Assembly (NCBI GenBank): GCA_001595945.1
Contig: LSSI01000078.1
Location: 1 to 34,143 of the forward strand
Direction: 5' to 3'
Origin: Thermoplasmatales archaeon SM1-50
Lineage (GTDB): Archaea > Thermoplasmatota > E2 > DHVEG-1
DNA: 34,143 nt
Below are positions 1 through 34,143 of the stretch, in pieces. Below the pieces are notes generated by a model. That model worked only from the letters and a program-made list of their open reading frames with translations, had not been told where the DNA came from and ran no database searches. The translations under genes were made by a program, and so were the position numbers. Position 1 is the first letter of the stretch. Every line of letters begins with the position of its first letter.

Positions 1-29
1 CGATTTGAGAAAGAAGGCTCCTTGCTTAT

Positions 30-74
30 TTTCTATATTAAAAGGATGAAATAAGGATGAAATAAGGGATAGAT
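30..74 (+). promoter_or_regulatory. Promoter and leader of the dsrE-iscS-iscU-dfx operon
   Basis: A TATA-like CTATATTAAAAGG lies at about 32-44. It is followed by two tandem copies of AAGGATGAAAT just upstream of the purine-rich ribosome binding site. The duplicated block may have created a second Shine-Dalgarno-like site. Transcription start not determined. Confidence 0.4.
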
Positions 75-437
75 ATGAAAGATGAACATTCAATCCTTTA
101 CGTGCAAACGACAGATCAACCGGAAAAACAATACTCACCTCTTGTGCTTGCACAGACCGCGAAAATGATGGATCTCACCCCACGACTTTACTATCTGGGC
201 ACGGGACTAAGAATTCTTATGCCTGATATCGCAGAGAACATCAAAATCGGGACATTCCCTAGTGTGGCTGAGATGCTAAAGAAAACCATGAACATGGGTA
301 TTGAGGTCTATGTCTGTGAAGCGTCAAAGCAGATGCTAGGTCTTGAGAAGGTCACATTGATTCCCGGTGTGAAGATTGTTGGTGCCGGGACTTTAAATGA
401 TCTTGCGCTTGACGCGGGAGCCACTATGTGGTTCTAG
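75..437 (+). CDS. DsrE/DsrF-like family protein
   Basis: A 120-aa soluble protein resembling the DsrE/DsrF/TusD fold, small proteins that carry sulfur or act in sulfur relay. It opens with a beta strand (SILYVQTTD) and has a central helix region (AEMLKKTMNMGIEVYVCEASKQML) typical of this fold. The Cys in VYVCEAS (around residue 81) sits where many DsrE-fold proteins carry a functional Cys, although its role here is unproven. It is the first gene of a tight run with an IscS-like gene (12 nt later), iscU and desulfoferrodoxin. That context suggests sulfur supply or redox work for Fe-S assembly. A purine-rich AAGGGATAG precedes the ATG and a TATA-like CTATATTAAAAGG lies at about 32-44. Family call is moderate; the partner is inferred. 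Confidence 0.75.
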   Translation: MKDEHSILYVQTTDQPEKQYSPLVLAQTAKMMDLTPRLYYLGTGLRILMPDIAENIKIGTFPSVAEMLKKTMNMGIEVYVCEASKQMLGLEKVTLIPGVKIVGAGTLNDLALDAGATMWF

Positions 438-449
438 AAGAGGAATACT

Positions 450-1619
450 ATGGCAAGGATATACCTTGATCACGCAGCAGCACTGCCGGTTGATTACCGA
501 GTGTTTGAGTTCGCAAAACCTTATCTTACCACATTGCATGGGAACCCCTCCTCGCTTCATTCTGTCGGGGTAGAGGCAAAACAAGCGGTGGAGGAATCAC
601 GACAAAAAATCGCTAAGTTCATCCACGCGGAAAACGAAAGCACCATTATTTTCACAGGCAGTGCGACCGAGGCAAATAACCTAGCGGTGAAAGGCACCGC
701 ATTAAGAAACATCACTTCAGGGAAAACTGTGGTTGCATCTGCTATCGAACATATGTCCGTGCTCAATCCGATGAAGGAGCTGCAAAAAAATGGTTTTTCA
801 TTCACAACGATTCCTGTTGATTCAACAGGGATTGTCGATCTTAACAAACTTGAAGATATGCTGACAAAGACAACGACACTGACTTCTGTTATGTACGCGA
901 ACAATGAGATAGGGACGGTTGAACCAATCCGCGAAATAAGTAATATTGTGCGTGAGAAAGGAATGTATCTTCATGTCGATGCGGTTGCTGCAGCTGGAAG
1001 GATTCCCATTGATGTCCAGAAGGATGGTATCGATCTGCTCACACTGTCATCAAACGATCTATATGGCCCTCAAGGAGCGGGAGCACTATATGTGAAACCT
1101 GGTGTGAGACTTCAGTCCGTTCTCCTTGGTGGTGGGCAGGAGCGGGGTCTTCGCTCAGGCACTGAGAATGTCTTTGCGATCGCAGGGATGGGCGAAGCAG
1201 CACGTATCGTACAAGAGGAGATAACACAAGAAAGCAGCAGGCTCATTCCCATCAGAGATACACTTATCAACGAAATCCTTAAAATCGAGCAGTCCTATCT
1301 CACCGGTCATCCAACGCAGCGCCTGCCACATCATGCAAGCTTCCGGTTTAGCTCTATCGAAGGAGAAAGCATTTTGTTAAACATGGACATGTATGATATT
1401 CAAGTTTCCACTGGTTCTGCCTGTTCATCAAAGACGCTTGAACCATCACATGTGCTTCTTGCGATTGGTTTAAAACACGAGGAGGCTCATGGGTCCATGG
1501 TGCTGACACTTGGTCGTTCCACCACCATGGATAATGTCGAGCCGGTAAGCAAAGCGACGTATGAGACTGTGCAACGCTTACGAAAACTCTCACCACTGGA
1601 TCAAGAATGGAGGAAATAA
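450..1619 (+). CDS. iscS: IscS/NifS-like protein lacking the PLP lysine
   Basis: A 389-aa class V aminotransferase-fold protein aligned along its whole length with IscS/NifS cysteine desulfurases: YLDHAA at the N terminus, SATEANN, the EH pair at 100-101, NNEIGT at 151-156, HVDA at 175-178, RSGTEN at 235-240 and the mobile-loop Cys325 in TGSACSS. The segment that normally reads S-x-H-K-x-x-G-P and holds the Schiff-base lysine reads SSNDLYGP here, with Asp203 in place of Lys. The Gln that usually follows HVDA-x is also Ala180. Desulfurase activity by the standard PLP route is therefore unlikely. Archaeoglobus fulgidus IscS has, as I recall, the same Lys-to-Asp change and was reported to lack PLP and desulfurase activity while contributing a cysteine ligand to the scaffold-bound cluster. 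The gene ends 2 nt before iscU, which fits an IscS-IscU complex. Sulfur would need another source, perhaps the DsrE-like neighbour or sulfide. Confidence 0.93.
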   Translation: MARIYLDHAAALPVDYRVFEFAKPYLTTLHGNPSSLHSVGVEAKQAVEESRQKIAKFIHAENESTIIFTGSATEANNLAVKGTALRNITSGKTVVASAIEHMSVLNPMKELQKNGFSFTTIPVDSTGIVDLNKLEDMLTKTTTLTSVMYANNEIGTVEPIREISNIVREKGMYLHVDAVAAAGRIPIDVQKDGIDLLTLSSNDLYGPQGAGALYVKPGVRLQSVLLGGGQERGLRSGTENVFAIAGMGEAARIVQEEITQESSRLIPIRDTLINEILKIEQSYLTGHPTQRLPHHASFRFSSIEGESILLNMDMYDIQVSTGSACSSKTLEPSHVLLAIGLKHEEAHGSMVLTLGRSTTMDNVEPVSKATYETVQRLRKLSPLDQEWRK

Positions 1620-1621
1620 GA

Positions 1622-2008
1622 ATGGCAAATGTAGGATATAGTAAAAAAGTTATGGAACATTTCATGAACCCACGAAATGTCGGTGTGATAGAAAACCCTG
1701 ATGGGTACGGGAAGGTTGGAAACCCTGTCTGCGGGGATGTCATGGAGATATTCATAAAAATAAAAGATGAGAAGATCACCGACATCAAGTTCCGGACGTT
1801 TGGATGCGGTTCTGCAATTGCGACTAGCAGCATGGTCACTGAGCTAGCAAAAGGAAAACACGTCGATGAGGCAGTTAGGATTACAAGGGGCGATGTTGCA
1901 AACGAACTTGATGGTCTGCCTCCTCAAAAGATGCATTGTTCAAACCTCGCTGCTGATGCATTGCATGAGGCGATTAAGGATTATAAAAACAGGAAACAAA
2001 AGAAGTAA
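1622..2008 (+). CDS. iscU: Iron-sulfur cluster scaffold IscU
   Basis: A 128-aa NifU N-terminal/IscU scaffold on which [2Fe-2S] clusters are built and passed on. The three cluster cysteines are in NPVCGD, TFGCGSA and KMHCSNL, and the Asp after the first Cys-Gly, important for cluster release in the family, is present. The ATG at 1622 is chosen over the in-frame ATG at 1607 because GGAGGAAATAAG sits just before it and because IscU proteins begin near the YSKKVMEHFMNPRNVG segment. The start lies 2 nt after the iscS-like stop, so translation is probably coupled. No LPPVK motif for Hsp70/HscA is seen; LPPQKMHC takes that place, common in archaea and many Gram-positive bacteria. Confidence 0.95.
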   Translation: MANVGYSKKVMEHFMNPRNVGVIENPDGYGKVGNPVCGDVMEIFIKIKDEKITDIKFRTFGCGSAIATSSMVTELAKGKHVDEAVRITRGDVANELDGLPPQKMHCSNLAADALHEAIKDYKNRKQKK

Positions 2009-2025
2009 AATGGAGGTAATAACCT

Positions 2026-2403
2026 ATGGCAAAGTTAAAGGAAATCTATAAATGTAATGTATGTGGGAATATCGTGGAAGTCATCCACGCTGGTGTCGGT
2101 GAACTCGTCTGCTGCGGGCAACCAATGCAGTTGCTTGTAGAAAAATCACAGGAGGAAGGAAACGAAAAACATGTTCCAGTGATTGAAACAACCGCAACCG
2201 GTGTGATAGTAAAAGCCGGATCAGTTCCGCATCCCATGGAGGAGAAACACTATATCGAGTGGATTGAGCTGCATACTGATGGAGCCGTGTATCGGAAGTT
2301 TTTACAACCAGCGGAAAAACCAGAAGCGGAATTCTGTGTGACTGCGAAGAATTTGTCTGCACGGGATTACTGCAATATACACGGGTTGTGGAAATCGAAA
2401 TAA
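2026..2403 (+). CDS. dfx: Desulfoferrodoxin (superoxide reductase, 2Fe type)
   Basis: A 125-aa desulfoferrodoxin that reduces superoxide to hydrogen peroxide in the cytosol of anaerobes. The N-terminal desulforedoxin-like domain (about 1-37) has the centre I rubredoxin-type site C10-x-x-C13 and C29-C30. The C-terminal superoxide reductase domain has centre II ligands: His in EKHVPV (49), PHP (69), EKHY (75), and Cys116/His119 in YCNIHG. Family-typical Glu/Lys of EKHVP is present. A strong GGAGG lies 10-14 nt before the ATG. It ends the iscS-iscU operon 17 nt downstream of iscU. Its place there makes sense, because superoxide attacks Fe-S clusters and the protein itself needs iron. Confidence 0.96.
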
Positions 2404-2494
2404 TTCAGTCTTACCTTTTCAAAGATTTTGATTCGAACTAGGTCAAAACTTAATAGAATAAATAATGAGCTAGTATAAGATGGTCAGAAGATTA

Positions 2495-2716
2495 TTAAAA
2501 CTTTAATTCTTCGCCGACTTTGACGTTCTTAAATGTTTGTTTACTTGTATATATTGTTTCTTTAACTGATTGGGTTATTTCAAGAAACTGCTTGTCGAAG
2601 TCTTCAGGGACAGACTTGGTGTCACATTTATTTTTGGGTTGGATGATGACCCGGTCATCATCAAGTAGGATGTATTCGGTACACCCCGAATCAAGATACT
2701 TTTTGACTTTTGCCAT
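2495..2716 (-). CDS. Hypothetical 73-aa protein
   Basis: I do not recognise the family. The product is small, charged and mixed alpha/beta. It starts MAKVKKYLDSGCTEYILLDD, contains an acidic DDD followed by a basic strand (RVIIQPKNK), and ends in an amphipathic helix plus NVKVGEELKF. No transmembrane segment or signal peptide. It is judged real rather than chance because its ATG is preceded at good distance by AGGAGGT (minus strand of 2721-2728) and by a TATA-like ACTATATAATC at 2767-2777, giving a predicted leader of about 30 nt. It stands alone, convergent with desulfoferrodoxin. No function is proposed. Confidence 0.7.
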   Translation of the reverse strand: MAKVKKYLDSGCTEYILLDDDRVIIQPKNKCDTKSVPEDFDKQFLEITQSVKETIYTSKQTFKNVKVGEELKF

Positions 2717-2766
2717 TCAATACCTCCTAATAATATTTGTAGGTGTTGCTTAAGAACAAGAACACG

Positions 2767-2777
2767 ATTATATAGTA
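2767..2777 (-). promoter_or_regulatory. TATA box of the 73-aa orphan gene
   Basis: The minus-strand reading ACTATATAATC lies about 50 nt before the ATG at 2716, with AGGAGGT in between at 2721-2728. The predicted transcript would start near 2746. Confidence 0.5.
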
Positions 2778-2779
2778 AC

Positions 2780-3120
2780 TGCAGCACTCTTTGTTTAAAA
2801 AGTGAATCAGATATTCGATAAAACTTGAATGTGTTTCTACCATGTCCTTTACCTTTGGATTTTTCACAATACATAGTAAATAGATCTATGTTGTATGGCG
2901 CGTTTTACAGATATTCTCTTATGCCTCGCAGTCCAAAGAGTTTTCAACGGAGATCATATCATTACCTCAAAGTATTTCTGTAGCGTTCTTGTTTTGATGG
3001 ATCCTGGAGGTTGACATGATGTTTGATTTCCTTGTTTTTATTTTTTCAAAATCTTTTAGCGAACGCTAGATTTACCTTATGATTTTTCATTGTAAACGCA
3101 TGAGGTTTTACTAAAATAAC
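2780..3120 (-). pseudogene. Possible decayed reading frame in a gene-free stretch
   Basis: The 566 bases between 2717 and 3282 hold no convincing intact gene. One minus-strand frame is protein-like across about 340 bases but is broken by about five stop codons. Pieces include PHAFTMKNHKVNLAFAKRF, DPSKQERYRNTLR, and after 2905 a longer open stretch around NAPYNIDLFTMYCEK. The pieces stay in one frame, as expected for a gene losing function, but I cannot assign a family and AT-rich sequence can mimic this. Low confidence. Confidence 0.25.
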
Positions 3121-3180
3121 ATAATTTTTCTTATACAGAATTATATTATCGACACACATTATACCAGTTTTTGTTATCTT

Positions 3181-3211
3181 GTAGTTCTTTGGTAGGAACT
3201 TTCGGAACTAC
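3181..3211. repeat. Inverted repeat upstream of the wHTH gene
   Basis: GTAGTTC at 3181-3187 pairs with GAACTAC at 3205-3211 across 17 nt. It lies just upstream of the TATA-like element of the regulator gene, where an upstream regulator site could sit. Confidence 0.45.
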
Positions 3212-3227
3212 TGGCTAATTCGTAAAA

Positions 3228-3265
3228 GTTAAATAACCCCACTGTATACTAATTGTTAACAATTA
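3228..3265 (+). promoter_or_regulatory. Promoter with perfect 16-bp palindromic operator
   Basis: A TATA-like AGTTAAATAAC is at about 3228-3238. A perfect 16-bp palindrome, TAATTGTT followed by AACAATTA, is at 3250-3265, right at the expected transcription start and before the GGGAGGT ribosome site at 3270. In archaea a palindrome there usually blocks RNA polymerase recruitment when bound, so autoregulation by the winged-helix protein encoded next is likely. Confidence 0.6.
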
Positions 3266-3282
3266 ACCAGGGAGGTAGGAAA

Positions 3283-3603
3283 TTGTCTGAAAGACATAGA
3301 GAAAAAACATCAATAACAAACGTCGCAGAAAAAGAACTTGACCTTCTCATTAGACATATTGATGTGCTTAAAACTGTTCGTGATTACGGACCCATCGGCA
3401 TCATACGCCTTTCTCAGATAACGGGTCAACCACAACACGTGATTCGCTACTCACTGCGAACACTCGAAAACGATGGCATCATCAAACCATCTGCACAAGG
3501 AGCTATCGTCACCGATAAAATCCATGAGACACTTGGTACACTTGAGTTAACCCTTGACGACATGATAACTACTATGACCGATTTGAAAAAAAAACTAAAA
3601 TAG
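3283..3603 (+). CDS. Winged-helix transcriptional regulator
   Basis: A 106-aa DNA-binding protein of archaeal winged-helix type. Residues about 20-80 form the wHTH: a helix over LDLLIRHIDVLKTVRDYGPIG, then IIRLSQITGQPQHVIRYSLRTLENDGIIKPSA as helix-turn-helix plus wing. The tail (LTLDDMITTMTDLKKKLK) is a probable dimerising coiled coil. The TTG at 3283 is taken as start because GGGAGGTAGG ends 3-4 nt before it. An upstream in-frame TTG at 3253 lies inside a palindrome and has no ribosome site. The perfect palindrome at 3250-3265 in its own promoter suggests autorepression. Target genes beyond itself cannot be seen. Confidence 0.85.
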   Translation: MSERHREKTSITNVAEKELDLLIRHIDVLKTVRDYGPIGIIRLSQITGQPQHVIRYSLRTLENDGIIKPSAQGAIVTDKIHETLGTLELTLDDMITTMTDLKKKLK

Positions 3604-3608
3604 CAGTA

Positions 3609-3615
3609 TTTTTTT
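3609..3615 (+). terminator. Oligo(T) terminator after the wHTH gene
   Basis: Seven T residues begin 6 nt after the stop codon, the usual archaeal intrinsic termination signal. Confidence 0.5.
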
Positions 3616-3647
3616 CACATAAATAGCAGAAGTTGATAACTCCAAAA

Positions 3648-3659
3648 TTTTTAAATAGG
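3648..3659 (+). promoter_or_regulatory. TATA box of the PKD protein gene
   Basis: TTTTTAAATAGG lies about 50 nt before the ATG at 3704, and GAGGT at 3690-3694 serves as ribosome binding site. Confidence 0.5.
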
Positions 3660-3703
3660 ATTAGTCAATAGACTGTCTAAAATTAAAACGAGGTCTATGG
3701 AAT

Positions 3704-4669
3704 ATGAAACACAAAAATCTATGCATCATAGCAGTGATACTAGGCAGCCTCATGCTCATCGCAACATTTCCAGTCCAGGCTGCAGATATAACAATTTCTG
3801 ACCCAATGGATGATGTAAGCTCAATTGATTATCTAACAGGAGAAACCATTGTAGTCACTACTCATCCAGAAATCGATGTCGAAAATATTGATATCACCAA
3901 AGCAGAATACACACAAGAGGGAGCACAGGCAACAGTCAGCCTGCAGGTGAAAGGAAACATTGAAAACAGAGGGAAAATCATAGACCCGGAAAGCGAAGAT
4001 TTTTTTGAATTTATTGATGCTGTTGAATACGGGTTTCAGCTAATCACCTCTGAAGAAGACTATATGATTAGCTACTCCAACGGAACCGGACAGCTTTTAT
4101 ACGGCATTGAACAAATAAACCTCACCTCAGAGAATTTTACAGTTGTTGGCGGAACTCTTTCAATTACATTCCCCTTAGTAAGCGCAGATGAGGTCTATGA
4201 AGAATTCATCGTAACCACCACCTTTATAAAAGTGGATTTCACCTCAATAGAAGAAGAAGGCTTCGAAGACTTCGTCTACCTCTCAGATATTGCCCCGAAC
4301 CCTCCCCTTGAAATCATTGAAGCATACGCACCAAACATTGGCTCTGTAGGAGAGACAATTCAATTTAATGGAAGCGTTCAACCCCTGACCGGGCAACCCC
4401 CCTATCAATATCAGTGGGATTTCGGCGATCAAGGCACATCAACACAATTAAATCCAACACATGTGTATACAACCTCTGGTGAATATACTTATACCTTTAC
4501 CGTCACTGATCAATCAGGTGATTCCGCAAGTGAAACAGGTACAATAAGCATCGCTGCAGAGGGCGGATCAAGCGGTTCTCTATCCGACCAGATGATTCTA
4601 TTCCTAGCAGTTTTGGTTATTATCATCGTGGTTGGTGTCGTGGTCATCGTCTGGATAATACGACGATAA
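3704..4669 (+). CDS. Secreted membrane-anchored PKD-domain protein
   Basis: A 321-aa surface protein with three parts. A signal peptide spans 1-27 (basic start, hydrophobic core, cleavage near VQA-AD). An unrecognised beta-rich domain spans about 28-205; it opens with ITISDPMDDV and a run of alternating strands, resembling sugar- or haem-binding beta sandwiches only loosely. A PKD domain spans about 210-285, with the diagnostic YQWDFGDQGTSTQLNPTHVY followed by GEYTYTFTVTD. A C-terminal membrane helix at about 295-318 ends in IIRR, so the bulk faces outside. PKD domains usually mediate protein or glycan contacts. The gene stands alone. Out-of-frame ATG at 3696 was rejected because GAGGT is better spaced to 3704. 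Confidence 0.88.
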   Translation: MKHKNLCIIAVILGSLMLIATFPVQAADITISDPMDDVSSIDYLTGETIVVTTHPEIDVENIDITKAEYTQEGAQATVSLQVKGNIENRGKIIDPESEDFFEFIDAVEYGFQLITSEEDYMISYSNGTGQLLYGIEQINLTSENFTVVGGTLSITFPLVSADEVYEEFIVTTTFIKVDFTSIEEEGFEDFVYLSDIAPNPPLEIIEAYAPNIGSVGETIQFNGSVQPLTGQPPYQYQWDFGDQGTSTQLNPTHVYTTSGEYTYTFTVTDQSGDSASETGTISIAAEGGSSGSLSDQMILFLAVLVIIIVVGVVVIVWIIRR

Positions 4670-4684
4670 AACACACCTCTTCAT

Positions 4685-4709
4685 CTCCCTTTTTTTCCTA
4701 ATATTTTTT
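4685..4709 (+). terminator. Oligo(T) terminator after the PKD protein gene
   Basis: Two T runs (seven at 4690-4696 and six at 4704-4709) follow the stop by 20-40 nt, without a hairpin. Confidence 0.5.
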
Positions 4710-4768
4710 CGCATGGGTTATCTTTTTATGTTCTTAGATGATGACTTTCACATCAAGGAATGTGCACC

Positions 4769-6112
4769 ATGAAAGACGGCGAAAGCAAATACGCATATAA
4801 GAAAAAATCTGCTTGGGAGCGTTTTTCCAAAACTCAAATCACAAAAGCCGTTTCATTTGCAGAACCATACAAAACCTTTCTTAACGTAGCAAAAACAGAG
4901 CGAGAAGCAATCCATTTCATCGTTTCCACTGCGAAAACGAAAAAGAAGGAAATACTCGTAAACCAAGAAAAGTCTGCCGCTATCGTGATACGGGGAAAAA
5001 AACCGGTACGTGAGGGATTTCACATCGTAATTTCCCATATTGATTCACCCCGACTTGATTTAAAACAAGTGCCTCTCTATCAAGATTCAGAGAGTAATCT
5101 CGCTTTGTTCGAAACACATTATTATGGTGGCATAAAGAAATTCCACTGGGTCGTCATCCCCCTGGCATTACATGGAGTTATAGTAAAAAAAGACGGCACA
5201 AAGGTAACATTCAGAATAGGTGAGGATGAAAAAGACCCTGTCTTCTCTGTACCAGATTTACTTCCACATCTCTCGCATGATGTCCAAGACAATAAAAAAA
5301 TAAATGAGGCAATAAAAGCAGAAAGCCTTGATATCGTTATTGGGAGTATGCCTGCGAAAGGGGATTTCAAAGAAAAAATAAAAGCAGCGATTCTTGAAAA
5401 GCTCCATAAAGAATATGCCATCACAGAGCATGATCTTATCTCTGCAGAGCTTGAGGCAGTCCCAGCGTTTAAGGCTCGTGATATTGGCTTTGACCGGTCA
5501 CTTGTCGGTGCGTACGGACAGGATGATCGAATCTGCGCCTATGCACTGTTACAGGCAATCCTTGATATAAAAAATCCGAAGCATACCGTCATAGCTCTCT
5601 TTGTCGATAAAGAAGAGATCGGCAGTGAAGGAAACGTATCGGCACAGACAGCAACGTTTCTGCGATCTGTTATACGGAAACTTGACGTAAATGTCGATAT
5701 CGATAGTGTCCTGCTCAAATCTAAAATGATTTCCGCAGATGTCCAGTCAGCGGTCACCCCAAACTACACCGATGTCTTTGAACTGAAAAACGCTTCATCA
5801 TTAGGAAACGGTGTGGTGATGACGAAATTTACAGGGCATGGCGGGAAGTACATGGCCAATGACGCATCAGCAGAATATGTCGCTGAGATCAGAGCCATGC
5901 TTGACAAGGCAGATATCCCCTGGCAAACAGGGGAGCTTGGCAAGGTCGACAAAGGAGGTGGTGGGACTGTGGCAAAATATTTCGCACGGTTAGGTATGAA
6001 CGTTATCGATCTCGGTGCTCCTGTGCTCTCGATGCATGCACCTTATGAGATCACAAGCAAGGTTGATCTCTACTCCTCGTATCTGGCATACCTTACATTC
6101 TTAAAGAGCTGA
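4769..6112 (+). CDS. M18 family zinc aminopeptidase
   Basis: A 447-aa metallo-aminopeptidase of family M18 (LAP4/DNPEP, bacterial aminopeptidase I). It removes N-terminal residues from peptides in the cytosol, usually as a tetrahedral dodecamer. Metal ligands and catalytic residues visible are His of ISHIDSPRLD, Asp in GAYGQDDR, the Glu pair in VDKEEIGSEG, Asp in SADVQ, and His in LSMHAPYE near the C terminus. GGIKKFHW matches the family GG-x-x-(R/K)-(Y/F)-x-W segment. The ATG at 4769 is preferred over 4760 because AAGGA at 4755-4759 touches the earlier ATG but is well spaced to the later one. No signal peptide. It would finish peptides produced by the secreted peptidases encoded nearby. Confidence 0.94.
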   Translation: MKDGESKYAYKKKSAWERFSKTQITKAVSFAEPYKTFLNVAKTEREAIHFIVSTAKTKKKEILVNQEKSAAIVIRGKKPVREGFHIVISHIDSPRLDLKQVPLYQDSESNLALFETHYYGGIKKFHWVVIPLALHGVIVKKDGTKVTFRIGEDEKDPVFSVPDLLPHLSHDVQDNKKINEAIKAESLDIVIGSMPAKGDFKEKIKAAILEKLHKEYAITEHDLISAELEAVPAFKARDIGFDRSLVGAYGQDDRICAYALLQAILDIKNPKHTVIALFVDKEEIGSEGNVSAQTATFLRSVIRKLDVNVDIDSVLLKSKMISADVQSAVTPNYTDVFELKNASSLGNGVVMTKFTGHGGKYMANDASAEYVAEIRAMLDKADIPWQTGELGKVDKGGGGTVAKYFARLGMNVIDLGAPVLSMHAPYEITSKVDLYSSYLAYLTFLKS

Positions 6113-6121
6113 TGTCATTGG

Positions 6122-6129
6122 TTTTTTTT
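6122..6129 (+). terminator. Oligo(T) terminator after the M18 gene
   Basis: Eight T residues lie 10 nt past the stop codon, in the short gap before the convergent radical SAM gene. Confidence 0.5.
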
Positions 6130-6148
6130 GTCCTTAGAGATCTTATTA

Positions 6149-7753
6149 TCAGTCGTTTCGGAGAAAAAAGTTATCTTGGCAATATTCAGGAGTACAGAGT
6201 TTATCGGTTTTTTGAACCATAGGAAATCCAGCGAGATGCATCATCGGCTTGGTTGCTTTTTTCCCATGTTTCCATCGCGCGTAGAACCAATGCGAGAAAA
6301 AAAACATCGGATTTAAAATCCATTTTTTATCTGGTGACCAGAAATCGATATTGTTTCGCCAGCATCGAGAAATGACCTCCCATTGGAGCTCAGTAAGGGT
6401 CTTTAGAGTGGTCCGCCGTTGGTTTCCTAGTAATGCTTCTTTTAAAGGGATGAACAGGACAGGTGTGTAGAACATCTTGGAGTTGTGATTCCGCAGATCA
6501 TCGATGAGGTCAAGGGTTGCACGGACGTCCTCCTCGGTCTCATCAGGTTGACCGGTCATAATGGTGCATAACGGCCACCAGTCATAGTCGTTCATGATTC
6601 CTACTCCTTGGACAACCAGTTCTGGCCAGGTTTCAACACTGTAGGGAAGTGCCTTTCCCTTCATGTATTTCTCCATCAGTCGAACGCTGCCTGTTTCAAT
6701 CCCGACCTCGACAGAGATAAAACGTTTTGAGTACGATTTATGCAACTTCGGTGTCCACCGTGTTTTCTCAAGCAGAATCGGTGAGAGCTCTTCTAAGAGT
6801 TTATGGTCATAGATAACAGGTGCAAGGGATGCATGTGACAACAGAATGTAATCAACACCAGGGTACGATGCGATGGTCTTGTATAGTTTGACGATTTCCG
6901 CTCTGTTAGGAATGAAGCCGGTTTTTGATTTATAGAGAAAGATGTCCTCGGTGACGGTGAAAATCGTCTGTGCTCCCCCTTTGACGTTGGTTTGTACCTC
7001 TTTCATGATGTACTCAAGGGGAAAGGAGTATTTTGTGCGATTCGTTGGGCTGCAGAATTGGCAGCCTCGTCCGCATCCGCGTGTAATTTCAACCATGCCA
7101 TAACATGCAGCATGTACAATCGGAGGGATTTTCTTCCTATTTGGTTTCTGTGCGATAAAATATGCAGGGACTTGCTGGTTGTTCATCATTTTCTTAAACA
7201 CGCTGACAAGATCTTCCTCTCCTTCTCCCTGAAAAAGTACGTCAATACCCCATTTGTTCTGCATTCCAACTTCGTTGATTTGCCAGGAACCAGCGCCACC
7301 AACAATGATTTTTGGTTTGTATCGCTGGATAGCTGGATGGGTGACGAGTTTTTCGAATTCAGCTGCATTTAAAGCCTCTCCACCAAATCCAATAAGTGAA
7401 TTGTAGGTCGTGGAGACATACGCAAGTCCCATAGGATCCATGGATGAGATGCCGACTATCTTGGTGTTTTTCCCGATGAATTTATGTAACTGGTCGAAAT
7501 GCGCAACGACCACATTTTCTTCGCCAAATTCTTTGATGAGCAGTGATTCTACCTTTCGAAGACCATAGATGGTTCGTTGTGCAGTCCCATCGTCATTGTT
7601 TGATAGGTTCTCTAGGTGCTCTCGCAAGGCTAACCCGGAGAGTTTCTTTGGAAAAGTACAAATGAACGCCGCGAATGGGTTATCATCGTATTCATTAGCC
7701 TCTGCGCGGGATGCAGTCAGAACGATAGGATAACCTTCTACAGGTTTATCCAT
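6149..7753 (-). CDS. B12-binding-type radical SAM protein
   Basis: A 534-aa radical SAM enzyme of the class with an N-terminal cobalamin-binding-like Rossmann domain. The cluster motif is C227-G-R-G-C231-Q-F-C234 (CxxxCxxC). Before it, residues about 78-200 look like the B12 domain: IVGISSMDPMG, then IIVGGAGSWQ and LFQGEGEEDLV, the segment found in this superfamily before the radical SAM barrel. The usual DxHxxG cobalamin-ligand motif is not evident, so B12 may bind base-off without a His ligand or not at all. The barrel includes FISVEVGIETGS, typical of this group. The first 75 residues and the Trp-rich C-terminal 100 residues are family-specific. Substrate unknown. Its ATG overlaps the stop of the 114-aa gene upstream by 8 nt, so the two are translated together. 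Confidence 0.88.
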   Translation of the reverse strand: MDKPVEGYPIVLTASRAEANEYDDNPFAAFICTFPKKLSGLALREHLENLSNNDDGTAQRTIYGLRKVESLLIKEFGEENVVVAHFDQLHKFIGKNTKIVGISSMDPMGLAYVSTTYNSLIGFGGEALNAAEFEKLVTHPAIQRYKPKIIVGGAGSWQINEVGMQNKWGIDVLFQGEGEEDLVSVFKKMMNNQQVPAYFIAQKPNRKKIPPIVHAACYGMVEITRGCGRGCQFCSPTNRTKYSFPLEYIMKEVQTNVKGGAQTIFTVTEDIFLYKSKTGFIPNRAEIVKLYKTIASYPGVDYILLSHASLAPVIYDHKLLEELSPILLEKTRWTPKLHKSYSKRFISVEVGIETGSVRLMEKYMKGKALPYSVETWPELVVQGVGIMNDYDWWPLCTIMTGQPDETEEDVRATLDLIDDLRNHNSKMFYTPVLFIPLKEALLGNQRRTTLKTLTELQWEVISRCWRNNIDFWSPDKKWILNPMFFFSHWFYARWKHGKKATKPMMHLAGFPMVQKTDKLCTPEYCQDNFFLRND

Positions 7754-8090
7754 CGATTATCACCTGTCGTTTGTCTTTCCCAAGAAGAACGGTTTTAAAC
7801 ACAGGGTCTTTGATAGTGTCTTGAAGTTTTAATAAAAAGTCTTTCCAGGATAGCGCGTTGCGGGACCAGCGGATCATCTCTTTTTTATGAAGAGAAAGTA
7901 TTTTTAGGAAGCTTTGCCAAGTATATCCTTCGGCTTTTAAAGGTTTTGACCATCCTGCATCGTTCCAGAGATAAGTGGGGAGTCTGTTAGCGAACCACAG
8001 GCTAATGGAATCAATATCCCATTCTCTTCCTTTTTGTTCTATGGATTGTTTTTTTAATACAAGCGGTTCTGGTGGTATGAGCAACTTCAT
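7746..8090 (-). CDS. Hypothetical 114-aa partner of the radical SAM protein
   Basis: I do not recognise the family. The protein is basic and rich in Trp (six), Leu and Lys. It begins with MKLLIPPEPLVLKKQSIEQK and reads as mainly helical, without signal peptide, membrane segment or cysteine. The absence of Cys argues against a Fe-S carrier. It ends inside the start of the radical SAM gene with an 8-nt overlap, which implies translational coupling and a fixed ratio of the two proteins. A GGGGGAT precedes its ATG, and TATA-like AT-rich sequence lies 50-80 nt upstream. It may be a substrate, a chaperone or a subunit for the radical SAM enzyme; the sequence does not decide. Confidence 0.8.
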   Translation of the reverse strand: MKLLIPPEPLVLKKQSIEQKGREWDIDSISLWFANRLPTYLWNDAGWSKPLKAEGYTWQSFLKILSLHKKEMIRWSRNALSWKDFLLKLQDTIKDPVFKTVLLGKDKRQVIIDG

Positions 8091-8192
8091 AGGGTATCCC
8101 CCATATACATGGTAGATGGTATATGATAATGTCCGGCTCTTTTTATTACTTTATAAAAAATCAACTCTGTTATTCCGCTCAAAACAACAAAC

Positions 8193-8202
8193 ATTTATAT
8201 AC
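8193..8202 (+). promoter_or_regulatory. TATA box of the secreted zincin gene
   Basis: ATTTATATAC lies about 60 nt upstream of the ATG at 8257. AAGGGG at 8245-8250 is the ribosome site. The spacer to the divergent 114-aa gene is 166 bp, so the two promoters share it. Confidence 0.55.
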
Positions 8203-8256
8203 GGTGACCTCTTTATAGAGAACCATAGAAAAAAAAGATAAACTAAGGGGAATAAT

Positions 8257-9819
8257 ATGAAAAAACAAATTCTAAAAATTATATGTACACTTGTAATTCT
8301 CACTTCGTTAATTGTACCAAGCTCTGCAATGCTTCAATCAAAAAATCCGGTTTCGTTATTCACACCTTCTCCGGATGATTTTGACCCGCTGGTCGACAAT
8401 ATCACTGTCACAGTTTCAATTCAAGAAATTCGTGCATTAGACACGATCGACTTGATATCAGATCCTGATTTTTTTGTGCAAGTCACGATTAATGATAACG
8501 AGTTTGTCAGTGACGTATGGAAGAATATGAAATATGTGGAAAACCCGAATTGGTCTGCTTCCTGTGAAGTACCCAAAGACAATGAATTTGTTAATATAAC
8601 AATTGCTCTCTGGGACGAGGATCCGGTAAGAAATCACCTTTGTGATATTAGCCAAAATGGCGATGGGGAGTTTACCCAACAATATACTATCGACATTAGA
8701 TATAGCATCGCAACCGGTGTTTGGTGGGGTGATGATGAACTAGGGGATGTAAGTGGATACGGGCGATTAAACGGATGCGATGACAATAGTATCTATCAGC
8801 TGGACCAAGACTGTGAACTGTGGTTTGATATTACACAAAACGATTTTGATGGAGATGGATTTCCCTACTGGCTTGAGACGACTATATACAATACAAGCCC
8901 TCTCATTGATAATCTTGGTGAGGATGCAGATCACGATGGTGTTCCTATCGAATGGGAGTATAGATTTGGATTAACCTATTTTGAATGGGGTCATAATTCA
9001 GGGTACTATATGGAGTATGATCCGTTCACGTGGGAGAACCATTCAATTATTGACGAAGATGATGATGGATTAACGAATATAGAGGAATATAAAACATGGC
9101 AGTGGGGATCTGACCCGTTTCGACAGGATATTTTCCTTGAAATTGACCAGATGGACATAGGTCCTAACGGAGAAGGAAGTTTCGTACCAATTGAAGCATT
9201 TGATCTCCTACGTGATTCATATGCGAAACATAACATCGTGTGGCATATCGATGACGGTCGGCTTGGTGGCGGTGAGGTGTTTCCCTTTAAAAACCCCTAT
9301 ACCGAACAAGACCTTTCTCTCTGGTATTGGAACTACTTTATGCATAATGATGCAAATAACTGGCGTAGAGGCGTCTTCCACTGGGCAATTATTACATATA
9401 ATTGGTCATGGGCAAAGGGATTTGTATTTCAATCGCAAATTAACGGGGTACGAGCTATCGATTGTCTTCTTCTCTCCTCGAAGTATCACGATTCCCGAGT
9501 TAAAAACATACCTCTGATTGACAGTCTCATAAGAAAAACATTTAACAGTGAAAAACAACGCGCTATCATCTATGCTGGGGCGATTATGCATGAAACAGGT
9601 CATACGCTAAATATCCGAAACCCTGGGGTTGATAATCATAATGCGGTATGGCCATGGCAAATAGGTTACTGGCAATATGGACCATATAAAAGCGTTATGA
9701 ACTATCGATATATCTATACGGATCTAGTTGATTATTCGGATGGGTCTCGGGGGAAAAACGATTTTGATGACTGGGGTTCCATTGATCTTACCTATTTCAA
9801 CCCAAGACCTCATTGGTAA
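8257..9819 (+). CDS. Secreted zincin-type metallopeptidase with Ca-binding repeats
   Basis: A 520-aa exported protein. A signal peptide spans about 1-24 (MKKQ, hydrophobic core, SSA-ML). Residues about 45-150 look like a C2-type beta sandwich (TVSIQEIRALD, FFVQVTIND, NITIALWDED). Three Asp-rich EF/thrombospondin-3-like calcium loops follow: DFDGDGFPYWLE, DADHDGVPIEWE and DEDDDGLTNIEEY (about 195-285). The catalytic zinc motif is H445-E-T-G-H449, and a Met-turn-like SVMNY (Met481) follows 32 residues later, as in metzincins. The metzincin third ligand is not at its usual spacing: N455 is there, and D459 or H461 could serve instead. No anchor is seen at the C terminus, so it is probably released. 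Likely an extracellular protease active on detrital protein; substrate unknown. Confidence 0.85.
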   Translation: MKKQILKIICTLVILTSLIVPSSAMLQSKNPVSLFTPSPDDFDPLVDNITVTVSIQEIRALDTIDLISDPDFFVQVTINDNEFVSDVWKNMKYVENPNWSASCEVPKDNEFVNITIALWDEDPVRNHLCDISQNGDGEFTQQYTIDIRYSIATGVWWGDDELGDVSGYGRLNGCDDNSIYQLDQDCELWFDITQNDFDGDGFPYWLETTIYNTSPLIDNLGEDADHDGVPIEWEYRFGLTYFEWGHNSGYYMEYDPFTWENHSIIDEDDDGLTNIEEYKTWQWGSDPFRQDIFLEIDQMDIGPNGEGSFVPIEAFDLLRDSYAKHNIVWHIDDGRLGGGEVFPFKNPYTEQDLSLWYWNYFMHNDANNWRRGVFHWAIITYNWSWAKGFVFQSQINGVRAIDCLLLSSKYHDSRVKNIPLIDSLIRKTFNSEKQRAIIYAGAIMHETGHTLNIRNPGVDNHNAVWPWQIGYWQYGPYKSVMNYRYIYTDLVDYSDGSRGKNDFDDWGSIDLTYFNPRPHW

Positions 9820-9855
9820 CTATAACCTTGGCAAGATACATTGAAAGAAAGACGC

Positions 9856-9880
9856 AGATCATTCTTTCTTCTTTCTTTTT
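9856..9880 (+). terminator. T-rich terminator after the zincin gene
   Basis: Pyrimidine tracts with several T runs lie 40-60 nt after the stop, just before the end of the convergent CapK-type gene. Confidence 0.4.
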
Positions 9881-9886
9881 ACGTGA

Positions 9887-11248
9887 TTACACTATGTATT
9901 TAATCGGTAGTTTTTGAACGAAAAATTGGTATTTCCCCCGGCTGGTCCGAGGAATGTGATTCGTATAAGAGAGAGACACTGAGAATTCATCTCCCAATCT
10001 TTTATGGATATTATCTTTTATCTGTCGAGCGTCATCCTTGGAAAACCCATCTTTTTTAACGATATTAAGGATAAGCTCTCCCTCTTGTTCTTGGTATAGC
10101 TGGTATTCTTTCATATGCGCGGATGATTTTGAGATAAGTTGCAGCACCCCCATCAAAGGCACAAGTCGACTGGTTCTTGAGACCATGAAATCCTGCACTC
10201 TTCCCTCTATTGACTTAAGAAGCGGATAGTTTCTCCCGCATTCGCACGGGTGCATTGACCAAGTTGCGATGTCCCCAGTTTTGTACCGTATAAAAGGGAA
10301 TATCCCTGTATGAAAACCAGTAGCGACGATTTCCCCGGATTGTCCTTCTTTCGTGATGGGGTAACCGTTTCTGTCGATAAGCTCGACGAAGCCGTAGTCA
10401 GGGAAGATATGGTAGGCGTTACTTTTTTCACAGGTTCCTGCAAAGACGCATTGCTCCCGGTGCCCATATTGACCATGTACCCGACAGGAGAAGTAGGTTT
10501 CGAGAAATTCCCGTTGCCAGTCATAGATGGTTTCTCCGAAGCAGAAAATCGCTTTCAACCGCTCTAACTTCATCGTATCTTGTTTTGTTGAGGATGCAAG
10601 CATCGTGATCGCGGAGGGATATCCTATTATATAATGTGGTTGTAACCGCCTGATTTTTTTTATATATCTTGGTAGGTTTAGGTCTGTCATCTGGTATGAA
10701 GAAAGAACAAGGGTTCGTGAGAAAGGACGATATTCCCAGGTTTTCTCCCTGCCGATAAGTTGAACAGATTTATCCATAACATTGCAACCAGCCTGTTCAA
10801 GGAGTATTTTAAGATACGCAAGATGTTTTGCGAACCAAACTCCTTTTTCAATGGAGAATCTGAGGGCAAACCCTGTAGAGCCACCAGTATTAGTCTCCTC
10901 AAAGGCGTACATCGGGTAATTCGTTGCCTTAAATTCGTTTGTGTGTTCTTGAATGGTTTCCTTGCCTAGAATTGGTAGGTGTTGAAAGTCCTCAAGTAAT
11001 TTGATATCCTTTGGGGTGATGCCTTGAGTTTTGAAGAGTGTTCTATAGTATGGCACATGTTCATATGCATGTGTAAGAAGAGAAGTGAGTTGCTCCCATT
11101 GATACCTTTGTATTTGCTCAATGGTCCATCTTTCTGTGCGTTTTACGAATTTGTAGGTGTTTTGATAGGATGAATTATAGAAAAGTGTGGTGAGTGCGAT
11201 TCCAAGCCCTGTGTCTTCGTTAAAGAGATGTTGCCAGAGTTTTTGCAT
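9887..11248 (-). CDS. CapK/PaaK-type adenylate-forming enzyme
   Basis: A 453-aa ANL-superfamily protein of the phenylacetate-CoA ligase/CapK branch (COG1541-like), which activates a carboxylate as an acyl-adenylate. Motifs in order: the N-terminal region with HAYEHVPYYRTLF, the phosphate loop NTGGSTG at about 121-127, FCFGETI, YGHREQC (the A5-like segment), IRYKTGD, GRVQDFMV, and RTSRGKYQFFV with a C-terminal Lys. CEKS and HPCECGRNYP contain Cys that may bind metal as in PaaK relatives. CapK-type members are often found in surface polysaccharide or unknown clusters, and coenzyme F390 synthetases are related; phenylacetate itself is not implied. It lies alone between two secreted protease genes. 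The ribosome site before its ATG is weak (AGAGAAGAT). Confidence 0.85.
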   Translation of the reverse strand: MQKLWQHLFNEDTGLGIALTTLFYNSSYQNTYKFVKRTERWTIEQIQRYQWEQLTSLLTHAYEHVPYYRTLFKTQGITPKDIKLLEDFQHLPILGKETIQEHTNEFKATNYPMYAFEETNTGGSTGFALRFSIEKGVWFAKHLAYLKILLEQAGCNVMDKSVQLIGREKTWEYRPFSRTLVLSSYQMTDLNLPRYIKKIRRLQPHYIIGYPSAITMLASSTKQDTMKLERLKAIFCFGETIYDWQREFLETYFSCRVHGQYGHREQCVFAGTCEKSNAYHIFPDYGFVELIDRNGYPITKEGQSGEIVATGFHTGIFPFIRYKTGDIATWSMHPCECGRNYPLLKSIEGRVQDFMVSRTSRLVPLMGVLQLISKSSAHMKEYQLYQEQEGELILNIVKKDGFSKDDARQIKDNIHKRLGDEFSVSLSYTNHIPRTSRGKYQFFVQKLPIKYIV

Positions 11249-11377
11249 ATCTTCTCTGCTCTTTGCCTTGTTGTGGGAGTTGATATCTGCTACATAATAG
11301 TTTCTGTGTATCTGGTTGTAGAAGAAGCATCACTCTGTTGCTTCCTTGAAGGAGTTTGAAGGCTGAACCGTTCATAA

Positions 11378-11420
11378 TATTTAAATACTTATATATTTAC
11401 TATATTATATATAATAAGAT
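11378..11420 (+). promoter_or_regulatory. AT-rich promoter of the C25 peptidase gene
   Basis: Overlapping TATA-like elements (ATTTAAATAC, TTATATATTTAC and a longer TA tract) lie 40-85 nt before the ATG at 11462. GAGGAGAT precedes the ATG directly. Which element is used cannot be told. Confidence 0.5.
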
Positions 11421-11461
11421 ATAACAAAGAAATTGATGCAAACAAAAACACGAGGAGATAT

Positions 11462-13372
11462 ATGAAAAAAATTGTAGCAATATCTATACTAGGACTTTTG
11501 ATAAGTAGTGGATGTGTTGCAGCATTTGAACCAAATCAACCTATCGAAAAAACAATGAATAGGAAAAACACTACCCTATCAGTGCACTTTTCACCACTAC
11601 CCACCATTCAAGAAAAAGAAGAAACACTCATGATAGAGGTAGAAGGAACGACCTCGCACATAAGACAACCGCATAGACCGACACTACCTCTCTTTACACA
11701 CACATACCTCCTGCCATATGGATCACAAAACATACAAGTCACTTGCATCCCAAAAAATATTACAACAATCACCCTAACAAAAAAAATTCTACCCGCCCGT
11801 ATCGCACCCTTGTCAAAAACAAATGAACACACAACCTATGTACAGGATTCTACCGTTTACGATAGTACAGCATATTACCCAAACGAATGGTATCGCTATC
11901 ATGTCGGCGCAGGACGTGATAAAAACAACAACCAAACCCTTTTTGTAAAAATCCTCTGCTATCCGGTTCGCTATTCCCCTGTCAATAACCAGATAAAGTA
12001 CGCATCGTCCTTTGATGTTCTGCTGACCTACGAAACACCCCCTGTCTCAACACAAAACAATCTAACTTACGATATGGTCATCATCGCCCCAAGATCGTTT
12101 AAACCATGGATACAGCCGCTTATCGATTTTAAGAATTCCAAAGCACTTAAGACAACATTCAAAGCAGTCGAAGACATCCTTGCAGAATACACAGGAACAG
12201 ATCCACCAGAACAAGTGAAATATTTTATCAAAGATGCCTACGACACATGGGGCATTACCTATATCCTGCTTGTCGGTGGTTTGAAATCTCATATCTTCGC
12301 CAACGATAAAGATACGCGATCAGCAGGATGGAAAGCATGGTGGGTTCCTGTACGATATGTCAACATTCCCCAATTTGATGATGAAGGGTGCCTCTGTGAC
12401 CTGTATTATGGTTGCATATACAACGAAACCGGTGGTTTTGACAGCTGGGATTCAAACGGTGATGGGATCTACGCTGCCTGGGATGCACCAGGGGCTGAGA
12501 GAGATACGTTCGATATGTTCCCGGAGGTATACGTGGGACGCTTACCAGTCACAAACAAAAGAGAGATCGATCACATCGTAAAAAAAATCATTACTTATGA
12601 AAGCACCAGTCCGCAGGAGAAGTCATGGTACAAGAACTTCATCGGCATCGCTGGGAAAACATTTGACTATTATGATGGAAAACCAGATGGTGAATACCTC
12701 TGTGATCTTTCGTTCAACTACATAAAAAATGCAATCCCTGATGTGCATCTCATAGATGTCTACTCTTCGAACAAGAACACTAGCGGATTTATTCCCGTGA
12801 CAAAAGACATCCAAACAGCCCTTTCTCAAGGAGCTGGTTTTGTTGATTTCCAAGGACATGGCAACCCATTAGTCTGGGATACGATCTGGTTCGATGGACA
12901 GTACCCAGATGACTGGTGTGGTGGGATTGCTCTGTATCATTTCCTGAAATTATCAAACAATGAAAAACTTCCGATTATCGTCGTCGGTGGTTGCCATAAT
13001 GGTCTGTATAACGTATCACTTCTCAAAACACTACTTGACAAAAGTGGTAAGAATTATTTCTGCTATGGTATTCCAATCCCTTTCTGTTTTAGTTGGGGAC
13101 TTGTGGTAAAACCCAGAGGTGGTGCAATCGCGTCAACTGGTTGCACAGGCTATGGAATGGGATACGAAGGCGATCCGATCAGTTTGAGTGGAGAACTTGA
13201 ATCAAACTTTTTCTATGAAATAGGCAATGGTTCAACCAATCTTGGGCAGATTCACTGTGGCGCGATTCAAAAATTCCTTCTTGAAGAAGAGATACACCAA
13301 GTCGAGGCGTTTGTGATCACAAACTGGGCACTATTCGGCGACCCAAGTTTACGCCTTGGTGGATATCTATAA
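11462..13372 (+). CDS. Secreted C25 (gingipain-type) cysteine peptidase
   Basis: A 636-aa exported peptidase. A signal peptide ends near residue 20-24 (SSGCVAAFEPN); the Cys there could be a lipoprotein site but the lipobox is imperfect. Residues about 30-195 look like the beta-rich propeptide (LPLFTHTYLLPYGSQ, YHVGAGRDKNN), and the peptidase domain starts near NLTYDMVIIAPRSF. The catalytic dyad is His466 in DFQGHGNPLVW and Cys511 in VVGGCHNGLYN, both in the family's sequence setting. FGDPSLRLGG at the end is the conserved closing motif of C25 domains. No C-terminal anchor or sorting domain is present, so it stays soluble or is lipid-anchored. Gingipain-type enzymes cleave after basic residues; specificity here is not readable. 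It fits extracellular protein degradation. Confidence 0.93.
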   Translation: MKKIVAISILGLLISSGCVAAFEPNQPIEKTMNRKNTTLSVHFSPLPTIQEKEETLMIEVEGTTSHIRQPHRPTLPLFTHTYLLPYGSQNIQVTCIPKNITTITLTKKILPARIAPLSKTNEHTTYVQDSTVYDSTAYYPNEWYRYHVGAGRDKNNNQTLFVKILCYPVRYSPVNNQIKYASSFDVLLTYETPPVSTQNNLTYDMVIIAPRSFKPWIQPLIDFKNSKALKTTFKAVEDILAEYTGTDPPEQVKYFIKDAYDTWGITYILLVGGLKSHIFANDKDTRSAGWKAWWVPVRYVNIPQFDDEGCLCDLYYGCIYNETGGFDSWDSNGDGIYAAWDAPGAERDTFDMFPEVYVGRLPVTNKREIDHIVKKIITYESTSPQEKSWYKNFIGIAGKTFDYYDGKPDGEYLCDLSFNYIKNAIPDVHLIDVYSSNKNTSGFIPVTKDIQTALSQGAGFVDFQGHGNPLVWDTIWFDGQYPDDWCGGIALYHFLKLSNNEKLPIIVVGGCHNGLYNVSLLKTLLDKSGKNYFCYGIPIPFCFSWGLVVKPRGGAIASTGCTGYGMGYEGDPISLSGELESNFFYEIGNGSTNLGQIHCGAIQKFLLEEEIHQVEAFVITNWALFGDPSLRLGGYL

Positions 13373-13379
13373 CGAATTA

Positions 13380-13390
13380 TTTTTTCTTTT
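13380..13390 (+). terminator. Oligo(T) terminator after the C25 gene
   Basis: TTTTTT, C, TTTT begins 8 nt after the stop codon. Confidence 0.5.
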
Positions 13391-13414
13391 ATGATTCAAT
13401 TAATAATGTCACCT

Positions 13415-13625
13415 ATCTCAATAATTTTGAGTACTTTCCTACATCAAGTTACTCTCAAAAAAATTGAGTAAATTACTCATTTTCAAGCTCGTCTCAAAAT
13501 GAGATATTTTTTGTCTCAACCTACTACTATAGTATTTTTTCAGATTGAGTTTTCAGATTTTAGATATTCAGACAAAAACACTGTCAGATTGACAATATTT
13601 TGTGACCATGTTACATTTTGAGAGT
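13415..13625. repeat. Cluster of CTCAA/TTGAG and CAGATTGA repeats
   Basis: Within about 210 bp CTCAA occurs at 13417, 13454, 13493 and 13515, and its complement TTGAG at 13427, 13464, 13545 and 13618. Two pairs form identical palindromes CTCAA-N5-TTGAG at 13417-13431 and 13454-13468. A longer inverted repeat, CTCATTTT with AAAATGAG, is at 13476-13503. The octamer CAGATTGA occurs at 13541 and 13585, with a CAGATT between. The density and the repeated palindrome geometry point to protein-binding sites rather than chance. Confidence 0.55.
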
Positions 13626-13644
13626 TTGGGACTATCTTCTATCC

Positions 13645-13655
13645 TATATTTAAAA
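13645..13655 (+). promoter_or_regulatory. TATA box of a possible leader transcript
   Basis: TATATTTAAAA at 13645-13655 would start a transcript near 13676, just before a 16-codon reading frame and more than 300 nt upstream of TFB. Confidence 0.4.
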
Positions 13656-13680
13656 ACTTTTTAACAAAGTCAAAAGGGGT

Positions 13681-13703
13681 CTACATGAAACATACACATG
13701 TAG
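13681..13703 (+). repeat. Small inverted repeat at the micro-ORF start
   Basis: CTACATG at 13681-13687 pairs with CATGTAG at 13697-13703 across 9 nt. The first arm contains the ATG of the 16-codon frame, so in RNA the hairpin could hide that start. Confidence 0.4.
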
Positions 13704-13735
13704 GTTTTGCACCTATATTCATTGAAAACAAGTAA
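13685..13735 (+). CDS. Possible 16-aa leader peptide
   Basis: The frame encodes MKHTHVGFAPIFIENK and then stops. AGGGGT lies 5-10 nt before the ATG and a TATA box at 13645-13655. The ATG is inside one arm of a 7-bp inverted repeat, and the end of the frame runs up to the GGTGCAA repeats. It could be a regulatory leader peptide for the TFB region or simply a chance frame. The nearest other TATA box, at 13928, serves TFB itself, so coupling to TFB would need readthrough. Confidence 0.25.
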   Translation: MKHTHVGFAPIFIENK

Positions 13736-13784
13736 TTTGGGTGCAAGTTGCTGAATTTAGGCGCAAACTTGAATTAGGTTGCAA
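13707..13784. repeat. GGTGCAA repeat array upstream of TFB
   Basis: One inverted copy, TTGCACC at 13707-13713, is followed by three direct copies: GGTGCAA at 13740, GGCGCAA at 13760 and GGTTGCAA at 13777. The three direct copies are each preceded by AATT(T), and their starts are 20 and 17 nt apart, about two helical turns. This resembles a multi-site operator or activator array for the TFB promoter downstream. Confidence 0.5.
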
Positions 13785-13927
13785 AGCCCATTTTGTCTTT
13801 TGTCATAAACCTTAAATAATTTCCGTCATCGATCCATATAAGAACATTATGCTTGTTAATTTTACTAATCTCTTCTTATTTATCATAAAAATATGGGGAA
13901 ATTTTGTTTAGAATAAGAAATAGAAAA

Positions 13928-13940
13928 CTATATATATAAG
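13928..13940 (+). promoter_or_regulatory. TATA box of tfb
   Basis: CTATATATATAAG predicts a transcript start near 13960, about 40 nt before the ATG at 14002. GGGGGCATAGGT acts as ribosome site. Confidence 0.55.
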
Positions 13941-14001
13941 TTATGTTATTCCCCTTAAAAGGATATCGAAAAGTATAAAAAATTTACGGGGGCATAGGTC
14001 C

Positions 14002-14958
14002 ATGGTTCAAATGCAATCTAAAAAGAAAAAAGAAAAAAGACAAAGCATTGAAGAGATTATTCAATGCCCTGAATGCAATAGCACACATTTAAGTAAAGAT
14101 TACGCGCGCGCAGAGCTTGTCTGTGCAGACTGCGGCCTTGTTATCGATCAAGATTTCATAGACCACGGTCCAGAATGGAGAGCTTTTGATAGCGATCAAC
14201 GTGAAAAAAGAGCACGTGTTGGTGCACCAATGACCTATACCATTCACGACAAAGGTCTAAGCACCATGATCGGGTGGAAAAACCGAGACTCCTACGGAAA
14301 ATCCATTCCTACCAGAAACAGAGCCCAGCTCTATCGATTACGAAAATGGCAACGACGCATCAGAATCAGCGATGCAACCGAACGAAACTTAGCGTTCGCA
14401 CTCTCAGAGCTTGATCGAATGGCCTCTGGCATGGGCTTACCAAGAACCGTACGAGAAACCGCTGCAATGGTTTACCGAAAAGCAGTCCTGAAAAACCTGA
14501 TCCGTGGACGCAGTATCGAAGGTGTATCCGCATCCGCACTTTATGCCGCTTGCCGGCAATGTAACGTACCACGAACCTTAGATGAGATTGCAGCATCCTC
14601 CCGGGTATCCCGCAAAGAAATCGGAAGAACGTACCGGTTCATCGCCAGGGAATTAGGCTTAAAACTAATGCCAACCTCACCACAGGATTACATCTCACGA
14701 TTCTGCAGTGAACTCAAATTAAGCGGAGATGTACAAGCCAAAGCAATAGAGATTTTAAAAGACGCTGCTGATAAAGAACTAACCAGTGGTCGTGGACCAA
14801 CAGGGGTAGCAGCCGCATCGATCTATATCTCTTCAATCCTATGTGGTGAGCGACGAACCCAACGAGAAGTCGCAGATGTCGCTGGTGTGACGGAAGTGAC
14901 CATTAGAAACAGATACAAAGAACTCGCTGAACGACTTGACATCGACATCATCCTTTAA
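14002..14958 (+). CDS. tfb: Transcription initiation factor TFB
   Basis: A 318-aa archaeal homologue of eukaryotic TFIIB. It bridges TBP bound at the TATA box to RNA polymerase and reads the BRE. The zinc ribbon has C22-x-x-C25 and C41-x-x-C44. The B-reader/linker follows ([20 protein letters not shown]), then two cyclin-like repeats of about 95 residues each (about 120-215 and 218-315), the second ending in [19 protein letters not shown], the HTH that contacts the BRE. The N terminus before the ribbon is unusually basic (KKKKEKRQ). It is followed after 6 nt by rlmE, so the two form an operon. The 629-bp upstream region packed with short repeats suggests control more complex than usual for a general factor. 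It could be one of several TFB paralogues in the genome. Confidence 0.97.
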
Positions 14959-14964
14959 ACACTT

Positions 14965-15597
14965 ATGACTCGTTGGTACACCGAAAAAAAGAAGGAGCAT
15001 TTTTATAAAGAAGCAAAACGCACCGGTTATCGCGCACGTTCCGCTTTTAAACTGCAACAGATTCAACACCGATTTCATCTTATTCAAAAGAACAGTATCG
15101 TCATTGACCTTGGTGCCGCACCTGGAGGATGGAGCCAGGTGGTAAAAGAACTGGTCGGAACACAAGGCATTGTTATCGGAGTAGATCTCAAAACAATCAG
15201 ACCATTGGAAGGTATAGTATTTCTCCAAGGTGACATCACAAAACCTGAGACTATCGAACAAATCAAAGATCAGATAAAAGACAAGAAAGCCGATGTGGTC
15301 TTATCAGATATGGCACCTGATATCTCAGGAAACTACTCTATTGACCAGGCGCGAAGCGCATGGCTATGCAACTGTGCACTCAAAGTTGCCATTGAGATCC
15401 TACGACCTGGTGGCCACTTCCTCTGCAAAATCTTCGAAGGAGAGGATACAAAATCATTTATCGAAAAGGTCAAACAAAAATTTATGATTGTGAAGACTTT
15501 CTCTCCTCAAGCATCACGTAAAAGTAGTTCTGAGATCTATATTGTAGCAAAATCGTTTAAAAAACTTTATAAAGAAACCAACATATCCTTTGAATAG
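14965..15597 (+). CDS. rlmE: 23S rRNA uridine-2'-O-methyltransferase RlmE (FtsJ family)
   Basis: A 210-aa FtsJ/RrmJ methyltransferase that 2'-O-methylates a uridine in the peptidyl-transferase region of 23S rRNA. The K-D-K-E catalytic tetrad is visible: Lys29 in RSAFKL, Asp in VLSDMAPDISG (about 115), Lys in FLCKIFEG (about 155) and Glu in KSSSEIYIV (about 190). The SAM site is DLGAAPGGWSQVV (about 48-60). Length is normal for the family; the TRAM extension found in some archaeal members is absent. It begins 6 nt after tfb and shares its transcript. Some archaeal FtsJ homologues act on tRNA, but the sequence fits the rRNA type. Confidence 0.93.
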   Translation: MTRWYTEKKKEHFYKEAKRTGYRARSAFKLQQIQHRFHLIQKNSIVIDLGAAPGGWSQVVKELVGTQGIVIGVDLKTIRPLEGIVFLQGDITKPETIEQIKDQIKDKKADVVLSDMAPDISGNYSIDQARSAWLCNCALKVAIEILRPGGHFLCKIFEGEDTKSFIEKVKQKFMIVKTFSPQASRKSSSEIYIVAKSFKKLYKETNISFE

Positions 15598-15610
15598 GCT
15601 GATACAAGAG

Positions 15611-15620
15611 TATATTATAT
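15611..15620 (+). promoter_or_regulatory. TATA box of the prenyl synthase gene
   Basis: TATATTATAT at 15611-15620 predicts initiation near 15642, only about 8 nt before the ATG at 15650, so the mRNA would be nearly leaderless. Confidence 0.45.
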
Positions 15621-15649
15621 AGGAGCCGATATCAGTTAAGTTTTATACA

Positions 15650-16624
15650 ATGGTAGAAACAATGGCTGATCAATCACTTGCCCTTGAAGTGTTTCTGAAA
15701 CATACACATGAAGATATAGAGAAAAAAATAACAGAACTTATCAAAGATCAACACATTTTAATGATATTAAAAGAAGGGAAACGACTACGGCCACTACTCG
15801 GCGCAATATCGTTTAAAGTCTGCACTGGGGGTAAAGAGTCATCACAACTCTATCAACAGTTTTTAGAAGGAGCGGTTGCCATAGAGCTTGCTCATGGAGC
15901 ATCCCTGGTTCACGATGATATCATCGACGGAGACTTAACCAGGAGAGGTGAACCTGCCTTCTATATAAAAACAGGCGTCGATAACGCTATTCTGATTGGC
16001 CATAAGATGCTAGTGTTAGGATTTAACCTTGCGTTATCCCATGGGGAGAGAATTGCGAATCTATACGTACGCGCATGGAGTGGTACCCTTGATGGTCAAC
16101 TTAATGAAATCAATTTCAACAGCAAAGACCTCCAGGATTCCAGTATCACTGCAGATTCAAAATTCTTCCAGGTGTATAGCAGGATTATTGATCTGAAGAC
16201 TGCGACATTGTTTTCTGCAGCATGTAAGGCCGCTGCGTATTGGGCGAATGCATCAGATCAGATCGCAAACCTCCTTGCGGAATACGGCCGGGAGGTTGGC
16301 TTTGCATATCAACTCGCCGACGATCTGGTTGATCTTGAAAAGGGTGAGATGATCGATAGTGTGGTCATCCCGCTGCTGACACGACTGGAGAAGCGGACTG
16401 CAAAGAACGGCAATGTAAAACCCCGAACGATACGTAAGAAGATTGAGAAAAAATCGCCTGACATTAAAAAACTCTATCTTGAAGAAATCTCAAAGCATGT
16501 CAATAAGGCACAGCAGCTATGCAAATCCCCTCTTCTTCCTAATAATCAATACAAGGCATTTTTACTTGATGCTCCGTTTTATAGTATCAACAAGATGCTT
16601 AAAGAAATCTTCATAACCATCTGA
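15650..16624 (+). CDS. Polyprenyl (probably geranylgeranyl) diphosphate synthase
   Basis: A 324-aa trans-prenyltransferase that condenses isopentenyl diphosphate with allylic diphosphates, making the chains of archaeal membrane lipids. It has GKRLRP at 43-48, the first Asp-rich motif D89-D-I-I-D93 with downstream LTRRGEP, LKTATLF around 183-189, and the second Asp-rich motif D225-D-L-V-D229. Ala84, five residues before the first motif, is small, which favours chains longer than C15. Unusually, the segment after the second motif reads GEMIDSVVIPLL instead of the common G-S-D-x-x-E-G-K-x-T pattern, so product length is uncertain. Start could also be the in-frame ATG at 15662. It ends 6 nt before the convergent fibrillarin gene. 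Geranylgeranyl product is inferred from the archaeal setting. Confidence 0.9.
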   Translation: MVETMADQSLALEVFLKHTHEDIEKKITELIKDQHILMILKEGKRLRPLLGAISFKVCTGGKESSQLYQQFLEGAVAIELAHGASLVHDDIIDGDLTRRGEPAFYIKTGVDNAILIGHKMLVLGFNLALSHGERIANLYVRAWSGTLDGQLNEINFNSKDLQDSSITADSKFFQVYSRIIDLKTATLFSAACKAAAYWANASDQIANLLAEYGREVGFAYQLADDLVDLEKGEMIDSVVIPLLTRLEKRTAKNGNVKPRTIRKKIEKKSPDIKKLYLEEISKHVNKAQQLCKSPLLPNNQYKAFLLDAPFYSINKMLKEIFITI

Positions 16625-16630
16625 TGTTCA

Positions 16631-17296
16631 TTATCGTGTGAGAAGAATCGCTGCGTGATCTTTTTCAAAGGGTGCAAGTTCGATAGTCTTTCTGATGGTG
16701 AATCTTCGTTTTTTCAGAGAACTGCAGACAAGTTCATAAGCTTGCTTTGGTCTAAGTGCAACATCAATGCTTCGTGCTTTTACCATGATAAGCCCGTTTC
16801 CGTTGGCTTTAAGATACATCACCATGTTACGAGTAAAGATATCAGCTTGGTTCCGCTGGGAGATGTCCTGATAGATAAAATCGACAGGAGGGACGATGTT
16901 TTTGTAACGTTCCGGGTGGTTTGCATTTGAAAGAATCGGTATGATGTTCGGTCGTTTTTCGCACACGGTTAATAGTTTTATTGTCGCAAAAGGTGATGTC
17001 TCAATCGCGTAGATAGTTCCTTTCGTGATAATATCGGAGAGATGGCTTACCGTTGTCCCTGTCGCTGCACCAAGGTATAGGATCTGCGCATCGATGGCCA
17101 TATGTAGGGGTAATCCTTTGAGCAGTGCTGCAGCAAGTTTGCTGCGGAACGGGTTCCAGGACCGGTATTCAATACCATCTTCAGTGATAAGTTGTTCATT
17201 GTAGACTCTGGTTCCTTTACAGACCGAAGGGTTTTGCGTAAAGAGCTTGTCGTTTTTTTTATAGACCCCTGGATGTTCTGTCAGTTGCATACTCAT
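16631..17296 (-). CDS. flpA: Fibrillarin-like rRNA/tRNA 2'-O-methyltransferase
   Basis: A 221-aa archaeal fibrillarin, the catalytic subunit of box C/D sRNPs that 2'-O-methylate rRNA and tRNA. Diagnostic segments are YRSWNPFRSKLAAALLKG (about 45-62), the SAM motif ILYLGAATGTTVSHLSD (about 72-88), IYAIETSPFA, and DFIYQDISQRNQADIF (about 139-154). The C terminus holds the conserved Lys in MVKARSIDVA. In most archaea nop5 lies next to this gene; here the upstream neighbour is a 214-bp gap and then an unrelated methyltransferase, so nop5 must be elsewhere. A TATA-like ACTATTTATC on the minus strand at 17314-17323 lies so close to the ATG that the message is probably leaderless. Confidence 0.96.
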   Translation of the reverse strand: MSMQLTEHPGVYKKNDKLFTQNPSVCKGTRVYNEQLITEDGIEYRSWNPFRSKLAAALLKGLPLHMAIDAQILYLGAATGTTVSHLSDIITKGTIYAIETSPFATIKLLTVCEKRPNIIPILSNANHPERYKNIVPPVDFIYQDISQRNQADIFTRNMVMYLKANGNGLIMVKARSIDVALRPKQAYELVCSSLKKRRFTIRKTIELAPFEKDHAAILLTR

Positions 17297-17382
17297 CGGT
17301 TATCAGTTGTGGTTGATAAATAGTTTTGTCGAAATCTTTAACAGGTGTTATCCTATAATTCCTCGTTAAATAAAAAAGTCTA

Positions 17383-17398
17383 GTAGAAGAGATTCTAC
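17383..17398. repeat. Small hairpin between fibrillarin and methyltransferase genes
   Basis: GTAGAA and TTCTAC flank a GAGA loop. It lies between the stop of the methyltransferase gene and the start of fibrillarin; it could be a 3' stabilising element of the former or a regulatory site. Confidence 0.35.
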
Positions 17399-17510
17399 CA
17401 TAATGTGTTACTCTCCCCTAAAACGAGGGTATAACCCCATTTTTTATACAATACCCTCTCCAATATTCTTCATACTAAAATCTGTAATTATAATATAAGA
17501 GAATGTAATA

Positions 17511-18317
17511 CTATTGCTTTTGAGCGATGATTCTACCTCTCCCGACCTTGGATTCATCAGCTGCCTGTACCCATTTTGCTAATCCACTATCTGCCGCTTC
17601 AAATAATTCTTTTCCATATTGAGCGATGATACTATCTTTTAACGTTTTTCGTAACATGTCTTGATAGATATGGCAATGGGCTGTGAAATCAACACTTACA
17701 TCTTCTGCTTCAAGAATTTTAAAATCAAGTCCTTTTAGCTCGTTAACGTATCCATCCAATGTCTCCATATAGGGAAATACCATAAAACTGTTTAAATCAA
17801 TCCATTCGCTTTCAATCATCGTTCCTATCTGTAACCAATCGGTAAATGCGATAATCCCTCGTGGTTTAAGGACTCGTTTTGCTTCTTGTAATAAGCGGTT
17901 CTTATTGGTGACGTAACACCATGCATCTTGACCTAAGACGACGTCAAAGGTTTCTGATTTAAACGGCATATCAAGGGCGTTACCAAGTTTATAGGTAATT
18001 AGATGGGAAAGCTCTTGCTGCTCTGTCCGTTTCATCGCCTCATCAATCATTTTTTGTGTCGCATCCAACCCTGTGATGGTGCAGCCGTATCTTCGTACAA
18101 GATAGCGTGCTGGGCCACCTAGGGCAGAGCATACGTCAAGAACAGTTGAATTTTTCTCTAGGTGTGCTTTTTTTGCGAGGGCGTCTGTCTCTTTTTCACC
18201 ACCAACATGTATCTGTTCGCCCATGAGCATTTCCCAAAGTATCCCAACAGGCCCTGAATACACATCGACTACATCTGCAATGGTGAAGTCTAGTTTTTTA
18301 CCTCTTTTTATTGTCAT
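17511..18317 (-). CDS. Class I SAM-dependent methyltransferase
   Basis: A 268-aa small-molecule methyltransferase of the UbiE/sarcosine-dimethylglycine methyltransferase-like group. EQIHVGGE (about 35-42) resembles the substrate-entry segment of that group. The SAM motifs are VLDVCSALGGPARYL (about 59-73), ITGLDATQKMI, GNALDMPF and FDVVLGQDAWCYV, with VLKPRGIIAFTDW as motif III. The Cys in DVCSALGG is an unusual variant of the usual DxGxGxG loop. It begins 28 nt after the stop of a radical SAM/SPASM gene, with GAGGAAG as ribosome site, so the two probably form one operon and could modify the same molecule. Substrate unknown. Confidence 0.88.
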   Translation of the reverse strand: MTIKRGKKLDFTIADVVDVYSGPVGILWEMLMGEQIHVGGEKETDALAKKAHLEKNSTVLDVCSALGGPARYLVRRYGCTITGLDATQKMIDEAMKRTEQQELSHLITYKLGNALDMPFKSETFDVVLGQDAWCYVTNKNRLLQEAKRVLKPRGIIAFTDWLQIGTMIESEWIDLNSFMVFPYMETLDGYVNELKGLDFKILEAEDVSVDFTAHCHIYQDMLRKTLKDSIIAQYGKELFEAADSGLAKWVQAADESKVGRGRIIAQKQ

Positions 18318-18345
18318 GGTTCTTCCTCTAATTCATTTTTATTAA

Positions 18346-19392
18346 TTATATATTTCTATAGCATTTTGGATCTGTTCCACAGCTGTCCCCCTTGTCATAA
18401 AACGCTGCTGCTCTGCATCCCCAGCAGACCTCATTGTTTTCACACTGGGAACAATACCCCGGGAGGTTCTTCGGTACTCGCAAAAGGATCCATAGGAGTT
18501 CATCTCGATGCTTTTGTATAATCTCATCGAGGGGGGTTTCATGGATGCTGCCTACGCTTTTTCGGATGACTGAGCATGGTGTAACATCCCCATTTACGGT
18601 TACACAGATCATGTTCCCACAGTAATATTTGTTGGTGTCCATGGAGCTAAATGAGTACGGGGAAGTAGGGTAATTAATGCTGTCGCGGATATCACATGCT
18701 TTTTTGATTTCCTCTATACTTGGTGCCCATTCTTTATGATCGGTTGCAAGCCCCGTTACGCACATTTGTGTTAAACAGGTTCGCATTCCCCATGTTTCAT
18801 AAAAATATTGGATGGTACGTTGTATATCCTGAAAAACAGGTTTTGTAAACGTGATGCAGTTAATCATCTCGTCTGGGGATTTCCCAAAATTTTGGACGTT
18901 TTCAACTCCTTTTAATATCGCTTGAATCTGCCGATGCGGGTTTCCTTTATGAAGCATTTGATAGATCCGTTCATTTAAAGTGTCAAGATGTACAGCTATG
19001 AACCCGCCTTTTGATACCTCAACTGCTTTCCTAGCAACCTCCTTGTTTTCTAAAGGGATCCCACTTGTCCAAATATTGTTTTTCAATCCTAACTTTCCAG
19101 TATCTTTCATCAAAGGATACCAATCGCTTCTAACAAGGGGGTCTCCTCCAAGCCAGTCTATTTCCCGGACTTGTAATTTAACCGCTGCGGTAAGTATTGC
19201 TGTGATATCCTTTTTTGATAGTTCTTGAACTGGTGGGTTTTCCAAGGAAGCATAGCAGTATAAACAACCTTGAGGGCAAGCAAGATTTGATTCTATCTGA
19301 ATGGAAAATACTTTGTTTTCTTTGAAATATCGTATCTCTTCTTTGTAATCAGGATGTAGCCCCCCTCTTGAGGAGACAGCGTCAAGTTGCAG
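18346..19392 (-). CDS. Radical SAM/SPASM protein with a probable CTG start
   Basis: A 348-aa radical SAM enzyme when read from a CTG at 19392-19390. The cluster motif C39-P-Q-G-C43-L-Y-C46 sits just before the first ordinary start codon in frame (TTG at 19245), so calling that TTG would remove the catalytic cluster. No ATG, GTG or TTG exists between the motif and the upstream stop. The CTG is preceded at 8 nt by GGGGG and at about 50 nt by TTATATAA, which places transcription and translation starts correctly. DWLGGDPL (about 80) is the usual GGE-like segment. The C-terminal SPASM domain has many Cys (YCG, TPCS, GYCSQCENNEVCWGC, SCGTDPKC) and would hold two auxiliary [4Fe-4S] clusters. SPASM enzymes often modify peptides or other enzymes. 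Partnered with the downstream methyltransferase; substrate unknown. Confidence 0.87.
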   Translation of the reverse strand: MQLDAVSSRGGLHPDYKEEIRYFKENKVFSIQIESNLACPQGCLYCYASLENPPVQELSKKDITAILTAAVKLQVREIDWLGGDPLVRSDWYPLMKDTGKLGLKNNIWTSGIPLENKEVARKAVEVSKGGFIAVHLDTLNERIYQMLHKGNPHRQIQAILKGVENVQNFGKSPDEMINCITFTKPVFQDIQRTIQYFYETWGMRTCLTQMCVTGLATDHKEWAPSIEEIKKACDIRDSINYPTSPYSFSSMDTNKYYCGNMICVTVNGDVTPCSVIRKSVGSIHETPLDEIIQKHRDELLWILLRVPKNLPGYCSQCENNEVCWGCRAAAFYDKGDSCGTDPKCYRNI

Positions 19393-19436
19393 GATATAAA
19401 CCCCCTTTTTAAATGATTTTTACAGGAGAAAACACA

Positions 19437-19450
19437 GGTTATATAATAAC
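19437..19450 (-). promoter_or_regulatory. TATA box of the radical SAM/SPASM gene
   Basis: The minus strand reads GTTATTATATAACC, predicting a start near 19417 and a leader of about 25 nt that contains GGGGG. This supports a translation start at the CTG of 19392. The element is nearly symmetric and might also act on the plus strand. Confidence 0.5.
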
Positions 19451-19521
19451 GTTTTCCATGTGGTTCCATCTTTTAGGGCATTTTTTAAACTCTGCATGTT
19501 AAAAAATCAACAAGGTTGTTT

Positions 19522-19582
19522 ACAGTAAAAAAACATAAGATTTTACTGTTCTTTTCCAAAAAAAGCTTTTTTTTCTTTATCA
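19522..19582 (+). other. Hairpin followed by A/T tract in a gene-free stretch
   Basis: ACAGTAAAA at 19522-19530 pairs with TTTTACTGT at 19541-19549 over a 10-nt loop. It is followed at about 19558-19574 by an A7-GC-T8 tract. The 533 bases between 19393 and 19925 hold no convincing gene; a 71-codon frame at 19608-19823 starts with TTG and lacks a ribosome site. The hairpin and T tract could end a short RNA started at the symmetric TATA element near 19440. Confidence 0.35.
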
Positions 19583-19806
19583 TAATTCAGATGAACGATT
19601 ATACACGTTGTTCTGGAAGAGATTAAAAAATACGTCTACGGCTCCCTTTCATGTATTTTATCATCGATTCATACAAAATATCGAACCATATGGATATGTT
19701 TTTATGGTAAGGGAACAGGAATATGAACCTTTGGGTAATTTATATAACTATATTAGATTTTCATCTTTAAGGAACTACCATATTTCTCAAAAAGATTACG
19801 TTTTTT

Positions 19807-19881
19807 ACTATATTTTTCTGTGAAATCAAACTTTAATTGATATGATTTCTAAGGCGTTTCTGGGAATGCCTTTTTAGAAAT
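19807..19881 (+). promoter_or_regulatory. gcvT promoter and structured leader
   Basis: A TATA-like ACTATATTTTTC at about 19807-19818 predicts initiation near 19840. A long imperfect hairpin follows at 19845-19881: ATTTCTAAGGC on the 5' side pairs with GCC and TTAGAAAT on the 3' side, with a TT bulge and inner pairing. It sits about 45 nt before the gcvT ATG. It may be a regulatory leader element. I see no resemblance to the two-aptamer glycine riboswitch. Confidence 0.4.
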
Positions 19882-19925
19882 AATTAACTAGGCTTTGTGA
19901 GATACAGGCGGGGGCGAAGAAGGTT

Positions 19926-21047
19926 ATGGTGCTACGATCTCCGTTATATAAGACCCAGGTGAAGCTCGGTGCGACATTTACCCAGTTTGCTGGTTTTGAG
20001 ATGCCGATACAATACAGTTCAATCCGACACGAGCATTTTACTGTTCGCAAGAAAGTCGGCTTATTTGATGTCAGTCATATGAGCAATCTTTGGATCACCG
20101 GTCCTGATGCAACAAAGCTTATTAGTCTTACGACCGTCGAAGATGCATTCCGGATAGAGGATGGTAAAAGCCAGTACACCGAGATTTTACGGGAGAATGG
20201 AACGATCATCGATGATACGATTTTCATGCATCTGGGTGAGAAATTCATGATGATTCCCAATGCCGGGGTGAATCAGATTGTCACCGCATGGCTTATGCAA
20301 CAGGCGAAGAAACATCATCTGAATGCAAAGATTGAGGACGTTTCCCGGGAGTATGTGATTCTTGCGATACAAGGTCCAAAGGCAAAGGAGGCGTTACAAA
20401 AAATTACAGAGACGGATCTTGCCACCGTCAAGTTCTTCGGTTGCCAGATTGTGAAGATTGCTAGTGTCGAATGCATTCTCTCCTATACCGGGTACACCGG
20501 TGAGTTTGGCTTTGAGCTGCAGATTTCCCCGCCAGCAAACGCAACAAAAGTGTTTGACGCTATTCTTACAGCAGGAAAGGAATTCGGAATCCAGCCGATC
20601 GGACTTGGTGCACGGGATACCCTTCGATTGGAAAAAGCGTTCATGCTTGCGGGTAACGAGTTTGAGGGTGGTAGAACACCTCTGGAAGCGACATTAGGAT
20701 GGACGATCTTTTGGGACCATGAGTTCATTGGAAAAGAAGCCTTGCTTACGCAGAAGGAACAAGGGGTATTCCAGCGGATGACCTGTTTGGAATGTCTCGG
20801 GAAAGGCATCCCCCGACATCACTGTGAGATCCAGAAGGATGGGACGCCTGTCGGTATCGTCACAAGCGGGACGTTGTCACCGTGTCTCAACAAAGGTATC
20901 GCCATGGGATATGTCGATCCAGACAAACGAGAAATAGGTAACCTCCTTGATATCATAATACGAGACAGAGTGGTCAACGCAAAGGTGATCAAACCGCCGT
21001 TTGTTCCAAAAGACTGGGCACAGAAACAACAAGAAAACTCATTATGA
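19926..21047 (+). CDS. gcvT: Glycine cleavage system T protein (aminomethyltransferase)
   Basis: A 373-aa aminomethyltransferase that takes the aminomethyl group from lipoyl GcvH, releases ammonia and gives methylene-tetrahydrofolate or the archaeal pterin equivalent. Family segments are FAGFEMPIQYSSI (about 19-31), VGLFDVSHMSNLWITGPDA (about 41-59), ILSYTGYTGEFGFELQI (about 180-196), LGARDTLRLEKAFMLAGNE (about 226-244), GWTIFWDHEFIGKEAL and the C-terminal VTSGTLSPCLNKGIAMGYV. Full length. GAAGAAGGTT precedes the ATG. gcvH follows after 97 nt. The P-protein genes are not in the window, so they lie elsewhere. A structured leader precedes it. Confidence 0.97.
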   Translation: MVLRSPLYKTQVKLGATFTQFAGFEMPIQYSSIRHEHFTVRKKVGLFDVSHMSNLWITGPDATKLISLTTVEDAFRIEDGKSQYTEILRENGTIIDDTIFMHLGEKFMMIPNAGVNQIVTAWLMQQAKKHHLNAKIEDVSREYVILAIQGPKAKEALQKITETDLATVKFFGCQIVKIASVECILSYTGYTGEFGFELQISPPANATKVFDAILTAGKEFGIQPIGLGARDTLRLEKAFMLAGNEFEGGRTPLEATLGWTIFWDHEFIGKEALLTQKEQGVFQRMTCLECLGKGIPRHHCEIQKDGTPVGIVTSGTLSPCLNKGIAMGYVDPDKREIGNLLDIIIRDRVVNAKVIKPPFVPKDWAQKQQENSL

Positions 21048-21144
21048 TACAATACCTTTTCTATAGCGATTCTTTCCTTCCTTTATTATTTTTTAGATGG
21101 AGAAAAGATTTAAAACAACCAGGAAATACCAGTCTTCGATAGCT

Positions 21145-21522
21145 ATGACAGATGAAGTACGAGATGGTTTAAAATATACAAAGACGCACGAATGGATCAA
21201 ACTTGTGGGAAACAAAGCAACAATCGGCATCACCGACCATGCACAACACGAGTTAACCGACATCGTCTTTGTAGAATTACCAACCGTAGGAAAAGATATC
21301 AAAAAAGGAGAAGAACTCTGCGTCGTTGAATCAGTAAAATCCGTCTCAGAGGTATATGCACCAGTCAGCGGAAAGATAACAACCGTAAACAACAAACTCG
21401 ATGACTCCCCAGAACTAATCAACAGCAGTCCCTACGACGATGGCTGGCTTGTCGAAATCGAACTAAAGGATACCGCAGAAATAAGCATGCTAATAGACCC
21501 AACAGCATATAAGAAACTCTAA
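21145..21522 (+). CDS. gcvH: Glycine cleavage system H protein
   Basis: A 125-aa lipoyl carrier that shuttles the aminomethyl group between P, T and L proteins. The lipoyl-lysine is Lys65 in VVESVKSVSEVYAP. Other family signatures are GLKYTKTHEWIKL at the N terminus, GITDHAQHELTDIVFVELP and the C-terminal PYDDGWLVEIEL. The start at ATG 21145 (MTDEVRDGLKYT) matches normal GcvH; an in-frame ATG at 21097 would add a basic 16-residue extension not seen in the family. The stretch 21107-21116 (GATTTAAAAC) may be its own TATA box, which would make the extension untranslated. Co-located with gcvT. Confidence 0.95.
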   Translation: MTDEVRDGLKYTKTHEWIKLVGNKATIGITDHAQHELTDIVFVELPTVGKDIKKGEELCVVESVKSVSEVYAPVSGKITTVNNKLDDSPELINSSPYDDGWLVEIELKDTAEISMLIDPTAYKKL

Positions 21523-21563
21523 AATTCATTCAAAGATGAATATTCGAATCAACCATAATACTC

Positions 21564-21571
21564 TTTTTTTT
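21564..21571 (+). terminator. Oligo(T) terminator after gcvH
   Basis: Eight T residues lie about 40 nt past the gcvH stop. Confidence 0.5.
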
Positions 21572-21637
21572 GTTACATACAATCCAACTATTCGTAACAA
21601 TTTTTCTTCATAGAAGGAGAAAATTCTTTACGGGAAA

Positions 21638-21680
21638 TTTATTTAAAGAGGTGACTGATAAGTATATCACTAAACTAGTG
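21638..21680 (+). promoter_or_regulatory. Promoter and palindrome of the Roadblock-like gene
   Basis: TATA-like TTTATTTAAAG at 21638-21648 is followed by the palindrome CACTA-AAC-TAGTG at 21668-21680, at the predicted transcription start (about 21669). GGTGAT at 21680-21685 leads to the ATG at 21689. The half-site also occurs in the FIST gene promoter. Confidence 0.5.
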
Positions 21681-21688
21681 GTGATGGG

Positions 21689-22114
21689 ATGAAGGATGAC
21701 CCTATAGAACATGTACTTGATGATTTAATGCGACTTGATGATATCTTAGCCTGCATGGTCGCACGGCGGAATATGATCAGCGTAATGCCATCAGGTGAAG
21801 GGTTCAAACCAGAGGTAAATCAAATCTGGGATGTAATCAAGCGCGCAATGGATGATGTCTTTGCAGTGATTCGTGAGTACTCCGGCGCTGGCCTTGGTGA
21901 GATGGAGTTCCGACTGCAGGATTACGAGGTCTTATTCTATGTGTTCCCTGATACTGAAAATGCATTGGTTGCGATAGTACCTGCTCTTGCAAATAAGGGG
22001 TTACTTGAGGTAGAAATGGAGAACGCACGTCGAGAAATCCTTAAGGCAATGGAAACACCAAAAACAAAATCCACAGTTTCGAAAAAAACCGATGAAATAG
22101 TAGTGAATGCATAA
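21689..22114 (+). CDS. Roadblock/LC7-like domain protein (tentative)
   Basis: A 141-aa soluble protein. The order of elements fits a Roadblock/LC7 fold: an N-terminal helix (PIEHVLDDLMRLDDI), strand ACMVARR, NMISVMPSGE as the beta hairpin, a long helix (VNQIWDVIKRAMDDVFAVIREY), strands EMEFRLQDYEVLFYVFPDTENALVAIVPA, and a final helix. The C-terminal 20 residues are Lys/Thr-rich and look disordered. In archaea and bacteria such proteins usually regulate small Ras-like GTPases, but none is encoded here. Its promoter carries a CACTA/TAGTG palindrome related to the one before the FIST gene 0.5 kb downstream, so the two may be co-regulated. Fold assignment is by eye only. Confidence 0.6.
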   Translation: MKDDPIEHVLDDLMRLDDILACMVARRNMISVMPSGEGFKPEVNQIWDVIKRAMDDVFAVIREYSGAGLGEMEFRLQDYEVLFYVFPDTENALVAIVPALANKGLLEVEMENARREILKAMETPKTKSTVSKKTDEIVVNA

Positions 22115-22169
22115 GACATAATATCCAATTGACGATAAATACTCCCAAAAATAAAGCGAGATTGGATGT

Positions 22170-22204
22170 ACATTTAAGAATTACAGTAGTGTAAGTACAC
22201 TACT
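22170..22204 (+). promoter_or_regulatory. FIST operon promoter with 20-bp operator palindrome
   Basis: TATA-like ACATTTAAGAA at 22170-22180 is followed by a perfect inverted repeat at 22185-22204: AGTAGTGTA, 2-nt spacer, TACACTACT. It covers the predicted transcription start (about 22201), the normal place for an archaeal repressor operator. Confidence 0.6.
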
Positions 22205-22227
22205 ACCTATTTACTGTGAGGTTGAGT

Positions 22228-23493
22228 ATGATTGAACCAACATTTGAAGCAGCAATTGGAATGAGCCGGAAATGGGATGCAAGAGCGGCCGGGAGAGAAG
22301 TAGCTAGAACCACAATAGACAAATTAACTCGTCCACCTGATTTCTTTTTATTGTTTTCTACAATTCATTATGAAAAATATGGGGGGTTTCAGGAGTTCTT
22401 AAATGGGGTTTGGGATGTTTTACCAAAAGGTACACCATTGGTTGGAGGAACTGTTGCTGGATTTATGAATAATTATGGTTGTTATACACATGGAGCAACT
22501 GGTTTAAGTGTTAGTGGAGAAGATATATTTACAATATCTGATGTAGTACATAACACAAAACGGTCACCAATTAATGCAGCTAATAAAGTAATATCCAAAA
22601 TAAAACCATATTATAACAAAAAAAATGGGATACTTCTAGAATTTATTTCTGGACCAACAATTCCTGAACTTCCTGTTCTAGGAAAGATGAATCTAATAAA
22701 ATCAAGGATAACATCTGAATTTTTATTAAAATTTGGAATAAGAGCGACTTCATTATTTGGATACGGGATTGCTAAAGATTCGATAATTCTAGGAGAAATA
22801 AAGAAAAGTTTTCCAGAAATGAATATAATTGGCGGAGCGACAATGGATGATGGAAAGTTAATGAGAAATTATCAATTTTGGAATAATTCTGTTTTTGAGA
22901 ATTCTCTAACCTTTTTATATATACATCTAAAAAATAAATTTCAAATGGACGGTGTTCTTGAACTCGTTCCAACCAATATTTCATTCGAAGTAAACAAAAC
23001 TAGTAATGGAAATACAGTACTAGAGAAATTAGATAATATGCCGGCTGTTGATGCATTTTTTAAGAAAATAAATAAGATTGATTATCCACTAAAAAGTAAA
23101 GATCTTTTATATCGAGCAACAATGAGCTATCCTATTGTATCTGAAGATGGAAAATCATCAACAGGAATAGGTGCAATATATGGAAAAGGAATACTTCTAG
23201 GTCATCCTATGAATAGAAAAAAAATATTTTTATTACGAGGATCTGGTCATCATATTTCTGATGCGACAAAAATGTTAAAAAATACGCTTGAAGGAAAAAA
23301 GATGATCCTTGGTTCAATGTGTGAAACATGTGTGGATATCCTGGGAAGAAAACTTTATGATCAAAAAACAATAGTCGATGATATGATACAAGACACTCCA
23401 TATTTATTTCTCTATTTTGGAGGAGAACATTACGCTCACAAAGATGAATTACTTGTTAGGAGTCATTCAATGAATGTTTTAGGTGTCTCATAA
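22228..23493 (+). CDS. FIST N/FIST C domain sensor-type protein
   Basis: A 421-aa protein of the FIST family (FIST_N then FIST_C), predicted to bind small ligands such as amino acids in signalling. The FIST_N half (about 5-215) shows IGMSRKWDARAAGREVARTT, FFLLFSTIHYEKYGG, PKGTPLVGGTVAGFMNNYG and GATGLSVSGEDI. FIST_C (about 225-400) includes MNIIGGATMDDG and LYRATMSYPIV. Near the end it has GSMCETCVDILG, a C-x-x-C of unknown role. The ATG at 22228 is chosen over GTG 22216 because GAGGTTGAG lies just before it. The GNAT-like gene starts directly at the next base after the TAA. Base composition is clearly more AT-rich than flanking genes. The ligand is unknown. Confidence 0.85.
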   Translation: MIEPTFEAAIGMSRKWDARAAGREVARTTIDKLTRPPDFFLLFSTIHYEKYGGFQEFLNGVWDVLPKGTPLVGGTVAGFMNNYGCYTHGATGLSVSGEDIFTISDVVHNTKRSPINAANKVISKIKPYYNKKNGILLEFISGPTIPELPVLGKMNLIKSRITSEFLLKFGIRATSLFGYGIAKDSIILGEIKKSFPEMNIIGGATMDDGKLMRNYQFWNNSVFENSLTFLYIHLKNKFQMDGVLELVPTNISFEVNKTSNGNTVLEKLDNMPAVDAFFKKINKIDYPLKSKDLLYRATMSYPIVSEDGKSSTGIGAIYGKGILLGHPMNRKKIFLLRGSGHHISDATKMLKNTLEGKKMILGSMCETCVDILGRKLYDQKTIVDDMIQDTPYLFLYFGGEHYAHKDELLVRSHSMNVLGVS

Positions 23494-24651
23494 ATGAATT
23501 TTCAAATTTTCGACTATGAGCAAAAATTTGATACACAATTAATTAATCATTTCTATAAGAGTGTTTTTCACAATAGAGATGAATTTGAATATACTCGGCC
23601 TAATTCTTGGTTTCAAAGATACTCACCTTATAACTATCCAATAATAAAGATTGCGAAATATAGAGATTCCATTGTAGGTACTTTGGGAATCCTTCCATGT
23701 ACGGCTATAATAAATGGAAAAAAACTTAAAGGTGGATATTTTGTTGATAACTGTATTTCACCAGATTTTTCAGAAGGTTACGATGAGATAATGTTCGAAC
23801 TTTTTAAATCTGTTGAAAAAGAAATGATAAATAATAATTTAAAGTTCATAGCTGGATGGGATTATTTAAAAAATTTTGAACTTCATAAAAACCTATATAT
23901 CAATTCAGGTTTTTCTTTTAGACGTGGTATTAACTGGTTTATTGGCGGTTTAGAATATAAAAGAAAAAAACCAGCAAAATGGCGTGGAAATAATAAAATT
24001 TATTGGGGATCTGCATTTATTATTCTTAAATTTTATAATTCTTTTAAAAAATTTTCTACCCCTAAAAAAATTAAAGGAGTGGCAATAAAACTTTCTGATA
24101 AAACTAATCTTATAAAAACAATCCAATTTTTAAATGAGAATCATCCTGCCAAAGAGTTCCATTCTTTTTATTCACCAGAAATTCTTGAACAATTATGGGA
24201 TTTAGTAGGACTTAGAAGTTTGATAGCAGAAAAAGATAATAAAATCTTGGGTGTGGCAACTTTTACGATTTCAACTTGGGCAGGTCTGATGTATGGCAAA
24301 CCTTTTGACAAAGAATATGAAGAATTTCGCACAATTACCCTTGATGAATTTATTATATCAAAGGAGTGGATAAATACAAATCTCCCAATTATAATGATAC
24401 GCGCTCTACTGGATTTGGACAAGAGGTACCAGACTTCTTCTGGGTCATCCGGTTTTGTCGCTGCAATATTTGATCGAGGCATAGAATGGATGCAGCATTC
24501 ATTTAAATCCGTTGGTTTTCTTGAAGCTCGAGCTGATTTCGGTGTGTTTTTAGTAAAACCTATAAATGAATTCTCATTTAATACTGAAGCTCCTTGGTCA
24601 ATTCCAGCAAGGGGAATAATTGCCCCGTATCCTGATTGGATTAGAGAATAA
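23494..24651 (+). CDS. GNAT-superfamily N-acetyltransferase-like protein
   Basis: A 385-aa protein with one clear GNAT-like half and a second weaker half. The N-terminal part (about 1-150) has IIKIAKYRDSIVGTLGILPC, GGYFVDNCISPDFSEGY (the strand beta4 and pyrophosphate-loop region) and FIAGWDYLKNFELHKNLYINSGF, a typical end of a GNAT domain. Residues about 200-360 repeat the layout (SLIAEKDNKILGVATFTIS; RGIEWMQHSFKSVGFLEARADFGVF). The double-GNAT layout occurs in peptidyl or lipid-linked acyltransferases, but no substrate can be read. It directly abuts the FIST stop codon (0 nt) and ends 9 nt before the ferredoxin gene, forming a three-gene operon. Very AT-rich. Confidence 0.7.
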   Translation: MNFQIFDYEQKFDTQLINHFYKSVFHNRDEFEYTRPNSWFQRYSPYNYPIIKIAKYRDSIVGTLGILPCTAIINGKKLKGGYFVDNCISPDFSEGYDEIMFELFKSVEKEMINNNLKFIAGWDYLKNFELHKNLYINSGFSFRRGINWFIGGLEYKRKKPAKWRGNNKIYWGSAFIILKFYNSFKKFSTPKKIKGVAIKLSDKTNLIKTIQFLNENHPAKEFHSFYSPEILEQLWDLVGLRSLIAEKDNKILGVATFTISTWAGLMYGKPFDKEYEEFRTITLDEFIISKEWINTNLPIIMIRALLDLDKRYQTSSGSSGFVAAIFDRGIEWMQHSFKSVGFLEARADFGVFLVKPINEFSFNTEAPWSIPARGIIAPYPDWIRE

Positions 24652-24660
24652 GGCGATCAT

Positions 24661-24840
24661 ATGATCTTACTTAACAAAAACAAATGTATAAGTTGTCTTG
24701 CTTGCATTGCAGCTTGTCCTTATGGAATAATCGAAATAGAAGGGTTATTTATCTCAATAAAAGATACTAAAAAATGTGACATTTGCAAAGAAAAAAATTG
24801 TAAAATATTATGTCCGACAGGCGCAATTATCGTAAGTTGA
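24661..24840 (+). CDS. Small 2[4Fe-4S] ferredoxin
   Basis: A 59-aa frame below the cut-off of many gene finders. It has eight Cys in two groups: C-I-S-C-L-A-C-I-A-A-C-P near residue 9 and C-D-I-C-K-E-K-N-C-K-I-L-C-P near residue 39. The first group is a standard CxxCxxCxxxCP. The second has CxxCx4CxxxCP, with a 4-residue gap between the second and third Cys. It begins 9 nt after the GNAT-like gene and its last 14 nt overlap the end of the convergent flavoprotein gene. In Methanosarcina a ferredoxin encoded beside geranylgeranyl reductase donates its electrons, so this protein likely serves the neighbouring reductase. Confidence 0.88.
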   Translation: MILLNKNKCISCLACIAACPYGIIEIEGLFISIKDTKKCDICKEKNCKILCPTGAIIVS

Positions 24841-26077
24841 TTTCAATGTTCATTTCTTTTTTTATAATCAATTTTTTTGCATAGTCAGTTAAATCTTTTA
24901 TGCTCTTGTATTTTAATGCCGTCTTTAGTTCTTTACCATCCCACTGGATCATTTCAAGTTCAAGCATTGCCGTGAGCATGGATTTAATGTCATTGGGAAG
25001 ATCCATTGCGATAACACTACTAATATTGTCTTTTATTTGTACTGTTCTCCTTGCTTCTTGACCTATAAAACTTGCTTCATATTCCTCGGCATATTGCTTT
25101 AAAACTTCATAAGAATTTGATTCTATCGCTTCTGCGACTTTTTGTCCAGCAATTACTGCTGCTTGCAATCCAGGAATGATGCCCTCGCCAACATAGGCAA
25201 AGTTCTGATTTGCTGAATCACCAACTAAAATAGTATTACCATAGACAGGGTACAATGGTGCTGATAAATCGATGATTCCACCTTTTATTTCAAGGGGAGA
25301 AGCACGCTTCAATTGTCGATTCATATCTGGATTTAATTCAGCTAATATGTAAAAATCTTCAAATGGAGAACGAGATGTAAAAGGATTTTTTCCATAAAAT
25401 GGTCTTGCACCAACTCCTACATCTGCCCGGTCATTTCCCTTTGGAAATATATACCCATAACCACCTATTATATCACCCATAAATAACTGCATAGAATTTT
25501 CGGAGTCTAAATCTAAATTAGTTACCTCAATCTCAATGGCACACCCCCAATCCTTTATGCCAGAAAACAACGTATCCCCAAGAAGTTTTCTACGAATTAT
25601 GGATGTTACTCCATCAGCCCCAACAACAATCTTAGGTTTGATCTCAATTTCTCCTTGAATTGATTTCGCTTTAGCATAGTCGATATTTTTGCCTTTCATG
25701 ACAATATCTGTAACTGTTGTACTAAGACGAAGTTTGCTTCCAGCTTTAATAGCAGCTTGAGCAAGTGTCTTTTCTGTTTCTTTCCGATTCAACATAAAAG
25801 ATTTCCATTTTTGCTCTTTAGTAATGATTTTTGAAACAGGATTGTAAATCACTGTATCTTCAATTGGCCATGTATGCATTTTTTCTAAGAATGGGAGGTC
25901 TTGATAGAATTCTTCAAAGAGGAATTTGCTAACGGCCTCCCCACCCCTTAGAGGAGCCGCAATTTCATTTTTTCTGTCTACTACTACAACATCCAATCCT
26001 TTTTTTGACGCTATATACGAAAAAGTAGTTCCAACTGGTCCTGCACCTACAACCAACACATCGCACTCTATTCTCAT
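24827..26077 (-). CDS. Geranylgeranyl reductase family FAD-dependent oxidoreductase
   Basis: A 416-aa flavoprotein of the geranylgeranyl reductase family (COG0644 type), which saturates isoprenoid double bonds; in archaea it hydrogenates the prenyl chains of membrane ether lipids. Motifs are the dinucleotide fold CDVLVVGAGPVGTTFSY at 5-21, DRKNEIAAPLRGGEAV (flavin loop) near 35-50, KIVVGADGVTSIIRR near 149-163, GYIFPKGNDRADVGVG, and the second FAD motif NTILVGDSANQNFAYVGEGI near 278-297. Catalytic details are not readable, and related oxidoreductases act on other substrates. The 3' end overlaps by 14 nt with the ferredoxin gene on the other strand, an arrangement suggesting antisense interference between the two messages. 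Confidence 0.88.
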   Translation of the reverse strand: MRIECDVLVVGAGPVGTTFSYIASKKGLDVVVVDRKNEIAAPLRGGEAVSKFLFEEFYQDLPFLEKMHTWPIEDTVIYNPVSKIITKEQKWKSFMLNRKETEKTLAQAAIKAGSKLRLSTTVTDIVMKGKNIDYAKAKSIQGEIEIKPKIVVGADGVTSIIRRKLLGDTLFSGIKDWGCAIEIEVTNLDLDSENSMQLFMGDIIGGYGYIFPKGNDRADVGVGARPFYGKNPFTSRSPFEDFYILAELNPDMNRQLKRASPLEIKGGIIDLSAPLYPVYGNTILVGDSANQNFAYVGEGIIPGLQAAVIAGQKVAEAIESNSYEVLKQYAEEYEASFIGQEARRTVQIKDNISSVIAMDLPNDIKSMLTAMLELEMIQWDGKELKTALKYKSIKDLTDYAKKLIIKKEMNIEINLR

Positions 26078-26130
26078 CTTATGACTAACATCTTAGAATT
26101 ATTTAAAAAAGTAACTAAACTTCGATAGTA

Positions 26131-26700
26131 TTAGGCACATATGGTTTTACTTATCTGTTCGCGAGATCTGCTATACATTCGTACCACGAGGTAAGCCCCG
26201 TCAAATAATAGCATCGCAAGAAAGAAGTACCAGGGAAAAACGCCAAGCAACGCAACATACAAGACCGCAATTTTTGTGACCCAACGCTGATCAAAAAAAG
26301 CGATTATCCCTTTATGGAGAAAATTCGATTTATCAAGACTTGTCCTATTGTAGTCAACAATGTCATTACCAACTTCATCAAGGACTGCTGCCGCAATAAG
26401 AACAATTAACGGAAGGAAAAGCAACTGAACACCAGCGGCAATTAAAATTACGGCGATAACTGCAAGCCCAAGGCCATGTGCATAGTTATCGATTTTTCCT
26501 TTTAGAAAAACTCCTATTAATACTGCAAGTAGTATAGTCGCAGAAACCGGATCGATAATCATAGTATACGCCCAAAAGAGTCCAAGAATTGGAGCAAGCA
26601 GTACCGCGATTTTCTTGTTAAACGTAAGTTCATCGAACGCATCGTCAATATATTTTAATCCTGCCCCAAGGATGGGGTAGGCTATCAGGAAGAAATACAT
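26131..26700 (-). CDS. Polytopic membrane protein (paralogue A)
   Basis: A 189-aa integral membrane protein with about five hydrophobic segments (residues about 1-16, 33-64, 75-108, 140-165). Charged motifs between them are KYIDDAFDE near 16-24, LKGKIDNYAH near 66-75 and LDEVGNDI near 106-113, followed by FFDQRW. The acidic motifs placed at helix ends resemble metal-dependent membrane enzymes such as UbiA-type prenyltransferases or phosphotransferases, but I cannot assign a family. It is about three quarters identical to the next protein over the first 60 residues and is a tandem duplicate of it. It ends 53 nt before the reductase family gene on the same strand, so co-transcription and a role in lipid metabolism are possible. 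Confidence 0.8.
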   Translation of the reverse strand: MYFFLIAYPILGAGLKYIDDAFDELTFNKKIAVLLAPILGLFWAYTMIIDPVSATILLAVLIGVFLKGKIDNYAHGLGLAVIAVILIAAGVQLLFLPLIVLIAAAVLDEVGNDIVDYNRTSLDKSNFLHKGIIAFFDQRWVTKIAVLYVALLGVFPWYFFLAMLLFDGAYLVVRMYSRSREQISKTICA

Positions 26701-26819
26701 AGCGTTCCAGCCTATTGTTTTTTTTCTTAACGGCTTTTTTATGTTTTCAAACGCTCTTTTCCTTAAGTATATTTATATCAGCTAGGTATGCAGATGCCTC
26801 TGTAGACCACTTTTTTTTT

Positions 26820-27407
26820 TTATGCTTGAGAGATGTCAGAAGTAGTCGGGGACATAAGCAGAGCCTTTTGGCGAATCTGACTAACCGACCGAACACCAAG
26901 ATAAGCGCCGTCAAAAAGCAACATCGCGACAAAGAAAAACCAGGGTAATATACTCACCACCACAAGCCCTAGAATGGCGACCTTTGCGACCCATCGCTGG
27001 TCAAAGAATCCAATCACGAGTCTCTGCCACCACTTTCCCCCAGCAAGGCACCTGCTCTTATAAACCAAATCATTGCCAACTTCATCAAGTAACGCAGCAA
27101 CCGCAAGAATGAGTAATGGAACAAACAAAAGCTGAACACCAGCAACCACAACAATAGCGATAATTACTGCCAGACCAATCACATGGGCGATATTATCGAT
27201 TTTTCCCTTCATTACCACACCAAGGAGTATTGCAAGAAGGATTGTTGCAGCGACCGCATCAATTATCATTGTATAAGCCCAAAGAATACCAAGTAACGGA
27301 GCGATTATATAAGCGGTCTTCTTATTGAATACTTTTTCATCAAATGCATCATCGATATATTTTACCCCTGCACCTAAAACCGCAAAAGCAATTAAAAAGA
27401 AATACAT
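26820..27407 (-). CDS. Polytopic membrane protein (paralogue B)
   Basis: A 195-aa paralogue of the preceding gene with the same layout and motifs: KYIDDAFDE, MKGKIDNIAH, LDEVGNDLV, FFDQRW and MLLFDGAYLGVR. Sequence differs most after residue 112 and in the C-terminal tail, which ends polar here. GGAGGT lies 9 nt before the ATG at 27407. Tandem duplication with both motif sets kept implies both copies are functional, perhaps forming a heterodimer. Function unknown. The 119 bp between the copies contain TATA-like sequence, so copy A may have its own promoter. Confidence 0.8.
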   Translation of the reverse strand: MYFFLIAFAVLGAGVKYIDDAFDEKVFNKKTAYIIAPLLGILWAYTMIIDAVAATILLAILLGVVMKGKIDNIAHVIGLAVIIAIVVVAGVQLLFVPLLILAVAALLDEVGNDLVYKSRCLAGGKWWQRLVIGFFDQRWVAKVAILGLVVVSILPWFFFVAMLLFDGAYLGVRSVSQIRQKALLMSPTTSDISQA

Positions 27408-27723
27408 CTAGATCATACCTCCAAGGTAAGGAGAAACACCAATTGAATTCGCGCTCTTCTTTTGGTTCATTCTTTTCTAGCCCCAATGATATCAATTCTC
27501 CTGGAGAACATAAAACCCTCTTCCTAGAAAACCCTACAAAATTCCAAAAATGATATATTTTTTTTACTTTTGATGGAAAAGAGTGGCTTTCAAAAAATAT
27601 AATAAATTATAATTTTTTATTAATAACAGCACAACGAAGTATTCTGCCCTATAGTCTTGTAAGAATCACCAGATTAAATTTTTCTTTTTTATGATAAAAT
27701 ACTAGAAAAAACAAAGAATAAAA
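27408..27723. other. Gene-free stretch
   Basis: AT-rich with no convincing gene on either strand. A 14-codon minus-strand frame with a GGAAGAGGG before its ATG (near 27511) is the best candidate precursor-like frame but is probably chance. T-rich termination signals for the radical SAM gene occupy 27695-27716. Confidence 0.5.
27695..27716 (-). terminator. T-rich terminator after the RiPP-like radical SAM gene
   Basis: The minus strand reads TTTATTC, TTTGTTTTTTC within about 30 nt of the stop codon. Confidence 0.45.
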
Positions 27724-29616
27724 TTACGGTGAAATGTTCACAAGGTATTCTCTGTCTTTCTCTACTGTGTCTTTTACACGACAACGTAACGGGAGGGCTA
27801 GATAGCTATCATCCTCGACGTACAGCAGCCTGTTCTGCTCAAAGCTTTGCAATATAGCGGTTAGTTCAAATTCCGGCACGTCAAGGAATCGTTTCTGGAG
27901 TTCTTGGAATGATATGATGTCGATGCAGCTTAGGAAGATCTTTCGTTCGAGTTCGTTTAACACATGTATCTTTACGTTCAAAGGGTCTCGTTTGTCATAG
28001 ATTTTTATAAAACTTCCCCCATCAACAAAATAAAATACGAACTGATCGGTCATGGTCTGTTTTCTATTTTTTTCAGACTGGGATGTTTCTTGGTCTTTTT
28101 TCCATTCTGCAACAAGCGGCTCCCAGGGGGGATTTAGTGTTGGATTTTTTGGGACGTATTCATAGAAAAAAGCGATCCCTTCCTTGAGTATTTCTGCGGG
28201 GTACATGAGCTGGTCGATAGATGCTGGTTGTAGTTGCTGGATATTGAATTGTTCGGGGTGGCGGTAGATTATGCTTCCATGCATGACCCGTAGTTCGCAG
28301 AGCTGGGGAGCATCGAGATAAGCCTTTAAAAGTTGTATTGTTTTTTTTGCCTCCTCATAGTCCGCCGTGTCTTCATTTGGGTATCGTACAAGGAGATTGT
28401 AGTTGTTTTGTATCTGGTTTTCTTTGCAGAACTTAAGGGCTGCAATATTGTCGATCACCCGTGCGCCCTTATTCATCTTTCGTAGATAACTTTTACTAAA
28501 GGATTCGATTCCTGTTTGAATGCTGGTGAACCCTGCTTCTTTCATCAATGTATAGTCTTGGCTGGTCAGTTGCCCTGCGCGTGCTTCAACGAAAAACGAA
28601 AAGTCTCGTCTAAGGTTTTTTAGTTTTTCAAATAGGGTTCTGTATTCGATCTTTGGTAATGTGTTTCCGATGAGCTGGAACTCTGTCATGCGGTATCTTT
28701 CAGAGAGCGATTGGATTTCTTGGATGATACGACTCGCCCTTTTTTCTCGGTAGCAGTGATGCTGGATGTTCAGGTTGCAAAACGTGCAGCGGTTCCACCA
28801 GCAGCCCCGGGAGATCTCTACAGGGAGTCTGCCATAATAGTGATAGTACTGCTGAATATCAGCAGTTGTTGAAGCAAGCTCCTTGTAGAATTGATCGTAC
28901 GAGGGGATTGGTAGGCTATTAAGGTCAAGTTTTTCATCAGATCTGTTCCAGTGCGTCTCCTCTTGTTTCCGGTAAGTTACTTGAGGAATTGATTGGTAGT
29001 TCTCATACTCTGTGGCAAGGCGGAAGAGTGCATCTTCTCCATCGCCGGAGACAATATAGTCGACATAAGGGAATGCTCGTAAGACGTGTCCCCCAAGGGT
29101 GTCTGCTGTTCTGCTGCCGCCTAGAATAATCGTCTTCTCCGGGTGTAAATCTTTTATTTTTTTTGCAATGGCAAGGGAGGGGAGAAGTTGTCCATAATTT
29201 AAGGTAAATCCGATAATGTCAAAGGAACGCCAGTTGACATGTTCAAGGACCCATTGATAGAACAGATCGGTACGGTGGACATAGTCGTCAAATGAAAACG
29301 AGTGGGTCTGCGGTGATTGTGTGAAATGCTTGTAGAAGTATTCCCTAAATCTTGTTGCGTTTTTCTTCCAATGCTCTGGGAATATGTATCGGGAGAATAC
29401 CATTTGTGCGGTGTAAGAATCATGGGGTGGATAGATCAGTAAATGATAGTTCTTAAGACCGTATATTTCTGCTGCTTTGAGGTAGAGATGGCGGGTCTCT
29501 ATAGGCATTTCTTTCTCTTTGCAGTATCCCTCTAATACGGAGAGCTGGATAGAAGGTATCGTAACCCCAGCAAACGGCATAGCTACAAGTAACACACTTT
29601 TTTGTTTGTTGTGCAT
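27724..29616 (-). CDS. RiPP-maturation-like radical SAM protein
   Basis: A 630-aa radical SAM protein like the B12-type RiPP maturation C-methyltransferases. From the ATG at 29616 the N-terminal domain (about 8-190) shows the B12-type fold: SVLLVAMPFAGVTIPSIQL, FDIIGFTLNYGQ and ILGGSRTADTLGGHVL. The cluster motif EISRGCWWNRCTFCNLN matches the ESRGCWWG-CxFCGLN signature of that family, but its spacing is C-x4-C-x2-C (Cys272, 277, 280) rather than the longer first gap usual there. The C-terminal 95 residues form a winged-helix-like domain. The ATG is preferred because a TATA-like TAATTATAAAAG at 29649-29660 gives a 12-nt leader; a TTG at 29637 directly follows a stop codon. No clear precursor peptide lies beside it. 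Divergent to a papain-type protease. Confidence 0.85.
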   Translation of the reverse strand: MHNKQKSVLLVAMPFAGVTIPSIQLSVLEGYCKEKEMPIETRHLYLKAAEIYGLKNYHLLIYPPHDSYTAQMVFSRYIFPEHWKKNATRFREYFYKHFTQSPQTHSFSFDDYVHRTDLFYQWVLEHVNWRSFDIIGFTLNYGQLLPSLAIAKKIKDLHPEKTIILGGSRTADTLGGHVLRAFPYVDYIVSGDGEDALFRLATEYENYQSIPQVTYRKQEETHWNRSDEKLDLNSLPIPSYDQFYKELASTTADIQQYYHYYGRLPVEISRGCWWNRCTFCNLNIQHHCYREKRASRIIQEIQSLSERYRMTEFQLIGNTLPKIEYRTLFEKLKNLRRDFSFFVEARAGQLTSQDYTLMKEAGFTSIQTGIESFSKSYLRKMNKGARVIDNIAALKFCKENQIQNNYNLLVRYPNEDTADYEEAKKTIQLLKAYLDAPQLCELRVMHGSIIYRHPEQFNIQQLQPASIDQLMYPAEILKEGIAFFYEYVPKNPTLNPPWEPLVAEWKKDQETSQSEKNRKQTMTDQFVFYFVDGGSFIKIYDKRDPLNVKIHVLNELERKIFLSCIDIISFQELQKRFLDVPEFELTAILQSFEQNRLLYVEDDSYLALPLRCRVKDTVEKDREYLVNISP

Positions 29617-29648
29617 CAGCCAATCCAAGACTACCAATCACGTGAGTT

Positions 29649-29676
29649 CTTTTATAATTAACTCAAGAGATCTCTT
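29649..29676 (-). promoter_or_regulatory. Promoter and palindrome between the divergent genes
   Basis: On the minus strand TAATTATAAAAG (29649-29660) is the TATA box of the radical SAM gene. Directly upstream is a perfect 12-bp palindrome, AAGAGA-TCTCTT, at 29665-29676. It sits upstream of the BRE, where an activator would bind. Confidence 0.5.
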
Positions 29677-29712
29677 TTTCTTTGCATTGTAATCGTGATA
29701 GTACCAACTGTA

Positions 29713-29726
29713 AGTTTAAATATATC
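29713..29726 (+). promoter_or_regulatory. TATA box of the papain/beta-helix gene
   Basis: GTTTAAATATATCC predicts initiation near 29745; AGGAAGATGA leads to the ATG at 29765. The promoter is divergent to the RiPP-like radical SAM promoter 55 bp away. Confidence 0.5.
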
Positions 29727-29764
29727 CTATAATATAGATAATATAAATATAGGAAGATGAACGT

Positions 29765-31456
29765 ATGAAAATGAATAATTTATTTCTTATTCTTTGCACA
29801 TTTCTTTTCTTTGCAACCACTCTGTTTCCTCTCGTACAAGGGATGTCTTTTGATTTGGAGACAAATCTATTTTCGTACGTAGAGAAGAACCATAGTATAG
29901 GGGAAACCTTGGTTCTTCCCTCTTCATTTAGCTGGCGTGATATACATGGCGTGGATTTTACCACCCCAATACGAAATCAAGCCCCCTATCCAAGTTGTGA
30001 ATCCTTTGCGCTGGTTGCAGCGGTTGAAACGATGGTTCAGTATCAGGTCGGATTTCCTTTTGGATGTGACCTTTCAGAGGCACATCTATTCTTCTATAGT
30101 GGAGGAAATATAATTTGGGGCTCGTATCCCGAGAATGACACTAAATTTCTCAAAGAGTACGGTGTCCCAGACGAGGCATGTTGGCCCTATCCAAAGGATT
30201 TGTATCAGTATCCTTTAAACACGACGAGTCCTGATTGGATGAATAGGACCGTAAAAATCACTAATTGGTCGTATATCCCTGATGATCCTGTAGCCATTAA
30301 AACTGCGTTACTTACGAACGGACCCGTGCCAAGTTATTTTCTTGTTTACGATGATTTCCTTTACTATAAGAAAGGGGTTTATCAACATCGCTGGGGGAGG
30401 GTTCGAGGGGCTCACTATATGGCGATTGTCGGCTACAATGACGACCCGGGGTACTGGATTGTGAAGAACAGCTGGGGAACACACTATCAGGATGAAGGAT
30501 GGATCAATATTAAATACGGAGAATGTGGGATAGGTACAAAAAATTTCTATTTGACAGGCGTCTATGGGAAATTCCCTATTGTGTATGTAGATGATGATAA
30601 CACGAATGGACCCTGGGAGGGAACTAAGGAGTACCCGTATCATACTATTCAAGAGGCTATACATACGGTGTATGACGGGTATGCGATTTATGTCATGAAT
30701 GGAACATACAGGGAACATGTCATTATTGATAAAACAATCTCTTTATATGGTGAAAATAGGGAAACGACGATCCTTGAAGGAGAGGGATCTGATGATGTAG
30801 TGACTGTCACGGTTCCTGGTGTAAAAATCTCTGGGTTTACCATTCAAAACAGTGAGAGCCAACTCTATCATGCTGGTATTAAAACGCTTTCGTTAAATTC
30901 GAATGTTACTATCGAGGATACCATCATTCAAAATAATGCGATTGGTATTTACCTTAATTACGCCTATGAAACCTCCTGGAACATTGTTCAAAATAACAGT
31001 ATCGTTCATAACGTGAAGGGTATCTATGCACATTGGGCTAATAACGGGCAGATCACCAGAAACACGATTGCTTTTAATGAAGAAAGCGGAATTGAGACGC
31101 AGCATTGTAAAAATTTATACATCGCAGGAAACATTATTAGTGATAACGGGGCGTATGGTATCTTTTTACGGGGTGCGTCCGATCACAATACTATTACAGG
31201 AAGAAATGTGATTCGACACAATGCTATCGGTATAGGAATCAGTGAATCAAAAAGAAACGTGATTAGTAAGAATAATTTTATTGGGAATATCGACCATGCA
31301 TCTTTTTACAATGCATTTTTGACTACTTGGAGGAGTAACTATTGGGATGATAATATGTTGTTCCTTCCTAAGATCATATGGGGGAGCATTGGCAAACGAC
31401 AGTTCCCCTGGATGAATTTCGACTGGCTTGCCATGAGGAAACCATTTGACAGGTGA
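29765..31456 (+). CDS. Secreted papain-family peptidase fused to a NosD-like beta helix
   Basis: A 563-aa exported protein of two parts. A signal peptide spans 1-26. The C1A papain-like peptidase (about 50-265) has the oxyanion Gln72 (IRNQAPYPSC), the nucleophile Cys78, His217 in RGAHYMAIVGY and Asn235 in VKNSWGTHYQDEGWINI. Residues about 275-560 form a right-handed beta helix of NosD/CASH type: YVDDDNTNGPWEGTKEYPYHTIQEAI, then repeated turns such as TIQNNAIGIYLNY, ITRNTIAFNEESGIETQ and IAGNIISDNGAYGIFLRGASDHNTI. Beta helices of this type usually bind polysaccharide or act as surface scaffolds, so it may hold the peptidase on a substrate or surface. No propeptide inhibitor domain is visible. 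There is no C-terminal anchor. Confidence 0.92.
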   Translation: MKMNNLFLILCTFLFFATTLFPLVQGMSFDLETNLFSYVEKNHSIGETLVLPSSFSWRDIHGVDFTTPIRNQAPYPSCESFALVAAVETMVQYQVGFPFGCDLSEAHLFFYSGGNIIWGSYPENDTKFLKEYGVPDEACWPYPKDLYQYPLNTTSPDWMNRTVKITNWSYIPDDPVAIKTALLTNGPVPSYFLVYDDFLYYKKGVYQHRWGRVRGAHYMAIVGYNDDPGYWIVKNSWGTHYQDEGWINIKYGECGIGTKNFYLTGVYGKFPIVYVDDDNTNGPWEGTKEYPYHTIQEAIHTVYDGYAIYVMNGTYREHVIIDKTISLYGENRETTILEGEGSDDVVTVTVPGVKISGFTIQNSESQLYHAGIKTLSLNSNVTIEDTIIQNNAIGIYLNYAYETSWNIVQNNSIVHNVKGIYAHWANNGQITRNTIAFNEESGIETQHCKNLYIAGNIISDNGAYGIFLRGASDHNTITGRNVIRHNAIGIGISESKRNVISKNNFIGNIDHASFYNAFLTTWRSNYWDDNMLFLPKIIWGSIGKRQFPWMNFDWLAMRKPFDR

Positions 31457-31561
31457 CCCAGATAATGAAATTGGAGGTTGAAACAGCTTACTCCCAATCC
31501 TTTTTCACGTAATTCTAAAATACCAGTTATTGTTCTATTCTTATAAAAAATTGGGAAGAAT

Positions 31562-32533
31562 ATGGTCGACATAGATCTCAAAGATAGGAAAATACTCTAT
31601 GAACTTGATCTTGATGCTCGACAGTCACTAACCCAAATCGGAAAAAAGGTCGGATTAAAAAAAGATATTGTCTCTTATCGAATTCGCAGGATGCAGGATG
31701 AAGGAGTCATAATAAATTTTTGGACTGCGATTAACACTTTTAAATTAGGATATGAGGTCTATAGGATTTATATAAATTTTCAATACGTTAGCTCACCGAT
31801 TAAAGAAAAAATTATTTCGCATTTTGTCACCCATAGGAATGTTTGGGCGGTTATCTCTCTGAAAGCAGAGGTCGATTTTGATGTTCTCGTATGGGTGAAA
31901 GATATTTATGAATTTTATAAATTCTGGGATCGAACGCTTGATGAATTTGAGGATTATTTTGCAAAAGTTACGATCTCTATATATGTTGAAGCGTTTAATT
32001 ATAAGAAATCTTTTTTGCTTCCAAATCACCCCGACAAAGGAGATAGGTTGCTGTATAGAACAACATGTGGTGGAAAATCAGTGGAAATTGATAAAGTTGA
32101 TTACGGGCTTTTAAATGAACTAGCTGTTAATGCACGTATTCCCTTGATAGATCTTGCTGAAAAACTTGGGATCTCTTCGCAAGCGGTGAATTATCGGGTT
32201 AATAAACTCATGAAACATGGTGTCATAAATGCGTTTCGAGTGAATGTTGATCTAATAAAATTGGGGCTTCAACATTATAAGCTAGAGATATATCTAAAGG
32301 ATCATAAACAGAGACGTGCAATTTGGCAGTATCTAAGAGAAAAACCTTATTGTGATACATTGAATGTTGCAATTGGTTGGAGTGATTTAGAATTCGAAAT
32401 TATTGTTGAAAATGTCCAGCAGTTGGGGGAAATCATGGAAGAGATTGATGCAAAATTTCCCAATACTATTAAAAAGCAGAATTTTTGGATTTTTGACAAG
32501 GTTCATAAAGAAAGATGGTTACCTGAGTTTTAA
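31562..32533 (+). CDS. Lrp/AsnC-type regulator with two HTH domains
   Basis: A 323-aa regulator that carries two AsnC/Lrp units in tandem. The first HTH spans 5-52 (LKDRKILYELDLDARQSLTQIG, then DIVSYRIRRMQDEGVI), followed by a RAM-like ligand-binding domain (about 60-150). The second HTH spans about 175-225 (DKVDYGLLNELAVNARIPLIDLAEK, then SQAVNYRVNKLMKHGVI), followed by a second RAM-like domain (about 230-315). Typical Lrp proteins have one of each; fused pairs are known in some archaea. They often respond to amino acids. The gene is upstream of no close operon partner; the nearest genes are a convergent micropeptide gene (149 nt beyond its stop) and the divergent-side papain/beta-helix gene. 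GGGAAGAA precedes its ATG. Confidence 0.9.
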   Translation: MVDIDLKDRKILYELDLDARQSLTQIGKKVGLKKDIVSYRIRRMQDEGVIINFWTAINTFKLGYEVYRIYINFQYVSSPIKEKIISHFVTHRNVWAVISLKAEVDFDVLVWVKDIYEFYKFWDRTLDEFEDYFAKVTISIYVEAFNYKKSFLLPNHPDKGDRLLYRTTCGGKSVEIDKVDYGLLNELAVNARIPLIDLAEKLGISSQAVNYRVNKLMKHGVINAFRVNVDLIKLGLQHYKLEIYLKDHKQRRAIWQYLREKPYCDTLNVAIGWSDLEFEIIVENVQQLGEIMEEIDAKFPNTIKKQNFWIFDKVHKERWLPEF

Positions 32534-32681
32534 TGTGATGGCTCCTATGAAAACATCACAGAATAATATATGGAGTAATAACGTTTTAAAAAAATAAGAG
32601 TTTTATAATAATGTAAAGAAATATAAAGTAGCATCAAATATTTTTTTATTTTTCCCTGTAGAATTTTACTTTTCTTTTATT

Positions 32682-32765
32682 TTATAATGAGGGACAAATA
32701 CTTGGGCAAATGCTTGATGCTACCGCAGTTACTCCTACTAGAGCGCCTATTATTATTGTTTCCAT
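32682..32765 (-). CDS. 27-aa hydrophobic micropeptide with CPSICPS
   Basis: A 27-codon frame: METIIIGALVGVTAVASS followed by ICPSICPSL. The N-terminal 18 residues form a hydrophobic helix with G-A-L-V-G, and two Cys-Pro-Ser units follow. Support for a real gene is direct: GGATGGTGAG lies 7-16 nt before the ATG, and a TATA-like AAGTATATAAATAA at 32820-32833 gives a transcript start near 32801. A 10-bp palindrome, TATCATGATA, covers that start at 32797-32806. It is too short for ordinary gene finders and I know no family match. It could be a small membrane protein, a metal- or disulfide-forming peptide, or a modified-peptide precursor. Confidence 0.5.
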   Translation of the reverse strand: METIIIGALVGVTAVASSICPSICPSL

Positions 32766-32796
32766 ACCTTACTCACCATCCTACATTGATATCTAT

Positions 32797-32833
32797 TATC
32801 ATGATATACTTTCTCTGTCATTATTTATATACT
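32797..32833 (-). promoter_or_regulatory. Promoter and palindrome of the micropeptide gene
   Basis: TATA-like AAGTATATAAATAA on the minus strand (32820-32833) is followed by the palindrome TATCATGATA at 32797-32806, at the predicted start site. This is the same layout as the regulated promoters before the wHTH and FIST genes. Confidence 0.5.
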
Positions 32834-32945
32834 TGTCGTGCAAAAATGACAAATTGAAAATACAGAAAACCCAAAAAATCCTCTCCTGGTACAATCCTAT
32901 AAATTATACCTATACATAATACCAAAATGACTGGTAAACCCCTCC

Positions 32946-33455
32946 TTATAAAAAACTATCAATACTCTGATCCACATCAGTCAGATACTGGTTGTAAACC
33001 AGAGCAGGCGCAAAAAAAGTTATCAAAAAAACGGTTTGCGTTTTGAGCACTTCCACCTGCTTAACAAACTCCATGACTCCCTCCCGTTCATACAAATATT
33101 CGATTTCATAAGCCTGCATAATTGAAATCGATCGCCAACCACGATGTAAAATCGAATAATTCCCTTCATTCTCAGATAACTCCTCCTCCACTTGATCTGC
33201 AAACGTGCTTAATCCTTGCCCCTCAAGAAGTGAAAACGGGACACTGATAATCAATGAGACATTGGAAGAATTTTCTGGGGAAAACCAAACAGCAACCGTC
33301 GATAAATTAGTCTCAATCTGTTGCCAACCCGATGGGGGGTCCAAAGAAAATCCATACTTATTATTATAAGAACGAGTGACTGGTTGCTCCACACATCCAC
33401 CAAAGAGTAGGACACCAACCACAAATATCCCAATGACCATAATATGACTGTTCAT
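32946..33455 (-). CDS. Lipoprotein with a PsbP/Mog1-like domain (tentative)
   Basis: A 169-aa exported lipoprotein. Residues 1-20 are a signal peptide and LLFGGC gives a lipobox with Cys21 as lipid site. The rest resembles PsbP-like or DUF-type small alpha/beta lipoproteins: NNKYGFSLDPPSGWQQIE opens the domain in the manner of PsbP/Mog1-fold proteins, followed by FSPENSSNVSLIISVPFS and the repeating strands and helices. These proteins lack known enzymatic activity and bind partners at the membrane surface. It lies between the micropeptide gene and the acetyl-CoA synthetase gene. Exact function unknown. Confidence 0.75.
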   Translation of the reverse strand: MNSHIMVIGIFVVGVLLFGGCVEQPVTRSYNNKYGFSLDPPSGWQQIETNLSTVAVWFSPENSSNVSLIISVPFSLLEGQGLSTFADQVEEELSENEGNYSILHRGWRSISIMQAYEIEYLYEREGVMEFVKQVEVLKTQTVFLITFFAPALVYNQYLTDVDQSIDSFL

Positions 33456-33577
33456 AAATCTCTAAAAAAAGACAAACAATATCTGATATAAAAACACGTC
33501 AGCCCCTAACCCAAAATGTTCCGTCCGATCAAAATCCTATAGAGACACGCCACATGGAAAGGAACAGCATCTACCTT

Positions 33578-33600
33578 ATTAAAAAAAACAAGAAAAAAAG
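33578..33600 (-). terminator. Oligo(T) terminator after acs
   Basis: On the minus strand two T runs (seven and eight residues, parted by CTTG-like bases) follow the acs stop codon within 40 nt. Confidence 0.55.
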
Positions 33601-33614
33601 TAGAAGGAGAGGTA

Positions 33615-34143
33615 TCAGCATGCTTTTCCGATTTCATCAACTGCTTCAGGGTTTGCAAGCGTTGAAGTATCACCGACTTCTTGACCAAGTGCTTTAGCCC
33701 GAATGACTCGTCGCATAATTTTTCCACTCCGAGTCTTAGGTACATCAGAGACAAACCAAATCTCATCAGGTCTAGCGAGTTTACCCATTTCTTTTGCCAC
33801 ATGTTCACGGAGTAATTTTCTTAAATCATCGGTCGGTTCTATCCCCTTTTTTAGCACCACAAACGAGGTGATCGACTCACCTTTCGCCTCATGTGGTTTC
33901 CCAATGACTGCTGCCTCAGCAACCATCGGATGACTAACAAGGGCGGACTCGACTTCGGAGTTCCCAATACGATGACCAGAGATCTTTAAGACATCATCTG
34001 CTCGACCCTGGATCCAGAAATATCCATCGCTATCCTGACGGGTGACATCACCAGCAAGGTAAACACCTTTGTATTTTCCCCAGTAGGTCTCTTTGTACCG
34101 ATCCGGATTCTTATAGATCCCGCGGAGCATTCCAGGCCATGGA
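33615..34143 (-). CDS. acs: Acetyl-CoA synthetase, C-terminal part (runs off the window)
   Basis: The last 176 residues of an AMP-forming acetyl-CoA synthetase, which turns acetate, ATP and CoA into acetyl-CoA. It enters from the right edge reading PWPGML, and contains the A8 hinge region GDVTRQDSDGYFWIQGRADDVLKISGHRIGNSEVESAL, followed by PKTRSGKIMRR with the acetylation-sensitive catalytic Lys. These are diagnostic for Acs rather than the broader acyl-CoA synthetases. The 5' part lies outside the window, so the start is not seen. In a heterotrophic archaeon it would recover acetate or act in acetate metabolism. An oligo(T) terminator follows directly. Confidence 0.96.
   Translation of the reverse strand, partial: PWPGMLRGIYKNPDRYKETYWGKYKGVYLAGDVTRQDSDGYFWIQGRADDVLKISGHRIGNSEVESALVSHPMVAEAAVIGKPHEAKGESITSFVVLKKGIEPTDDLRKLLREHVAKEMGKLARPDEIWFVSDVPKTRSGKIMRRVIRAKALGQEVGDTSTLANPEAVDEIGKAC

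Follow-up and report, generated by a model that had tools for sequence, protein, structure and literature searches.

The window, a 34,143-nt stretch of the genome of Thermoplasmatales archaeon SM1-50, carries on its plus strand genes for a FIST protein, a GNAT-type acyltransferase and a small ferredoxin (Fer), which converge on a minus-strand operon encoding two membrane protein paralogues (MEM2 and MEM1) and a protein of the geranylgeranyl reductase (GGR) family (Table 1). The gene order, the FIST/GNAT adjacency and the lengths of gap and overlap noted in an earlier, sequence-only reading are exact in the sequence and its open reading frames. An AGGTG stretch inside the 3' end of FIST could serve the GNAT start which, together with the TAA/ATG abutment, makes translational coupling of FIST and GNAT plausible. 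As to the extent of the unit, the set reported in that reading is conserved, but it missed orf141, the fixed partner of FIST, and the unit reaches as far as an operator-promoter at 27.5 kb.

Table 1. Features of the locus, with positions in the window
Feature	Position	Strand	Remark
orf141, small protein without Pfam family	21689..22114	+	directly precedes FIST in nearly all loci
FIST, whole gene	22228-23493	+	ends TAA, GNAT ATG directly after
FIST, conserved N-terminal part (residues 1 to ~91)	22228..22500	+	last DNA homology to congeners (blastn, 72-80% identity in six same-genus loci and L024); PF08495
FIST, variable part	22501..23493	+	residues from ~140: 24-28% identity even to congeners
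Tandem-GNAT acyltransferase	23494-24651	+	start codon abuts FIST stop
Fer, 59-aa ferredoxin	24661-24840	+	9-nt gap after GNAT
GGR-family FAD reductase	24827-26077	-	convergent; 14-nt overlap with Fer (24827-24840)
MEM1, small membrane protein, invariant Asp/Glu	26131..26700	-	no PDB fold match
MEM2, MEM1 paralogue, first long gene of minus-strand operon	26820..27407	-	
20-codon ORF (MNQKKSANSIGVSPYLGGMI, then stop)	27408..27470	-	stop abuts MEM2 ATG
Promoter box, GGGTTTTATGTT here, consensus GGGCTTTATGTT	27507..27518	-	conserved
Putative operator, 46-nt inverted repeat TTCCATCAAAA...TTTTGTAGG	27533..27578	-	conserved 5' of cargo operon
B12/radical-SAM protein, rSAM_ocin_1 subfamily	27724..29637	-	E=4e-112; recurrent right flank
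Protein with two AsnC-type winged helices	31562..32533	+	recurrent right flank

Differing cargo between conserved flanks

Searching genomes with FIST located 19 loci in MAGs of Thermoplasmatota and DPANN, and a FIST profile had matches in 35 of the 293 genomes taken from the phylum; 34 FIST loci, that of the window included, were mapped. In blastn comparisons with the congeneric loci L034, L035, L036, L039, L045 and L059, DNA identity of about 72-82% runs from gcvT and gcvH across orf141 into FIST, where it covers the first ~250 nt. DNA homology ends at 22481-22501 (six same-genus loci and L024) and returns at 27465-27579 in the five same-genus loci long enough to show it, which sets the limits of the cassette at ~22.50 and 27.465 kb. 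Beyond the right boundary, L045 carries radical-SAM and AsnC genes, as does the window. At several loci the B12/radical-SAM gene is kept next to the cassette, its membership in the system being uncertain, and the double AsnC-type winged-helix protein is a possible candidate regulator. Judged by DNA homology, the genes between the boundaries are clearly replaced among congeners, and recombination may have mediated this exchange. Since the homology on the left might also be lost through rapid change of the FIST C-part, recombination inside FIST would be one way of reading that boundary.

The cargo of the window is GNAT-Fer-GGR-MEM-MEM; congeners carry AAR-like genes and a family that we call C3, and a terpene-synthase-like gene is found elsewhere. 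The ATG of the 20-codon ORF aligns with the C3 start codon in several congeners. The AAR-like proteins match PDB 6jzu (E=1.7e-8) and TIGR04058 (E=8e-19, under the equivalog cut-off), and searches of Pfam, NCBIfam and PDB gave no convincing match for C3. A protein of locus L054, with DDxxD and NxxxTxxxE motifs recognized by eye, is homologous to one of L121, whose match to terpene synthase is weak (E=0.0012). Across the 34 mapped loci, genes of the MEM1/MEM2 type accompany GGR genes only and never AAR or C3 cargo: GGR and MEM occur together in 12 loci, AAR-like and/or C3 genes in 13, and both groups in none, some loci of the AAR/C3 group carrying a different GGR. This mutual exclusion bears out the earlier suggestion that the membrane paralogues behind the reductase are part of the set. 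MEM1 is 66-78% identical to its counterparts in the related genomes G027 and G030. Attempts to recognize a known lipid enzyme in MEM failed, the structure model being confident yet without a PDB fold match at E<=0.001. Because most versions of the cassette hold kinds of enzymes that act on isoprenoids or long-chain lipids, the site has the look of a locus for lipid chemistry that is both regulated and variable.

One could also suppose that the site is a generic hot spot for integration, or an island of the defence type, and that its cargo genes share no function, and the differing cargo of congeners between conserved flanks, as well as nucleotidyltransferase-like and transposase genes near some loci, would fit such a picture. 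We consider it unlikely, given that the same cargo types recur across genera, that one specific operator-promoter precedes the cargo, and that a PADLOC search for a defence role found nothing beyond a weak, unconvincing radical-SAM match.

FIST itself matches PF08495 (E=1.8e-11, 44.8 bits against a curated cut-off of 23.2). Its mean conservation is 0.68-0.81 over the first 120 columns and 0.40-0.55 beyond, and its C-part is 26% identical to that of G027. Identity of the C-part is 39% within a cargo type versus 30% between types, as against 64% versus 63% for the N-part; the association of C-part and cargo type was reached by none of 500 label shuffles, although related species are not independent and phylogeny confounds it. 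It is conceivable, if still doubtful, that lipid or terpenoid chemistry is diversified at this locus through swapping of the genes that lie between a FIST sensor gene and an unchanging operator-promoter, that the C-part of FIST is matched to each cargo, and that a species-specific compound (a signal, pigment or membrane modifier) would thereby be made and sensed. The constant companion of FIST, orf141, has 29 homologues across 28 of the 34 mapped loci (40-83% identity; 80% to the G027 counterpart, a comparison made with G027 only), and no credible Pfam or PDB match was found for it. Its resemblance by eye to Roadblock/LC7 proteins had no Pfam or PDB profile support in any of the 29 members.

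In NosP, haem is bound by FIST, which regulates a partner kinase (PMC12570481), and the N-part of the window FIST is weakly NosP-like (E=1e-5, 24.7 bits against an equivalog cut-off of 450). Together with the abutting FIST and GNAT genes, this might be taken to indicate a signalling module composed of a ligand sensor (FIST), its partner (orf141) and a protein acetyltransferase (GNAT), with the reductase operon as one regulated target. Such a module seems improbable to us, as most FIST loci lack GNAT and no kinase or response regulator was recognized among the recurrent neighbours. A histidine kinase was looked for in the window and among the recurrent clusters near FIST, and none was recognized there.

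The putative operator-promoter

The right boundary consists of 115 nt that form the 5' region of the minus-strand cargo operon. In them an inverted repeat, TTTCCTACAAAA...TTTTGTAGGAAT (a match of 46 nt), is followed by the GGGCTTTATGTT box and then by the first ATG. The box is probably a BRE/TATA element; since the repeat lies upstream of this likely TATA box, we read it as a DNA operator and not as RNA, and an Rfam search around it gave nothing above chance. The pattern occurs once in the window and once in the host genome, but in none of 100 shuffles, and the operator-promoter is conserved whatever the cargo type. In relatives, sites of the same architecture occur at the FIST loci of about 15 genomes and at six places elsewhere: four before UbiA prenyltransferase genes (E=4e-21, 5e-14 and 2e-15; the fourth, shortened by a contig end, E=0.003), one before a terpene-synthase-like gene (E=1e-3) and one before a winged-helix gene (L124). 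The copies before UbiA and terpene-synthase-like genes are the strongest evidence for a locus that would concern isoprenoids.

The reductase, its ferredoxin and the tandem GNAT

A neighbourhood search found GNAT-Fer-GGR, with gene order and convergence unchanged, in G027 and G030, which belong to two other genera of the same family, so that the tail-to-tail arrangement is present in three genera counting that of the window (overlaps of 14, 14 and 11 nt in the window, G027 and G030). In addition, GNAT lies 4 nt after FIST on a Nanobdellota contig (L017). This recurrence removes the objection, foreseen in the sequence-only reading, that the genes might be found together by chance in one genome. 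The tie which that reading drew between FIST, a double-GNAT protein and the Fer/GGR pair stands as far as the set is conserved, but it is loosened by the status of GNAT as a rare add-on: the gene is found in only 3 of the 293 phylum genomes (the window genome, G027 and G030) and is absent from most FIST loci, direct adjacency to FIST is limited to two genomes, and another GGR-family gene separates it from FIST in G027. In L017 its convergent neighbours are a CCG/4Fe-4S protein and a FAD-oxidase, without GGR, and among 194 genomes of the L017 phylum no full-length GNAT match was detected outside L017's own genome.

That the protein comprises two GNAT folds in one chain, as proposed from the sequence, is supported by structure prediction. 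Its Pfam match is weak (Acetyltransf_9, E=1e-3, 19.5 bits, under the cut-off of 25), and an AlphaFold2 model of moderate confidence (mean pLDDT 71) displays two successive GNAT topologies. The Foldseek matches of this model are tandem GNATs (E=1.7e-10) and include glucosamine N-acetyltransferase, N-myristoyltransferase and Eis. GNAT is 34% identical to the L017 orthologue. Fer matches Fer4 (E=3e-8), and its eight cysteines (CX2CX2CX3CP ... CX2CX4CX3CP) predict two [4Fe-4S] sites. Its orthologues in G027 and G030 are 60-64% identical, and it stands beside the window-type GGR in all three orthologous loci. The GGR orthologues, 67-71% identical, are confined to G027 and G030 among the 293 phylum genomes, and the next relatives (34-35% identical) adjoin FIST without such a ferredoxin. 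Fer and GGR thus appear to behave as a pair under common constraint (60-71% identity, versus 31-33% for GNAT against G027 and G030); GNAT and the FIST C-part change fast, which would suit parts that are specific for a substrate or ligand.

The GGR matches FAD_binding_3 (E=2e-17) and GGR_cat (E=2.6e-6) in Pfam, as well as the geranylgeranyl reductase family TIGR02032 (E=1.7e-46, 159.3 bits against a cut-off of 158.8), and its best PDB match is the Thermoplasma acidophilum DGGGPL reductase 3oz2 (E=2.6e-29). The cavity motif YxWxFP-X7/8-GxG is present as a YxYxFP variant with Tyr replacing Trp (YGYIFPKGNDRADVGVG, reading YGYIFP..GVG). Conservation of the flavin-side Cys is described for archaeal GGRs, as is its essential role in the enzyme of Sulfolobus acidocaldarius (SaGGR), paralogues without it being also on record (PMC10821996). 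At the position of SaGGR Cys47, the window GGR and both its orthologues have Gly (RGGEAVSK), while Cys is kept by seven GGR paralogues of the host (CGEG, CGGG, CAG and similar; L069, whose flavin-side region was not recovered, is left out of this count) and by the three nearest FIST-linked GGRs. With this catalytic residue missing, activity cannot be assumed and classical catalysis is not assured. The host genome has nine GGR-family matches, the window GGR among them, and the Gly-for-Cys change together with the eight others marks the window GGR, by its sequence, as a specialized paralogue. It also falls under the NCBIfam cut-offs for DGGGP-reductase equivalogs (NF041080, 107.9 versus 580 bits; NF041160, 101.8 versus 780), and this failure and the Gly make it probable that the enzyme would work on a substrate other than bulk-lipid DGGGP.

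Ferredoxin as the reductant of a neighbouring GGR is documented in Methanosarcina acetivorans, as the sequence-only reading had stated for Methanosarcina, and GGR-ferredoxin gene neighbours are common in archaea (PMC10821996). On an ordinary housekeeping view, the two genes would encode a membrane-lipid reductase as in Methanosarcina, with FIST and GNAT as unrelated neighbours. We regard this as quite improbable. The host paralogue C62 has the LCGEG and YAWVFP motifs of a classical GGR, so that the host need not rely on the window GGR to saturate its bulk lipids; the clade of the latter, in 3 of 293 genomes, is too patchy for an essential lipid enzyme; and the GNAT-Fer-GGR and FIST-GNAT linkages recur. 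Alternatively, the GGR homologue could be no prenyl reductase at all but a flavoprotein that works as an oxidoreductase or as the partner of Fer in electron transfer, acting for instance on a GNAT-acylated small molecule. The Gly shared by all three orthologues would agree with such a role, as would the different Fe-S/FAD pair that GNAT faces in L017. The substrate-cavity motif is nevertheless intact and the alternative cargo consists mostly of isoprenoid or long-chain enzymes, and we therefore hold this role to be possible but rather doubtful.

Proposed function and comparison with known systems

The explanation that we favour, and to which we give an even chance, is that the reported genes are the cargo of a regulated, exchangeable isoprenoid- or lipid-tailoring cassette occupying one chromosomal site in one Thermoplasmatota family. 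The frame would be fixed, with orf141 and the FIST N-part on the left and the operator-promoter on the right driving an inward minus-strand operon. GGR, with MEM1 and MEM2 at the membrane, would act on a polyprenyl substrate distinct from the bulk phospholipid and reduce its double bonds, using electrons supplied by its dedicated Fer; the tandem GNAT might acylate the product or a linked carrier, and FIST and orf141 could tune the pathway through binding of a ligand or product. Several observations count against the cassette. With Gly in place of the essential Cys, the known mechanism may not allow prenyl reduction. No substrate gene was identified, and the operator copy of L124 precedes a winged-helix gene and no enzyme. 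FIST/GNAT adjacency is limited to two genomes, the L017 GNAT faces a non-GGR pair, and MEM lacks a fold match.

The putative operator, which marks prenyltransferase, terpene-synthase-like, reductase and acyl-reductase genes, could serve as a handle on the roles of GGR paralogues, on archaeal isoprenoid regulation and on the function of FIST in archaea. A GGR with Gly for Cys and a ferredoxin of its own would moreover allow a direct test of the proposed GGR catalytic mechanism.

Taken singly, tandem GNATs, FIST sensors and GGR genes with a ferredoxin neighbour are already known. In the literature searched, which left most subscription papers outside, neither the FIST/orf141 frame nor the exchange of cargo nor the operator was found described, and no paper linked FIST with geranylgeranyl. 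Like the M. acetivorans system, the locus combines a GGR-family flavoenzyme with a ferredoxin gene, which encodes the reductant there. However, the pair in the window is convergent and overlapping and is accompanied by FIST, GNAT and membrane paralogues, and its GGR, one of nine family matches in the host, has Gly for the catalytic Cys. The window FIST shares with NosP-type sensors the FIST N domain and a weak profile match, but its fixed partner is orf141, no histidine kinase partner was recognized, and its C-part is hypervariable. Two successive GNAT folds per chain also characterize N-myristoyltransferase, Eis, the tandem GNAT of the clavulanate pathway and glucosamine N-acetyltransferase, the sequence identity of these proteins to the window GNAT being only ~10%. 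Finally, the alternative cargo of congeners resembles the cyanobacterial long-chain acyl-ACP reductase (AAR) in its matches to AAR structures and to TIGR04058, although the AAR-like protein, predicted from sequence, scores under the equivalog cut-off.

The cargo promoter and a candidate regulator

Key to the explanation proposed here is the operator-promoter of the cargo operon, a 46-nt inverted-repeat operator with its promoter box, of which a scan of the host genome found one copy, that of the window. In relatives, the same operator-promoter also precedes UbiA-family prenyltransferase genes (loci L119, L122, L123 and L125; genomes G003, G021, G025 and G030), at sites outside the FIST loci. 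Another operator copy, in L124, is immediately followed by a winged-helix gene, relatives of which adjoin the cassette in L035, L036 and L039. Given both placements, this winged-helix protein may be the regulator.

Alternative cargo at the cassette site

In congeners, C3 proteins together with AAR-like reductases (clusters C3 and AAR; L034-L046) are the alternative cargo of the cassette site. C3 proteins (~415 aa) are frequently encoded in two copies neighbouring the reductase genes; a database match was sought for them and none was found. The ATG of a 20-codon ORF before MEM2 aligns with that of the C3 gene in several congeners, so this ORF may either encode a leader peptide or be a remnant.

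Flanking genes and further FIST copies

The radical-SAM gene recurrently flanks the cassette. A KaiC-like ATPase gene also lies near orf141, the small gene preceding FIST, in several loci. G030 carries two more FIST genes, both on contig C25, and a FIST fragment on the other side of GGR, apparently the remnant of an older FIST copy.

Features in the window and in related loci
Feature	Position	Remark
Operator-promoter of cargo operon	window 27465-27579	conserved
20-codon ORF	window 27408-27470	stop abuts MEM2 start
Radical-SAM protein	window 27724-29637	rSAM_ocin_1 (RiPP C-methyltransferase) subfamily
KaiC-like ATPase gene (cluster 10)	L037, L046, L050, L052, L053, L054, L126, L012, L015	usually immediately upstream of orf141
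FIST fragment (G030)	L025:6886-7224	112 aa
Winged-helix gene	L124:9989-10543
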